DNA of 64,000 nt from Desulfuromonas sp. Its GTDB lineage: Bacteria; Desulfobacterota; Desulfuromonadia; Desulfuromonadales; UBA2294. Made by a program: the position numbers and the translations under genes. Shown one piece after another: positions 1 to 64,000 of the stretch (position 1 is its first letter; every line of letters begins with the position of its first letter). Under the pieces are notes generated by a model that saw only the letters and a program-made list of their open reading frames with translations, did not search any database and was not told the DNA's origin. Where the stretch lies: positions 1 through 64,000 of the forward strand of contig PKUH01000057.1 in assembly GCA_002869615.1 (NCBI GenBank). The letters are read 5' to 3'.

Positions 1-35
1 ACAAAAAAGCCCCCTGCAAGGGAGCGGTTTCTTTG

Positions 36-69
36 GTTCGTTTCTTTATCGCTCAATAAAGAAATGAAC
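36..69. other. Intergenic hairpin
   Basis: A long inverted repeat: positions 36-49 pair almost perfectly (one wobble) with 56-69 around a 6-base loop. It has no U-run on either side that would make it a clear terminator. The gene it serves may lie before the window. Function unknown. Confidence 0.4.
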
Positions 70-129
70 CCGGCTGCCGGGCCGGGACCCGGCGGTTCTC
101 ATGACTTCTGTCTTCTGCCTTCAGGTCAG

Positions 130-161
130 GGGACACTACCCTCAACTTCGGGCAGTGTCCC
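130..161. repeat. REP-like palindrome
   Basis: An 8-bp stem, GGGACACT (130-137) with AGTGTCCC (154-161), closes a 16-base loop. The GGGGAC...GTCCC ends resemble two further palindromes near 57.0 and 59.1 kb, so this may be a member of a dispersed REP-like family. No transposase is seen here. The rest of 1-235 holds no convincing gene. Confidence 0.4.
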
Positions 162-235
162 TATCCAAAAGTGTTCCTCTGAATGGCGATGTGCCCGGCC
201 GCAACCGCACACATATTCCTCGCCACTGAACAAAC

Positions 236-1237
236 CTAAAACGGCGGAAATGTCGAAAAAATGAATGCCAGCGTCAGCGTCCCGACAATACACAACGCCA
301 GGTAAAGAAAAAGCACCCTCTTCTTAAACATCGAGATGAAGATCGCCATGACCGGAAGGGCGGTGACCGGGCCGCCGACCAGCATGGCGATGCCCGGCCC
401 CTTGGCCAGAGGAATCAGTTGCCCCGGATCCGGCAGATAGAAGCCGAAAAGGATCGAGGCAGCCGTAACTTGCGGCAAGTGCAACGGCACCGTTGCAAAC
501 ATGATGATCGCTGTTTCAACCATGCCTCCGGTTTTGAGCAGCGTCGTCAGCTGATTGATATCCCAGTACTTTACAATCAGGAAATGCGCCACAACCTCAA
601 CCACCAGACCGATCAGGACAAACTTTCCGATCTTGAGTGAACCTTCCCAGAACCGGGCCAGGAAGACAAGGAACTTATTATGGGTGCAACGATTGACCCG
701 ATGCGACAACTGCTTTCCGCATTCGCAACGCAACTCTTCCACCGGGTAATCCGGATCGTGGAAATCACCTTTTGGCAATTTCTTCCGGAAAATATTCTCT
801 TCGTCAAAACCGTAGCGTCGCAGAAACAGGGTCACCGCCCCGCCAAAAAGGCCGAGAGAAACAGCACAGACGACAACCAGAGTCGCCCAGGAAGCACCGA
901 GCATTCCCGAAAGCATCGAGTAAGAGGCCGGACTCATCAATGGCGAGGTTATCAGCAGGGCCATGGCCGGTGCGAGCGGAAGTCCGGCCAGCAGTAGCGA
1001 GATGACCAGCGGCAGGGTTGCACAGGCGCAGAGCGGGCTGGCGACCCCGAGTACCGTTGCCGCGACAATTGAAAAAGAGCCGAAACGGGTCAGGGCATGG
1101 CGAATCTTGACGTGCCATTTGAAGGTACGAATGATCGCTTCAAACAGCACACCCACCACCAGATAAGGCAGAATGTAGAGAGCCTCGTCTCCAATTTTCG
1201 TGAGCAGTTCAAGCGAAGTGGCACCAAAGCCTTCCAT
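236..1237 (-). CDS. UPF0718/DUF318-type membrane permease (ArsP / SO_0444-like)
   Basis: A 333-residue integral membrane protein with about eight hydrophobic segments in two blocks. Between them is a hydrophilic, cysteine-containing loop near residues 165-190 (CECGKQ, RCTHN). The first block carries the PLCACATLPL motif, matching the cysteine-bearing motif of the DUF318 permease family. That family includes ArsP, which exports trivalent organoarsenicals, and SO_0444-type Cu/Zn efflux proteins. The substrate cannot be read from sequence; the cysteine-rich loop suggests a soft metal or metalloid. The ATG at 1237 follows an AAAGGG-type ribosome site. The gene stands alone, divergent from the methyltransferase. 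Intergenic 1238-1471 shows nothing I can name. Confidence 0.75.
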   Translation of the reverse strand: MEGFGATSLELLTKIGDEALYILPYLVVGVLFEAIIRTFKWHVKIRHALTRFGSFSIVAATVLGVASPLCACATLPLVISLLLAGLPLAPAMALLITSPLMSPASYSMLSGMLGASWATLVVVCAVSLGLFGGAVTLFLRRYGFDEENIFRKKLPKGDFHDPDYPVEELRCECGKQLSHRVNRCTHNKFLVFLARFWEGSLKIGKFVLIGLVVEVVAHFLIVKYWDINQLTTLLKTGGMVETAIIMFATVPLHLPQVTAASILFGFYLPDPGQLIPLAKGPGIAMLVGGPVTALPVMAIFISMFKKRVLFLYLALCIVGTLTLAFIFSTFPPF

Positions 1238-1471
1238 AGGGCAACCCTTTACAATTAATACGTTAACTTTTTGTCAGCCCGTGAGTCGGCCTGACAGCTT
1301 CCCGCCCTTTGGGACCGGAAAAGAGCGCTGTTTCCAGACATCGCAGTTATTCTTCCGGTAACTGAGCAAAAGCCGTTCCACTTTCAGGAAATGCTCTCTT
1401 ACCGCAGGAGTATTATCAGTGCAAGCTTTTTTCTCAGCGGATGGTATAATTCGACTTGATGGAGATCGCTT

Positions 1472-2272
1472 ATGCCAAAGACAATAAAAGATCGTGTCAT
1501 TGAACATTTCGGAAAAGCAGCTGACGGTTATATTCTCGACAAGGGATTTGCCTCCGGCCCTGACCTCGAAGAAGCCGTTCGTCTACTGAAACCGACCCAG
1601 GAAGACATCGTGCTCGATGTCGCGACCGGCGGCGGCCACACTGCCCTGTTCTTTTCACCGCTGGTTCGGAATGTCGTTGCCTCTGACCTGACCATGCAGA
1701 TGTTGAAAAAGGCGCAGGAACATATCAGCGAGGAAGGTGGAGTTGAGAACGTGACCTTCCGGGAGGCGGACGCCGAGGACCTGCCCTTCCCGTCCGGTTC
1801 ATTTACGATCCTGACCTGCCGCATCGCACCACACCATTTCCCCGATGTGCCCCGTTCATTGCAGGAGTTTCATCGGGTTCTGCGGCGCCGGGTCGGCCGG
1901 ATGGTCATTATCGACACCCTGCTGCCGGAAGATCCGGAGATCGCCGAATTCTACCAGAACATGGAAAAGATGCGTGACCCGACCCATATCCGGGCGTTCA
2001 CCGAAAAGGAGTGGCGCCAGATGATCGAATCAGCTGGATTTGAGGTGCAAAAAACCGTTATCTTCAAAAAAACTCATGATTTCAAATCATGGGCCAGACG
2101 GGCCGGACTCCAGGGGAAGCATTTCGACCAGCTCAATCAGTATTTTATCGACGCACCGGAAAAGGTTCAGAATTACTTCAAGATCGAAACCTTCGCCGGT
2201 GATGTTGAATCCTATACCGACAAAAAGCTTCTTATCTATGCAACCAGGATCGATACCCGCCGCGACACCTGA
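1472..2272 (+). CDS. SAM-dependent methyltransferase (class I, UbiE/Methyltransf_11 type)
   Basis: A 266-residue soluble protein with a Rossmann methyltransferase core. The SAM-binding motif I is VLDVATGGGHTA near residues 47-58, motif II contains ASDLT, and the later acidic DAEDLPFPSGSF segment is typical of UbiE/MenG relatives. It lacks features that would fix the substrate, so I do not call it ubiE. It stands alone between a divergent permease and the convergent citrate synthase gene, with a shared terminator after it. ATG at 1472 follows a GGAGA-like site. Confidence 0.75.
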   Translation: MPKTIKDRVIEHFGKAADGYILDKGFASGPDLEEAVRLLKPTQEDIVLDVATGGGHTALFFSPLVRNVVASDLTMQMLKKAQEHISEEGGVENVTFREADAEDLPFPSGSFTILTCRIAPHHFPDVPRSLQEFHRVLRRRVGRMVIIDTLLPEDPEIAEFYQNMEKMRDPTHIRAFTEKEWRQMIESAGFEVQKTVIFKKTHDFKSWARRAGLQGKHFDQLNQYFIDAPEKVQNYFKIETFAGDVESYTDKKLLIYATRIDTRRDT

Positions 2273-2290
2273 CTCAAGATAAAATTTTGG

Positions 2291-2323
2291 CAAAAAAAAA
2301 CGGGGTGCCATTGGCACCCCGTT
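2291..2323 (-). terminator. Terminator of gltA, usable from both sides
   Basis: An 11-bp GC-rich stem (2299-2309 with 2313-2323) and 3-base loop. It is followed, in the minus direction, by a run of nine U. It lies between the convergent methyltransferase and citrate synthase genes. Confidence 0.9.
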
Positions 2324-2344
2324 CTCTATTGTTTTGCAGATATC

Positions 2345-3658
2345 TTACTTGATACCGGCAGCATCTTCCAGCATCGCGGTGGTCAGCGACTTCGGACGCT
2401 CGATGCCATAACCGAGGGCACGGTCCCAAGTGATATTGGCGAGGCAGCCGAGAGCACGACCGATACCGAACAGTACGGTGTAGAACTCGTACTGGGTCAC
2501 ACCGTAGTACCACTGGATGACACCGGACTGGGCGTCAACATTCGGCCACGGGTTCTTCGCTTTACCATGCTCGGTCAGAACGCCCGGAGCAACTTCGAAG
2601 ATCATCCGGACCAGCTGGAACAGCGGGTAGTCCTTGAGACCTTCGGTCTTCATGCAGAACTCACGCTGCGAGGTGTAACGCGGGTCGGTCTTACGCAGAA
2701 CGGCGTGACCGTAACCCGGGATAACCTGGCCGCTGTTGAGAGTGTCCCACAGAGCTTCCTTGAGCTTCTCTTCGGTCGGGACTTCGCCACCGAGCTGATC
2801 CATGAAGTTCTGGGTCCAGCGGAGAACTTCCTCGTTTGCCAGGCCGTGCAGCGGACCGGCGAGACCGTTAAGGCCGGCGCTGTATGCATAATAGGCGTCA
2901 GACAGGGCCGAAGCAACCAGATGCGTGGTGTGGGCCGAAACGTTACCCGACTCGTGGTCGGAATGGAGGATGAAGTACATCCGGGAAACATCCTTGTAAT
3001 CATCGCTCTGGCCGATCATGTGGGCAAAGTTACCGCCCATGTCAAGGCTCGGGTCGGCAGCGATCTGATCACCATCACGATATTTCATGTTGTAGATGTA
3101 AGCACCGATCGGGCCGAGTTTGGCCATCATGTTGGTGCAATCTTCCAGCATATCTTCCCAGCAGGTCATCTTGTTGAACTTGCCGTCACGATAGTTCTGG
3201 GCAAAGACCGAATCACGCTGCATAGCCAGAACGGCAGAGGAGAACATTGCCATCGGGTGTGCATCTTTCGGCAGAGCATTGAGAACGTCAATGACATACT
3301 GCGGAATTTCAGAACGCTTCTTCCAGTCTTCAACAACCTCCAGGGTCTGCTCCATGGTCGGAACGTCGCCGGTCAGCAGCATGTACCAGAAGCCCTCTAC
3401 ATAGGGATACTCACTCCCCGGAACTTTCGGCAGGGCTTCGAACGTCTCGGGAATGGTCTTGCCACGGAAGCGGATACCTTCCATCGGATCAAGATAGGAA
3501 ATGTCGGTGACGAGACATTTGACGCCACGGGCACCACCGATAGCCTGACCAATCGTAACGTCACCAAGCTTGACGTCAGCAAATTCCTTAACCAGTTTGG
3601 TTGTCCGCGGACGATGCTCATCAATTTTCTTGCGCAGAGTTTCCTTTAAAGTCGACAT
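2345..3658 (-). CDS. gltA: Citrate synthase, eukaryote-type
   Basis: A 437-residue enzyme condensing acetyl-CoA and oxaloacetate to citrate, the entry to the TCA cycle. Catalytic landmarks are visible: a His in HSDHESGN, the second His in GYGHAVLRKTDPR, and an Asp in the NVDAQSG region. The N-terminal helical extension and the PGYGHAVLRKTDPRY block resemble mitochondrial citrate synthases rather than the hexameric E. coli type. Citrate synthases of this kind are known from Geobacteraceae, where the cycle oxidises acetate. The gene has a strong ribosome site (GGAGAG) before ATG 3658 and its own terminator, so it is probably monocistronic. Confidence 0.95.
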   Translation of the reverse strand: MSTLKETLRKKIDEHRPRTTKLVKEFADVKLGDVTIGQAIGGARGVKCLVTDISYLDPMEGIRFRGKTIPETFEALPKVPGSEYPYVEGFWYMLLTGDVPTMEQTLEVVEDWKKRSEIPQYVIDVLNALPKDAHPMAMFSSAVLAMQRDSVFAQNYRDGKFNKMTCWEDMLEDCTNMMAKLGPIGAYIYNMKYRDGDQIAADPSLDMGGNFAHMIGQSDDYKDVSRMYFILHSDHESGNVSAHTTHLVASALSDAYYAYSAGLNGLAGPLHGLANEEVLRWTQNFMDQLGGEVPTEEKLKEALWDTLNSGQVIPGYGHAVLRKTDPRYTSQREFCMKTEGLKDYPLFQLVRMIFEVAPGVLTEHGKAKNPWPNVDAQSGVIQWYYGVTQYEFYTVLFGIGRALGCLANITWDRALGYGIERPKSLTTAMLEDAAGIK

Positions 3659-3881
3659 ACATTCTCTCCTTTAGCATTAAGTGGCGGCAGGCAGCACCGC
3701 CCAAAGTGAAAAAACAGGCCGTCAAACGACAGAAATAAAATGCCGTCCCCGGCAAAAAGAACAAAAAAAACGACCAAAAAGCTATATTTTACAGAAATTT
3801 AGGAAGGCCCGCAGGCATATTAATCAACCCTAATTAACCTTGTATGGTCACAATTTCCAAATATTGTTCTAGCAAGTCGAC

Positions 3882-3910
3882 TGAACATTGTAAAGCGCAT
3901 TTTGTATACA
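3882..3910 (+). promoter_or_regulatory. Candidate sigma-70 promoter for dusB operon
   Basis: TGAACA (3882-3887) and TATACA (3905-3910) are separated by 17 bases, with predicted start near 3917. Each box matches consensus at four of six positions, so this is only plausible. The whole gap 3659-4021 between divergent gltA and dusB is AT-rich and has no gene. I could not settle a gltA promoter in it. Confidence 0.4.
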
Positions 3911-4021
3911 GTATCCAGTTAGGATGCTCCGGCAAAGTTCCTGATGCGTATCCGCTCTTTTCTCTCTAGGCAAACTCCGGAGCCCGTGCTAAAATGCCCA
4001 AAATTTGTGCAGACAAGGCTT

Positions 4022-4993
4022 ATGTTTATAGGTCCACTCGAACTAAAAAACCGTGTCATCCTCGCACCAATGGCCGGGATCACTGATCTACCCTACCGGC
4101 TTTTGATGAAGCAGTTCGGAGCCGGACTTGTTTTCAGTGAAATGGTCAGTGCCAAGGGGTTGACTTATGCGGGAAAAAGAACCAGTGAACTCCTGCAGAG
4201 CCGGCCGGAGGAGCGACCACTCGGCATCCAGCTGTTCGGCAGCGAACCGGAAACGCTGGCGACCGCCGCCAGACTGGCAGAACCATACGGCGACCTTCTC
4301 GATATCAATATGGGTTGCCCGGTCAACAAGGTTGTCAAGGACGGTTCCGGCAGCGCCCTGATGAAGAGTCCGGCGATAATTGCCCGGATGATCGCGTCAG
4401 TCAGAGCGACAACCGACTTGCCGCTGACGGTCAAAATCCGGTCGGGATGGGACCATCACAGCAGAAATTTTCTCGAGGTCGGTCGAATCGCCGAAAATGA
4501 AGGAGCCGATGCGATAACGCTCCACCCGCGACCGCGCAGCCAGGGGTTCGGTGGCGAAGCCGCCTGGGAGGAAATTGGCGAGCTCAAAAAGGTTCTGTCG
4601 ATCCCGGTCATCGGCAGCGGCGATATTTTCACTCCCGGTGATGCCGACCGGATGATTAAACAGACCGGATGCGACGCGGTCATGATCGGCCGCGGCGGTT
4701 ACGGCAATCCATGGCTCGTTCGTGACAGTATCGCCCACATCGCCGGAACAGAGCCCCCTGCACCACCGGATCCGGATGAGCGCCTGGAAGTCGCCCGCAG
4801 GCACCACGATTTGCACATCGAGATTTACGGAGAGAAAAAAGCACTTCTCGAGATGCGCAAACATCTCTGCTGGTACGCACGCGGTCTGCCTGGTGCTGCA
4901 GCCTTTCGCGCGGCAATCAACAAGGCCGAATCGATTGACCGACAAAAAACATTGGTTGAGGAGTTTTTTACCGATAATGAGCCCCGACAGTAA
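4022..4993 (+). CDS. dusB: tRNA-dihydrouridine synthase B
   Basis: A 323-residue FMN enzyme that reduces uridines in the tRNA D-arm. It starts at the family-typical IGPLELKNRVILAPMAG, followed by NMGCPV with the catalytic Cys near residue 99. The phosphate-binding MIGRGGYGNPW follows further on. An in-frame ATG at 3944 would add 26 residues unlike the family, so I take 4022. The last 17 bases overlap the following histidine kinase, which suggests translational coupling. Linkage of dusB to ntrBC-like genes recalls the dusB-ntrBC arrangement of some alphaproteobacteria. Confidence 0.9.
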   Translation: MFIGPLELKNRVILAPMAGITDLPYRLLMKQFGAGLVFSEMVSAKGLTYAGKRTSELLQSRPEERPLGIQLFGSEPETLATAARLAEPYGDLLDINMGCPVNKVVKDGSGSALMKSPAIIARMIASVRATTDLPLTVKIRSGWDHHSRNFLEVGRIAENEGADAITLHPRPRSQGFGGEAAWEEIGELKKVLSIPVIGSGDIFTPGDADRMIKQTGCDAVMIGRGGYGNPWLVRDSIAHIAGTEPPAPPDPDERLEVARRHHDLHIEIYGEKKALLEMRKHLCWYARGLPGAAAFRAAINKAESIDRQKTLVEEFFTDNEPRQ

Positions 4994-6086
4994 GCAGACA
5001 GAACAACAGATATATTCACGGGTTCTCGACAACCTCGATCGTGCCGTCATAGCGATCGACCAGCAGGGGCACATCATTCTGTTCAATCCAACGGCCCAGT
5101 CCTACACCGGACTCTCCGAGAAACAGAGTCTCGGGCGCAATTTCGAAAATCTCTTTGCCGGGCAGGACAGCATCATCGCACTGGTTCGTCAGACCCTTGC
5201 CGAAGGGCGCTCAATATCGGATGACGAAAACATCTACCTCAGCCGGGCCTCCTCTCCCGATATCCCGATCAGCGTTACCGTCTCGCCGATTTTCGGTAGT
5301 AGCAGCGATCAGGAGGGAGCCGTTATGATTATCCGTGATCTCAGCCGGGTCCGCGAACTGGAAGAGGCGCTGCGGCATGCTGATCGGCTGTCGATGCTCG
5401 GCACCCTCGCTGCCGGTCTGGCTCACGAAATCAAGAATCCGCTCGGCGGTATTCGCGGTGCCGCTCAACTGCTGGAGATGGAACTTGATGAGGATTCTTC
5501 ACTGGGCGAATACACAACGGTCATGATCAAGGAGGTCGAGCGGGTCAATGGTATTATCGAGGAGTTGATGGATCTCTCCCATCCCCGGCCACCGGCAATG
5601 AGCAACGTCAATCTGGCCCAGATGATTGATGATATCGTTCTCCTGCAGCAGGAAGCGCACCGCGAACAAAACATCCGTTTCACCCTTGAACTCGACCCTA
5701 GCATCCCACCGATCCGCGGTGACGAAGCGCTGTTGACCCGGCTCTTTCTGAACCTGATCAAGAACGCAGCCGAAGCGGTCCCGCACGATGGCCACATAAA
5801 GATCAGCTGCAAAATTGCATCGGATTATCATGTCCACAATCCCGGCCGAAAACCGGTCCCGTGGATTGTTGTGAAAATTACCGATAACGGCCCCGGCATC
5901 TCGGCGACCGACCGGGAAAGGATCTTTACACCGTTCTACACGACCAAGCAGAACGGAAGCGGACTCGGCCTGGCGACCTGCCAGAAAATTGTCGGGAGTC
6001 ACCAGGGTTTTATCAGTGTCAAAAGCAAGCCGAACGAAGGGACAACCTTTCGGGTTTCGCTTCCGTTTATTCGGCAAAGTTCATAA
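4977..6086 (+). CDS. NtrB-like PAS histidine kinase
   Basis: A 369-residue cytoplasmic kinase with no membrane segment. An N-terminal PAS domain (about 15-125) is followed by the HisKA H-box AHEIKNPLGG with His150. The HATPase domain carries NLIKNAAEA, DNGPGI and GSGLGLA. This is the NtrB/GlnL-type layout. The ATG at 4977 lies inside dusB in another frame; longer upstream readings only shadow dusB. It is followed 50 bases later by an NtrC-type regulator, its likely partner. The signal may be nitrogen status but is not proven, as no glnA or PII gene is nearby. Confidence 0.88.
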   Translation: MSPDSKQTEQQIYSRVLDNLDRAVIAIDQQGHIILFNPTAQSYTGLSEKQSLGRNFENLFAGQDSIIALVRQTLAEGRSISDDENIYLSRASSPDIPISVTVSPIFGSSSDQEGAVMIIRDLSRVRELEEALRHADRLSMLGTLAAGLAHEIKNPLGGIRGAAQLLEMELDEDSSLGEYTTVMIKEVERVNGIIEELMDLSHPRPPAMSNVNLAQMIDDIVLLQQEAHREQNIRFTLELDPSIPPIRGDEALLTRLFLNLIKNAAEAVPHDGHIKISCKIASDYHVHNPGRKPVPWIVVKITDNGPGISATDRERIFTPFYTTKQNGSGLGLATCQKIVGSHQGFISVKSKPNEGTTFRVSLPFIRQSS

Positions 6087-6136
6087 TAACCGGTTTTCTG
6101 TGGAACTAATAAAGTAGAGAGCAGAGGATTTAACCT

Positions 6137-7570
6137 ATGTCGATACACCGAATTCTTGTCGCAGATGATGAAGAAAGTATTCGTTGGGTTCTGTCAAAAA
6201 CCCTGAACAAAAAGGGGTTCCAGGTCGACCTGGCTGAATCAGGGGATGAAGCGCAGAAGCTGTTCAAGCAGAATGATTATGACCTGGCGATTCTCGACAT
6301 CAAAATGCCGGGCGTGACCGGCCTCGAACTGCTCCGCAGATTTCGGGAGAGCAGACCTGACACGATGGTCGTCATCATGACCGCGGAATCATCGATGGAA
6401 AACGCGGTTGAAGCGATGAAATCCGGTGCCTACGACTACATTACCAAGCCTTTCGACCTGAATGCCATCGATGCGGTTGTTTTGAAGGCACAAAAGGCTT
6501 CCGATGTCAGCGAAGAGGTCCATCGCCTCAAGTCGGAGCTTCAGGGTCAGTACCAGCTCGATCGCAGCATTATCGGCAACAGCCAGGATATGCAGAATGT
6601 CTACAAGATTGTCGGCAAAACTGCACCCTCCGACATTACCGTTCTGATTACGGGTGAGTCGGGAACCGGCAAGGAACTGGTCGCCCGGGCTATCCATTAC
6701 AATAGCCCGCGTCTCGGCAAACCCTTTATCGCTCTGAACTGTGCAGCAATACCGCGCGAACTTCTCGAAAGCGAGCTCTTTGGACACGAAAAAGGTGCAT
6801 TTACCGATGCCAAGGAACGGCGTGCCGGAAAATTCGAGCAGGCGCACGGCGGCACCCTGTTCCTTGACGAAATCGGCGACATGCCGCTTGAGCTGCAGGC
6901 CAAGCTTTTGCGCGTACTGCAGGAGAAGGAAATTACCCGAACCGGCGGCAACTCGACCCTGTCGGTCGATGTCAGGATTATTGCCGCAACCAACCAGGAT
7001 CTTGAAGAGAAGGTTCGGAGCAAAGCCTTTCGGGAAGATCTCTATTATCGGCTCAATGTCGTACCGATCCCCCTGCCACCGCTCCGGGATCGCAAGGACG
7101 ACATCCCGCTTCTGATCGATTTCTTTATCGGTCACGCCAACGAAGAGCTCGACACCGACATCAGCGGCTGCACCGAAGAAGCGCTTAACCTCCTGGTCAG
7201 TTACGACTGGCCCGGCAATATCCGGCAACTGGAAAATGCTATCCGCCGGGCGGTGCTGCTCTCATCGGACAGCGCCCTGACCCCGGAGGACTTCCCCGAC
7301 ATGACCGGCGATGTTTCCGGCCGCGAAAGTGACTCCTCCCTTGAGAACCTGATCGCCGGCAAGCTTCACAGCTCGCTCGCCCAGATGGATGTCAACGAAC
7401 TTGATGATCTCTACGAAATGGTTCTCTACCAGATGGAACGACCGCTGATCCGGATCATTCTCGAGAAAACCCGTGGCAATCAGGTCAGAACAGCCGAAAT
7501 CCTCGGTATCAACCGCAACACCTTGCGCAAGAAAATCCAGACGCTCGGAATCGACATCAGAAAAAGCTGA
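6137..7570 (+). CDS. NtrC-family sigma-54 activator with GAFTDA loop
   Basis: A 477-residue response regulator. Receiver domain 1-120 has phospho-acceptor Asp54 (AILDIKMPG) and a KPF lysine. The AAA+ domain has Walker A GESGTGKE near 173 and Walker B-type FLDEIGDM. The C-terminal Fis-type helix-turn-helix is near 440-475. The sigma-54 contact loop reads GAFTDA (220-225) instead of GAFTGA, a minority variant. It probably receives phosphate from the kinase just upstream and activates sigma-54 promoters. One such promoter is seen in this window at 27.3 kb, but no link is shown. The next kinase gene starts 12 bases downstream. Confidence 0.9.
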
Positions 7571-7582
7571 CAAGGTAAGTCG

Positions 7583-9622
7583 ATGGGTCTGCTCCAGAAA
7601 TATTTATCAACGGCTCCGTTGAACAAAAAGCTGACGACCATCATCATGGCAATCAGCCTGATCGTTCTCCTTCTTGCCTCCGGCACGTTTATCATGTCAG
7701 AGCTTTTGACCTATCAACAGAATACTGTCAACCGCTACCTTTCCGTGACCGGAGTAATCGGCTCCAATCTTGAATCTGCGATCCTCCTTAAGCGAAAGTT
7801 TGTGATTGTCGAGACACTCTCTTCGCTGCAACAGGAACCGGAAGTCAACGCCGCATATGTCTTCTCGGAAAATGCCACCCCGCTCGGCCACTACCTGAAC
7901 AACAAGCCTTACGGGTATCAAAAAAACCATATTATCTCTCTCAACCGGGGCGAAGTTGCAGAAGTAATCGAAACGGGCCGCCCCCTGCACAGATTCAGTC
8001 AAGACCATTTCCTGCTGATCGCACCGGTCTTCGGCCACAACAACCCGGTTGGCGCGATTGCACTCCAGGCAAACCTCGGCCAGCTCTATAATTTCGTTTA
8101 CCAGTTCGTGGCCGCCACCTTTGTCGTTTTCATCCTGCTGGCAATACTTGCATTCATCCTCTCGTCACGGCTGCAGATGATCATATCAAGACCGATCAGG
8201 GAGCTGGCCGAAACCATCGAGAAGGTCTCTTCAGAAAAGGACTTCACAATCCGCGCCGAAAAACGGACGCAAGATGAAATCGGCGAGCTCATCGACGGCT
8301 TCAACCTGATGTTGAACCAGATTGAAAGCCGTGACAAGCAACTTGAAGAGCACAGAAACAACCTTGAAACACTTGTTAAACAGAGAACCCGTGAGCTGCA
8401 GAATACTAATACCGAACTTCAAGAGGTGATAAGGGAACTGAAACGGGCAAAAAGCGATGCAGAACAGGCGAATCAGGCCAAATCGCAGTTCCTGGCAAAA
8501 ATGAGTCACGAAATCAGGACCCCGATGATCGGGATCATGGGAATGGCGGAGCAACTGACAACCTCTTCGCTGGCGGAAGATGAAATGCGCCTCGCCATGA
8601 CCGTGCATCGTTCGGGAGAGACCCTGCTCAGTATTCTTGATGATGTGCTTGATTTTTCAAAAATTGAAGCCGGCAAACTTGAGCTTGAGGAGATCCCGTT
8701 CTCAATGCAGGACCTGTGCGATGATGTGATTGCAATTTTTACCGAACAGGCGCTGGAAAAGGGGATTAAACTGTCATGTCTGGTCGATCCGCAGTGCAAC
8801 GCTTTCTTTATGGGAGATCCGATAAGAATCAAACAGATCCTGCTCAACCTGGTCGGCAATGCGGTCAAGTTCACCAACGAAGGAGAAGTCGTGCTCACCG
8901 CAGGGTACGGTGGCGGTGATTCGAATCGGGCAATCTGGCTGGCAGTGAACGACACCGGCATCGGAATTCCGGAGAAAGCGCAGCAAGACATTTTCACCTC
9001 ATTTTCGCAGGCCGACAACTCGATGACCCGCAAGTATGGAGGGTCGGGACTCGGGCTCGCCATCGTTCGGCAACTGACTCACCTGATGGGCGGCAGCTGC
9101 GGCCTCCAGAGCTCCCCCGGGAAAGGGTCCACATTCTGGATCATTCTCGATCTGCCGATTGTCGAGCAAGAGAATCGGAGCAACAGGTCCGCCGCAACCC
9201 TCTCACAGACACCTGCTGCCCTCAATGCCGCCGATTCTGCCGGCAGCATCCTCCTTGTCGAAGATAATCCGACAACCCAGCAACTGCTGCAGCTGATTCT
9301 CAAAAAGACCGGCTTTCACCTTGACATCGCCGGCAACGGCAGTGAAGCGATTGAGTCGATAAAGGAAAACCAATACGACCTGATTTTAATGGACTGCTAA
9401 ATGCCCGAGATGGACGGTTTCGAAGCAACACGGGCCTTGCGCAACAGCAACTGCCAGACACCGGTCATTGCCCTGACCGCCCATGTCCGCAAGGAAGACA
9501 TGAACCGTTGCCTCGAAGCTGGCATGAATGACTGTCTCAGCAAACCATTCCGGCAACAACAGCTGCTTGAGATGATGGGCAAGTGGTTGCCGCAGCAGAT
9601 CGAAAGCAACCATGACGGGTAA
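7583..9622 (+). pseudogene. Hybrid sensor histidine kinase, receiver domain split by in-frame UAA
   Basis: The first 605 codons encode a membrane kinase. They comprise TM1 (about 15-40), an extracytoplasmic sensor (40-165), TM2 (165-190), HAMP, a coiled coil, HisKA with His309 in MSHEIRTPM, HATPase (GSGLGLAIV), and the first half of a receiver ending DLILMDC. Codon 606 is TAA (9398-9400). The same frame then continues as MPEMDGFEATRALR to 9622, with the receiver's ALTAH threonine and LSKPF lysine. The usual motif is LILMDCQMPEMDG, so one C-to-T change (CAA to TAA) explains the stop. ATG follows the stop at once, so re-initiation could make the receiver half separately. Mutation, sequencing error or readthrough are all possible. 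Confidence 0.85.
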
Positions 9623-11798
9623 TGGCAAAGCGATCGCTTTTATCAGCCTCGGACTGACGGCGGCCACCCTGGGCTTCCTCTCTTTTTCCGGCATTCTGAC
9701 ACCCCATCCGACGCTGAGCGGCGACCGCCGAATCAACCTGACGAACCCGGTCATAGCCTCCCCGGGAGAAAAGATTCAGTTGACCCTTAATGGCAATACC
9801 ATTGCGGACCTGACATCGGCAGCTATCAGCGTTGACATCGGTAATCGCGACGCAATATCAGCCGTATTGAAACTCCCGGGAAACCTGCAAGCTGTTTTGA
9901 TCGATCACGAGAGAAGCCTTGCCTATCTGGCCAACAGCTTCACCGGACTGCAGATTATCGACATCAGCGAGCCGAACAGATTGAACCTGATTGGCGCTAT
10001 TGAAGTTCGAGGTCGTGTCTGGGATATTGTCAGGCGCGGGACAACTCTCTATCTCGCGGCAGCGCAAGGCGGACTTCAGGTGATCGACATCAGCAACCCT
10101 GCGGCTCCGGCCCATGTCGCGGAGCTGACAATCCCTGACGTTTCTTTTTTAAAGATTGCACTCCACAAGAACACACTTTATGCCAGCACTGGGTGGAAAG
10201 GACTGCAGCTGGTTGACATAACCTCCCCCTCGGCCCCCCGACATCTTGGCACCTTGCATCAGAACGACGGGGTGTGGGGCGTTTCAGTCGGCGCAACAGA
10301 CCTCTATCTCTCCGCTGGCAAGGACACCATTGAAGTATTGAACCTGTCCGATCCGGAGCGACCGATACCGACCGGCCAACTCACCATCCCCGGGCGCTGT
10401 TGGGAAATGCGTGCAGCCGGCGGCTACCTGTACCTTCCGACCCGCAAAGCCGGTCTGATCATAGCCGACGTTTCCGACCGGCGAAATCCGCTTGAAATAG
10501 CCAGGATCGATCAAGGGGTTGACGTAGAGACAATCAGCATCAGGGGGGGAAAGGCTTACCTGACAAACCGGCGCGGCGAGTTTTATATTTACGATCTGTC
10601 TAATCCGGCCGAGCCAAAACAACTCAAACGAGCCGATCTCCCGTTCAACGTACGCAACATTGACATTGCCAAAAACTCGATCTATGTCGCCGCCGGCGTG
10701 GAAGGGCTGATAAAGCTCGACCTGACAGCTCTCCCGGAGAAGCCCTTGGTTGCCAGTCTCCGCCTGTCCAGCGACCTGAAACAGGTTATTGAGGACAGCG
10801 AATATTTTTACCTGGCAACGAAAGAGCACGGTCTATTCATTGCCCGCAAGGATGACCGGGGGGCCCTGCCAACCATTATTTCTTCACTGCCGGGGCCCAA
10901 TCGGTTCAGGGCTATGGTCAAATCCGGAGATTATCTTTACCTCATCTCTTCCATCGAAGGCCTGACTGTAGTTGATATCTCCGACCGAAAGCATCCGGTC
11001 AATGTCAGCAGTCTGAATGACCCCAAAGACCTCCAGGACCTGACTTTCCGGGATCAGCACCTTTACATTGCCTCAGGAACAGGCAAGCTCCTGGCTGTCA
11101 ATATCGCTGACCCGGTTGATCCCGTTATCGTGGGCCACTTGAAAGTGCCGGAGCCTTGGCGAATTGCGTTAGCGGGGAACCGGGTCTATGTCTCTTCTTC
11201 GAAGAGTGGTCTGCATGTCATCGATATTTCAACTCCGTCTGCGCCAGTCGAAATCAGTCGATGTCCGCTCCCCTGGCCGCTGCAGGAACTTGCCAGAAGC
11301 CATCGGCTTGTCGTGAGCGGTGAAACAGCTTACCTGGCTGCCGGAGAGGCAAAACTTATCCTGTTCAACATAGCCGATGAAAACAACCCGGTCATCGAGA
11401 ACATTATCGAAGTTGATGATGAGGTGATCAGTGTTTCAGTAAAGGAAGAGAATATCTACGCCACTTCGCGTCTCGGCAAACTGACCTGGCTGCAGCGGGA
11501 GAAAAATGGCGTCATCAAGTACCGCGCCAGGATCGACACCCTTGGAACAACCCACGACCTGATCGACCGGCAAGATTTTTTTCTTCTGGCGAATGGTGTG
11601 AAGGGTTTGACCTTGCTACCCAAACCGCATCTGATCAATCTCGCCGATGGCAGCATTGTTGATAAGAGATCAAGGATCTCTTCGCAGATAACGCTCCAAA
11701 TACCGCCATTAAAACAAGTGGGGACCTATAATCTGGATTTGTATTCCGGGAATCAGTTGCAGGAGTTCGTCGGCGCAGTCAAGATCACCGACAATTAA
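9612..11798 (+). CDS. LVIVD-repeat beta-propeller protein, membrane-anchored or secreted
   Basis: A 728-residue protein. Residues 7-27 form a hydrophobic signal or anchor. The rest holds about a dozen repeats ending in blocks such as LQIIDISEP, LQVIDISNP, LTVVDISDR and LHVIDISTP, the LVIVD repeat that builds beta-propellers. A C-terminal beta domain follows. No catalytic motif is seen. Its start overlaps the end of the hybrid kinase gene by 11 bases, so the two are probably co-transcribed. The convergent TonB-dependent receptor beside it suggests a cell-surface role, perhaps ligand binding. The family has no firmly assigned function. Confidence 0.75.
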   Translation: MTGNGKAIAFISLGLTAATLGFLSFSGILTPHPTLSGDRRINLTNPVIASPGEKIQLTLNGNTIADLTSAAISVDIGNRDAISAVLKLPGNLQAVLIDHERSLAYLANSFTGLQIIDISEPNRLNLIGAIEVRGRVWDIVRRGTTLYLAAAQGGLQVIDISNPAAPAHVAELTIPDVSFLKIALHKNTLYASTGWKGLQLVDITSPSAPRHLGTLHQNDGVWGVSVGATDLYLSAGKDTIEVLNLSDPERPIPTGQLTIPGRCWEMRAAGGYLYLPTRKAGLIIADVSDRRNPLEIARIDQGVDVETISIRGGKAYLTNRRGEFYIYDLSNPAEPKQLKRADLPFNVRNIDIAKNSIYVAAGVEGLIKLDLTALPEKPLVASLRLSSDLKQVIEDSEYFYLATKEHGLFIARKDDRGALPTIISSLPGPNRFRAMVKSGDYLYLISSIEGLTVVDISDRKHPVNVSSLNDPKDLQDLTFRDQHLYIASGTGKLLAVNIADPVDPVIVGHLKVPEPWRIALAGNRVYVSSSKSGLHVIDISTPSAPVEISRCPLPWPLQELARSHRLVVSGETAYLAAGEAKLILFNIADENNPVIENIIEVDDEVISVSVKEENIYATSRLGKLTWLQREKNGVIKYRARIDTLGTTHDLIDRQDFFLLANGVKGLTLLPKPHLINLADGSIVDKRSRISSQITLQIPPLKQVGTYNLDLYSGNQLQEFVGAVKITDN

Positions 11799-11812
11799 GG
11801 GAAGTTGAAGGT

Positions 11813-14332
11813 TCAGAAGCGGTATTCGGCTCCGAGCCAGAACTGACGGCCGAGTTCGAATTCGTCAGATTCTGGACCGAGATAGACTTTTCGGTTAAGC
11901 ACATTCAGAATATCCAGACTAAGCGTCAGGGTCTGCCCTGAAGTATATTCCGGTAGCCATTCTATCTTCCAGTCAAACAGGGTTGAACTGGGGCGGGAAA
12001 ACTCAGTATACACATCATGATTGACACCATTGACATTAATGGTGTTACCGCTATCGTTAATCCCCTTGTAACCGCTGCGGTATGTTGTCACATTGGTAAA
12101 TATAATCCCGTACGGGAGTTTTGCAGAATAAATCAGGTTGGCATCCCATGGGCGATTAAAGTCTTCGCGGGGTAATTCATCCGGCCAGAGCAGTTCACCT
12201 TTAAACCAGACCCGTTCATCCGGATCAAAATCGTCAAGCTCGAAATTGTCTTCGTAGCTGCCGTTTGAAGTCGTTGTCTCCGAATAGGTTGCATTAATTG
12301 TAACTGACTGACTGACCCACTGCCGCTCCCACGACAGGCGAATGCTCTCATAATGACTTTCTCCGTCATTGTTCAGGCGGTTAAACAGAGTTGCATTAAA
12401 ATCAGTAAAATCAAACGGATCCTTTTCCCTGGCAAACTCATTATCTCCATCGCGCTTGACGTAACGCAACTCAAGTCTGCCGCCCCATAAACTCTGGTTC
12501 ATTCCGAGAACCAATTCATCACTGAAAGGCGTCTTGAGGTTGGAATATGAATATTCACTTGGCCAGGTCTGAGCACTATCCGTCCACTCGGAGTCATTAT
12601 CGACAACCGAAGTACGCTCTTGAACCAACGGAATGATCGACTCCCGCAATTTATAGGTCAGGAGATTCTGACTATAGTAACGATTCCAGCCGCCTACAAA
12701 CTCAGTCCGGCCATTTCCAAACAGGTCGTATTTCGCTGCCAACCTTGGGGCGAAATTAGTATTCCCCATGAAGTCGTCATAGGAAACTCGAAATCCAGGC
12801 CGAAATTCGAAGTGGTGGAAATCGATCGTGTCATCGAAGTAAATTGCCATTTGTAAAATATTGGCATCGACATCAACAGCCTGATAAACATTCCGTTTCT
12901 CGAAGTATTGTTCTGAGTTGACGGTGTCATCACACGCAAAACTATCAGCACCACAGGAGAAACCTGTTGGATCAAAATCCACCGGGGCGACTTGGGCGCC
13001 TTTATAAGCGTAACTGGTATTGGGACGTGTAAAACTCGCTGCGGTCATGCTGAGTTGCAGCCCAGCATTAAGTTGGTGTGAAGTCTCTCCAACAACAACG
13101 ACCTCAGAGAGCCAGTCAGCAGAAGATTCAAATGATTTCTGCTCTTTATCAACACTGCCGTAACCACCCTCTCGACTCGGGAATGTCGGACTGATCAGAC
13201 TGCCCCAATCCTTGCTGGCTGTCTGATCCCAGTTGCGGTGATATAGAGGCGCTTTACGAGAGTTTTCACTGAACTTCAGCGCTGAATTAATAAGCAAATG
13301 ACCGTCTCCACCCTTCTGCTCATACTCGACACTGACCTGTGATCCGCCACCGTTGATTGTAAAGAAGCTGTCCTTGGTCCTTTCGATAAAATATTCACCT
13401 TCGTAGGGATTATGCAGTCCCTGGATGGTTAATTTAGCTCGGCCGGGGAATGTTTTGACATACTTGAGAAGAAAATTTTCCGAACGTCTCTTCTGCTCTT
13501 CGGTTTGGCCAAAGTGATATAAAGGGATCTTTGAAGACAACACGGAATATGACAGAAGGAAACCATTCGATTCGTTGACAGGAATGCTCACACCGAAACC
13601 GGCATCCTGTTTTTGAAACCGAGGTTGCCGCGATTCGTTGTAGGAAGATTCAAAAGTGGTCTGCTCTGCCGGATCGATATGAAATGAGGTCCAACTATCG
13701 CGAGTCGTCCGATAAAAAACAGATCCTGCAAAATCAGGTTCCGGGTCAATTGTATCGATAGCCACAACTCCTCCGGAAAAATCACCAAACCGGGCGGGAA
13801 TATTGTTGTCATAAACTTCAATTTTTTCAATCAAACCGGTATTGAGAAATATTTCCTGCGGGTGACCAGGAACATCAGTTGTACTATTGGGAGGATTATT
13901 CGAACCGGGATCGAGAAGACTGTTATTAGTGATCCCGTCGATCTGGAAATTATTATCGTAGGGACGGCCACCGGAAATAGAGATCAGTGGTGGAATAATT
14001 TCCCCGCCTTGAAGAGAACTGTTGGCCTCATCGGAAATCTGAACACCTGGAGTCAACTTAATCAGATCTTCCGGATTGGCATTGGCGGTCGGGGTCGAAT
14101 TGATCTGGTCAGAACTAATGACTGTTTTGCCGGTTGTGCTACTCTCGACTGTCCCGACGACAACAACCGGTTCCATATTTGGAACGTCAACAGATGATTC
14201 GACAGCATCCGCCGGCGTACTGAAACTCCAGAGCGCGACAAATAAAATAGTAAGAAAACCGGATATCAAGCTTTTATAAATCTGATGTTGAGCCAAGAAG
14301 AGTCCATTCTTACAGCAATAATAACTTTGCAA
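11813..14332 (-). CDS. TonB-dependent outer-membrane receptor
   Basis: An 839-residue protein with a signal peptide ending near STPADA. A plug domain follows (about 50-190: EDLIKLTPGVQI, GGRPYDNNFQIDG, then EKIEVYDNNIPARFGDFSGG), then a long beta-barrel ending in the aromatic residues YRF, the outer-membrane assembly signal. It imports an unknown ligand using TonB energy; a tonB gene lies divergently upstream. The start is uncertain: 14332 is a TTG, and no ATG lies near the signal peptide. A TTG at 14296 is an alternative. The Arg-, Asn- and Asp-rich barrel gives no clue to ligand. Confidence 0.85.
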   Translation of the reverse strand: MQSYYCCKNGLFLAQHQIYKSLISGFLTILFVALWSFSTPADAVESSVDVPNMEPVVVVGTVESSTTGKTVISSDQINSTPTANANPEDLIKLTPGVQISDEANSSLQGGEIIPPLISISGGRPYDNNFQIDGITNNSLLDPGSNNPPNSTTDVPGHPQEIFLNTGLIEKIEVYDNNIPARFGDFSGGVVAIDTIDPEPDFAGSVFYRTTRDSWTSFHIDPAEQTTFESSYNESRQPRFQKQDAGFGVSIPVNESNGFLLSYSVLSSKIPLYHFGQTEEQKRRSENFLLKYVKTFPGRAKLTIQGLHNPYEGEYFIERTKDSFFTINGGGSQVSVEYEQKGGDGHLLINSALKFSENSRKAPLYHRNWDQTASKDWGSLISPTFPSREGGYGSVDKEQKSFESSADWLSEVVVVGETSHQLNAGLQLSMTAASFTRPNTSYAYKGAQVAPVDFDPTGFSCGADSFACDDTVNSEQYFEKRNVYQAVDVDANILQMAIYFDDTIDFHHFEFRPGFRVSYDDFMGNTNFAPRLAAKYDLFGNGRTEFVGGWNRYYSQNLLTYKLRESIIPLVQERTSVVDNDSEWTDSAQTWPSEYSYSNLKTPFSDELVLGMNQSLWGGRLELRYVKRDGDNEFAREKDPFDFTDFNATLFNRLNNDGESHYESIRLSWERQWVSQSVTINATYSETTTSNGSYEDNFELDDFDPDERVWFKGELLWPDELPREDFNRPWDANLIYSAKLPYGIIFTNVTTYRSGYKGINDSGNTINVNGVNHDVYTEFSRPSSTLFDWKIEWLPEYTSGQTLTLSLDILNVLNRKVYLGPESDEFELGRQFWLGAEYRF

Positions 14333-14339
14333 GCAAAGT
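14324..14339. promoter_or_regulatory. Palindrome over the receptor start
   Basis: ACTTTGC-AA-GCAAAGT is a perfect 7-bp inverted repeat spanning the proposed start of the receptor gene. Its place between divergent receptor and tonB genes suits a repressor site. It does not match a Fur box. The gap to tonB (14340-14459) is AT-rich with no other feature I can name. Confidence 0.3.
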
Positions 14340-14459
14340 AATAGAGTAAAATTAGCAATCTTTACGCCAATAAAAAAATTAGATTTAACTTGTCGGATCT
14401 GAACTCAAACCTGAACCGTGTAGACTCATGACTTGACCGATCGTCCCAGATCATTTTAA

Positions 14460-15137
14460 ATGGTACATCCCTGGCATCTAGTAATGATAACCATGACCAA
14501 CCGGCCCTTTATAATATTTACAGCTATGTCGATCACAGCGCATGCCGCCCTGTTCGGCTTATGGCCGAGTACCGACCATAAGCCGGAAGCGTCTCAAAAA
14601 AGCGATATCGAAATCGGTCTGGTTATGCTTCCGAAAATTGAAAAGATCCACACAAGCAGCCATCAACAGATGCCGCAACAACCTTTAAGCAAAACTGTGA
14701 GCATGCAATCGAAACCGGTTGAAGCGCCACCAGCTCCGCCGGTGCAAATGCCTGAACCTGCGACAGAAAAACATGACGACAACACTTCGACGAAACCGGA
14801 GAACAGTGAATCGGTGGAGAGCGCCAGCCCCTCCGACGCAAAAGGACCCATTGTCTCTATTGCTGCCGCCCCGCTATATTCTAGAAACAGGGCACCGGTT
14901 TATCCGGCTGATGCGTTGCGGCACGGCTGGGAGGGAGAAGTCTGGCTGGTTGTTTCGGTCAGTCGAAGCGGAACAGTCAGCGGGGTTGAAATCGACAAGA
15001 GCTCCGGCTACCCGGTTCTCGACGAAACGGCAATCGAAACGGTTCAGGACTGGCACTTCACTCCGGCCCGGTTCGGATCGGAACCGGTTGTCGGTACGGT
15101 TCGCATTCCGATCCGTTTCCGCATCAAGCGGACCTGA
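14460..15137 (+). CDS. tonB: TonB-family energy transducer
   Basis: A 225-residue protein. One N-terminal transmembrane helix (about 16-32) is followed by a Pro/Glu/Lys-rich periplasmic spacer (50-130). The C-terminal TonB domain follows: YPADALRHGWEGEVWLVVSV, then SGYPVLDETAIETVQDWHF. It transmits proton-motive force to an outer-membrane receptor, most likely the divergent one next door. ExbB/ExbD are not in this window. The start could be 14460, 14484 or 14493; none has a clear ribosome site. Confidence 0.85.
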   Translation: MVHPWHLVMITMTNRPFIIFTAMSITAHAALFGLWPSTDHKPEASQKSDIEIGLVMLPKIEKIHTSSHQQMPQQPLSKTVSMQSKPVEAPPAPPVQMPEPATEKHDDNTSTKPENSESVESASPSDAKGPIVSIAAAPLYSRNRAPVYPADALRHGWEGEVWLVVSVSRSGTVSGVEIDKSSGYPVLDETAIETVQDWHFTPARFGSEPVVGTVRIPIRFRIKRT

Positions 15138-15193
15138 TCACCGGTACAGTCATTGCTGCTTGCTCTGAATAACTTCTTTACACGGAGCTAGAT

Positions 15194-15673
15194 ATGGTTG
15201 AATGGCGAAAGTTGAGATGCTGTCTAGGCATTTTCACGCTATTGCTTTTGCTGATTGGATGCACAACAGGAAGACCTGAAACAGGGTCAAAAAAAGCAGG
15301 AGCGGAAACCGGCGAAGAAATTGTTGCCATCTCTCAACGTCTGCTCGGCTCCCCTTATCGCTATGGCGGCACGACCCCGGCCGGCTTTGACTGCAGTGGC
15401 CTGGTGCATTATGTCTATCGCCAGGTCGGAATCAACGTGCCCCGCTCCTCCCGCCGGCTCTACCAGAAAGCCCGGAAGGTCAGCCTGAAAAATCTGCAGC
15501 CGGGCGACCTTCTCTTCTTCAAAGTTTCCCGGAACAAGGTCTCCCATGTCGCCATCTACTCGGGCAAGGGCCGATTCATTCACGCCCCCTCATCGGGAAA
15601 ACAGGTGAGCGCTGGACGCCTTGACAATCCCTACTGGGATAAGAGATTGATTGGAGCCGGGCGGTTCCACTGA
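15194..15673 (+). CDS. NlpC/P60 cysteine peptidase lipoprotein
   Basis: A 159-residue protein. A lipoprotein signal with lipobox LLIGC (Cys23) is followed by an NlpC/P60 domain with the triad Cys67 (FDCSGLV), His118 (SHVAIY) and His130 (FIHAP). It likely cleaves peptidoglycan stem peptides (gamma-D-Glu-DAP bond) from the inner face of the outer membrane or the periplasm. It is 56 bases downstream of tonB on the same strand, so possibly co-transcribed. Length is normal for single-domain family members. Confidence 0.88.
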   Translation: MVEWRKLRCCLGIFTLLLLLIGCTTGRPETGSKKAGAETGEEIVAISQRLLGSPYRYGGTTPAGFDCSGLVHYVYRQVGINVPRSSRRLYQKARKVSLKNLQPGDLLFFKVSRNKVSHVAIYSGKGRFIHAPSSGKQVSAGRLDNPYWDKRLIGAGRFH

Positions 15674-15731
15674 AAATAATTTGAGTTGGCAGCAAAAAAC
15701 CTGAATAGTGCATAATGGAAGAGCCTGAGGT

Positions 15732-15974
15732 TCACTTCCGAGCTTCATTCCTGCAGGGAAAATCGGGCGATTCAGTCCATGCCAGCATCGCTGAACGTCG
15801 TTCCGGAATACTGATCACCGGCATGCGGCTTTTGCGCACCGGATCACGGCCGAGAGAGACCCATCCCGATTGACGTTTGAAGCGGGCAATCAGGTTCAGG
15901 TCGATCAGTCGATTGAGAACCGTTTCCGGAACTTCACCCCTCACACCATCTTTGAACTCAACCTGAACTCCCAT
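15732..15974 (-). CDS. Small conserved hypothetical protein
   Basis: An 80-residue protein beginning MGVQVEFKDGVRGEV, then a segment with SGWVSLGRDPVRK. I choose ATG 15974 because AGGAGGT lies seven bases upstream. Longer readings lack a ribosome site and run under folA. Very similar small proteins occur in Geobacter genomes (possibly the GSU3473 family, from memory). The charged beta-rich N-terminus suggests a small SH3- or PilZ-like fold, but this is a guess. Function unknown. Confidence 0.7.
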   Translation of the reverse strand: MGVQVEFKDGVRGEVPETVLNRLIDLNLIARFKRQSGWVSLGRDPVRKSRMPVISIPERRSAMLAWTESPDFPCRNEARK

Positions 15975-16089
15975 ACCGAACCTCCTTTCACTACCCTGAA
16001 TATAAGTAAATTCTAACACTTTCTTATCTCTTGACAAGATCACCCCGAATGAATGACTCTTGCCAGGATAGCAATCAAGGCTCTTTACA

Positions 16090-16578
16090 ATGACCCGCAA
16101 ACCTGACATCCATATTATCGTTGCCATGACCAGCGACCTGCTGATCGGTAACGCGGGAAAACTTCCGTGGACCCTGCCGGAAGATCTTCACCTGTTCAAA
16201 AAAAAGACTATCGGCAATACCGTGATTATGGGACGTAAAACCTATACCGGCATCGGAAAAGTTCTGGCCGATCGCAACAATATTGTCATTACATCAAAGA
16301 CTGTCACTGATAATTCGGTAGAATCATTTTCATCCTTTGACGAAGGAGTCCGTCGGGCGGTTGACATCGGCGCGAAAATTTTCTGTATCGGCGGCCGGGA
16401 GATATTTGCTGCAGCTCTGCCTCTGGCAACCGAGCTTCATATTTCATGGGTTGAAGGTGACTATGAAGGCAATACGTACTTTCCTGGATTCAACCTCGAT
16501 AATTGGCAGGAGACAAACCGAAGCTGCCATGCCGGCTTCACTCACATCTCCTACAAAAGAAAAAGGAGGCAGAATTAA
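16090..16578 (+). CDS. folA: Dihydrofolate reductase
   Basis: A 162-residue enzyme reducing dihydrofolate to tetrahydrofolate with NADPH. It has the usual order: IVAMTSDLLIGNAGKLPW (substrate loop), the conserved PEDL acidic residue, GNTVIMGRKTY (NADPH site), and IGGREIF. Length is typical. No thyA lies in the window; a second folate gene, folP, is at 48.6 kb. Its stop codon sits inside the palindromic terminator of the convergent dnaB operon. Confidence 0.93.
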   Translation: MTRKPDIHIIVAMTSDLLIGNAGKLPWTLPEDLHLFKKKTIGNTVIMGRKTYTGIGKVLADRNNIVITSKTVTDNSVESFSSFDEGVRRAVDIGAKIFCIGGREIFAAALPLATELHISWVEGDYEGNTYFPGFNLDNWQETNRSCHAGFTHISYKRKRRQN

Positions 16579-16590
16579 TTCTGCCTCCTT
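16563..16590 (-). terminator. Perfect 28-base palindrome, terminator of dnaB operon
   Basis: Positions 16563-16576 and 16577-16590 are exact reverse complements. On the minus strand the stem is followed by a U-rich run (TTTCTTTT), so it ends the rpsF-dnaB transcript. It also covers the folA stop codon and may stabilise that mRNA end. Confidence 0.8.
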
Positions 16591-16635
16591 CAGTATTTCA
16601 CACTTCATGCCTGACTTCTCGGACCTGATCGAAGC

Positions 16636-18006
16636 TTAATACCCCTCCTGGCGTTTCGCCTGATTTTCAAAACGGGTGTACTGGCCACGGAAGGTCAAAT
16701 GAACCGTCCCGATCGGACCGTTTCGCTGCTTGCCGACAACAATCTCGGCATCCTGTTCATGATTCTTTTCACAGGTTTTCTCATTGCTCTTGCAGGCTTC
16801 GCAGTAGACCGCTTCGCGATAAACAAACATAATGACGTCGGCGTCCTGCTCAATCGCTCCCGACTCCCGCAAATCGGCCATAATCGGTCGTTTGTCGGTA
16901 CGGCTTTCAAGCGAGCGGTTAAGCTGCGACAAGGCAACGACCGGGATACTCAACTCCTTGGCCAGAGCTTTCAGCGAGCGGGAGATTTCAGAGATTTCCT
17001 GCTGACGACTTTCCGGATTATTGCCCTGCATCAGCTGCAGGTAGTCAATCACAATCAGGCCAATATTCTTTTCTGCCTTGAGCCGCCGCGCCTTGGCCCG
17101 TAATTCAAGGATTGAAATCGCCGGCGTATCGTCAATATAAATCGGTGCTTCCGACAGATGCCCGGCGCCACTGGTCAGTTTTGGCCAGTCCGACTCACCG
17201 AGATGACCGGTTCGCAGGCGACTTGCGTCAACTCTGGATATTGAGCAGAGCATCCGCTGTACAAGCTTCTCCTTGCTCATCTCGAGAGAAAAAACCAGCG
17301 ATGGCACCTTCTCTTCGAGGTGCACCGAAGCCTGCTCAATAACATTCAGACAGAAGGCTGTTTTGCCCATCGAAGGCCGACCGGCGATAATAATCAGATC
17401 GCCCGACTGTAAACCTGCGGTCATATCATCGAGGTCGAGAAAACCGGTTGGAACCCCGGTCACTTTCTCCTTTCGATCATAAAGTTTTTCGATGGTCTTG
17501 AAGGTATCCTTGAGAATTTCCTTGGTTGAAAAAAAAGACGGTTTGATGCGCAACCCGGCAATATCGAAGATCGATTTTTCGGCCCAGTCGAGAGTCCCTT
17601 CAATCTCGCCACCTTCATAACCCTTGGTTGCAATATCGGTCGCAACCTGAATCAGGCGGCGCGCGATCGACTTCTCCTTGACCATCTTGGCATAGTAGGA
17701 AATATTGGCTGCGGTCGGGACATAATCGACCAGTGTCGTCAGGTAGGCCGAGCCGCCGACCGCGTCGAGCTCGCCGCTCTGTTTGAGCGCCGCGGTCAGG
17801 GTGACCAGGTCAGCCGGCTCGCCTTTTTCAGAAAGATCCTGCAGGGCGCTGAATATCTTGCGATGACTTTCGCGGTAGAAATCTTCCGGACGCAGGATCT
17901 CGAGGGCCTTGTTCATGGCCTCGTTTTCCAGCAGAACTCCTCCGAGGACAGACATCTCCCCTTCAAGGTTCTGAGGCGGCAATCGATGGGATGGCGTTTC
18001 GACCAT
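16636..18006 (-). CDS. dnaB: Replicative DNA helicase DnaB
   Basis: A 456-residue hexameric helicase. N-terminal DnaB domain (LPPQNLEGEMSVLGG onward) and a RecA-type ATPase with Walker A AGRPSMGKTA, followed by LVFSLEMS, VIDYLQLM and the DLRESGAIEQDAD block. ATG 18006 has GGGAGAGG upstream; a start nine codons earlier has none. It is last in the rpsF-rpsR-DUF2232-rplI-dnaB cluster. No intein is present. Confidence 0.96.
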   Translation of the reverse strand: MVETPSHRLPPQNLEGEMSVLGGVLLENEAMNKALEILRPEDFYRESHRKIFSALQDLSEKGEPADLVTLTAALKQSGELDAVGGSAYLTTLVDYVPTAANISYYAKMVKEKSIARRLIQVATDIATKGYEGGEIEGTLDWAEKSIFDIAGLRIKPSFFSTKEILKDTFKTIEKLYDRKEKVTGVPTGFLDLDDMTAGLQSGDLIIIAGRPSMGKTAFCLNVIEQASVHLEEKVPSLVFSLEMSKEKLVQRMLCSISRVDASRLRTGHLGESDWPKLTSGAGHLSEAPIYIDDTPAISILELRAKARRLKAEKNIGLIVIDYLQLMQGNNPESRQQEISEISRSLKALAKELSIPVVALSQLNRSLESRTDKRPIMADLRESGAIEQDADVIMFVYREAVYCEACKSNEKTCEKNHEQDAEIVVGKQRNGPIGTVHLTFRGQYTRFENQAKRQEGY

Positions 18007-18082
18007 GCACCTCTCCCGGGCTAAAAATGACAAGGCAAGGAAGAAGGGTGGCCCCTTCTTCCTTGTTCAGACGACGTAAATA

Positions 18083-18535
18083 CTACTCTTCTTCGCTCGC
18101 TTCAACAACAACTTTCAGGGTTGCTGTGACGCCGGCGTTGAGCTTGACCGGCACCTCATGCTCGCCGAGTGACTTGATCGGCTGCAACAGAACAATCTGC
18201 TTGCGATCAATATCAAGTCCGGCTTCAGCCAATTTCTCAGCCAGTTCAATATTGGTCACGCTGCCGAACAACTTGCCATCATCGCCGGCCCGGTGAACAA
18301 CCGTACAGGAGACCCCTTCAACCTTGTCTTTAAGGCTCGCTGCTTCCGCGGTCAGCTTTTCGAGCTTGCGTTCGGCCTGACGCTTCTGGTGCTCAAATTC
18401 CTTGACATTCTTTTCATCAGCAACCACAGCCTTGTTGCGCGGCAGGAGAAAATTACGTGCGTAGCCCGGCTTGACATTGACCAGTTCGCCAATGCCCCCG
18501 AGACCTTCAACATTCTCGTTCAGAATAACCTTCAT
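18083..18535 (-). CDS. rplI: 50S ribosomal protein L9
   Basis: A 150-residue protein with the classic start MKVILNENVEGLGGIGELV and KPGYARNFLLPR. A connecting helix and C-terminal rRNA-binding domain follow. It binds 23S rRNA near the L1 stalk and helps hold the reading frame. It lies 24 bases downstream of the DUF2232 gene, with GGAGG before the start. Confidence 0.97.
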   Translation of the reverse strand: MKVILNENVEGLGGIGELVNVKPGYARNFLLPRNKAVVADEKNVKEFEHQKRQAERKLEKLTAEAASLKDKVEGVSCTVVHRAGDDGKLFGSVTNIELAEKLAEAGLDIDRKQIVLLQPIKSLGEHEVPVKLNAGVTATLKVVVEASEEE

Positions 18536-18559
18536 GATATATCCTCCGTAAAAAGAGAC

Positions 18560-19513
18560 CTATGTCGTTTTTACTCGTGGTTTTCGAAAATCGACCCAGA
18601 GGTCGAATACTCCGATGCCGGTCACGATAATCGGCAGCGGGTTAAAAAACGCTATCAGTACATAAGCGCATCCCCGCATGATCGGGGGGATCTGACGTCG
18701 GTTCAGAAAATTGACGACGATAGCGAATCCCTGTATGAAATAGACCGGCAACAGAATAATCAGCAGATTGACTGCCGCCTGCCTTAGATCACCAGCTGCG
18801 AAATACGATATAAATCCGGCTGCAATCAGTGCCCAGACCAGCATCTCCGGAGCTTTCCAGTCCTGGAACCCGGCTACCGGAATACGGTAATCCCCCCTGG
18901 CTGCAACCGAGAGTAACCAGAGCAACAGCATGGCCAGTAGACCGGTTATTGTTACGGCCGCGCCAAAATAAGCGTAGCGAAGGTAGTCCGCCATCTGTTC
19001 AGCGGCGGACCGCAATTCATCGACCTGCTCCGGTTTCAGGTCGGAATTGGCATAAAGTGCCATTGCCTGCTCTACCTGGGTATCGGCAAAACTGTCAATC
19101 TGGCCGGAAACGGTGCTGTCGATCATACCGGCATAACCGGCGAGAAAAAGATAAGAAACCAGCACAATGAACGCAACCGAGACAGCAACTGAACGCGCCC
19201 ACGGCCATCCCCGCCTGAGAAGATAAGGTAAAATCAGGGCGACCAGGCCGAACTGCAGGAGGTAGCCGATACTTCCTGTCATCCCGTCAAGCAGGTGACT
19301 GCCGAAGGCAACGAGAACAACGGTCGTCGTCGCCGCAGCAGTGCCGAAACGCATGTGAACGTAAGCGGCCGGTACGGCAATCAATGCGACCAGCAGAAAT
19401 CCGGCAACACCGAGACTGCCTGTTGCGACCAGCAGAACCAGGGTCAGTGCAGTCGCTCCGATCGAAAACAGGAGATAGTGCACATATTTCTGTTGCTCCG
19501 CTGCGGGAGACAT
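18560..19513 (-). CDS. DUF2232 membrane protein (YybS-like)
   Basis: A 317-residue protein with about eight hydrophobic segments and a hydrophilic stretch near 140-180. This matches DUF2232/YybS proteins, which sit between rpsR and rplI in many bacteria. The central ELRSAAEQMADYLRYAYFG segment is typical of the family. It may be a small-molecule transporter component, but no function is established. It is six bases from rpsR, so co-transcribed with the ribosomal genes. Confidence 0.8.
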   Translation of the reverse strand: MSPAAEQQKYVHYLLFSIGATALTLVLLVATGSLGVAGFLLVALIAVPAAYVHMRFGTAAATTTVVLVAFGSHLLDGMTGSIGYLLQFGLVALILPYLLRRGWPWARSVAVSVAFIVLVSYLFLAGYAGMIDSTVSGQIDSFADTQVEQAMALYANSDLKPEQVDELRSAAEQMADYLRYAYFGAAVTITGLLAMLLLWLLSVAARGDYRIPVAGFQDWKAPEMLVWALIAAGFISYFAAGDLRQAAVNLLIILLPVYFIQGFAIVVNFLNRRQIPPIMRGCAYVLIAFFNPLPIIVTGIGVFDLWVDFRKPRVKTT

Positions 19514-19519
19514 CGGTTC

Positions 19520-19765
19520 CTAGCGGTCGAGCGAATGACTGGCCGTAAACGGCAGCAGTGCAATATTGCGGGCCCGCTTGATTGCTTCGGTTACTTTGCG
19601 CTGATGCTCGGCACAGTTACCGGAGATCCGGCGCGGCACAATTTTACCCCGCTCGGAAACAAAATAACGCAAGTTGCGGATTTCCTTGTAATCGACTTCG
19701 TTTTTATCAATACAGAAACGGCAACCCTTGCGGCGATGAAAACGGCGACGTGGTTGAAAAGCCAT
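19520..19765 (-). CDS. rpsR: 30S ribosomal protein S18
   Basis: An 81-residue protein with the family signature: [13 protein letters not shown], then [19 protein letters not shown] and [12 protein letters not shown]. It binds 16S rRNA as a dimer with S6. The CxxC near residue 15 resembles the zinc-binding type, though only two cysteines plus Cys51 are present. It follows rpsF by 33 bases. Confidence 0.97.
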
Positions 19766-19798
19766 GATATTGTCCTCCAGGTGTCTAGTGATTCAGAT

Positions 19799-20296
19799 TC
19801 AGGCAGATTCTTTTTCGGTTTCGGTTTTGGCAGAAGCTTCTTCAGTCGGTGCTTCCTTGGCTGCAGTCTCTTCGGCAGCAGGTGCTTCAGCCGGTTTTTC
19901 GGAAGACGCCGCTTCTGACTTCGGAGCCTCTTCGGCTTTTGGCGATTCTTCGGTCGAAGCTTTCGATTCCGAATCATCGGTCTTGCGAACAAAACCTGAA
20001 GGCTTGTACTCACCCTCGAGCTGAATCGTCATGAACTTGATGACTTTGTCATCGATCCGGAAACGACGCTCGAGTTCACGGATCCCTTCCGGCTTGCCTT
20101 CGTAGGCAAACAGGACATAGGTACCGCGCTCCTGTTTCTGAACAATGTAAGCGAGTTTTCGGGTGCCCCACTCTTCAACGGCCAGCATATTGGCACCGAG
20201 TTCGATCAGGATGCCTTTAAACTTCTCGACAACCTCGGTGTAGGCATCGCCGGCCACTTCCGGGTGGATAATAAAGATAGTTTCGTAGGTACGCAT
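19799..20296 (-). CDS. rpsF: 30S ribosomal protein S6 with long acidic tail
   Basis: A 165-residue protein. Residues 1-105 are a normal S6 domain (MRTYETIFIIHPEV, RKLAYIVQKQERGTYVLF, DDKVIKFMT). Residues 108-165 form a low-complexity Ala/Glu/Ser/Lys tail. E. coli S6 has a short poly-glutamate tail added after translation; here the tail is encoded. It is first in the operon, with GAGGAGGT before ATG 20296. Confidence 0.95.
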   Translation of the reverse strand: MRTYETIFIIHPEVAGDAYTEVVEKFKGILIELGANMLAVEEWGTRKLAYIVQKQERGTYVLFAYEGKPEGIRELERRFRIDDKVIKFMTIQLEGEYKPSGFVRKTDDSESKASTEESPKAEEAPKSEAASSEKPAEAPAAEETAAKEAPTEEASAKTETEKESA

Positions 20297-20347
20297 ATGA
20301 CCTCCTCATGGGTTGGTAGCCCCGAAATCGATCCGGAGCAAGGAGCT

Positions 20348-20375
20348 GACAGGCCGCAGGTTTTCACGCCCTGTC
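20348..20375 (-). promoter_or_regulatory. Candidate rpsF leader hairpin
   Basis: GACAGG/CCTGTC (20370-20375 with 20348-20353 on the minus strand) closes a GC-rich loop in the rpsF 5' leader. S6:S18 autoregulatory leaders are common in this position and carry CCG-type bulges. I cannot confirm the exact binding motif. Confidence 0.3.
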
Positions 20376-20403
20376 GGCGAAAACATGATTATCTATCACA
20401 AAC

Positions 20404-20421
20404 AGCTTGCCAATGCAAGCT
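20404..20421 (-). terminator. Weak terminator of ychF
   Basis: AGCTTGC-ATTG-GCAAGCT hairpin just after the ychF stop, followed by GTTTGTG rather than a clean U-run. The same stretch may also carry rpsF promoter elements. Confidence 0.4.
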
Positions 20422-20429
20422 TTTACCAC

Positions 20430-21524
20430 CTATACGTTGAAACGGAAATGAATCACATCGCCGTCCTTGACAACATATTCCTTCCCCTCGGAACGGAGCA
20501 GTCCCTTTTCGCGGGCACCGCTCTCTCCCCTTGATGCAATGTAATCGTCGTAGGCGGTCACTTCAGCCCGGATAAAACCGCGTGCGAAATCGGTGTGAAT
20601 GACTCCTGCTGCTTCCGGCGCTTTGGCACCTTGACGCACCGTCCAGGCCCGCACCTCCTTTTCACCGGCTGTGAAATAGGTCTGCAGGCCGAGCAGTTTG
20701 TACCCGGCGTGGATCATCCGGTCGAGACCGGAGGAATCAAGTCCGAGTTCAGAGAGGAATTCGGCTTTTTCGTCATTGTCGAGCTCGGCAATTTCCGATT
20801 CGATCTTGCCACAAACCACGACAACCTCGCCCCCTTCGGCCGAAGCATGTTCCCGAACCTGGTCGACCATCGGATTCCCCTCGAGCAGATCATCCTCGGA
20901 GACGTTGGCGACATACATCACCGGCTTGGCCGTGATCAGATGCAGATCGCGCAGGTTCATCCGTTCTTCGCGGCCGAGTCCGGCACTGCTCACTGGCTTC
21001 CCCTCGTTGAGAACAGCTTCTACCTTCTGTAGCAGATCCAACTCCTGCCGGGCAGCCTTGTCGCCGCTTTTGGCCAGTTTGGCGACCCGGTTGATCCGCT
21101 TTTCAACGGTCTCGAGGTCGGCCAGATTGAGCTCGGTCTGAATGACTTCGATGTCGCGCAACGGATCGACCGAGCCATCGACATGGACGACGTTGTCATC
21201 CACGAAACAGCGAACGATATGAGCAATCGCATCGACCTGGCGGATATGGCCGAGGAACTGGTTGCCGAGCCCTTCGCCCTTGCTTGCCCCTTTGACCAGT
21301 CCGGCAATATCGACAAACTCCATCGTTGTCGGTAACACGTTTTGCGGCTTGACGATAGCAGCCAGGGCCTCGAGACGTATATCCGGCACCGTAACAATGC
21401 CGACATTCGGCTCAATCGTACAGAACGGGTAATTGGCCGATTCGGCTCCGGCCGAGGTGATGGCGTTGAAGATGGTCGATTTGCCGACATTCGGCAGTCC
21501 GACGATTCCGCATTTGAATCCCAT
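20430..21524 (-). CDS. ychF: Obg-like ATPase/GTPase YchF
   Basis: A 364-residue P-loop protein: G1 [15 protein letters not shown]3-region [20 protein letters not shown], then a coiled-coil arm and a C-terminal TGS domain ending [11 protein letters not shown]. YchF hydrolyses ATP in preference to GTP and binds ribosomes; it is linked to stress responses. Length is exactly family-typical. It is a single gene, often near pth, as here. Confidence 0.96.
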
Positions 21525-21548
21525 GTTTTAATCCGTAACGAGTTAAAA

Positions 21549-21610
21549 GTGACGAGTGACGAGCAACAGTTCCAGGAGAATCAGACCACCCGTCACTTGT
21601 CACGCGTCAC
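21549..21610. repeat. Short GTGAC-type direct and inverted repeats
   Basis: Two GTGACGAG units (21549-21564) face three inverted GTCAC units (21592-21610) in the gap between ychF and the hppA terminator. It can fold into a hairpin. No gene or mobile element accompanies it. Confidence 0.35.
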
Positions 21611-21620
21611 TACCTTTTCA

Positions 21621-21660
21621 CAAAAACGATAGCCGGAGCCATCCGGCTCCGGCTATCGAT
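21621..21660 (-). terminator. Terminator of hppA
   Basis: A 13-bp perfect stem (21628-21640 with 21645-21657) and 4-base loop, followed by GTTTTTG on the minus strand. It lies 21 bases after the hppA stop codon. Confidence 0.92.
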
Positions 21661-21680
21661 GTCAACAATGTATCCGGTTA

Positions 21681-23696
<2,016 letters not shown>

Positions 23697-23723
23697 TTTT
23701 CTCTTCCTCTCTTTAGCTGTTCG

Positions 23724-24299
23724 TTATTCGGATAAATCTTTATTATTGTATGCGTTCATTGCTTCCTGAACGCCGTTATCAATAATCTCTTCAATCGCTT
23801 CGCAAACTCCGGTCAGAACCGTTTCAAGGCTTTTTCGTTCAACGGTATTGAAGCGGCTTAAAACATGGCTGGAGACATCGCTCCGTTCATCGCCCCGTCC
23901 GACACCGACCTTGACCCGGATAAAATCACCGGTTCCGAGAACTTCCCTGATGTGGCGAATTCCATTGTGGCCGCCATGCCCGCCGCCGGTCTTGATTTTG
24001 AGAACCCCGAAATCAAGATCGATATCATCATGAACCACAATCAAATCCCCCGGATCGATACCGAGGGATTTGCTGGCGGAACCGACCGAGGCCCCGCTGA
24101 GATTCATGAATGTTTGCGGCAACAGGAGCATCACCTCTTCGCCGGCAATTCGACCGACACCATAGGCGCCCTGGTGCCCATTTTTCTTCAGAGTCATACC
24201 AGCTCGAAGTGCAAGCTGACCGACAACCCTGAAGCCGATATTGTGTCGGGTATCGGCATATTTGTCGCCCGGATTCCCGAGACCGACAATCAGTTTCAT
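23724..24299 (-). CDS. pth: Peptidyl-tRNA hydrolase
   Basis: A 191-residue enzyme recycling peptidyl-tRNA. Conserved blocks are LIVGLGNPGDKYADTRHNIGF (catalytic His20), LLLPQTFMNLSG, VHDDIDLDFG (Asp near 94) and GGHGGHNGIRHI. It lies 17 bases after rplY and forms an operon with it, a common pairing. Confidence 0.96.
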   Translation of the reverse strand: MKLIVGLGNPGDKYADTRHNIGFRVVGQLALRAGMTLKKNGHQGAYGVGRIAGEEVMLLLPQTFMNLSGASVGSASKSLGIDPGDLIVVHDDIDLDFGVLKIKTGGGHGGHNGIRHIREVLGTGDFIRVKVGVGRGDERSDVSSHVLSRFNTVERKSLETVLTGVCEAIEEIIDNGVQEAMNAYNNKDLSE

Positions 24300-24316
24300 G
24301 CGCGATCGAACCAGGC

Positions 24317-24985
24317 TTACTCAGCCGCTTCTTCCGGGGTGTCTTCACCTTCGGCAGCCTCTTCACCTTCGGCAGCCTCTTCACCTGCAACAACCTCTTC
24401 ACCTTCGACTTCTTCGACTTCTTCGGCCATTTGGCCGACAACTGTCAGAATGGTAAAGTTAACGTCATGCGGGATCTCGACCCCATCTTCGACTTCGAGT
24501 TCATCGACATGGAAGACATCGCCAACTTCCATCTGCGAGACATCAATGTCAATCGACTTCGGAATTGAGCCCGGCAGGCAGTAGACTTCAAGCTCATGAC
24601 GAACAATCGACAGGGTACCGCCTTCGATAACGCCCTTCGGAGTACCGATAGCGTTGACCGGAACCTCAACGTAAATCTTCTGCTTGAGGTCAACTGTGCC
24701 GAAGTCGGCATGCAGCACGTTACGCTTGATTGCATCAACCTGCATATCCTTGAGCAGCACGACCTTGCCGTTAAAATGTCCGTCCCCTTTAAGCGTGATC
24801 AAGGTATTCCAGCCGGCCTCGGTCGAGATAGCTTTTCTCAGGGCCTTCGGGTCAACGGTAATACTGCAGGTGTCCATATCCTTGCCATAGACCACGGCAG
24901 GTACGAGTCCTTCGCGACGCAGGGAACGGGCAACTCCCTTGCCTGCATCGTTACGTGGTATGACTTGGAGTTCTGATTTAGCCAT
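24317..24985 (-). CDS. rplY: 50S ribosomal protein L25 (Ctc/TL5 type)
   Basis: A 222-residue protein that binds 5S rRNA. The L25 N-domain (1-90, with the GLVPAVVYG motif) is followed by the TL5 C-domain (95-185). Residues 187-222 form a repetitive acidic tail built from GEEAAE-like units, encoded by imperfect 18-base repeats. The start at 24985 has GGAGGAAA upstream. It lies between prs and pth, as in many bacteria. Confidence 0.94.
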   Translation of the reverse strand: MAKSELQVIPRNDAGKGVARSLRREGLVPAVVYGKDMDTCSITVDPKALRKAISTEAGWNTLITLKGDGHFNGKVVLLKDMQVDAIKRNVLHADFGTVDLKQKIYVEVPVNAIGTPKGVIEGGTLSIVRHELEVYCLPGSIPKSIDIDVSQMEVGDVFHVDELEVEDGVEIPHDVNFTILTVVGQMAEEVEEVEGEEVVAGEEAAEGEEAAEGEDTPEEAAE

Positions 24986-25043
24986 GGATTGTTTCCTCCA
25001 TAAGGTTATTCTTTATTTTTTTTGCGGGGAAACCCCGGCAAAT

Positions 25044-25982
25044 TCAAACAAACAGCGAGCTGACCGATTCGTCGCTGTAGATGCGTTTGATCGCTTCCGC
25101 CAGCAAGCCGGCAACAGAGAGTGATTTCAGTTTCGGGCACTCGGCCATTTTGCCATCAGTCGGGATGGTATTGGTTACAATAACCTGCTCAAGACAACTT
25201 TCGTTGATACGATCAATCGCCGGACCGGAAAGAACCGGGTGTGAAGCGCAGGCGTAAACGGCCCTGGCGCCATGATCCTTGAGTCCCTGAGCCGCCTGGC
25301 AGAGCGTTCCTGCCGTATCAATCATGTCATCAACGATAATGCAGATCTGGTCTTTGACTTCACCGATGATATGCATGACCTCGGAAACATTCGGCCCGCT
25401 GCGCCGCTTGTCGATAATCGCCAGACCGGCATCAAGCCGTTTGGCAAAGGCACGTGCTCTCTCAGTACCACCGGCATCCGGCGAAACGACTACCAGCTTT
25501 TCGCTGAAGCGCTGGCGGACCTCATCGAGCAGGACCGGAGCCGCAAAAAGATGGTCGACCGGGATGTCAAAAAAGCCCTGAATCTGGCCAGCATGCAGGT
25601 CCATGGTCACAACCCGGTCAGCACCGGCCGTTGTGACCAGATCGGCAACAAGTTTGCTGGTAATCGGGGTTCTTGGCGCAACCTTGCGATCCTGCCGGGC
25701 ATAACCGAAATACGGAATGACCGCGGTAATTGTTTCAGCAGAGGCCCGTTTCAGGGCATCAATCATAATCAACAGTTCCATCAGGTTCTTGTGGGCCGGA
25801 GCACAGGTCGACTGAATCACATGAACATCTCGACCGCGAACATTTTCGCCGATCTCAACCATGGTTTCACCATCCGAGAAACCCTTGACAATCGCCTGAC
25901 CGAGAGGAACATTCAGGTAATCGCAAATTTCCTGAGCCAGGGGCTGATTGGCATTGCCCGAAAAAACCTTCAGTTTGTCCAC
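25044..25982 (-). CDS. prs: Ribose-phosphate pyrophosphokinase
   Basis: A 312-residue enzyme making PRPP from ribose-5-phosphate and ATP for nucleotides, His and Trp. It shows [16 protein letters not shown], the catalytic-loop region [25 protein letters not shown] and the PRPP loop [12 protein letters not shown] chose GTG 25982 ([13 protein letters not shown]) because AGGGAG lies six bases before it. TTG 25988 is the longest option. A tRNA-Gln gene and ispE precede it on the same strand. Confidence 0.95.
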
Positions 25983-26084
25983 AACCAACTCCCTGATGTT
26001 TCCGATGAACGAGAGCAGGTCATGAACCTTGCCATGACCTGTCCTCTGAATTTATATAGAGTTAATTTCAGCAGCAGTATAAAG

Positions 26085-26159
26085 TGGCTGGGGCGGCAGG
26101 GTTCGAACCTGCGAATGCCGGAATCAAAATCCGGTGCCTTACCACTTGGCGACGCCCCA
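26085..26159 (-). tRNA. tRNA-Gln (anticodon TTG)
   Basis: A 75-base cloverleaf. The 7-bp acceptor stem TGGGGCG/CGCCCCA has discriminator G and an encoded CCA. The anticodon loop TTTTGAT gives TTG, and the T-loop TTCGAAC is present. It lies only 5 bases after the ispE stop and upstream of prs on the same strand. It is thus probably cut from a mixed mRNA/tRNA transcript. Confidence 0.97.
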
Positions 26160-26164
26160 GTAGA

Positions 26165-27025
26165 TCAATCATTTCGACCCAGAGGATGAACAGTAAATAC
26201 CCGCCAGCCATCTTCACGAGACAACCGGCTGGCCGCGTCGAGGGCCGACTCTTCGGAGACAAAAACACCGAAGACGGTCGGTCCACTACCCGACATCAGA
26301 GAGCCGACCGCGCCACTCTCCGCAAGCCTCTGCTTGATCTTCCCGACAACCGGATATTTCCGCATCGTCACCGCCTCCAGATCATTGTGAAGCAGGCGTA
26401 CGAATTCCTCCGTCGTTCTGGGAAACCTGCGCAGTTTAGCTACATCACCGGGGGATGTCAACCTTAAATTTCCGTAAACCCAGGCGGTCGAAACAGCGAC
26501 TCCCGGGTTAACCAGAACGTACCAGAGAGCGGGCATTGAATCGACCTTTTCGAGAACGTCGCCGATCCCTGTTGCCCAGGCAGAACCACCCGCCACAAAG
26601 AACGGAACATCGGCACCGAGCTTAACTCCGATATCTCTCAGTTGTTCATTACTGAACCCGGTTCCGAGCATTTCATTCAATCCACACAGAACTGTCGCGG
26701 CATCGGAGGAGCCACCACCCAAGCCAGCAGCGACCGGAATATTCTTGGTAATATCAATTGATACCGAGCAATCGATTCCGGATGCGGCAAGCAGAGCCCG
26801 GGCCGCAAGCACTGCAATATTATCGGCAGACTCCGGCAGCTCGAGGCCGGAGCATCTTGCTTCGACACCGGTACCATCTTCAACCCTGATATCAATATCA
26901 TCGTAAAGCGATACCGGTTGCAACAGCATAGCCAGGTCGTGGTAGCCATCGTCTCTTCTACCAAGGACGTGCAAACAGGTGTTGATCTTGGCAGGCGCCT
27001 TGAATTGTCTCTCTTTCCTGGTCAC
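26165..27025 (-). CDS. ispE: 4-diphosphocytidyl-2-C-methyl-D-erythritol kinase
   Basis: A 286-residue GHMP-family kinase of the MEP isoprenoid pathway. It begins FKAPAKINTCLHVLGRRDDGYH (catalytic Lys/Asp region), has the ATP loop PVAAGLGGGSSDAA, and ends with a GHMP C-domain (SGAVGSLMSGSGPTVFG). GTG 27025 has AAGGA seven bases upstream; a TTG nine codons earlier lacks one. It heads the ispE-tRNA-Gln-prs cluster. Confidence 0.93.
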   Translation of the reverse strand: MTRKERQFKAPAKINTCLHVLGRRDDGYHDLAMLLQPVSLYDDIDIRVEDGTGVEARCSGLELPESADNIAVLAARALLAASGIDCSVSIDITKNIPVAAGLGGGSSDAATVLCGLNEMLGTGFSNEQLRDIGVKLGADVPFFVAGGSAWATGIGDVLEKVDSMPALWYVLVNPGVAVSTAWVYGNLRLTSPGDVAKLRRFPRTTEEFVRLLHNDLEAVTMRKYPVVGKIKQRLAESGAVGSLMSGSGPTVFGVFVSEESALDAASRLSREDGWRVFTVHPLGRND

Positions 27026-27306
27026 TGAAAATCCTTGCACACAGAGATTCAAACGCCATCTTCATGGAAGTAGCGGCTCCTGTCAACCCCCGTCACGCCA
27101 GAGGAGGAGCCCGAAGCAATCAGAAAAAACACAACAAGCCCCCCTTACATACAGGCTCTACCTGACTCATATTGACCACCCATGGCCAGCAGTGGCCATT
27201 TTTGGACACACAGGTTTTTGAATTTCAAATAATTTACGCCACTGTGAAGTCTTAAAAACTTTGCAATACTGCACAGTTCGACAGAAAAATAACACTATTT
27301 TAAAAA

Positions 27307-27321
27307 TGGCACCATCCTTGC
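27307..27321 (+). promoter_or_regulatory. Sigma-54 promoter of the TRAP transporter
   Basis: TGGCAC-N5-TTGC (27307-27312 and 27318-27321) is an exact -24/-12 match. The predicted start is near 27333, 109 bases before dctP. Upstream, 27180-27300 is AT-rich and holds TGGCCA-N4-TGGCCA and a TGCA-N4-TGCA element that could be activator sites. The rest of the 416-base gap after ispE shows no gene. Confidence 0.75.
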
Positions 27322-27429
27322 CATTGAGTTACTACCCTAGTAATATTAATAAGGCTGATATATTCAGAAAGAGAGAACTCAAGCTTCTGTTGCATGTCGC
27401 AACAAATATCACAAACCTTTTTTTATTGA

Positions 27430-28431
<1,002 letters not shown>

Positions 28432-28455
28432 TCGACAGTGCTGCAACTAATCCAT

Positions 28456-28486
28456 ACGGACCCCGGCAACGGGGTCCGTCGTTTTT
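28456..28486 (+). terminator. Hairpin between dctP and dctQ (partial terminator)
   Basis: A 10-bp perfect stem (28456-28465 with 28470-28479) with a GCAA tetraloop, followed by CGTTTTT. As it lies inside the operon, it may leak, giving more dctP than dctQM mRNA. Confidence 0.75.
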
Positions 28487-28514
28487 GCAGGCAGGTCTTG
28501 TGTGAGGATTGAAT

Positions 28515-29072
28515 ATGTGGACGCGAATAATAAATAGCTTTGAGGAATCGGTCATCGCGATTCTTCTCGCAGTCATGACGCTACTGGTCTTCGTCGAAGT
28601 CGTTTTGCGCTTCGGCTTTGGAGAAGGGCTGATGTGGGCCCAGGAATTGACGCTGCACCTTTCGGCCTGGATGGTTCTGTTCGGTGTATCATACGGCATC
28701 AAGGTCGGCTCGCATATCGGTGTTGATGCTCTGGTCAAAATACTGCCATCGGGAGCCCGCAGAGTCATTGGCGGCATCGCCGTTATAGCCTGTCTGTTCT
28801 ATACCTCTCTGTTCATCAAGGGCGCCTGGGTTTACCTAGACATGATTCGCATGATCGGCATCGAGATGGAAGACCTGCCGATCCCGAAATGGATTGCTCA
28901 CAGTATCCTGCTGATCGGCATGGTGATGATCGCCATCCGCCTGCTGATACTTTTGAAAGATATCATTACCGGCAAGGCCGAAGGATTCCATCTGACTGAT
29001 GAAGCCAAGGAGAGCATGCACCTGGCCGAAGAGACCAAGGCCCAGGCTTCAAAAGGAGGTGATTCGGCATGA
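28515..29072 (+). CDS. dctQ: TRAP transporter small permease DctQ
   Basis: A 185-residue membrane protein with four predicted helices, including ESVIAILLAVMTLLVFVEVV and ELTLHLSAWMVLFGVSYGI, as in DctQ. It bridges binding protein and the large permease. ATG 28515 has GAGG seven bases upstream. The hydrophilic C-terminal 35 residues (EAKESMHLAEETKAQ) are Glu/Lys-rich. Its stop overlaps the dctM start by 4 bases (ATGA). Confidence 0.9.
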   Translation: MWTRIINSFEESVIAILLAVMTLLVFVEVVLRFGFGEGLMWAQELTLHLSAWMVLFGVSYGIKVGSHIGVDALVKILPSGARRVIGGIAVIACLFYTSLFIKGAWVYLDMIRMIGIEMEDLPIPKWIAHSILLIGMVMIAIRLLILLKDIITGKAEGFHLTDEAKESMHLAEETKAQASKGGDSA

Positions 29073-30472
29073 CCACCGCAGCCCTGTTTATCCTACTGTT
29101 TCTGTGTCTGATCACCGGCATGCCGATCGCTTTCGCTCTCGGCCTCTCGAGCATCACGACGATTCTGCTTTTCTCACACGATTCGCTGGCATCAATTGCC
29201 CTGAAACTGTTCGAGGCCGAATCGGAACACTATACCCTGCTAGCGATCCCGTTTTTTATTCTGTCATCGACGTTCCTGTCGACCGGCGGTGTCGCTAACC
29301 GGATCATCAATTTCGCGATAGATTGCGTCGGCTGGATTCGGGGTGGCCTGGCCATGGCTTCGGTTCTCGCCTGTATGATCTTCGCCGCAGTTTCCGGCTC
29401 CTCACCGGCGACCGTTGCCGCAATCGGTTCGATCGTTATCGCCGGCATGGTCAAAGCAGGTTACCCGGAGAAATTGGCGGCCGGTGTTATTACCAACGCC
29501 GGCACCCTCGGCATCCTGATTCCGCCATCGATCGTCATGCTGGTTTATGCCGCGGCGACCGAGGAATCTGCGGCCCGCCTGTTCATGGCCGGCTTCATCC
29601 CGGGGATCATGATGGGAACGATGCTGATGATTGTTATCTACATCGTCGCCCGCGTCACCGGTCTGCCGGCGCAACCGTGGGTCGGGTGGAAGAGTCTGTT
29701 CAGGTCGAGCGGCAAGGCGATCTGGGGCCTGATGTTGATCTTTATCGTCCTCGGATCGATCTACGGCGGCGTCGCCAGCCCGACCGAAGCGGCCGCCGTT
29801 TCAGCTGTTTATGCATTCATTATCGCTGTGTTCGTCTACCGCGACATGGGGCCGATGAAGGGGCAGGAATGGTTGAGCCGCAAAGACGAAGGTGTCTTCA
29901 TGACCATCGTCCGCAACGTCTGGCAGTCGATTCTCGCCTTTCCACGCTCGGTTGTTCATCCCGATACCAAGAAGGTTTTCCGTGATGCCTCGAAGGTCTC
30001 GATCATGTTGTTGTTCATCATCGGCAATGCCATGCTGTTCGCCCATGTCCTGACTACCGAACGGATTCCTCACCAGATCGCCGAAATCATCGTCAACTGG
30101 GGCCTGCCGGCATGGGGTTTCCTGATTGTTGTCAACATCCTGCTGCTGGCCGCCGGCAACTTCATGGAGCCGTCGGCCATCCTGCTGATTATGGCTCCGA
30201 TCCTGTTCCCGATCGCCGTCAAACTCGGCATCGACCCGATCCATCTCGGTGTCATCATGGTTGTCAACATGGAAATCGGCATGATCACCCCGCCGGTCGG
30301 ACTCAACCTGTTCGTCACCGCCGGCATAACCGGGCACAACATAACCTGGGTCCTCAGAGCCGCCCTGCCGTGGTTGCTGGTCCTGTTGACGTTCCTGATC
30401 CTGATCACCTACATTCCGCAGATCTCGCTCTGGCTGCCGGAATATATCGATCAGCTCAAGGGATACAACTAA
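29069..30472 (+). CDS. dctM: TRAP transporter large permease DctM
   Basis: A 467-residue permease with about 12 helices. It has family motifs SGSSPATVAAIGSI, GTLGILIPPSIVMLVY and IGMITPPVGLNLFV. It carries the Na+-coupled uptake step. It is some 40 residues longer than usual because of a hydrophilic insert (about 255-305, DMGPMKGQEW to HPDTKKVFRDAS) between helices. The ATGA overlap with dctQ indicates translational coupling. A strong terminator follows. Confidence 0.93.
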   Translation: MTTAALFILLFLCLITGMPIAFALGLSSITTILLFSHDSLASIALKLFEAESEHYTLLAIPFFILSSTFLSTGGVANRIINFAIDCVGWIRGGLAMASVLACMIFAAVSGSSPATVAAIGSIVIAGMVKAGYPEKLAAGVITNAGTLGILIPPSIVMLVYAAATEESAARLFMAGFIPGIMMGTMLMIVIYIVARVTGLPAQPWVGWKSLFRSSGKAIWGLMLIFIVLGSIYGGVASPTEAAAVSAVYAFIIAVFVYRDMGPMKGQEWLSRKDEGVFMTIVRNVWQSILAFPRSVVHPDTKKVFRDASKVSIMLLFIIGNAMLFAHVLTTERIPHQIAEIIVNWGLPAWGFLIVVNILLLAAGNFMEPSAILLIMAPILFPIAVKLGIDPIHLGVIMVVNMEIGMITPPVGLNLFVTAGITGHNITWVLRAALPWLLVLLTFLILITYIPQISLWLPEYIDQLKGYN

Positions 30473-30494
30473 AAAGTAAATTGACTGTAAAACG

Positions 30495-30525
30495 AAAAAG
30501 GGAGGCAATATGCCTCCCTTTTTTA
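30495..30525 (+). terminator. Terminator of dctPQM
   Basis: A 13-bp perfect stem (30495-30507 with 30511-30523) with a 3-base loop and a run of U, 23 bases after the dctM stop. Confidence 0.93.
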
Positions 30526-30599
30526 TTGCCGGCCCGACGTGACGGACGGCGATGATATGTTAAGATGTCTGTATACGAATTCATTCAAGGAGAAGAATC

Positions 30600-31088
30600 A
30601 TGCTGCCATCAATCAAGTCAATACTTCTCGCAACCGACCTGTCCGACAATGCCAGTGAAGCATTCAAACATGCCGTCGTTCTATCAAGATCTGATCAGGC
30701 GAAAATCCATATTTTACATGTCATCCCGGAAGTCGAGGCGAGTATCCGTACTTATGTTGCGGCTGTTATGGGCGAGGGGAATCTCGACAAAATCGAATCG
30801 TCGCACGAAGAGAGCGCCCGCGACCATTTCCATAAGGTTCTCGATGACTTCACCAGACAGGAGTTATCCGACCATCCGGAAGACCTGGCACGCATCGGGG
30901 AAATTGAAATTGCGCATGGCCGCCCGGCGATGAAGATCCTCGAAGCGGCGAACCGACTTGGTGTCGATCTGATCGTTATGGCATCTCATGGCAAAGGCGC
31001 CATTGAGCAGACCTTTCTCGGCAGTGTCACCGAAAAGGTGCTCCGCAGTTCAAAACGACCAGTTTACGTCATCCCCCTTCCGGACTGA
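30600..31088 (+). CDS. Universal stress protein (UspA family)
   Basis: A 162-residue single Usp domain. It opens ILLATDLSDNASEAFKHAV and ends with the nucleotide-binding GKGAIEQTFLGSVTEKVLR, close to the ATP-binding G-2x-G-9x-G(S/T) motif. Residues 48-80 (EASIRTYVAAVMGEGNLDKIE) extend the usual fold, as in larger Usp subfamilies. It probably binds ATP and acts in stress or growth arrest. It lies 127 bases after the TRAP operon, beyond its terminator, and has AAGGAGAAG before the ATG. Confidence 0.92.
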   Translation: MLPSIKSILLATDLSDNASEAFKHAVVLSRSDQAKIHILHVIPEVEASIRTYVAAVMGEGNLDKIESSHEESARDHFHKVLDDFTRQELSDHPEDLARIGEIEIAHGRPAMKILEAANRLGVDLIVMASHGKGAIEQTFLGSVTEKVLRSSKRPVYVIPLPD

Positions 31089-31116
31089 ATTCGCTATACT
31101 GTTTTCAAGGCAACAG

Positions 31117-31143
31117 AAAGCCTCCGCATGCGGAGGCTTTTTG
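31117..31143 (+). terminator. Terminator of the Usp gene
   Basis: Perfect inverted repeat AAAGCCTCCGC (31117-31127) with 31130-31140, followed by TTTTT. It also lies 26 bases beyond the end of the convergent gene at 31169. Confidence 0.9.
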
Positions 31144-31168
31144 CCAGGAGCCTGTATTGCGAATTATA

Positions 31169-31972
31169 TTATTCTTGACTTGAAGATTCAGCAATGTCCC
31201 TGGCGCTCACCTTTTTGGCAAACCATAGTACCAGAAGATAAAATAAAGCCAGCGGCATTCCACGAAACATAAAAATCACCCAGAGACGAAACTCCATGCC
31301 GAGCCCGAAAACCGACATGATCAGCATCGGGATAATCGAAAGGATCGGGATAAACGCCAGTTCACGCCAGCGCTTACGCCAACGCCGCAGGAACTGGATC
31401 TGGAGAAAGGCATAAAAAGGTATGGAAAATACAGAGAGATAGAAAAAAGCGTCGTAGATTGTTTCCTTCCTGTCAGGAACCGGATCGAAGACAAACTGCA
31501 GTTGATATTCCTCTTTTTTTTCGAGGCGACTGACCCAGTCAGGAACCGGTCTCCTCTCTTCCCGCTTCGGCAGATTCCAGATTACGTCGATTTTAACGCT
31601 GAGATGGTCAATCTTGCTCCATTCAGTATCGAGAACATTGACACCGACTTCATCAATATGCGTCGCATTAGAGAAACTGACCCAGGCCAACGCTTCATCT
31701 TTTCCTGATTCCTGCAGAAAAGGCTTGTTACCCATCGCACCATACTCAAGCGGTTGCCCGTCACGCATCGGAATTGCCTGGAAGCGGAGCGGAATATCAC
31801 TCTCGTAGCTGATCCTCAGGAAGAGCTTGTCGTAAAAAGCGAGGCTGGCACCCGGTTTCGGGTCGAACTCGACAATCCGGGCCGACAGCTGCGGTGAAGC
31901 CAATAGCGGTGCAGCGACCGCCATAAGAAGAATAATAGCCAGTACAATATGGAGCAAACATCGTTTCATCAT
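31169..31972 (-). CDS. Unknown membrane protein with periplasmic domain
   Basis: A 267-residue protein I do not recognise. It has an N-terminal signal (about 1-25, ending PLLASPQ) and a beta-rich, probably periplasmic region (26-165). Three hydrophobic helices follow near 170-195, 205-230 and 232-255. A short charged tail ends it. No catalytic motif is visible. It lies 41 bases after the E2-like gene on the same strand, so the two may be co-transcribed. Confidence 0.6.
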   Translation of the reverse strand: MMKRCLLHIVLAIILLMAVAAPLLASPQLSARIVEFDPKPGASLAFYDKLFLRISYESDIPLRFQAIPMRDGQPLEYGAMGNKPFLQESGKDEALAWVSFSNATHIDEVGVNVLDTEWSKIDHLSVKIDVIWNLPKREERRPVPDWVSRLEKKEEYQLQFVFDPVPDRKETIYDAFFYLSVFSIPFYAFLQIQFLRRWRKRWRELAFIPILSIIPMLIMSVFGLGMEFRLWVIFMFRGMPLALFYLLVLWFAKKVSARDIAESSSQE

Positions 31973-32013
31973 TCAATTAAGAAGGGGGCCTACGCCCCCT
32001 CTATTCTTTCCGG

Positions 32014-34512
32014 TTAATCCTCTTGCGAGGCGACTAGAGTGATCGGCGCCTCAAGATAGCTTTTCATTGTTCCGAGAAAATCGGCAGCGTCGGCGCCATC
32101 GAGAGCCCGGTGATCGGCCGACAGGGTCAGGCGGACCATCGGGGCCATGACCATCTCTTCATGTTCATCGACAACCACTTCCCCCCTGACCGTGCCGACC
32201 GCCAGCACGGCAACCTGCGGAGGCGTAATGATAGCACCGAATGATTCAACACCAAGCATCCCCATGTTTGAGATCGTAAAGGTTCCTCCGTCCATATCCT
32301 CATCAGTCAGCTTTCCTGAATGAGCCTTGAGAACCATCTCGGCAGCGTTAAGGCCAAGATCTTTTACCGATTTTCCGGCGCAGTTGCGAAGAACCGGATA
32401 ATAAAGTCCGGACTCTGTTTCAACGGCGAGTGAGATATTGACTTCAGACAGCTCTACGGCTTCATCATCGATGAAATGGCTGTTGATCCAGGGGTGTTCC
32501 TGCAGGGCCCGGGTCGTTGCCGCGAGGATAAAATCGTTGATCGTTACTCCGAGATCAGAGCGGAAGCGGATAACATCGGTCATATCGACAGCGACCGTGA
32601 CAAAGAAGTGCGGTGCCGATTGCCAACTTTTTTCCATCTTTCGGGCAATCAGGCGCCGAACCTTGACCGATTTGCGCGGTGCTCCGGCATCGTGTTCCGC
32701 AGCGGCATAGTTACTTGTCGCGGCAACGTCCTGTGGGAGCTCCTCTTCTGAATCATATTCCATTTGCTGGTCGGTCAGCTCTTCGCTGATGACCGATTCG
32801 ATATCGGCCATTTCGTCCGGACCGATCGTATCCGATTCATCAATTGCCAATGCTTCTGATTCACCGTCATCCGCAACCGTAGCAAAACCGGAGACCTCTT
32901 CTGCTTCAGCAGGAGTCTGTTCGTAAGAAGATACCAGTCCGGACGTCTCATCCACGACCGGAGTATCATCACTCACCACCGTCCCTGCAGGGTTCTCGGT
33001 CGAAGATTCATCGAAATCCGATGCGAACTCTTCTTCACCTTCGGAGCCGGGGACGTCGATATCGTTTTCATCATTTCCGGGCAAGGGAACATCGCCGGCA
33101 GAAGGTCCTTCCATTGCATTCATATCAGGAGTGGCAAAAGCAGCCTCTTCGTTTTCTCCGGTTCCCGATTCCATTTCAGTGGTTGGAAAATCTTCAAGAA
33201 AAGGCCCCTCTTCGCCGGCTTCTGTTGCGGTCGCTTCAAAGGAATCGCTTGTATAATCATCAGCGGCTGCTGAAGTGCCGGTTTCCTCATCTTCTGAACC
33301 GAGCGCCGCGGCGTTAATTTCAACTTCAACGTCATCTGGAGCAGCCCAGGATGCGGCATGCGCTACCTCTTCCTGATCATGCTCTTCGGTGTCACTATTC
33401 AACTCGTCCTCAGCCAACTCGTCCTCAGCCAACTCGTCCTCAGCCAACTCGTCCTCAGCCAACTCGTCCTCAGCCAACTCGTCCTCAGCCGACTCGTCCT
33501 CAGCCGGTTCTTCCTCTCCGGAAGCTGTTTCATCCAGGGCTTCATCAGACTCTTCAGCGACCGGTGGTTCATCCTTTTCTTCGCCGGATTCTTCATCCGT
33601 CTCCGCCACCGTTTGGTCTTCAATCATATCCTCGCCAGCCGTCGGGACGGCATCTTCACCGGGCAGGTTCTCCTCGGCATCAGGCCCAGCCTGCTCTTCG
33701 GTCACGTCCTCATTTAACGCTGCGGCAGGTTCCGTCACCGAAGCTTCAACTGTTTCAATTGTCGGCTCGGATTGATCTTCTGCCGAGTCACCATCCGGTT
33801 CCCCTTCGGTCAGGTCATCAGCCGATTCTTCTGCAATGCCAGATTCGGCGGCATCCGGATTAACGCCAGCAGCTCGAACCACCTCTTTTTCCTCATCTGA
33901 CGGCATCCGGCTTGAAAAATCTCCATCAAAATTCATCAGGTCATCAACATCCTCAGGCGTGATAAACTGGCTGGTCGACTGCAGGCTTGCCTCAACATCT
34001 TCACGTTCAATACGACCGCACATTCCGGTGCCGGTCACGGTCTCCAGATTGATATTGTTCTGCTTTGCCAGTTCAATGGCTGCCGGCGCTGCCAGGATAT
34101 GGCCATACTGGACAACTGCATCTCCCGATTCAGCTCCGGCCGGACTATCCGCTGTCGCAGAAACAGGTTCCGACGGCTCGCCGAAAGCTTCGGTCAGGTA
34201 TTCGGTTTCCTCTTCCTGATCAGGACTATTTTCTTCTTTGCCGTCTGAATCATCTTCTTCCTCGAGATCCGTTTCATCGACCGTCTGCATGGCGATGACC
34301 GTCGCGACCGGAACAGCTTGCCCGGCATGCACCCATATTTCAGCTATTTTGCCGGGTGCGTCGGCCTTGAGTTCAAGGGTATCCATATCGACTTCGACAT
34401 CGGCAATTATTTGATTTTTTTGCACAACATCGCCGACCGCGACCCGCCACTTGGCAATTCGTCCTTCGTCGGAATATTCACTTACTTTCGGCATACGGAT
34501 TTCTGATCTCAT
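32014..34512 (-). CDS. 2-oxoacid dehydrogenase E2-like acyltransferase lacking the lipoyl lysine
   Basis: An 832-residue protein. It comprises an N-terminal lipoyl-type domain (1-80), a peripheral subunit-binding domain (about 135-180, LAAPAAIELAKQNN to GRIEREDVEA), an acidic linker of about 400 residues, and a C-terminal CoA-acyltransferase domain (about 605-830) with the catalytic ADHRALDGADAADFL. The lipoyl hairpin reads VEVDMDTLELK, aligning without gaps to the usual VEGDKASMEV, so the lipoylated Lys is Met43. The linker includes AEDEL repeats. ATG 34512 has GGGAGG six bases before it. No E1 gene is adjacent; lpdA is at 40.7 kb. It could be structural, or take acyl groups from another lipoyl protein. 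Confidence 0.85.
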   Translation of the reverse strand: MRSEIRMPKVSEYSDEGRIAKWRVAVGDVVQKNQIIADVEVDMDTLELKADAPGKIAEIWVHAGQAVPVATVIAMQTVDETDLEEEDDSDGKEENSPDQEEETEYLTEAFGEPSEPVSATADSPAGAESGDAVVQYGHILAAPAAIELAKQNNINLETVTGTGMCGRIEREDVEASLQSTSQFITPEDVDDLMNFDGDFSSRMPSDEEKEVVRAAGVNPDAAESGIAEESADDLTEGEPDGDSAEDQSEPTIETVEASVTEPAAALNEDVTEEQAGPDAEENLPGEDAVPTAGEDMIEDQTVAETDEESGEEKDEPPVAEESDEALDETASGEEEPAEDESAEDELAEDELAEDELAEDELAEDELAEDELNSDTEEHDQEEVAHAASWAAPDDVEVEINAAALGSEDEETGTSAAADDYTSDSFEATATEAGEEGPFLEDFPTTEMESGTGENEEAAFATPDMNAMEGPSAGDVPLPGNDENDIDVPGSEGEEEFASDFDESSTENPAGTVVSDDTPVVDETSGLVSSYEQTPAEAEEVSGFATVADDGESEALAIDESDTIGPDEMADIESVISEELTDQQMEYDSEEELPQDVAATSNYAAAEHDAGAPRKSVKVRRLIARKMEKSWQSAPHFFVTVAVDMTDVIRFRSDLGVTINDFILAATTRALQEHPWINSHFIDDEAVELSEVNISLAVETESGLYYPVLRNCAGKSVKDLGLNAAEMVLKAHSGKLTDEDMDGGTFTISNMGMLGVESFGAIITPPQVAVLAVGTVRGEVVVDEHEEMVMAPMVRLTLSADHRALDGADAADFLGTMKSYLEAPITLVASQED
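33401..33505 (-). repeat. 15-bp tandem repeat coding AEDEL
   Basis: Six identical 15-base units (33401-33490) and a seventh with one change (33491-33505), in frame within the E2-like linker. They encode AEDEL six times and AEDES once. Perfect identity implies recent expansion; copy number may vary between strains. Confidence 0.95.
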
Positions 34513-34700
34513 CAACATCCTCCCTGAATCAACAAAACTTCATACGGGCATTCGCGCTGAATCGACATAATAACATAATTAATCCGTATTCACACAAGCC
34601 AAAACATTTCGCAAAATTATTTGCCTCAACTTCTTGTCCTGCGCCTGATAAACGATATCATTGTGTAAATACAGTCATTTACCATTTCACAGGAGAGATT

Positions 34701-36812
34701 ATGGGCGCAAATATTCAAATTGCCATCTCTGACGGAATTGCATCGGTGACACTGGCCGCTGCCGAGGCTAAAGTCAACATCCTCAACGCCGGGTTTCTGA
34801 ATGAGCTTGAACAAGCAGCGATTACACTAGCTGCCAATGATTCGCTAAAAGGTGTGATTGTCACAAGTGATCAACCGGGCGGCTTTATTGCCGGAGCCGA
34901 TATCAGCGAAATTGAAAGCGTATCCGACGCCGAAAAAGGGGCCGGGCTTGCGGCTGTCGGCCAACGCATTTTCACTCGCTGGGAGAATCTGCCGTTCCCC
35001 GTTGTTGCAGCCATCCATGGCCACTGTATGGGTGGTGGCACCGAGTTCGCTCTCGCCTGCCACTTCCGAATTGCTGCTGAGGATACAACTCTCGCCCTGC
35101 CGGAAATAAAACTTGGCATTCTGCCCGGTTTTGGCGGAACACAGCGTCTTCCCCGCCTGATCTCACTTGAAAAAGCTCTCGATATTATCCTCAGCGGTCG
35201 CACCGTCAGGGCAAAAGAAGCCCTTTCCTCAGGCCTCGTTGACCGGATTGCAAATAATCATGACCTGAAACATTCGGCCAGCGATTTTCTCGCTGAAATC
35301 ATCAACAACCGCGACAGAGTCGAATCTGCTCGGATGAAGAAGCAGGGGGGGTGGCGCCGACTTCTGCTTGAAAAAAATCCGATCGGCCGGACAATTCTTT
35401 TCAAGCAGGCTCGCAAGCAATTAGGCAAAAAGACCGGCGGCCACTACCCGGCCCCTCTCAAAGCCCTGGACGTTATCGAAACAACATACGGTACTCCTCT
35501 TGACACCGGTCTGAAACTAGAAGCGGCGGCTCTCGGTGAATTGATCATCACCCCGGAAAGCAAGAATCTGGTCCACCTGTATCACCTTTCGCAAAGACCG
35601 AAGAAAATTGGTGAGCGGTTCGACCAAACCATTGAGATAAAAAAAGCAGCCGTTCTTGGCGCCGGCGTCATGGGGGGCGGTATCGCCCATCTTTTGGCCA
35701 GCCGCGGCATACCGACCCTGATCAAGGATATCAATCAGCAGGCACTTGATGCCGGGATCGAGCACGCCCGCACCCTCTTCCGGAAGGAAATCGAGAAGAA
35801 AAACGGCGCCTCGTCAACACTTGATGAAAAGATGTCCCTGCTCACGCCAACACTTGATTACACACAATTTGCAGATGTCGATCTGGTGATCGAAGCTGTG
35901 GTTGAAAAAATTGCGATCAAGCAGGCCGTACTGAAAGAGGCCGAACCTCACCTGCCATCGCATGCCATTTTCGCGACCAACACCTCTGCCCTTTCGGTGA
36001 GTGATCTGCAGACGAACGCGATGCGACCCGGCAGGGTTGGTGGCCTTCATTTCTTCAATCCTGTTGACCGGATGCCATTGATCGAGGTCGTGCGCGGCAA
36101 GCAGAGTTCGGACGAAACCACAGGATCACTTTTCAAACTGGCTGGCAGGATCGGCAAGACCCCGATCATAACCGGCGACCGGACCGGATTCCTGGTCAAC
36201 CGACTACTTGTGACCTACCTGCTTGAAGCTGCTCTGGCCGCAACCGAAGGGGTCAACTGGATGTCACTCGATAAACTTATCACCCGTTTCGGGTATCCGA
36301 TGGGACCCTTCCGGCTGGTCGATGAAGTCGGGATTGACATTGCAGTGGAAGTTGGCGACACCCTCTGCCAGAGCTTCGGCTACCTGCAGCCAACTGACCT
36401 GCTGCAGAAAATCCTTGATCTCGGATTGCTCGGCAAAAAAGGTGAAAAAGGTTTTTACAGTTACGCCAACGGCCGTTGCCAGGGTGCCAACCACGAAATT
36501 GAGCAGGTCCTCCCGGCAACCGGGCGCGACGCGGGCCATAATGAGCTGAAGCGGTTGCTTTACCTGATGGTCAATGAAGCCGGACGGTGTCTTGACGAAG
36601 GCATTATTGCTTCACCGGAAGATATTGATACCGGAATGGTGTTCGGGACCGGTTTTCCACCTTTTCACGGTGGACTTTGCCGCTGGGCCGACGCTGAAGG
36701 GCTTCCGGATATCGTCAAAACATTAAAAGACTTTGCCGGTCTGCATGGAGAACGATTTGCACCTTGCGCCTACCTGCAAAGCAAAAAACGCTTTTATGAG
36801 AAGAAGCCTTAA
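34701..36812 (+). CDS. fadJ: Fatty-acid oxidation complex alpha subunit (enoyl-CoA hydratase / 3-hydroxyacyl-CoA dehydrogenase)
   Basis: A 703-residue fusion. The crotonase domain (1-190) has oxyanion-hole segments GGFIAGADIS and HGHCMGGGTEFALAC, and the catalytic Glu region ALPEIKLGILPGFGGTQRLPR. The NAD-binding domain begins near 315 (AAVLGAGVMGGGIA), with FATNTSALSV and HFFNPVDRMPLIEVVRG. C-terminal dehydrogenase domains follow. It performs two steps of beta-oxidation. No thiolase is adjacent. AGGAGAG lies before ATG 34701, and a terminator follows. It is divergent from the E2-like gene. Confidence 0.93.
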   Translation: MGANIQIAISDGIASVTLAAAEAKVNILNAGFLNELEQAAITLAANDSLKGVIVTSDQPGGFIAGADISEIESVSDAEKGAGLAAVGQRIFTRWENLPFPVVAAIHGHCMGGGTEFALACHFRIAAEDTTLALPEIKLGILPGFGGTQRLPRLISLEKALDIILSGRTVRAKEALSSGLVDRIANNHDLKHSASDFLAEIINNRDRVESARMKKQGGWRRLLLEKNPIGRTILFKQARKQLGKKTGGHYPAPLKALDVIETTYGTPLDTGLKLEAAALGELIITPESKNLVHLYHLSQRPKKIGERFDQTIEIKKAAVLGAGVMGGGIAHLLASRGIPTLIKDINQQALDAGIEHARTLFRKEIEKKNGASSTLDEKMSLLTPTLDYTQFADVDLVIEAVVEKIAIKQAVLKEAEPHLPSHAIFATNTSALSVSDLQTNAMRPGRVGGLHFFNPVDRMPLIEVVRGKQSSDETTGSLFKLAGRIGKTPIITGDRTGFLVNRLLVTYLLEAALAATEGVNWMSLDKLITRFGYPMGPFRLVDEVGIDIAVEVGDTLCQSFGYLQPTDLLQKILDLGLLGKKGEKGFYSYANGRCQGANHEIEQVLPATGRDAGHNELKRLLYLMVNEAGRCLDEGIIASPEDIDTGMVFGTGFPPFHGGLCRWADAEGLPDIVKTLKDFAGLHGERFAPCAYLQSKKRFYEKKP

Positions 36813-36871
36813 AGGCAAGGAGATGGAATAAGTAATTCCTGTGGTTGATCTTTAGCGAAAGTCTGGCAGAC

Positions 36872-36909
36872 AAAAGGGCACCCATGCATGATTGCAGGGT
36901 GCCCTTTCT
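36872..36909. terminator. Bidirectional terminator after fadJ
   Basis: An 11-bp perfect stem (36873-36883 with 36897-36907) and 13-base loop. It lies between the convergent fadJ and zinc-ribbon genes. Confidence 0.8.
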
Positions 36910-36931
36910 GATTAGCTATCAATTTTTATGT

Positions 36932-37087
36932 TCAGCCGAGATGGAGATTATGGTTGCGGGCGCGATTGGCCAGAATCGTCGGATCAATCACCTCGCCGCA
37001 TGAACAGCATTTCCATGCATCAAAAGCCCGGACAAAATCATAATACTTCTCGGCATACATGCGACCACGGCATTTCGGACATTTCAT
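36932..37087 (-). CDS. Small zinc-ribbon protein
   Basis: A 51-residue protein with two CxxC pairs (MKCPKCRGRM near 3-6, WKCCSCGEV near 27-30) that can bind one zinc. The basic tail ends NRARNHNLHLG. The start at 37087 has GGGAGAG upstream; a longer reading adds unconserved residues. Similar tiny zinc ribbons are common in Geobacter-type genomes. Role unknown, possibly nucleic-acid binding. The gap 37088-37229 shows nothing else. Confidence 0.72.
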   Translation of the reverse strand: MKCPKCRGRMYAEKYYDFVRAFDAWKCCSCGEVIDPTILANRARNHNLHLG

Positions 37088-37229
37088 AGCATCTCTCCCT
37101 TCAATGTATAGGACTATTCCCCGCATGGGGTGAGATGCTACTACTACATAAGTTGTGCCATATTTAAGGTTAAGGCCGGCCGGAAAAATCCATCAGATAC
37201 GACACTATTAAAAAATTGCTATTTTCCAG

Positions 37230-37802
37230 TCACTTAGCTGAATCATAATCGGTAAAAAAATATTGATTCCAAGCAGATAGGCTCTTCTTGCCGATACCGG
37301 GAACACGTTGCAAGCCGGAAAGCGAGCCAAATTCGCCATATTTTTGACGGTTATTGACTATCCGTAAAGCTGTTTTCTCGCCGATACCCGGCAAAAACAA
37401 CCAGTCCTCCTCACACATGCGGTCGGGATGGAGCGGAATCCCCAATGCCGCGCGCTTGGCCGCACTCATCCAAGAGATGCTAAGTTCTTTAATCATATCG
37501 CTTTTTATCACAAGGTCAACCCTGGCCCCGGAAAGAACAGGTTTCTGCAGGAGTTCCATCGGGACAACAGAATAATCGACATCACGATTCGTCAAATTAA
37601 TGACACCCCGCCACACGGAACCGTCAATAATTTGATGAATTCCTGGCCCCGGGAAACCTGATCCGAACTCAACCAACACCTTTCCCGGTTGCGTGAATAA
37701 AAAAACCGGGCTCTCCTCATTCGCAGGGGCCCGGTTCAGTTGGATTGTCAAAATAATCAGCAGTAGGGCAATCAGTAGAAACTGTCCGCCAGACCGGCTC
37801 AT
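37230..37802 (-). CDS. Helix-hairpin-helix (ComEA-type) exported protein
   Basis: A 190-residue protein. One N-terminal hydrophobic segment ([15 protein letters not shown]) is followed by a region of no known domain, then a C-terminal helix-hairpin-helix pair: [22 protein letters not shown] and [15 protein letters not shown]. Such pairs bind DNA in ComEA, the periplasmic DNA-uptake protein. The middle part is not ComEA-like. Its ATG overlaps the cimA stop (ATGA), so it is the last gene of the long operon. Another ComEA-like gene is at 62.4 kb. Confidence 0.75.
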
Positions 37803-39388
37803 TCCTCGGCACCCTCCTGCTCGCACAACAGTTTATACTGCAAGGCATCAACCAATGCCTGGTAAGAGGCATCGATAATATTGTCACTGACCCCGACCGT
37901 TCCCCAGCGCCCGGTCTTATCACCCGATTCAATCAAAACCCGGGTTACCGAGGCCGTTCCCTTGCCGGCCGGAAGAACGCGAACCTTGTAATCAAAAAGT
38001 TTAATCTGCTTCAGGGTCGGATAGAAACTCTCCAGGGCCTTGCGCAAGGCGTTATCAAGAGCATTAACCGGCCCGTCTCCTTCGGCAGCAGTGTGCTCGA
38101 CCCGGCCGCCGACCTTTACCTTCACCGTTGCCTCGGACTGCGGCTTCTCGTTCTCGCTGTGCTTGGCATCGATAACCCGGAAGCCGATGACCGTAAAGAA
38201 AGGCCTGATCGTACCCAGGGCCCGGCGCATCATCAGTTCAAAAGAGGCTTCGGCTCCTTCGAACTGGAACCCCTTGTTCTCGAGTTCCTTGATCTCCTCG
38301 AGCAGCTCCATCGTCATCGGGTCCTTGCTGTCGATGTTGATATTGAATTCTTCCGCCTTGGCCAGGATATTGGAGCGCCCGGAAAGATCGGAAACCAGAA
38401 CCCGGGTCAGATTCCCAACCTGCTCGGGGCGGATGTGCTCATAGGTTTCGGGGTGGCGCTGGATCGCTGAGACATGCACCCCGCCTTTGTGGGCAAAGGC
38501 CGAGTTGCCGACATAAGCCTGGTGCTTGTTCGGAATCAGGTTGGCCAGTTCATAAACGTAGCGCGAGGCGGTCCTGAGATTCCGCATCTGCTCATCGGTC
38601 ACACATTCACGGCCCATTTTGAGTTTGAGGGCCGGGATGATCGAACAGAGGTTGGCATTGCCGCACCGTTCGCCAAAACCGTTCATCGTCCCCTGAACAT
38701 GGACAATCCCGTGCTCGACAGCAACCAGAGAATTGGCAACAGCGCATTCGCTATCATTGTGGGTATGGATTCCGAGCGGAGTCTTGATCGTTTTTTTAAT
38801 CTCGCCAATGATCGATCCGACCTCATACGGCATGGTGCCGCCATTGGTATCACACAGCACGATGCAATCCGTCCCGGCATCCTGGGCGGCCTGCAGCGTT
38901 TTCAGGGCGTATTCCGGGTTCGCCTTGTAGCCATCGAAGAAGTGTTCGGCATCGTAAACAACCTCACCAACATTCTGCTTGAGATATTCCAGCGAATCAA
39001 AGATCAGTTCGAGGTTCTCTTCGAGGGAAATCCGCAGCGCCTCTTTCACATGAAAATCCCAGGTCTTGCCGAAGATCGTAACGGTATCAGGCTCGGCCTG
39101 GATGAGAGTGCGGATATTGTCATCCTTGTCCGGAGTTGTCTTGGCCCGTCGGGTTGAGCCGAAAGCGGCAATTTTAGCCTGTTCCAGACTCTCTTTCTTG
39201 ATTTCCTTAAAGAAGGCGATGTCCTTCGGGTTCGAACCGGGCCAGCCACCCTCGATGTAGTGAATGCCGAGTTCATCAAGTTTCCGGGCAATCCGGATCT
39301 TGTCCGCAACCTGGAACGATATATCCTCGGACTGCGTGCCGTCACGCAGGGTCGTATCGTAAAGCTTGACCATCCTCTGTTTCCCCAT
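37799..39388 (-). CDS. cimA: (R)-citramalate synthase
   Basis: A 529-residue enzyme condensing acetyl-CoA and pyruvate to citramalate, giving 2-ketobutyrate for isoleucine without threonine deaminase. The HMGL-like TIM barrel opens [31 protein letters not shown] is a CimA rather than LeuA feature; [13 protein letters not shown] binds metal. The C-terminal regulatory LeuA-dimer domain covers about 400-525. ATG 39388 follows AGGAGAAGG. It lies 59 bases after lysC. This route is known in Geobacter. Confidence 0.93.
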
Positions 39389-39447
39389 CTTCCTTCTCCT
39401 CACACTACAATAAGGGCAAAGTGCCCATTGCATGCATTAATAAAAAA

Positions 39448-40683
39448 CTACTCTTCGCTCTTGACGTTTTCATCGTCAAGGCCGAAAGCCTGATGCAGCA
39501 CCCGGACGGCAAGTTCGGTGTACTTATCGGCGATAACACAGGAGACCTTGATCTCACTGGTTGAAATCATCTCGATGTTGACACCTTCGGCCGAAAGGGT
39601 CTCGAACATCTTGCTGGCAATACCGGAGTGCGATCGCATGCCGACACCGACAATCGAGACTTTGGCGATATTTTCATTGGTCTTGACCTCCTCGGCACCG
39701 ATTTTACCGGCACTCTCTTCAACAATCTGAAGAGCTTTTTTGAAGTCGGTCCGCGGCACCGTAAAGGTGAGGTCTGTAAAACCTTCGTGCGAAACATTCT
39801 GAATAATCATATCGACCGTAATGTTCGCATCGGACAGCGGAGTGAAGAGTGCTGAGGCAATTCCCGGCTTGTCCGGTACCCGCATGACAGAGATTTTTGC
39901 TTCGTTTTTGTTGTATGTAATTCCCGAAACGAGGACCGTTTCCATATCGGCATCCTCCTCCTTTACCAGTGTTCCCAGGTTATCGTTAAAGCTCGAACGG
40001 ACATGGATGACCACGCCGTATTTCTTGGCAAATTCAACCGAACGGATCTGCAGAACCTTGGCTCCGAGTGATGCCATCTCGAGCATTTCATCATAAGAGA
40101 TTTTATCAATTTTCGAAGCGGCTGCGACGATCCGCGGATCGGTGGTATAAACCCCGTCAACATCGGTGTAAATCTCACAGACATCGGCCTCCATCGCCGC
40201 CGCCACAGCGACGGCCGAGGTGTCGGAACCACCTCGCCCCAGGGTTGCAATACTGCCATCGGCAGTAATCCCCTGAAAACCGGCGACAATACAGATCGTC
40301 CCTTTTTCAAGGTCGGCCCGGATATTCTGGCCCTGAATCTCACTGATCCGGGCCGTTGAATGTGCTTCGTCTGTGTAAATCGGAATTTGCCAGCCGAGGT
40401 AGCTTTTCGCCTGATAGCCCATCGACTTCAGGGTCATGGCCAGCAACGCGATCGAGACCTGTTCGCCGCTGGCGACCAGGACATCATATTCACGTTCATC
40501 CGGAATATCACAGACCTCGTTGGCGAGGCCGACCAGCTTGTCAGTCTCGCCGGCCATTGCCGAAACAACAACGACGACCTGGTTCCCCTCATCAAAGGTG
40601 CGGGCCACCCGGCGGGCAACATTTTTGATCTTTTCAACAGAACCGACCGAGGTTCCGCCATATTTCTGTACGACCAGGGCCAT
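39448..40683 (-). CDS. lysC: Aspartate kinase
   Basis: A 411-residue enzyme, first step of Lys/Thr/Met synthesis. The kinase domain starts [15 protein letters not shown] and contains [18 protein letters not shown]. Two ACT domains (about 265-405) are the likely Lys/Thr feedback sites. Size and layout match the single-subunit aspartokinase (as in Thermus/Corynebacterium), although without testing I cannot say whether an internal start gives a beta subunit. AGGAGA lies before ATG 40683. Confidence 0.95.
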
Positions 40684-40731
40684 CCGGTTATCTCCTTCTA
40701 TCCTCTGTTAATCACTCCGCGTCGGGAGTTC

Positions 40732-42129
40732 TCATTTCTTTTTGCGGCCGGCCTTGTGAATGGCGTGGCCGCCGACGTCCTCGGCCGCTTCCAGTACAAT
40801 CTCCGGCAAGGTCGGGTGGGCATGAATAACCTCGCCAAGCTGCCCGGCGGTCAGGCCATGGGTCATCGCCACCGCCACTTCGGAAATCAGGGCCGAAGCC
40901 TCTGCGCCAACGATCGCCGCGCCGACGATCCGGTCACTCTTTTTTTCTGCCATGATCTTGATCGAACCACGGCTCTCGCCATCACAGAGAGCTTTACCGG
41001 AAGCCATATAGGCAAACCGGCCGATATTGACAGTGATCCCCTGTTCCTTGCATTCGGTTTCGGTCAAACCGACCTGGCCGATCTCCGGCAAGGTGAAAAT
41101 GGCGCTCGGCACCACCGAATAATCAGTGCTCTCGTTACCGCCGAGAGCATTGGCTACGGCAATACCGGCCTGATAGGAGGCGACATGCGCCAGCTGGATT
41201 CCGCCGGTGACATCACCGATGGCATAGATATCGGAAGCCGACGTCCGCAAGCCTTCATCGACCTTGATGGCGCCGTTTTCAACCTCAACACCGACCGAGT
41301 CAAGATCAAGGCCGGTGATGTTCGGAACCCGGCCGACCGCAACCAGGACTTTGGCAAAAAGCTGTTCCTGATCACCAAATTTCGCCCGGACGCCATCCGG
41401 GGTGACTTCAAGAGATTCGACTGCCGTATCGACATGAACGGCGACCGAACGTTCCTTGAACGATTTTTCGACTTCCCGGACAATCTGCCGATCACTCAGC
41501 GAGAGGATTTGCGGCAGTGCTTCTACGATTGTCACCCGGCTGCCGAGAGCCGCAAAAATACCGGCAAATTCACAACCTATATAGCCCCCGCCGATCACCA
41601 GCAGGCTCTCGGGAAGGTCTTTAATAGCAAGAATTTCATTGCTGGTCAAAATATTTTTCCCGTCGATTGACAGGGCCTGCGGACGGGCCGGAAGCGAGCC
41701 GGTCGCAATGATAATCTTTTTCGCCTTGATGCGACCGGTGACCCCCGGCTGACGGATGCAGATTTGCCCTTCCCCCTCAAGCGACGCCTTGCCCTTGATG
41801 ACATCAACGCTCCGGCTTTTCAGCAACTGCTCAATACCGCCGACCAGCTGCTCAACAACACCATCTTTGCGTTCCATAGCCCGGGAAAAATCAAACCCGA
41901 CCTCGCCCACGCTTATACCGTGATCGGAGGCATGTGCCAGACGCTCCTTGAGCAGGGCGGTGCTGTAGAGCGCCTTGGTCGGAATGCAGCCACGGTTCAG
42001 GCAGGTTCCACCGACCCGGTCGGCTTCGACCAGGCAGACGCAGGCATCCTGCTGGGCGGCGCGGATGGCTGCAACATAGCCGCCAGGTCCACCACCGATT
42101 ACGGCAATATCATATTCCTTATTCGGCAT
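40732..42129 (-). CDS. lpdA: Dihydrolipoamide dehydrogenase (E3)
   Basis: A 465-residue FAD disulfide reductase. It has the FAD site IGGGPGGYVAAIRAAQ, the redox disulfide GGTCLNRGCIPTKAL, an NAD site (GGGYIGCEFAGIFAALG), and C-terminal HAHPTLPE with the catalytic His. It reoxidises lipoyl groups of 2-oxoacid dehydrogenases or the glycine cleavage system. No E1, lipoylated E2 or gcv gene is beside it; only the lysine-less E2 at 32 kb is in the window. It starts 4 bases after tsaE. Confidence 0.94.
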   Translation of the reverse strand: MPNKEYDIAVIGGGPGGYVAAIRAAQQDACVCLVEADRVGGTCLNRGCIPTKALYSTALLKERLAHASDHGISVGEVGFDFSRAMERKDGVVEQLVGGIEQLLKSRSVDVIKGKASLEGEGQICIRQPGVTGRIKAKKIIIATGSLPARPQALSIDGKNILTSNEILAIKDLPESLLVIGGGYIGCEFAGIFAALGSRVTIVEALPQILSLSDRQIVREVEKSFKERSVAVHVDTAVESLEVTPDGVRAKFGDQEQLFAKVLVAVGRVPNITGLDLDSVGVEVENGAIKVDEGLRTSASDIYAIGDVTGGIQLAHVASYQAGIAVANALGGNESTDYSVVPSAIFTLPEIGQVGLTETECKEQGITVNIGRFAYMASGKALCDGESRGSIKIMAEKKSDRIVGAAIVGAEASALISEVAVAMTHGLTAGQLGEVIHAHPTLPEIVLEAAEDVGGHAIHKAGRKKK

Positions 42130-42133
42130 CCGG

Positions 42134-42616
42134 TCAGTACTCCTTCCTGGTTTCGGCCAGGTCGGTCAGCAGGTCTTCTCCCGATGCATCGAGCGCGGTC
42201 AGGAGAAATGTTCGATCATTCTCTTCTTCGCCATAATCGAGTTGCAGATGCAATCCTTTCAACCTGTGCTGATCGACCAGTCCGGGCCATTCAACGATCG
42301 TCACACCCTCTCCCCGCAGATAGGAGTCAAAATCAAGCTCAATCAACTCGTCGGCAGAAGCGAGACGGTAAAGATCAAAATGGGCGATTTCGAAGCGGCC
42401 GCGGTAAAGGTTCATCAGCGTATAGGTCGGGCTGTTGACCGCGACCTCTGAAGGGACGCCGAGCCCTTTGGCTATCCCCTGAACCAGACAGGTTTTGCCA
42501 CTGCCAAGGTCACCCTCAAGCAGAAAGACCGTGGCGCCGGAGCAGAGGCGGCCAAGCGCTTCGCCGACATGCTGCGTCTGTTCCGGCGAATGGCTGACAA
42601 ACGCCAGAGGCTTCAC
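42134..42616 (-). CDS. tsaE: tRNA threonylcarbamoyladenosine biosynthesis ATPase TsaE
   Basis: A 160-residue P-loop ATPase: LEGDLGSGKTCLVQGIAKGLG (Walker A), SPTYTLMNLY, HFDLYRL and the VEWPG motif. It partners TsaB/TsaD in making t6A37 of tRNA. Neither partner is in this window. It overlaps the CBS gene stop by 3 bases and lpdA follows, so it is part of the long operon. Confidence 0.94.
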   Translation of the reverse strand: MKPLAFVSHSPEQTQHVGEALGRLCSGATVFLLEGDLGSGKTCLVQGIAKGLGVPSEVAVNSPTYTLMNLYRGRFEIAHFDLYRLASADELIELDFDSYLRGEGVTIVEWPGLVDQHRLKGLHLQLDYGEEENDRTFLLTALDASGEDLLTDLAETRKEY

Positions 42617-43062
42617 GCTCCCATGGCCCTGATAATATCGAGTCGCGCGACAACACCGACAACTTTTTCATTTTCAACAACCGGAACAAGCCGGGCTGTC
42701 TGGCTGCTCATCATTTCGGCGATCTCGCTGACCGGTGTGTCGAGCGAACAGGTCGCCTTCGGCTCGGTCATAATTTCGCCGACCGTACGGGCGGACATTC
42801 TTTTGACATCTTCCATGAATGCCTTTTCGCTTTCGAGGTACAGGACCCAATCGAAGATCGAAACGACGGTCGGTATATGCAATGGCCGATCCCGCTCAAT
42901 CAGATCGTTTTGCGATATGATTCCTTCCAGGTGGCCATTTTCATCGAGAACCGGCAATGCATTGTAGCGGGTTTCTTCGAAAAGCTTGGCCAATTCTTCA
43001 AGACTGCTCTCCCGGCTAACCGACCGCACGTCTTTGGTCATCACATCTTTAGCTGTCAACAT
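42613..43062 (-). CDS. CBS-domain pair protein
   Basis: A 149-residue protein made only of two CBS domains: AKDVMTKDVRSVSRESSLEELAKLF with LPVLDENGHLEGIIS, and VGEIMTEPKATCSLDTPVSEI with LVPVVENEKVVGVVARLDI. A 30-residue insert separates the halves. CBS pairs sense adenine nucleotides. The target is unknown; it sits between nnr and tsaE with overlaps at both ends. Confidence 0.88.
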   Translation of the reverse strand: MLTAKDVMTKDVRSVSRESSLEELAKLFEETRYNALPVLDENGHLEGIISQNDLIERDRPLHIPTVVSIFDWVLYLESEKAFMEDVKRMSARTVGEIMTEPKATCSLDTPVSEIAEMMSSQTARLVPVVENEKVVGVVARLDIIRAMGA

Positions 43063-44615
43063 AATTCATCCCCTGTCAATAGTTCTTCTCGTGTTGCTGG
43101 TAAATCGGCCAGAAGATCCGACGCCAGAACACCGGCCTGGCCTCGGCTTTCGGCAAGGCGGTCGGCTGACCGGCCATGCAGATAAACGCCAAGCAGCGCC
43201 GCCGCTTCAGCTTTCATACCCTGGGCAAGCAGGCCGCTGATCACCCCGGTCAGCACATCCCCGGTCCCGCCGCTGGCAAGAGCCGGATTACCGCTGCCAT
43301 TGATAAAAACCGCACCATCGGGCGTAGCAACAATGGTTCGGGCCCCCTTGAGGACAACAACAACTTGCCGGGAGCAGGCAACCTGCCGGGCAATTGAAAT
43401 TCGGTCCGACTCGACTTCGGCAACCGACAGACCGGTCAATCGGGCCATTTCTCCGGGATGCGGAGTCAGCACTGTCGGCGCCATCCGCTCCTGTAATATT
43501 TCGAGATGACCGGCCAGTGCGTTCAGACCATCGGCATCGACAACCAGTGGCAGCGGGCACTCGCGAACCAGGCGCCGGACAAGTCCGGCAACTTCTTCGC
43601 CGGTTCCGAGTCCGGGACCAACGGCCAGCACCGACTTCTGTTGCCACAACTGTTGGATATCGACCAAGGCCTGCATGCTGACCCTCCCGTCGACTTCAGG
43701 TAACGGCACAGTCATCACCTCGGTCAGTTTCTCCTCAAAAACCGGATGCAGTTGTGCCGGGCAAGCCAAAGTGGCCAAACCGACGCCGGCCCGCAGGGCC
43801 GCTTCAGCAGCCAGAGCAGCCGCTCCCGACTTTCCGCTCGATCCGGCAACCAGCAACAGGTGTCCAAAGGTCCCCTTGTGCCCTGAAGCCGGCCGTTCCG
43901 GCAGCAGGAAGCGGGCTGCGGCAAAATCGATAAAATGATGATCAACATCCTGCTGTTGCAGAAGCTGGACCGGAATTCCGATATCGGCGACAACCAGATC
44001 GCCGACATATTCGGCTCCCGGATAGATAACCTGGCCGACTTTAGCGCAGGCAAATGTTACGGTCAGGTCGGCTGCAACCGCCGTCCCGAGTACTTTGCCG
44101 CTCGTCGCGTCAATTCCGGAGGGTATATCAACGGCAATGATCGCTTCGGCAGCTTCATTCGCCCAGTCAATCGCTTTTTCATAGAGCCCTGAAACCGCGG
44201 AAAAAAGGCCGGTTCCGAACAGGGCGTCGACGACAATAATCGGGTCGAGCTGCGGCAACAGGCGCTCGAGCTCATCACTATCGGTGACAAAAAGGACTTC
44301 TGCTTCGCTTTTCAGGAGGATATCGAGATTGATCCTGGCATCGCCCGTTATCTTTTCGGCGGCCGCCAGAACGATGGTCAAAACCTGCCAGCCGCGGTTG
44401 AGCAGATGCCGGGCAATGACATAACCATCGCCGCCATTATTCCCCTTGCCCGCCAGAATCGTGACCGGACCGGGACAGAGTTCAGCAAAAACATCTTCGA
44501 GCTGGTCGACGGTCGCCTTGCCGGCATTCTCCATCAGAACCGGGCCGGGGACATGCCAATCCTCGATCGCTGCCCGATCAAGTTCACGCATCTGTTTTGC
44601 CGTCAGTAAAATCAT
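43056..44615 (-). CDS. nnr: Bifunctional NAD(P)H-hydrate epimerase / dehydratase
   Basis: A 519-residue fusion that repairs hydrated NAD(P)H. The N-terminal epimerase (1-215) has VTILAGKGNNGGDGYVIARHL and PSGIDATSGKVLG. The C-terminal ADP-dependent dehydratase (230-510) has VVDADGLNALA, LTPHPGEMARLTG and GSGNPALASGGTGDVLTG. It overlaps acpS by 4 bases and the CBS gene by 7. Adjacency of acpS and nnr is common. Confidence 0.95.
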   Translation of the reverse strand: MILLTAKQMRELDRAAIEDWHVPGPVLMENAGKATVDQLEDVFAELCPGPVTILAGKGNNGGDGYVIARHLLNRGWQVLTIVLAAAEKITGDARINLDILLKSEAEVLFVTDSDELERLLPQLDPIIVVDALFGTGLFSAVSGLYEKAIDWANEAAEAIIAVDIPSGIDATSGKVLGTAVAADLTVTFACAKVGQVIYPGAEYVGDLVVADIGIPVQLLQQQDVDHHFIDFAAARFLLPERPASGHKGTFGHLLLVAGSSGKSGAAALAAEAALRAGVGLATLACPAQLHPVFEEKLTEVMTVPLPEVDGRVSMQALVDIQQLWQQKSVLAVGPGLGTGEEVAGLVRRLVRECPLPLVVDADGLNALAGHLEILQERMAPTVLTPHPGEMARLTGLSVAEVESDRISIARQVACSRQVVVVLKGARTIVATPDGAVFINGSGNPALASGGTGDVLTGVISGLLAQGMKAEAAALLGVYLHGRSADRLAESRGQAGVLASDLLADLPATREELLTGDELC

Positions 44616-44995
44616 TCTGTCTCCAGCACAACTGTCGCGACCGCGTAATCACCTTCATGGCTGTATGAAAGGTGCAGCCCGGAACAGTCCTGTCCATCGA
44701 AAATTTCCCGGGCCCGGCCGGACAACCGCAGCGATGGTTTGCCCAGCGGGTTCAATTCGACGGTCATGTCATGCCAAGAAATGCCGTCACGCAGACCGAG
44801 CCCGAGGGCCTTGAGGAAGGCTTCCTTGGCGGCAAACCGGGCCGCAAGATGTGGCGCCGGGTATTTCTTTGCCAGGGCATACTCGATTTCCCCGGCCGTG
44901 AAAATCCGCTCGATAACGGCCATTTTCCGATCAAGGAATTTTTCAAAACGGCTGATCCGTGCCAGATCAGTACCGATCCCGGCAAGCGGCGACAT
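44612..44995 (-). CDS. acpS: Holo-[acyl-carrier-protein] synthase
   Basis: A 127-residue enzyme transferring 4'-phosphopantetheine to ACP. Signature GIGTDLARISRFEKFL near the start and FAAKEAFLKALGLGLRDGISW are complete, with LHLSYSHEGDYAVATV at the end. A longer open frame to 45403 only overlaps pdxJ in another frame. The start ATG 44995 lies one base beyond the pdxJ stop. Confidence 0.94.
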   Translation of the reverse strand: MSPLAGIGTDLARISRFEKFLDRKMAVIERIFTAGEIEYALAKKYPAPHLAARFAAKEAFLKALGLGLRDGISWHDMTVELNPLGKPSLRLSGRAREIFDGQDCSGLHLSYSHEGDYAVATVVLETE

Positions 44996-44996
44996 C

Positions 44997-45716
44997 TCAG
45001 CCCCCGTGCACCAGGTCGGCCATTTCTCTGACCGCCCGGTCCAGTCCGACCAGTACCGCCCGGGAAATAATGCTGTGACCGATATTGTATTCCTCGACTC
45101 CACCGAGGGCGATGACGTCGCGGATATTCCAGTAATCGAGACCATGCCCGGCATTGATGCCGAGACCGAGTTTACGGCCGGCCCGGATGGCGGTTTCGAT
45201 TTTCGCCAGCTCATTCTTCCGCATTTCCGGCTTTTTGGCATCGCAGTAGGTTCCGGTATGGATCTCGATATAATCAGCGCCGACCCGGTGTGACATCTTG
45301 ATCTGTTCGATCTCGGGATCAACAAAGAGGGAAACGGTAATCCCGCCCTGGCGCAGCATTTCGACCTGTTTCTTGACCAGCAGGCGGTGCAGGCTGACAT
45401 CAAGGCCGCCTTCGGTCATCAACTCTTCGCGCTTTTCCGGAACCAGGGTCACCGCGTCAGGAAGTATTTTCAATGCAATCGCAACCATCTCGTCAGTCGG
45501 AGCCATTTCGAGATTCATGCGGGTCCGGATCGTTTTCCGGAGCAGCATGACATCACGCTCCTGGATATGTCGCCGGTCTTCACGCAAGTGAACGGTGATG
45601 CCGTCGGCGCCGGCCAACTCGGAAACCGAAGCCGCCGTTACCGGGTCCGGCTCGCTTCCGCCACGGGCCTGGCGAATGGTCGCAACATGATCGACATTAA
45701 CTCCCAGTTTCGCCAC
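44997..45716 (-). CDS. pdxJ: Pyridoxine 5'-phosphate synthase
   Basis: A 239-residue TIM-barrel enzyme making pyridoxine phosphate from 1-deoxyxylulose-5-phosphate and aminoacetone-phosphate. Start [19 protein letters not shown], then [34 protein letters not shown], and IEIHTG are classic. Only 2 bases separate it from glmM; acpS follows, the familiar pdxJ-acpS pair. Confidence 0.96.
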
Positions 45717-45718
45717 GC

Positions 45719-47095
45719 CTAATGCTCCTCTCTGCGCCCGCCGAGGCTTTTTTCAACCGCGGTGGCGATATCGTGTGCCAATTCGAGAATCTGATCTTCC
45801 TTTTCTCCCTCCAGCATGATTCGCAGAAGCGGTTCGGTCCCCGAATAGCGGATCAAAACGCGGCCGCTGCCGCCAAGCTCCCGTTCGGCTTTACCAATCA
45901 CCTTCTGCACTTCCGGAACCGTTTCAAGCTCGGCTTTGCGATCTACGCGGACATTAAGAAGGACCTGTGGCAGTGAGGTCATAACCTTGGCCAGATCGGA
46001 GAGTTTGCGGCCACTGCGCTGCATGATCGCCAGGACCTGGAGCGCCGAAACCATGCCGTCACCGGTCGTATTGTGATCAAGGAAAATCATGTGCCCCGAC
46101 TGCTCGCCACCGAGGTTGTAGCCATGCTTGCGCATTTCCTCGACAACGTAGCGATCGCCGACGGCTGTCTTGACCACCTTGCCGCCAGCTTCACGAATGG
46201 CGATATCGAGCCCCATATTGCTCATGACGGTCGCGACAACCGTCTTCTTGGCGAGCTTTTTCTGCGCCAACAGGTCCGTCGCGCAAATCGCCATGACATG
46301 ATCGCCGTCAATCAGGATGCCTTTTTCATCAACGAAGAGTACCCGGTCGGCATCACCGTCAAGAGCGATGCCGAGATCGGCATCATGTGCCCTGACCGCT
46401 TCCGACATGACATCCGGGTGCAGCGAGCCGCAGCCGGCATTGATGTTGGTCCCGTTCGGCGAAACCCCGAGCCGGACAACCTCGGCGCCGAGTTCCTCGA
46501 GAACGGTCGGTGCTATCTTGTAGGCAGCGCCATTGGCACAATCGAGAACAATCTTCAGCCCATTAAGGTCGAGGTCCCGCGGAAAGGAATGCTTGAGAAA
46601 AACAATATAGCGGCCGGCGGCATCGTCAATCCGGTAGGCCTTGCCGACATCGGAAGCAATCGGCCGAACCGAGTCGATTTTGCCGGAATCGATCAGATCC
46701 TCGATCTCGATCTCGATATTGTCCGGCAGCTTGAACCCGTCGCGCGAAAAGAACTTGATGCCGTTATCCTGGAACGGATTATGCGAAGCCGAAATCATGA
46801 CCCCGGCATCGGCCCGCATCGATGCTGCCAGAAATGCGATCCCGGGGGTCGGCATCGGACCGATCAGGTAAGCGTCGACTCCCATCGAACAGATGCCGGC
46901 GACCAGGGCATTTTCGATCATGTAGCAGGAGAGACGGGTATCCTTGCCGATCAGTATCCGGTGCCGCCGGTCACTCTGTTTCTCCTTGAAGAGATAGGCC
47001 GCGGCCCGACCGAGCTGCATCGCAACTTCAGCCGTCATCGGGTAAACATTGGCGACACCACGGACGCCATCGGTTCCAAAAAGTCGCTTGGCCAT
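45719..47095 (-). CDS. glmM: Phosphoglucosamine mutase
   Basis: A 458-residue enzyme converting glucosamine-6-P to glucosamine-1-P for peptidoglycan and LPS. Start [16 protein letters not shown], phosphoserine loop [17 protein letters not shown] (Ser near 103), metal loop DGDADRVLF and sugar loop [13 protein letters not shown] 47095 overlaps the cdaR stop. The cdaA-cdaR-glmM order is the conserved c-di-AMP module, in which GlmM activity and CdaA are mutually tuned. Confidence 0.96.
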
Positions 47096-47769
47096 CACTT
47101 CTTCGTTCCCTTTTTGCGTTCCGGCTTGACCGGCTCGATAACAACATTCACTTCGACCGCCAGGTTCTCCTTCAGAGAGGTGAACTTACCGACATAGTCG
47201 AGTGGCGTTTCAAGCTGGAAGCTTTCACGGACTTCCGAAATATCGATCGCTTCGGTCACAACCTCGTTGACATTCTTGAGCTCACTCCCGGCACCGACGA
47301 CAACGACATTTTCCGGGGTGATTTCAATCTTTTCGACTTTAAGGCCCTCCGGAAGAATTCCGGAAAAGACCGTCCTGATCGGAACCTCTTTCTCTTTGAC
47401 CTTTTCCAGCCGGACATCGACCACCGCCGGTGATATCCGGGTAATCTTCAATGTCCGCGGAATCGAGAAGGTCTCATCAAGACGCTTGAATGACGTCACT
47501 CCGGGTGCCAGCCCCTCAAGATCAATTGAAATATTCATATCGGCCGGAGCAAGATTGAGCAAAGCAGTGCGCGGTCCGGAGATCCGGACATCGACGAGGC
47601 TCGGGATCTCACTGGTGACAATCAGCCCCTCCGGCACATTCTGCAGCTCCAGAGGAACGGCGTACCCCTTCTCAATTTTCTGTTCCCCCATGACAAAGAA
47701 CCAGAGGATCAACGCAAAAACAAACGCGAGCAGCTTCAGCATCAGGTTTTCAGTCAACAGATTCAGCAT
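47095..47769 (-). CDS. cdaR: YbbR-domain regulator of CdaA
   Basis: A 224-residue protein. One N-terminal transmembrane helix ([16 protein letters not shown]) is followed by two extracytoplasmic YbbR repeats (about 35-115 and 118-205) and a basic tail. In Firmicutes CdaR modulates the diadenylate cyclase CdaA; here it directly follows cdaA with a 2-base gap. It is shorter than four-repeat Bacillus CdaR. Confidence 0.88.
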
Positions 47770-47771
47770 GG

Positions 47772-48566
47772 TTACTTCTTCTTTTTAATCTTCGGTTTGG
47801 TCCGGGGCTCGAGAAGTCTTTTTAGAACGCGCTGCAGGGCGGTGCTGTCAAGATCACGGGTCAGCCGTCCACCGACAACGATAGAAACCTTGCCGGTCTC
47901 CTCCGAGACCACGATCGCCACCGCATCGACCAGTTCGGTCAGCCCGATGGCAGCCCGATGCCTGGTCCCGAGTTTTTTGCTTATGGAAACATCCTGCGAA
48001 AGTGGCAGGAAACATCCGGCTCGCTTCAGACACCCCTCCTGAATAACCAGCGCTCCGTCATGAATCGGCGAACCGGGAAGGAAAATCGACTGAATCAATT
48101 CGCTCGATACCCTGGCATCGAGATCAACGCCGACTTCGAGAAAATCATTGATGCCGGTTTCCCGTTCAACCACGATCAGGGCGCCATGACGCTTACCCGC
48201 CAGACTGATCGAGGCCTTGGTCAACTCTTCGATCAGGACCGATTCTTCGCGAAATGAAAGATCGGCAAAGAACGGGTTGCGGCCAACATGAATCAGGGCC
48301 CGGCGGATATCGTTCTGGAAGATAACGATAATAACGAGAATAATCGACGCCAGGAAATTATCGAGAATCCAGTGCAGAGTATAGAGTTCTCCGACCTGAG
48401 AAGCGACGTAAACGATCAGGATGACCGCCAGACCGAGCAGCATCTGAACGGCCCGGGTTCCCTTGATCAGGAGAAAAATACGGTAGATAATAAAGGCAAC
48501 CAGTAGAATGTCGAGCAAATCGAGCACCCACCTGAAGCCCTGGAAAAATTGAACAATATCACCCAT
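47772..48566 (-). CDS. cdaA: Diadenylate cyclase CdaA (DacA)
   Basis: A 264-residue enzyme making cyclic di-AMP from ATP. Three N-terminal helices (about 15-100) are followed by a DAC domain with GSPIHDGALVIQ and LGTRHRAAIGLTE, the two catalytic motifs. ATG 48566 overlaps the folP stop by 8 bases; upstream in-frame sequence lies in folP and is not family-like. The tail is KIKKKK. With cdaR and glmM it forms the conserved c-di-AMP module. Confidence 0.94.
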   Translation of the reverse strand: MGDIVQFFQGFRWVLDLLDILLVAFIIYRIFLLIKGTRAVQMLLGLAVILIVYVASQVGELYTLHWILDNFLASIILVIIVIFQNDIRRALIHVGRNPFFADLSFREESVLIEELTKASISLAGKRHGALIVVERETGINDFLEVGVDLDARVSSELIQSIFLPGSPIHDGALVIQEGCLKRAGCFLPLSQDVSISKKLGTRHRAAIGLTELVDAVAIVVSEETGKVSIVVGGRLTRDLDSTALQRVLKRLLEPRTKPKIKKKK

Positions 48567-49473
48567 GATTAAATGATTCCCGGTTCTCCGTTGAACCCTG
48601 AGACGATATGGCCCAGGCGACAGTAGCCGCTTCACGGCTCGGCCCGACATCGTGCACCCTGAAAATCCGTGCTCCGGCAGCCACGCCCATGGCAATGGAA
48701 GCCAGAGAACCGGCCAGGCGTCGGGCCGGATCATCCTGATGCAGAACTTTTCCGATAAAACTTTTGCGCGAGGTTCCGAGCAGAATCGGTCGGCCGAGAG
48801 ACCGCAGTTCCCGTAACCTTCTCAGAATCTCAAGGTTCCCTTCGACACTCTTGCCAAAACCGATGCCGGGATCAACCGCGATATGCGTTATCGGCACTCC
48901 GGCATTGTCTGCCAGTGTTAGCGATTCATCGAGATATGCGCTGATCTCGGTCATGATATCCCGATAGGTCGTGTCAGACTGCATCGAGTCGGGACGCCCC
49001 CGGGTATGCATCACGAACAGACCGGCTCCGAGTCCGGCGACGACAGCAGCCATATCAGGGTCAAAATGCAGGCCGCTGATATCATTGACAAAAGCAGCTC
49101 CTGCTTCAACCGCCGCGCGGGCAACGTCGGCCTTGGTTGTATCGATTGAAACCGGCACATCGGCCAGCCTTACGGCGGCCTCTACCGCCGGTACAACCCG
49201 GGCCAGTTCTTCATCAATACTGACCGGCAAGGCTCCCGGTCGACTGCTTTCACCACCGATATCGATAAGATCGACACCTTCGTCAACCATCGATTCAATC
49301 CGCTCGCGGATTGAATCAGCATCGAGGTATCGTCCACCGTCGGAAAACGAATCGGGTGTGACATTGAGAACGCCCATGATCCGCGGTCGCGTCAGGTCGA
49401 GTCGGCAGTTTCGACCAAGCAGAAAAGCAGGCAACCCGGGGCTGTCGTCGGTTCGATCAGCCCGTTCAGTCAT
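48559..49473 (-). CDS. folP: Dihydropteroate synthase
   Basis: A 304-residue folate enzyme, target of sulfonamides. Blocks: [42 protein letters not shown] and [13 protein letters not shown]. It overlaps ftsH by 8 bases and cdaA by 8 bases. The ftsH-folP-cdaA-cdaR-glmM order recurs in many bacteria. Confidence 0.96.
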
Positions 49474-51355
49474 CCGTTTCCGGATGACCCTCGTTCAGAC
49501 AAGGGCCATCTGCCGGAGCGACGGTCTCGCCTTCTTCACCGACATTTTCCTTGAGCTCCTCGGGTACGTCGTCGCCAAAAACAATTTTCTTCAATTCTTC
49601 GGCGTCCAGAGTTTCACGCTCGAGCAAGGCTTCGGAAATAGAGACCAAAGACTCCCGGTTCTCACTGAGAATCTTGGTGGTCCGGTCGTAACATTCCTGA
49701 ACAATGCCGCGGATCTCCTTGTCGATTTCGATCGCCGTTGCTTCACTGTAATTCTTGGTATGACCGATATCACGCCCGAGGAAAACTTCACCTTCTTTTT
49801 CACCGAAGGTCAACGGGCCGATCTTGTCGCTCATGCCCCACTCGCAGACCATCTTGCGGGCCAATGCCGTCGATCGCTCAAGGTCATTCGAAGCACCGGT
49901 GGTCACCGAATCGAAGCTGATTTCTTCGGCGATACGGCCGCCGAGCAATGTACAGATCTTGGTATAGAGCCCTTCCTTGGTCTCGTTGTATTTTTCCTCT
50001 TCCGGCAGATACATGGTCACCCCCATGGCCCGACCACGCGGAATAATTGAAACCTTGTGCACCGGATCGGCCCCGGGCGTAACCAGAGCGACCAGCGCAT
50101 GCCCCGCTTCATGATAGGCGGTCACTTTCTTCTCTTCTTCGGTAATCACCATCGAGCGCCGTTCGGCCCCCATCATCACCTTGTCCTTGGCCGATTCGAC
50201 ATCTTCCATTTCGACCTGCTTCTTGTCGGCCCGGGCCGCCAGCAGAGCGGCTTCGTTGATCAGATTTTCGAGATCGGCACCGGAGAACCCGGGGGTCCCC
50301 TTGGCGACAACCTCAAGGTCTACGTCCTCGGAAAGCGGCGTCTTGCGGGCATGGACCTGAAGAATCCGGGTTCTGCCCCTTACATCGGGACGCGGCACCG
50401 TAACCTGGCGGTCGAAGCGGCCCGGACGGAGCAGGGCCGGATCGAGAACATCCGGACGGTTGGTCGCGGCGATCAGGATGACCCCTTCATTCGACTCGAA
50501 ACCATCCATCTCGACCAGCAGCTGGTTGAGGGTTTGTTCCCGTTCGTCGTGCCCGCCGCCGAGACCGGCACCACGATGGCGACCGACCGCATCGATTTCG
50601 TCGATAAAGATGATACAGGGCGCATTCTTCTTGCCCTGGACGAAAAGATCGCGAACCCGACTGGCGCCGACACCGACAAACATCTCGACAAAATCGGAAC
50701 CGGAGATCGAGAAGAACGGGACACCGGCTTCGCCGGCGATTGCGCGGCCGAGCAGGGTTTTACCGGTTCCGGGAGGCCCGACCAGGAGCACGCCCTTCGG
50801 AATCCGGCCGCCGAGGCGGGAGAATTTCTTCGGATCCTTGAGAAAGGAAACAATCTCCTCGAGCTCATCCTTCGCTTCGTCAATCCCGGCGACATCGCTG
50901 AAGGTGACCCGCGCCATGGTATCGGAGAGCAGCTTGGCCCGGCTCTTGCCGAAGCTCATCGCCTTGCCGCCGCCCGACTGCATCTGCCGCATGAAGAAGA
51001 TCCAGACGGCTATCAGCAGGAGAATCGGCCCCCAGGAGACGAGGAGCGTAAACCAGAAGCTGCGATCCTCGTCCGGCTTCGCCTCGATGACGACCCCCTT
51101 ATCCCGGAGCTCGGAGATCATGTTCGGATCGTTCGGCGAATAGGTCGTAAACTTGCCTTCGTCGACATAGGATCCGGTGATATCCGACCCCTGCACCGTA
51201 ATCTTCTCGACCCGGCCCTCTTCGACCGCGGTCAGAAAAGCGGTATAACTGATCGGTTTCTCATCCTGATTTTTTTGCCCCATCATGTTGAACAACATGA
51301 TCATGACCAGACAGATCACGAGCCAGAGTGCGAGATTTTTATAGAACTGGTTCAC
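49466..51355 (-). CDS. ftsH: ATP-dependent zinc metalloprotease FtsH
   Basis: A 629-residue inner-membrane AAA+ protease. Two N-terminal helices (about 7-23 and 105-122) flank a periplasmic domain. Walker [15 protein letters not shown] is near 196; Walker [10 protein letters not shown] and the arginine-finger region RPGRFDRQV follow. The zinc site HEAGH is near 418. It degrades misfolded membrane proteins. No obvious promoter was identified in the 106-base gap after tilS. Confidence 0.97.
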
Positions 51356-51461
51356 CGTACCCCCTAAGAGTGTGTGAGAGTGGAAGTTTCGTTTGTAATC
51401 ATGCGTAAATATTAGGCTTATGTAACACGGAAATTTAACACAAAAAATGACGCCTCACAAG

Positions 51462-52835
51462 CTATTCAACAGCTTGTTTTGGCGTAAGAAGTGTGATTTT
51501 TAAAAGTTTTTCATTGCCAACGGGGAAATATCGGCCGCACCGCCTCTTTCCGGCCAGCCAGATGATCTCTTCTCCGGTGCAAACAACCGGAGTTTTCAGC
51601 CGTTCTTCCCGTTCGACCTTGGCGTCAATAAAGTAATCCTTGACCAGCCGGGTCCCCTCCATGCCCGAGGGCTGAAAACGGTCACCGGGACGTGGTGAGC
51701 GGACGACCAGCGGAAAACGGAGCGCCGATGCGGGGAAGAGAACGGTTCGGTGGTCCTCCTCACCCTGGCCATTAATGCTGACCCGCAGGAGGTCACCGGA
51801 TGGCAGCGCATAATCGCCCGGACCGGGAACAGACAGCTCAAAAGCTTCAACCTCGGGTCGCGATTGGCTGCACAGCAAACGGCCGTAACGACGTCCGACC
51901 CAGAGGCCCGGCAAATCAAGATCCGCCTGCGGACGACTGCCGGAGATCAGCGCTTCAATCTGGTCGATATGTCCGGCCTCGAGACCGGACAGATCATTGT
52001 GAACCTGCCGCAGGAAAGCACGGAGCAAGCGCCGCCGCTCAGCCCGGCTGATCGATTCGAGAACCGCGATCGGGAAGATGCAGCCATCATCGGCCGATTC
52101 ACCATGCTCGTCGAGCAGCGTCCGGGACAGCCGAGCCCAGTAATCCTCCTCATCGGCCGCCTGGCCGGCCAGTCGATTCAGCGCATCGACCAGGTTCGGA
52201 TTATACTCCGCAAGTTGCGGCATCAACTGATGCCGGATCCGGTTCCGCGTGAAGGCGATGTCGTCATTACTCGAATCGTCGCGCCAGGAAAGGTTTCGCT
52301 GCTGCAGGTACTCGCGCAATTCGTCCGCCCGGAAACCGAGGAGTGGCCGGAGGTACCGGTCCGCCTTCAACCGCATGGCGGCAAGGCCGCTCAGGCCGCT
52401 CCCGCGCAGCAGCCTGAACAGTATGGTCTCGGCCTGATCATCGCCATGGTGCGCAAGGACGATCTTTGCACATTTCTGCTGCCGGGCCAGCCGCTCGAAA
52501 AAACTCCGCCGGGCCTGACGCCCGGCCACCTCAATCCCGGTTTTCCGGGTCGTCGCCAGCTGCCTGACATCAACAGATTCCTGGAACAGTTCGAGTTGAA
52601 GCTGGTGACAAACATTGGCAACAAAACCGGCATCGGCAGCGCTTTCCGGCCGCAGTTGATGGTCAAGATGAGCGACGGCAAGTGAAAAAGGATAAGCCGG
52701 CGCCAATTCGGCAAGCAGATGAAGAAGGGCCATGGAATCAGCCCCGCCGCTGACCGCAACAAGCAATTTTTCATCGTCGGCAACGAGATCATCTGTGCGG
52801 AGAACCTGTTCGAGTCGCTTCAACATGTCAGTCAT
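51462..52835 (-). CDS. tilS: tRNA(Ile)-lysidine synthase
   Basis: A 457-residue N-type ATP pyrophosphatase: PP-loop AVSGGADSMALLHLL near 28, LAHHGDDQAETILFRLLRGSG, and a C-terminal substrate domain (about 380-450). It converts C34 of tRNA-Ile(CAT) to lysidine, so AUA is read as Ile. A CAT-anticodon tRNA gene lies just upstream, with a terminator between. The tilS-ftsH order is conserved. Confidence 0.95.
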   Translation of the reverse strand: MTDMLKRLEQVLRTDDLVADDEKLLVAVSGGADSMALLHLLAELAPAYPFSLAVAHLDHQLRPESAADAGFVANVCHQLQLELFQESVDVRQLATTRKTGIEVAGRQARRSFFERLARQQKCAKIVLAHHGDDQAETILFRLLRGSGLSGLAAMRLKADRYLRPLLGFRADELREYLQQRNLSWRDDSSNDDIAFTRNRIRHQLMPQLAEYNPNLVDALNRLAGQAADEEDYWARLSRTLLDEHGESADDGCIFPIAVLESISRAERRRLLRAFLRQVHNDLSGLEAGHIDQIEALISGSRPQADLDLPGLWVGRRYGRLLCSQSRPEVEAFELSVPGPGDYALPSGDLLRVSINGQGEEDHRTVLFPASALRFPLVVRSPRPGDRFQPSGMEGTRLVKDYFIDAKVEREERLKTPVVCTGEEIIWLAGKRRCGRYFPVGNEKLLKITLLTPKQAVE

Positions 52836-52845
52836 CTGGTCTCAA

Positions 52846-52885
52846 ATAAAAAGCCCTCTCCGCGGAAACCGGAAAGGGCTTTTTG
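52846..52885 (-). terminator. Terminator after tRNA-Met
   Basis: A 10-bp outer stem (52848-52857 with 52875-52884) and 4-bp inner stem, followed by U-rich sequence on the minus strand. It lies between tRNA-Met and tilS. Confidence 0.8.
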
Positions 52886-52888
52886 AAA

Positions 52889-52965
52889 TGGTGGCGGTGC
52901 AGAGATTCGAACTCCGGACACTGCGGATATGAGCCGCATGCTCTAACCAACTGAGCTACACCGCC
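52889..52965 (-). tRNA. tRNA-Met, elongator (anticodon CAT)
   Basis: A 77-base cloverleaf with GGCGGTG acceptor stem, AGCTCAGTTGG D-loop, anticodon loop CTCATAT, T-loop TTCGAAT and encoded CCA. The acceptor and D-arm resemble bacterial elongator tRNA-Met rather than tRNA-Ile2. As the lysidine-modified tRNA-Ile also has CAT, the call rests on similarity. The gap 52966-53157 holds only a CCCTT...AAGGG inverted repeat. Confidence 0.88.
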
Positions 52966-53157
52966 TTAAAATTTCAACCGCGCCTCCCGTGGAAGCAACC
53001 GGTATTAATCACTCAAGCTCATGACGGCCTGCTGACAGGTAGTCGCTTTACCCTTTAAATTCAAGGGTTTGCCAAATCAATCGTGGCGGCGGCCGACAGG
53101 GAGAAATTTATATAACAAGCCTCGGCTGATGTCAAGCAGAAAGGGTGGGAAAAACCA

Positions 53158-54345
53158 TCACTCTGCATAGCCGGAGCGATACTTCCGGGCTTCGACTCCG
53201 GCCTGGGCAATCTGTGAAGGGTTAAGCAAGCCCTTCACCCGCGGCAGGGCACTCGCCGCATCGGCGTTCCCCTGTTCGGCGGCCAGCGAAAGCCAGGCGT
53301 AACTCTTCACCAGATCAGCCAGCACCCCCTTGCAGGTCAGGTAGTAATCAGCCAGATTAAACTGGGAAATCGGCTCGCCCTTGCGGGCTGCTTTTTCGAA
53401 CCAGCCGATAGCCTTTCGGTCACTCTGCTCGACGCCGCGCCCCTGACGATACATCAGTCCCATGCTCGCTTCGGCTTCCAGGTGCCCCTGATTCGCGGCT
53501 TTCCGGTACCAGTCGGCCGCCTGGCGATCGCTCCTGAGCACGCCCTGCCCTTCGGCATACATCAGGGCAAGCATGTACTGGGCATCGGCGTCGCCGGTCC
53601 TGGCAACTTTTTCATACCATTTGGCCGCGGCGCGATAATCCTGCGGAACCCCCTTGCCCTCGTAATAGAGATCGGCCAGCTGTTGCTGCGAGCGGAGGTC
53701 ACCATTCTCGGCCGGCTTCTGGTAAAATTCAGCGGCCCTGGCAAAATCCTGGCCGATCCCTGCGCCGAAGAAATACATATCAGCAGCAGCGAGACTTGAT
53801 TTGACGTGGCCCTGCTCGATCGCCATGCCGAAATACTTGATTGCCTCGGCCGGATTTTTTTCACCGGCTATGCCATCGCGATAAATAACCCCGAGATTAT
53901 ACTGAGCTTCCTCGTCGCCAAATTCAGCCGCCTGTTTGAACCACTTGGCAGCTTCCGCCATATCCTTTTCAACACCTTCTCCGGTTGCGTATAGCATCGC
54001 CAGATTACTGATCGCCTCGGGCTGCTGCTGCTGCGCCGCCAGCCGGTACAGTTCGGCCGCCTTTTCCATATTCTGCTCAACAGACCGCCCTTCGGCATAC
54101 ATCCGCCCGAGATTCAGCTGCGCCTCGCGCAACCCCTGGGCGGCCGCCATTTCATACCATTTTACCGACTCGTACTCATCGACATAACCCCCTTCACCGG
54201 TTTCGTACATGCGGCCGAGCGTAAACTGGGCATTAACATCGCCGGCTTCGGCCTTGTCGAGAAGTTCATAAATATCGACTGCCGCAAACAGGGGTGAAAC
54301 AAGCAGTCCGAGTATCAGCGTGATCAGGATTGTATTTCGCAACAT
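53158..54345 (-). CDS. Exported Sel1-like repeat protein
   Basis: A 395-residue protein. A signal peptide (LRNTILITLILGLLVSPLFA) is followed by about ten Sel1-like repeats of 36 residues (AQFTLGRMYETGEGGYVDEY-type units), forming an alpha-solenoid. Such proteins serve as protein-protein scaffolds; target unknown. ATG 54345 has GAGG upstream. The C-terminus (LNPSQIAQAGVEARKYRSG) resembles the end of other exported Sel1 proteins. Confidence 0.85.
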   Translation of the reverse strand: MLRNTILITLILGLLVSPLFAAVDIYELLDKAEAGDVNAQFTLGRMYETGEGGYVDEYESVKWYEMAAAQGLREAQLNLGRMYAEGRSVEQNMEKAAELYRLAAQQQQPEAISNLAMLYATGEGVEKDMAEAAKWFKQAAEFGDEEAQYNLGVIYRDGIAGEKNPAEAIKYFGMAIEQGHVKSSLAAADMYFFGAGIGQDFARAAEFYQKPAENGDLRSQQQLADLYYEGKGVPQDYRAAAKWYEKVARTGDADAQYMLALMYAEGQGVLRSDRQAADWYRKAANQGHLEAEASMGLMYRQGRGVEQSDRKAIGWFEKAARKGEPISQFNLADYYLTCKGVLADLVKSYAWLSLAAEQGNADAASALPRVKGLLNPSQIAQAGVEARKYRSGYAE

Positions 54346-54374
54346 GGTTGTCCTCATTTTTTGTGCAAACAAGT

Positions 54375-54785
54375 TCAAGCAGGCATCGACAACACAAAAG
54401 ACTCGCGTTGCCGCCGTTCCGGAATCATCGCAAGCATCGCCTCGGCTTTTTTGCGGACATTATCCGGAACAACTATGTAATAGAGAACCTGGTTCTCTGA
54501 TGCATAAACAGCAAACGTTTTCAGTTCGGCCCGGGCCGACGGAGCATCGAGACTGCCCTCTGTTTCCACCTCGAACAGGACCTTGCGGCCGTCTTTTTCC
54601 GCCATAACATCGGGGACAAAATGATGATCGTGCTCCGTTGAATATATCGGCTCCGGCCGCAGGCTGGCAAATCCTTCAAGGTGCCCAGCCCGGATCGATT
54701 CATAACCCCGCTGCTGGAGGTTAACGACCAGGGCATCGATCAAATCCAGATGCTGCCGTTCTTCAGTCGCTGAGCGAATTGTCAT
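54375..54785 (-). CDS. Hypothetical protein, possible PD-(D/E)XK fold
   Basis: A 136-residue protein (MTIRSATEERQ start at 54785; a GTG at 54833 is the longest option). The segment HHFVPDVMAEKDGRKVLFEVETE recalls the PD...E-x-K nuclease core. However, the second motif reads EVE without the lysine, so activity is doubtful. It lies 29 bases before the Sel1 gene on the same strand. Function unknown. Confidence 0.6.
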   Translation of the reverse strand: MTIRSATEERQHLDLIDALVVNLQQRGYESIRAGHLEGFASLRPEPIYSTEHDHHFVPDVMAEKDGRKVLFEVETEGSLDAPSARAELKTFAVYASENQVLYYIVVPDNVRKKAEAMLAMIPERRQRESFVLSMPA

Positions 54786-54927
54786 TTTGACATACCCTTC
54801 ACTCCCCTCACTGAACGAATAAAACGGGATCACTTCCTCAGGCTATTCCATAGCTTTATACAGTAAAAGCCTGGACGATACAACAGAAAACAACCCTAAC
54901 TACCTGAAATCATGAATAAAAAACAAA

Positions 54928-55872
54928 CTAATTAACAGCAACAACCATCCCTTCGCGCGGCGTGAAACCCTGCCCGTTTGCTCCGGAAAACTGAAACGGC
55001 AGGGAAACCAGTTTCATCCCGGCATTCTTCTGGATAACAAAGTGCAGATGCGGCCCGGTCGAATAACCGGTATTACCGGAAAGGGCGACCATCTGCCCGC
55101 GGATGACCCGGGTGCCGATCGGGAATTGCAAGGTTTCCAGCTTCAGATGGGCATAGACCGCCATGGTCCCGTCATCATGCAAAATCCTCACATAATTGGC
55201 CTGCTGGGCAAACGCCTCGTCATCAACGCCGCCACTGAAGAAATCGTTGGCAACATCCATAATGACCCCGCTCCGGGCGGCATGAACCGGGGTTCCTTCC
55301 TCCATCGGAATATCGACGGCATACAGGTTCTGTTCATCATTATGAGTCGAGTCGCCGTGAAACGCCTGGGAAATCCGGAAAAACTTGCCCACCGGAACCG
55401 GGATACGGTAAGGCAGGGATGGTGTATGCGTGGCCGCCGGATCGCCAAAGACAACCGAGTACGAGTACCGATAGGAGAAGCTCCGGAACTTCCGCTGCTG
55501 CCTGACCTGCAGGGCCGGAACCTCATCACGCGGCGGCACCACGAACCGCATCGGCAGCTCCTTATCGACGGTTACATTCTCCCGCGATGCCATCGTCAAC
55601 TCAACTTCGACCGGGCCGTAGTACTGGTTGATTGCCTGCAATGTCCCGTAGGATCGGGTTCCGCGCAGGTTCATAAAAAAGCGCTGATCGGGCTCTTTTT
55701 TCTCGACCTGATCAACCCGGACCGTTTTGCTGCCGCTCAGTTGGCGGTCGGTGAAGGTCACATTGCCGCTGTCATCAACATACTTGAACAGCTTTTCAGC
55801 CAGGCCGGCATTCGGCCAGCCACAAAAAGCGACAAAAAGAAGAGAAAAGATTATTGGCAAGCGACACGTCAT
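54928..55872 (-). CDS. M23-family peptidase with DUF4124 domain
   Basis: A 314-residue exported protein. Signal peptide 1-25, DUF4124 domain (KLFKYVDDSGNVTFTDRQ) at 26-60, a middle beta domain, then an M23 (lysostaphin-like) domain with HNDEQNLYAVDIP, VHAARSGVIMDV, and GPHLHFVIQ containing the zinc-site His residues. The usual HxxxD is present as H...D within the first block, so it may be active on peptidoglycan cross-links. It follows the receiver gene by 80 bases and may share its riboswitch-controlled transcript. Confidence 0.87.
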   Translation of the reverse strand: MTCRLPIIFSLLFVAFCGWPNAGLAEKLFKYVDDSGNVTFTDRQLSGSKTVRVDQVEKKEPDQRFFMNLRGTRSYGTLQAINQYYGPVEVELTMASRENVTVDKELPMRFVVPPRDEVPALQVRQQRKFRSFSYRYSYSVVFGDPAATHTPSLPYRIPVPVGKFFRISQAFHGDSTHNDEQNLYAVDIPMEEGTPVHAARSGVIMDVANDFFSGGVDDEAFAQQANYVRILHDDGTMAVYAHLKLETLQFPIGTRVIRGQMVALSGNTGYSTGPHLHFVIQKNAGMKLVSLPFQFSGANGQGFTPREGMVVAVN

Positions 55873-55952
55873 GATGACTCCGAAGCGGTAGTCATTTATT
55901 GTAAAAGATTTATCGCTAAAAAGGGAAGCGTCTTATCGTCCTGCAGTCCCTC

Positions 55953-56345
55953 TTACCCCCGCTCGCGGACTACCGATTCCAGCCACTGATCGAGATCGGC
56001 AAAGCGGACCGGCTTGGCAAAAACCTTGCAGCCGAGTTCAATCGCCTGGGCCCGCAGCTCGTTCGGCAGGTTGGCTGACATCAAGGCCTTGTGTTGGGCC
56101 ATGGCCCGGCACCCCCAGTCATGGCGGCCGGAAAGGTACTGAAGGCCGGTCATCTCCGGCATCCACTGATCAATGATCAGCACATCGGCGCACTCATCGT
56201 AACCATGACACAGCCGATTCCGGTTGCCATCGCAACGTGCCGGGTGATCCGCGCTGACAACATCGTAACCCTTCTCACGAAAATAAAGGGCCAGAGAATC
56301 ACGGATGCTCTCTTCATCATCAATCACAAGAATGCGCAAGCTCAT
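55953..56345 (-). CDS. Stand-alone response-regulator receiver with Cys-rich insert
   Basis: A 130-residue single receiver domain: acidic pocket DDEE (9-12), phospho-acceptor Asp59 (LIIDQWMPEMTG), and Lys111 (FAKPV). There is no output domain. Compared with CheY, an insert of about 10 residues between strand 2 and strand 3 carries Cys38, Cys46 and Cys52. Cys79 and Cys106 follow, which could bind metal or sense redox. ATG 56345 is 15 bases after a terminator controlled by a predicted c-di-GMP riboswitch. Confidence 0.85.
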   Translation of the reverse strand: MSLRILVIDDEESIRDSLALYFREKGYDVVSADHPARCDGNRNRLCHGYDECADVLIIDQWMPEMTGLQYLSGRHDWGCRAMAQHKALMSANLPNELRAQAIELGCKVFAKPVRFADLDQWLESVVRERG

Positions 56346-56360
56346 ATTAAGTCCCGGATA

Positions 56361-56397
56361 CAAAAAAGGTCTTTTCTCCGATAAAAGAAAAGACCTT
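56361..56397 (-). terminator. Riboswitch expression-platform terminator
   Basis: A 12-bp perfect stem (56386-56397 with 56366-56377), an 8-base loop, then six U, directly before the receiver gene. The loop and adjoining stem bases (56376-56384) are complementary over 9 bases to the 5' strand of the aptamer (56492-56500). Confidence 0.85.
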
Positions 56398-56420
56398 AAC
56401 GCCGGCTCTATCGCCAGCTG

Positions 56421-56502
56421 ACTCTTCGGTAGCCCGGCTGTCCTTAACAGGACCCGTGGCTTTGCGTCCCGCGGTTACCCGCGGTTTGCCATTATCGGAG
56501 TT
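56421..56502 (-). ncRNA. GEMM-I (c-di-GMP-I) riboswitch
   Basis: On the minus strand the sequence has GGCAAACC, a CGCGG-GTAA-CCGCG hairpin with GNRA loop, the core GGGACGCAAAGCC, a second hairpin, and GGGCTACCGA. These are the conserved GEMM-I elements in order. P1 is ACTC/GAGT (56498-56501 with 56421-56424). The ligand-choosing base before GCAAACC is G, as in c-di-GMP types; cyclic AMP-GMP variants have A. The downstream terminator and 9-base antiterminator suggest ligand binding turns expression OFF. Confidence 0.92.
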
Positions 56503-56517
56503 ACTTATTTTCTATAC

Positions 56518-56546
56518 ACTTAGCCAGTTAGAGCTTCCGATGTCAA
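56518..56546 (-). promoter_or_regulatory. Promoter of the riboswitch transcript
   Basis: A perfect -35 box TTGACA (56541-56546) and -10-like CTAAGT (56518-56523) with 17-base spacing. The start would fall near 56511, just before the aptamer. Confidence 0.6.
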
Positions 56547-56632
56547 CATAAGTTTTTCTTATTAAACACCTTCAAGACAGAATATTTCGCCGCTCACCGC
56601 CTGGCTGGCGAGCTGCTTTTTCTTCCGGCCAC

Positions 56633-56956
56633 CTACTCAAGAGCATAGCCGGCCTTTTTCCAGCCATCGACGCCATCGAGCAAGGCGGCAACATTCTTGA
56701 AACCCTGGTTCTGGTATTCGGCTGCCCGACCGGCAGCGCTGTCCTCCTCCGGTTAGGCGCAGTAGAAGATCAACCCTTGCTCGATCCGAAGATCGGGCAA
56801 ACGAGCCTGGAAATCACCGTATGAAATCGCCCCGGAAAGATGCATCTTGTCGAACTTTTCATCTGAATCGTAGGCACAGACCAGCAGCGCTTCACCCGAG
56901 TTGACCCTTTTATACGCATCTTGCGGTGTCACTCTTTTAATATTGACCTGACTCAT
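56633..56956 (-). pseudogene. Rhodanese-like protein gene with in-frame UAA at the active site
   Basis: ATG 56956 (after GGGAGGT) opens a 67-codon frame. It encodes MSQVNIKRVTPQDAYKRV through HLSGAISYGDFQARL to LIFYCA. TAA (56753-56755) comes next, and the same frame then goes on PEEDSAAGRAAEYQNQGFKNV to DGVDGWKKAGYALE and a TAG stop. The joined product is a complete single rhodanese domain of about 107 residues. The stop lies two residues after the Cys of the active-site loop. A hairpin resembling a bacterial SECIS starts 15 bases downstream. It may be a decayed selenoprotein gene (UGA to UAA), a recoded one, or a simple nonsense mutation. Confidence 0.8.
56721..56737 (-). other. SECIS-like hairpin
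   Basis: On the minus strand, GCTGCC-GGTCG-GGCAGC: a 6-bp stem with loop GGUCG, starting 21 bases after the UAA. Bacterial SECIS elements have a short stem, a loop with an early G (GGUCU in E. coli fdhF), and lie about 16-37 bases past the Sec codon. The match may be chance. Confidence 0.4.
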
Positions 56957-57022
56957 GGTACCTCCCGTAAAATTCCGCTTGTTCTGTTTATAGAAGCATA
57001 GCATCAGACCGATCAAATTAAA

Positions 57023-57052
57023 GGGGACCGGCACCTTTTCTGCGCAGTCCCC
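57023..57052. repeat. REP-like palindrome, left copy
   Basis: GGGGAC...GTCCCC imperfect palindrome, a diverged copy of the one at 59076-59106. It is followed by a terminator-like hairpin (57064-57093) that is likewise duplicated at 59109-59142. Confidence 0.6.
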
Positions 57053-57099
57053 TGCAAACAAAAAGGGACCTGCTTAAAAAGCAGATCCCTTTAACTTTC

Positions 57100-57122
57100 T
57101 GGTTGCGGGGGGAGGATTTGAA
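57100..57122. repeat. Partial tRNA-fMet 3' end (att-like direct repeat)
   Basis: These 23 bases are identical to 59150-59172, the CCA end, acceptor strand and T-arm part of the initiator tRNA gene. The copies lie exactly 2050 bases apart and bracket hipA-hipB. This is the footprint expected of site-specific integration at a tRNA 3' end. No integrase is present. Confidence 0.85.
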
Positions 57123-57310
57123 TTCCCCCACAGTCATTTATCTTACATGTCGATATTACAAAAACCTCTAAATATCAGCAAGTTAAAAAAAAGGGCCCTC
57201 CGGAATTATACGCCAAAACCCATACAACCCCACCTATCCCCACAGATCCCAGGAAAGTTTGAGGAAAGTTTCCTATTTAAAAGACAGCACCTATCCATCC
57301 ACTCACCAAG

Positions 57311-57461
57311 TTCACTATAGTGAATTTTTTTCTTGCAGACACACGCATTTTGGCTCACTATAGTGAATAAAAAGAGAAAAAGAGCAACTAAAAGACCCGC
57401 AGAAGTTCACTTAAGTGAACTAAAAAGACAAAAAAAGACAATTTCAAATCACTATAGTGAA
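57311..57461. promoter_or_regulatory. Four palindromic operators before hipA
   Basis: TTCACTATAGTGAA at 57311-57324, CTCACTATAGTGAA at 57354-57367, TTCACTTAAGTGAA at 57406-57419 and ATCACTATAGTGAA at 57448-57461. Centres are 43, 52 and 42 bases apart, close to whole helical turns. The last ends 4 bases before the hipA ATG. Three contain TATAGT, which can serve as a -10 box. HipB is the likely ligand. The AT-rich gap 57123-57310 has no gene; AGGAAAGTTT is repeated at 57251 and 57262. Confidence 0.85.
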
Positions 57462-57465
57462 CCAA

Positions 57466-58746
57466 ATGAACTGTCATATCGAAATATATCTAAACCACAA
57501 TTGGCATACAGCAGCAATATTTGAACCCGACCTCCAAACTCTAGAAAAAGGTGTAATGGGTGGCTGCCGACTTAATTATGACATAGATTTTGCTGTTGAA
57601 AATCTTGGGAACAAAAATGCCGAACTTATTCCGGGATTAACCGTTGGGTTCGAATTATATCGCTTCAAAGAATGGCCCGCTTTTTTGGTTGATCTCTTAC
57701 CAGCAGGAGCTGGTAGACGAGCCTGGCTAAAACGAATGCAAATCAAAACTGACGGACCACATGTTGAGTGGCATCTACTTTATAAAGGCGCAGGAAATCC
57801 GCCGGGGAATTTGCGGATAGCGGAAGCTGTCCCAGAACCGCCACCTGATCAATTTATAATCGGGTTCCCGAGACAAGACATCATTGACCAGCAAGAGGAC
57901 TTTCTTGAATACGCAGAAGAGCGCGGTGCATATGTAGCTGGCGCCTCCAGCGTTCAAGGCGAAGCGCCAAAATACATGTTGGTTGAAGACATCAAAGGGA
58001 TGTTTCATGCTGATGGTGCAATACCAGATGACAAAATAAAAAAATACTGGCTTGTAAAATACCCTAGAGGGAAACGTACCGATGACCGCAACCAATTGGT
58101 GTTAAAAAATGAAGCCCACTACCTGGAGGTAGCCAGAACATTTGGAATCAATGTCGGAGAAAAATTGACATATGAAAATGGGGCGTTATTTGTGCCCCGT
58201 TTTGACAGGAGAATTATTAACGGGAAAATAGACAGGCCTGGAATGCACAGCCTGTATGCCGTGGCTGAGATACCCGGGTATGGTGCAGCCGTTAATCACG
58301 ACATTTTCTGCGAAAAATTAGCCCGGGTTGTTACAAACCCGGGAAACGAAATCCGGGAATACATATTGAGGGACATACTAAATCTAGCCCTTCGCAATAC
58401 CGACAACCACGGTCGCAACACTGCAATAATGAGAGCGGGTGACCAAATCAAGTTGACGCCACTTTTTGATTTCGCACCAATGTTCCTTGATCCAGAGGGA
58501 ATTGGCAGGGTAACGCGATGGGAAGATGAACGCCCAGGAGAGCAGCCAGACTGGAACACTATATGCGACAAACTTCATTATGCCCTAGACCCTGAACAAA
58601 CCAAGAGATGGCTTCAGGGATACGCCAAAGACGTTGAACGACTTCCCGTGACCATGAAGGAATGCAATGTTGATGACGAAGTTACTGAAAAATTAACAAA
58701 ACGCATAGAGGCCGTTGCGAATAGTTTAAATGAAATTCGCCCATAA
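57466..58746 (+). CDS. hipA: HipA-type serine/threonine kinase toxin
   Basis: A 426-residue HipA. The N-terminal subdomain (1-100) is followed by a segment AGASSVQGEAPKYM (P-loop/autophosphorylation region), the catalytic LRNTDNHGRNTAIM with Asp313, and LTPLFDFAPMF with metal-binding Asp335. E. coli HipA phosphorylates glutamyl-tRNA synthetase; the target here is unknown. GTG 57457 lies inside an operator, so I prefer ATG 57466. Codon use is AT-rich, unlike neighbours, indicating transfer. The antitoxin gene follows, the reverse of E. coli hipBA order. Confidence 0.93.
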   Translation: MNCHIEIYLNHNWHTAAIFEPDLQTLEKGVMGGCRLNYDIDFAVENLGNKNAELIPGLTVGFELYRFKEWPAFLVDLLPAGAGRRAWLKRMQIKTDGPHVEWHLLYKGAGNPPGNLRIAEAVPEPPPDQFIIGFPRQDIIDQQEDFLEYAEERGAYVAGASSVQGEAPKYMLVEDIKGMFHADGAIPDDKIKKYWLVKYPRGKRTDDRNQLVLKNEAHYLEVARTFGINVGEKLTYENGALFVPRFDRRIINGKIDRPGMHSLYAVAEIPGYGAAVNHDIFCEKLARVVTNPGNEIREYILRDILNLALRNTDNHGRNTAIMRAGDQIKLTPLFDFAPMFLDPEGIGRVTRWEDERPGEQPDWNTICDKLHYALDPEQTKRWLQGYAKDVERLPVTMKECNVDDEVTEKLTKRIEAVANSLNEIRP

Positions 58747-58773
58747 AATGACACTGCCTCTTTGGGAGCAACT

Positions 58774-59073
58774 ATGAAACGACCAAGTGCTCAAGAAATG
58801 ACATTAATGAAAGAAGATCTTTACCTGGGGCTTGCAAAAGGAGAACTGAGCATAAGAGAAGCGACTCTTAAAATGCGAAAAATTCTGGGTATGACTCAAA
58901 AAGAGTATGCAAAAAAAATTGCCGGCGTATCACCTCGCATCCTAAGCGCTTTTGAAACTGGCACCGGAAACCCGACCCTGGCAACACTCGAAAAAATTGC
59001 AGCGCCATTCGGCCTTGAAGTGACATTCCTCCCTCCGGAGTCATGGCGGATTCATCCCCCGAACACAAAGTAA
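58774..59073 (+). CDS. hipB: HipB-type XRE antitoxin
   Basis: A 99-residue protein with an XRE helix-turn-helix (about 35-85: LGMTQKEYAKKIAGVSPRILSAFETGTGNPTLATLEKI) and an N-terminal helical extension. The C-terminus is a short Pro-rich tail (PPESWRIHPPNTK). It should bind HipA and the four operators. ATG 58774 has GGGAG upstream and lies 27 bases after hipA. Confidence 0.9.
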   Translation: MKRPSAQEMTLMKEDLYLGLAKGELSIREATLKMRKILGMTQKEYAKKIAGVSPRILSAFETGTGNPTLATLEKIAAPFGLEVTFLPPESWRIHPPNTK

Positions 59074-59075
59074 AA

Positions 59076-59106
59076 GGGGACAGGCACCTTTCCGGAGCCA
59101 GTCCCC
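59076..59106. repeat. REP-like palindrome, right copy
   Basis: GGGGACAGGCACC (59076-59088) pairs with GGAGCCAGTCCCC (59094-59106), with two A-A mismatches, around a 5-base loop. It lies two bases after the hipB stop and may also end hip transcription. It is the best-formed of three related palindromes in the window. Confidence 0.65.
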
Positions 59107-59108
59107 TA

Positions 59109-59142
59109 AAAAAAAGGACCTGCTTTTCCAGCAGATCCCTTT
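59109..59142 (-). terminator. Terminator of tRNA-fMet
   Basis: Stem AAAGGGATCTGCT/AGCAGGTCCTTT (one mismatch) with a U-run on the minus strand, 7 bases after the tRNA 3' end. A diverged copy is at 57064-57093. Confidence 0.8.
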
Positions 59143-59149
59143 ATTATTT

Positions 59150-59226
<77 letters not shown>

Positions 59227-59239
59227 ACAACGGAGTGGG

Positions 59240-59268
59240 AATATAGCCTTTTGCCGTGGCGATGTCAA
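59240..59268 (-). promoter_or_regulatory. Sigma-70 promoter of tRNA-fMet
   Basis: TTGACA (59263-59268) and TATATT (59240-59245) with exactly 17 bases between, predicted start about 59233. It is the strongest sigma-70 promoter I see in the window. Confidence 0.85.
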
Positions 59269-59297
59269 CCCCTCATCCCTTATTTTTTCCAAGTATT

Positions 59298-59978
59298 TTA
59301 GCGCTTTCTTACGATCGGCTTAACCTTGAACTCTTTTTCGATTTTTGCCTTCAGATAGGAAACCTTGCTCTCGCCGGTGACCGGACCGACAAAGACCCGA
59401 TACCAGACCCCCTTGCTGCCGAGATCAGCCTGCTGAACGTAGACGTCATAGCCGCCCTGGGTCAATTTACCGAGAAGCTTGCCGGCCTCATCCGGCTGCG
59501 GAAAGGAGGCGACCTGAAGGATGTATGCAACCGTCTCCGGGTCGGCCTTCGGCCGGCTGGCCGTTTGAACCGGCGCTGCCTTCGTTTCGACGCTTTCGGT
59601 TTTCGTCGGTTGAAACACCTTTTCCGGAATCGGCTTTTTGACTTCCTCATTCGTGGCGGTGGCAGCCTTTGCCGTTGGCTTTTCAACCGGCAGGTTGATA
59701 CCGCTGCCGAGCGGCGGCTGCTCCCCCTTGGGCAATGATTCATAGAAGGTCAGTTCATCGGCCTTCTTTTCCGGTGCCTCTTTTTCGATTTTCTTTTTCG
59801 CCGGAACCTTCTTCGCCTCGGAAGCGGTCAAATCGACCGTCTCCTCCTGGGCGCTGTTGCGTCCGACCATGTAGCCGGAGGCGAAAAAGACGATGGCGAT
59901 TGTCAGGATAAAGGCGATAAAGACAAAAGACTGCTTCTTCTCTGATCGCCGGTCACTGCGGGTGCGAACTTCTACCAT
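59298..59978 (-). CDS. SPOR-domain membrane protein
   Basis: A 226-residue protein. A basic cytoplasmic start, one transmembrane helix (FVFIAFILTIAIVFFASGYM) and a Lys/Glu/Pro-rich spacer (50-140) lead to a SPOR domain (about 148-225, YILQVASFPQPDEAGKLLGKL to VGPVTGESKV). SPOR binds denuded peptidoglycan at division sites. It lies 17 bases after argS; the argS-SPOR pairing is common in this group. Confidence 0.9.
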   Translation of the reverse strand: MVEVRTRSDRRSEKKQSFVFIAFILTIAIVFFASGYMVGRNSAQEETVDLTASEAKKVPAKKKIEKEAPEKKADELTFYESLPKGEQPPLGSGINLPVEKPTAKAATATNEEVKKPIPEKVFQPTKTESVETKAAPVQTASRPKADPETVAYILQVASFPQPDEAGKLLGKLTQGGYDVYVQQADLGSKGVWYRVFVGPVTGESKVSYLKAKIEKEFKVKPIVRKR

Positions 59979-59995
59979 GACTGAAACCTTTCACA

Positions 59996-61654
59996 TTACA
60001 TTGATGTCGGGGCTGAGACCCCGAGCATCTGCAGAGCATTCGCCAGGACAATCCGTACGCAAGTGACGAGATAGAGCCGCGCCTGCGCTGTTGCCTGATC
60101 ATCTACCAGCACCTTCTGCCGGTTGTAGTAGCTGTGGAACAGGGCGGCCAGATCATGCAGATAATAAACGATGCGGTGCGGCTCATAACCGGCCGCCGCC
60201 TGTTCAACCACTTCGGTCAGACGGTTCATCTGCTTGGCCAGGGCGAGTTCGTCGGCATCGGTCAGAACAGAAAAATCGACTGCGCCGGCTTCAGGCAGGG
60301 CGACTCCTGCCTGCTCGGCATTGCGTTGAATGCTACAGACCCGGGCATGGGCGTACTGAACATAGTAGACCGGGTTTTCGTTGCTCTGCTTTTTCGCCAG
60401 TTCGAGATCAAAATCGAGCTGGCTGTCGGAGCGACGCATCAAGAAGAAATATCGGCAGGCATCGCTGCCGACTTCATCGACGACTTCGCGCAGGGTGATG
60501 AAATTACCGGAGCGCTTACCCATGGTAAACGGTTGCCCGTCGCGCAGCAGATTGACCATCTGGATCAGCAGAACCTCGAGATCCTCCGGCGGATGTCCGA
60601 GCCCGGACAAGACCGCTTTCATCCGCGGCACGTAGCCGTGATGATCGGCGCCCCAGACATCGATAACCCGATCAAAACCGCGTTCGAACTTCTCCATGTG
60701 ATAGGCGACATCGGAAGCAAAATAAGTGGGGCTGCCATCCGACTTGATCAGAACCCGGTCCTTGTCATCGCCAAACCCGGTCGTCTTGAACCAGAGGGCG
60801 CCCTCCTCTTCATAAGAGAGCTTTTTGTCAGCCAGCTTGCCGAGCTCGATATTGATCATATCACGATCATACAGGCTCTGCTCGCTGTACCAGTTGTCGA
60901 AGGTGATGCCGAACGCCGCAAGGTCACGACCGATCCAGTCGAGGATATGGCGAACACCGAAGGCCGAACAGCTTTTGATGGCGGCTGATTCATCAAGATC
61001 CTGCACCGCCGGCTCCTCTTCGCGCAGCCTGGCCGCGAGCTCCTTGATATAATCGGCCTGGTAGCCATCCTCGGGGAACGCGATCGTTTCGCCGTTCAAT
61101 TCGCGCAAGCGCATCCAGATTGATCGGCCGAGGGTCACAACCTGGTTGCCGGCGTCATTGACATAATACTCGCGCTGCACATCGAAGCCGGCCGCCGCCA
61201 GAATCGAGGCGACGGCATCGCCGACGGCGGCGCCGCGGCCATGACCGATATGGAGCGGTCCGGTCGGGTTGGCGCTGACAAATTCGACCTGGACTTTCGT
61301 CCCCTGGCCGACATCGGAGCGCCCGAAAGACTCTTTCTGCTGCATGATGCGATCAAGAACCTCGTACCAGCAGGTCGGATTGAGGAAAAAGTTGATAAAC
61401 CCGGGCCCGGCGATCTCGACCTTCGACCAGAACGGATCAGCACCGAGGGCGGTGACGATGGTTTCGGCAATCTGGCGCGGCGCCCGCTTTTCCTCGCGGG
61501 CCAGCAGCATCGCCACATTCGATGCAAAATCGCCATGTTCGCTCTGCCCAGGAATTTCGATCACAAAGTCGGGGATAACGCCGGAAGAGAGCACTCCTTC
61601 GGCGTAACAGTTATTGAGGGTATCGTTGATTTTACTGCGTAGCAGATCCTTCAT
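59996..61654 (-). CDS. argS: Arginyl-tRNA synthetase
   Basis: A 552-residue class I enzyme. The N-terminal Add-1 domain is followed by FVSANPTGPLHIGHGRGAAVGD (HIGH motif near 130), WGADHHGYVPR, and MGKRSGNFITLREV in place of KMSKS. The C-terminal DALR anticodon domain ends near VLANALQMLGV. Length is typical. It is followed by the SPOR gene. The gap 61655-61848 holds no gene. Confidence 0.96.
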   Translation of the reverse strand: MKDLLRSKINDTLNNCYAEGVLSSGVIPDFVIEIPGQSEHGDFASNVAMLLAREEKRAPRQIAETIVTALGADPFWSKVEIAGPGFINFFLNPTCWYEVLDRIMQQKESFGRSDVGQGTKVQVEFVSANPTGPLHIGHGRGAAVGDAVASILAAAGFDVQREYYVNDAGNQVVTLGRSIWMRLRELNGETIAFPEDGYQADYIKELAARLREEEPAVQDLDESAAIKSCSAFGVRHILDWIGRDLAAFGITFDNWYSEQSLYDRDMINIELGKLADKKLSYEEEGALWFKTTGFGDDKDRVLIKSDGSPTYFASDVAYHMEKFERGFDRVIDVWGADHHGYVPRMKAVLSGLGHPPEDLEVLLIQMVNLLRDGQPFTMGKRSGNFITLREVVDEVGSDACRYFFLMRRSDSQLDFDLELAKKQSNENPVYYVQYAHARVCSIQRNAEQAGVALPEAGAVDFSVLTDADELALAKQMNRLTEVVEQAAAGYEPHRIVYYLHDLAALFHSYYNRQKVLVDDQATAQARLYLVTCVRIVLANALQMLGVSAPTSM

Positions 61655-61848
61655 TATGGTTCTTCACTTTCCTGTTTATCGTGCCCTTTTAACTGCAATT
61701 CACTTCGGCGGAATCGGGGCATTTCCATGGCAGTCGCCACGCATGGGAAGGGTCCGGTGCGGCCGGTTCCCGGAACACCAGCAACTCCTGTTTTACCGAT
61801 ATCGCTGCCGGGGATCAACCGTGAATTCCATGCAACGAACGGGTCATG

Positions 61849-62253
61849 TTAGCCGCCGCCGGAGGTGGTGTCAACCCGGCTGTTTTCCGGGTGCTCTTCT
61901 CCGTCATCGAGTTTCTGGTCGGTCGGCATTTGTGGAGGTGACTGCTGTTGATTATTGTGAAACTGATAAACCTGCTCATCCGGTTTGACCATGCCGAGTT
62001 CACGCCGGGCGATGTTTTCAATCGTCTTGAGATCCTCACGGAGCGCATCGATCTCCTGGCGCAACTCGTCGTTCACTTTTTCCAGGTCGGCAATTTTCTG
62101 TTCAAGATCGGTTTTCTGCTGATAGGTTTTATAGACTTTCAACACCCCGCGCTCGCCGAACAGGGCGAAGCCGAGGAGCAGCAGCACAAGGATAATGAAC
62201 CAGGGGGGAATGGTTCTTTTTCGATGTTCTTTTATTTGGTTTGCTTCGGCCAT
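61849..62253 (-). CDS. ftsB: FtsB/DivIC-type septum protein
   Basis: A 134-residue single-pass protein. A basic start and transmembrane helix (PPWFIILVLLLLGFALF) lead to a coiled coil (about 45-85) and IENIARRELGMVKPDEQVYQF, the FtsB/DivIC signature. A Gln/Pro/Asp-rich tail of 35 residues is unusual. In the divisome FtsB works with FtsL and FtsQ. Confidence 0.88.
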   Translation of the reverse strand: MAEANQIKEHRKRTIPPWFIILVLLLLGFALFGERGVLKVYKTYQQKTDLEQKIADLEKVNDELRQEIDALREDLKTIENIARRELGMVKPDEQVYQFHNNQQQSPPQMPTDQKLDDGEEHPENSRVDTTSGGG

Positions 62254-62402
62254 ATCGATTCTTGCAGCGGCTGGTCAGATTCGTGCTTAATGTGCCACAG
62301 CGCGCGCAAGGTGACCAGCACTTTCTGCAAGAAAAATGGCTGGGGGAAGAGGCAAGGAGAAAAATGCCTGACCCTTCACGCCCAGCGTCTTGCGACTTGT
62401 CA

Positions 62403-62433
62403 GAAAAAAAACCCGCCGGGTCTCCCCGGCGGG
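62403..62433 (-). terminator. Terminator of the ComEA-like gene
   Basis: A 9-bp perfect GC stem (62412-62420 with 62425-62433), 4-base loop, and eight U on the minus strand, just after the stop at 62441. Confidence 0.95.
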
Positions 62434-62440
62434 CTGTTGA

Positions 62441-62746
62441 TCACGATCCAACCGACACCAGCGGCCTGATCTTTTCCAGAACCTTGCTGCCGATCCCTTT
62501 GACCTGCACCAGGTCATCGACCGTTGCAAACGGTCCCTGCTCGGTCCGATGCTGGATAATGCGGCCGGCAGTCACCTTGCCGATACCCGGCAGGGCTAAC
62601 AGTTCGGTTTCAGTCGCGGCATTGACATCAATCAGCATTTGAGCCTGCTCCGTTTTTCCGGAACTGCCTTCAGCAGCGACAACCGGCTGGGCAACAGCGA
62701 TGACAGCACAACAGACGAACAGTACAGCAATAACGATTTTTTTCAT
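62441..62746 (-). CDS. ComEA-like helix-hairpin-helix protein
   Basis: A 101-residue exported protein. A signal peptide (1-24, ending VVAAE) is followed by a ComEA-type double helix-hairpin-helix: DVNAATETELLALPGIGKVTAGRIIQHR and VDDLVQVKGIGSKVLEKI. It may bind incoming DNA in the periplasm or serve repair. GAGGGG lies before the ATG. It has its own terminator, so it is probably a single gene. The 168-base gap to lptD shows nothing. Confidence 0.9.
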   Translation of the reverse strand: MKKIVIAVLFVCCAVIAVAQPVVAAEGSSGKTEQAQMLIDVNAATETELLALPGIGKVTAGRIIQHRTEQGPFATVDDLVQVKGIGSKVLEKIRPLVSVGS

Positions 62747-62914
62747 GATTTCCCCTCACTTTAACGATTCAGTAGTGAATGTTTTCCGGCAAAAAAAATG
62801 CTGCCAACTCCCCCCTCCTTTCAGCGCCAGATTAACTGCTCGCCGGAATACGGAGCAGCCGCGTCAACATGGCAACGGAAGAAAGTTTAACCGGAAAAAA
62901 CGGTGCGTCAAGTT

Positions 62915-64000
62915 TTACAGGAAATTTTTTAACGGCCGGATGACCGTCTCGAGGAGCCGGTTTTTCGAAAGACCGCTCAGGGAAAAATTGATTTCGTATT
63001 TATCTTCATCCGGCCGGTCACTGAAACCAAACATCACGCTCCAGCATTCACCCCGGTATTCAACCCGGGTCACCGCCTCGAGCATGAGGACGGTTTCGAG
63101 ATCGCGCCGATGTTCATAAGAGACAAAGAGCGGGTCGAACAGGGCCAGATCAACGCCGCCGGACAGGTAATCGAAATCATTTTTCAGATATTGGTAATTG
63201 ATCAGCAAACCATTGCCGTGGCGATCATGCAAGCCGCCCCAGACCGCCCGGCTTTCGACGTAACGGGCATTATCGTTGGCGTCGTAGGCGATATCGCCCC
63301 GCAAAAAACTGTACGGAGTCGGCCGGATAATCAGTTCACCCCGAACCGGTGAAAATGGCCGGTTCTGGTCAGGGAGAGGGCCGGGATCCCGCTTCCTTTC
63401 CCGGATATCGTAATCGACCGCGAGGCGGAGGCTGCCGACCTCGCGAAAGCGGGGGGTTCCGTCATCGTCGACGCTTCGGGTGGTCAACCGGTTCATCAGC
63501 TCAAAGGTGACCAGGTTGACCGGATCAATCCGGTCGCGGCTGTCGAACTGCGGCAGATGACCCTGATCGACATTCGGGATAAAGAGGTAATGCACCATCG
63601 GCTCGACGACATGCCGCAAGTGCGTGACGTCACCGGTGTCGAAGGTAAAAACCCGGGCGACCCGACTACCGACGGACAGGGTCGCAATCGGCAACCCTTC
63701 CTGTTCGCTCACATCGTTAAACCGGTAATTGCGTTGCAGCCAGGAGACGGTCGGCACCATTTCCAGGTAACGGTTGACCAGCAGGTCGGTCGCCAGCATC
63801 GGCTGCAGCCGCAGGCGTCCCCCCTTCGGTCCGTCCCGATGCCAGAGATAACCGGGCTCGGCCAGAAATGAGGTGAAAATCGGGGTTTGACCCCAGCGTT
63901 GCGGCAGGTAATCGAAGCGGACTTCCGGAAGGTACTGCAACTGGGTAGCGCTGCTCTGCTCGAGGTCACGGTTATATTTGGCCTGCGCGGAGAGATTGAC
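62915..64000 (-). CDS. lptD: LPS-assembly outer-membrane protein LptD, C-terminal part
   Basis: A partial frame, open to the window edge (361 residues present, N-terminus missing). The sequence DYLPQRWGQTPIFTSF, the LFIPNVDQGHLPQFDSRDRIDPVN segment and NRLLETVIRPLKNFL at the end fit the LptD/Imp beta-barrel of deltaproteobacteria. It inserts LPS in the outer leaflet. The in-frame reading continues to base 64000, so the TTG at 63940 is not the true start. Confidence 0.87.
   Translation of the reverse strand, partial: VNLSAQAKYNRDLEQSSATQLQYLPEVRFDYLPQRWGQTPIFTSFLAEPGYLWHRDGPKGGRLRLQPMLATDLLVNRYLEMVPTVSWLQRNYRFNDVSEQEGLPIATLSVGSRVARVFTFDTGDVTHLRHVVEPMVHYLFIPNVDQGHLPQFDSRDRIDPVNLVTFELMNRLTTRSVDDDGTPRFREVGSLRLAVDYDIRERKRDPGPLPDQNRPFSPVRGELIIRPTPYSFLRGDIAYDANDNARYVESRAVWGGLHDRHGNGLLINYQYLKNDFDYLSGGVDLALFDPLFVSYEHRRDLETVLMLEAVTRVEYRGECWSVMFGFSDRPDEDKYEINFSLSGLSKNRLLETVIRPLKNFL

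Follow-up and report, generated by a model that had tools for sequence, protein, structure and literature searches.

A rhodanese-like gene of the selenoprotein type with UAA at its selenocysteine position: a probable fresh nonsense mutation in a redundant gene copy

The window, i.e. the entire analysed stretch of 64,000 nucleotides from Desulfuromonas sp., harbours on its minus strand a rhodanese-like gene whose reading frame is interrupted by a single TAA codon. The features of this locus are the following:

56633..56956, minus strand: rhodanese-like gene of the FYCxU selenoprotein type with one in-frame TAA, assigned from its read-through ORF, a PF00581 match and a sister gene with TGA
56753..56755, minus strand: TAA codon at the selenocysteine (Sec) column
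56759..56761, minus strand: TGC codon of Cys66, presumably the catalytic Cys in the rhodanese loop, assigned from the FYC-A-U motif
56721..56737, minus strand: bacterial SECIS (bSECIS) hairpin GCUGCC-GGUCG-GGCAGC with its loop at 56731-56727, assigned from geometry, energy and covariation
56960..56966, minus strand: intact Shine-Dalgarno-like GGGAGGT just 5' of the ATG, read from the sequence

Starting from the ATG at 56956-56954, the gene runs through 67 codons, the last of which encode ...LIFYCA, to the TAA at 56755-56753, and a further 39 open codons lead to the terminal TAG at 56635-56633. An earlier note on this DNA had described the frame as open on both sides of a TAA located two codons past the presumed active-site Cys, which is correct, as are its coordinates. 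The read-through product of 107 residues (MSQVNIK...LIFYCA*PEEDSAAGRAAEYQNQGFKNVAALLDGVDGWKKAGYALE) consists of a single rhodanese domain matching Pfam Rhodanese PF00581 over residues 10-102 with 29.8 bits, thus exceeding the gathering cut-off of 22.2 bits. In the alignment of the family Cys66 does not vary and stands two positions before the Sec column. With TAA and not UGA at the Sec position, the window copy lacks, in its present state, the codon expected of a functional selenoprotein gene.

Rhodaneses with a CxU motif are a known kind of selenoprotein, of which form 3 is described by the NCBIfam model NF041203 rhodanese_LYCAU (PMC13188914). The window copy shares with form 3 the single rhodanese domain, the active-site Cys and the Sec position at +2 but differs from it in having UAA where form 3 has UGA. 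A sister copy of the gene is present in the same genome, which is available as a draft assembly of 3.08 Mb in 121 contigs (98% complete). The sister is found on another contig (C91:98575-98895, L035), is 76% identical to the window copy and contains TGA at the same codon. Neither of the two reaches the curated NF041203 cut-off of 115 bits (44.6 bits for the window copy, 55 for the sister) and, since both score below it, they form a neighbouring FYCxU group beside NF041203. A second group of rhodaneses, characterised by the motif YC[A/T]U (L032, L033, L036-L039), likewise has TGA at this column and a hairpin at the same position; it is probably nearer to NF041203.

Within the family tree the window copy and the TGA copy are placed as sisters with a support of 0.94. 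Searches for homologues covered 98 relatives, 277 genomes of the class and 395 genomes of the phylum, these sets overlapping one another. Dozens of FYCxU homologues emerged from the searches at order, class and phylum level, and every one that was read or reported contains TGA at the Sec column, so that among all FYCxU homologues examined TAA at this column is unique to the window copy. In the three rows flagged as containing one TGA and one TAA (G170, G181, G256) the column itself is TGA, while the TAA is found further downstream. The observed TAA is separated from TGA by one step, a G-to-A transition. We would like to note that L082, a homologue in another genome, possibly represents another broken copy, as its TGA at the Sec column is followed by a TAA about a dozen codons on.

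The hairpin at 56737-56721 comprises a stem of 6 bp and a loop of 5 nt (GGUCG) with G at the first position; the distance from stop to loop amounts to 21 nt and the calculated energy to -11.0 kcal/mol. These values lie within the published bSECIS limits (loop of 3-9 nt, stem of 4-16 bp, distance of 16-37 nt, energy of -7.5 kcal/mol or below; PMC13188914), and the hairpin also has the G within the first two loop positions which, together with a distance of 16-37 nt, we used as the definition of a bSECIS. Regarded as a single sequence it is unremarkable, since 19% of the synonymous sequences encoding this peptide fold an equally stable hairpin and its fold z-score of -0.39 is not significant by shuffles. 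Its significance comes only through conservation and covariation in the homologues. The five loop-proximal pairs of the stem are formed in all 39 distinct sequences (100%). Across the stem, 22 cells are changed on both sides, and none of 500 shuffles matched this value or the covariation score. The most variable pair is C-G in 19 sequences, U-A in 16, U-G in 3 and A-U in 1. As both of its members are third codon positions, the protein sequence does not account for it, and the changes on both sides of the stem occur mostly at paired third positions. Because its pairs co-vary across the 39 distinct sequences, we regard the hairpin as a real bacterial SECIS, as which it is kept intact in the window copy. 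The geometry and bacterial SECIS spacing given in the earlier note (6 bp, loop GGUCG, 21 bases to the loop) are thus reproduced, with covariation now identifying the element as a conserved one.

The genome encodes a tRNA-Sec (C106:43545-43636) which scores 75.8 bits at a cut-off of 47 and carries the anticodon UCA. SelA-, SelB- and SelD-like genes lie directly downstream of it. SelB reaches 380 bits (cut-off 242), whereas for SelA and SelD the assignment comes from reading the neighbouring ORFs. SelD has its own in-frame TGA (MSGQVKLTSLSRTSG-U-AAKL; SGUAAKL). The selA, selB and selC genes which the earlier note proposed to look for are hence present, accompanied by selD, and with tRNA-Sec, SelA, SelB and SelD the genome contains all the components of the Sec machinery we had asked for. 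From the UCA anticodon, the adjoining selA, selB and selD genes and the in-frame TGA of SelD it is evident, on genomic grounds, that the organism decodes UGA as Sec. The other examined matches to the tRNA-Sec model are ordinary tRNAs. A tRNA-Sec decoding UAA by means of a UUA anticodon was found neither by a covariance search of the genome, nor by ARAGORN run on the best matches, nor by searching for the pattern of a UUA anticodon loop, the sole matches of this last search being one Leu-UAG and one Val tRNA; at 98% completeness of the genome this absence is not absolute. As the formate dehydrogenase matches in the genome have no in-frame stop and FlpD was not found there, the genome offers no internal controls other than SelD and the sister rhodanese. 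Taken together, TGA in the sister and in the homologues, the covarying SECIS and the Sec machinery of the genome support well that the window copy descends from a bacterial selenoprotein gene.

Apart from the stop, the TAA copy bears no measurable sign of decay. A comparison of the copies yields a dN of 0.163 for the part preceding the stop and of 0.154 for the part following it; dS is saturated. Compared with 47 outgroups, the TAA copy shows on average 3.5 private differences before and 2.0 after the stop, the TGA copy 3.6 and 1.2, so that the relative rates, with 5.5 and 4.7 changes, respectively, are nearly equal. Since there is no measurable excess of substitutions over the sister, constraint acted on the TAA copy for almost the whole period after the split of the two. 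The only departure at a column conserved to at least 90% which the sister does not share is D94 in the G-G motif, and two other homologues have D94 as well. The equal dN on either side, the near-equal rates and the intact SECIS and ribosome site argue for a young stop, and most likely the G-to-A change occurred very recently, although the same pattern would be expected if the base were an error or the codon were still decoded. Relatives do not bracket the age of the stop, since both rhodanese copies are absent from the same-genus and same-family genomes, in which, moreover, a synteny search via the neighbouring response regulator yielded only distant matches.

The explanation we favour, with a probability of roughly 0.78, is that a Sec-decoding bacterium has very recently acquired a nonsense mutation in a redundant copy of a selenoprotein gene. 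Accordingly worded as a sequence of events, the window gene would belong to a pair of sister genes encoding a small selenoprotein of the CxU rhodanese kind, and in it a single G-to-A transition has converted the Sec codon UGA to UAA. SelB and the Sec-tRNA-Sec with its UCA anticodon would be unable to decode UAA despite the intact SECIS, and translation would most likely end after residue 67 (...LIFYCA), leaving a product whose rhodanese domain is C-terminally incomplete. Termination is the most likely outcome because UCA could read UAA only with a mismatched middle base, and because UAA is a normal terminator here, ending 17 of the 47 long ORFs of the window. The TGA copy on the other contig presumably covers the function, and we infer that the living population genuinely carries the TAA. 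The suggestion of the earlier note that a selenoprotein was freshly lost through a single G-to-A change from UGA thereby gains support from TGA in the homologues, the selA, selB, selD and tRNA-Sec genes and the conserved SECIS.

The main rival of a nonsense mutation is a consensus or assembly error of one base, or a base contributed by a minority strain, in which case the true codon would be TGA and both copies working selenoprotein genes. The otherwise intact gene, its lack of excess substitutions and the equal dN on both sides would fit this assumption just as well, and the genome is a draft in 121 contigs. A single-base error at exactly the Sec codon is, however, rare a priori, the site is located in the middle of its contig (C57:56636-56956 of 97,313 bases) and, as read, lies outside any homopolymer; we therefore consider such an error unlikely. 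It is still more doubtful that UAA is decoded as Sec, be it via an altered tRNA-Sec or via miscoding by the UCA tRNA-Sec brought to the SECIS by SelB. Such decoding would account for the intact SECIS and the conserved downstream coding sequence, and according to a review some species, whose tRNA-Sec has the matching anticodon, use SECIS elements to recode ten sense codons as well as UAG and UAA (PMC10778597). In those systems, as here, a SECIS follows a codon other than UGA at the Sec position, but there the anticodon of the tRNA-Sec matches this codon, whereas the only tRNA-Sec found here reads UGA. Beyond the C-A mismatch at the middle position and the ordinary use of UAA as terminator, the sister copy and SelD of the same genome use TGA. 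True UAA-for-Sec recoding, which the earlier note had offered as its alternative, is consequently unsupported. That one organism would use both UGA and UAA, inserting Sec (or another amino acid) at UAA in a SECIS-dependent manner with a tRNA-Sec that reads UGA, we judge very improbable; if true, decoding of UAA would be a striking exception.

Hardly any more credible is the idea that the truncated product of 67 residues has been retained because it serves a separate function. The N-terminal half is intact along with the start codon and the ribosome site, as this would demand, but no other homologue ends at this point with a plain stop, part of the rhodanese domain would be missing, and the equal conservation of the part following the stop would be left unexplained. 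Finally, A-to-I editing by TadA would turn UAA into UIA, read as UGA, and so restore Sec insertion, such editing amounting to precisely the A-to-G change needed in the middle of the codon. Editing of mRNAs by TadA occurs in many bacteria but requires the motif YTACGAA, and a change of the +1 C abolished editing in a reported test (PMC12255301). The site in question, CCUAACC, does not contain this motif, for which reason we rejected editing as extremely improbable. A fresh and ordinary nonsense mutation is the reading we retain as the most likely one.

So far, the loss of bacterial selenoproteins has mostly been inferred from missing genes. Loss events in Deltaproteobacteria and Clostridia, for example, were deduced from the absence of the respective genes (PMC1794560). 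Both there and in the present case a selenoprotein gene would have been lost from a lineage which keeps Sec decoding, but while the genes are absent there, the broken gene persists here together with its SECIS. The loss thus seems to have been caught at its first step, with one base changed, SECIS and frame intact and the sister apparently intact as well. In the literature searched we found no bacterial selenoprotein pseudogene with UAA. For annotators it may be cautionary that UAA at a Sec column beside a good SECIS need not signify recoding.

A different peculiarity is observed in four homologues (L048, with the gene at about 2985-3315, L049, L129 and L130), in which TGA also replaces the codon of the presumed catalytic Cys. 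Their motif is FY-U-A-U or YU[S/A]U, encoded by TGA-GCA-TGA, TGA-AGC-TGA or TGA-GCC-TGA, and two Sec-type codons separated by one codon precede one SECIS. A rhodanese with UxU was not found in the literature searched.

With regard to the genomic surroundings, inspection by eye of the genes neighbouring the homologues of relatives revealed no obvious common partner. In the locus L053 (7576-10850) the TGA sister copy is divergent from a gene for a Fur-family regulator, which is followed by a catalase-peroxidase (KatG-like) gene, both recognised by reading; these neighbours at most hint at a redox role. Beside the rhodanese gene of the window, a direct repeat (86%; 57060-57122 and 59110-59172) takes in the 3' end of a tRNA-Met gene (59150-59226). 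Between the repeats a HipA-like gene (57457-58746) and an HTH gene (58762-59073), again recognised by reading, are preceded by four TTCACTATAGTGAA-like palindromes. The region 57060-59226 resembles a small element that has integrated at the tRNA gene.
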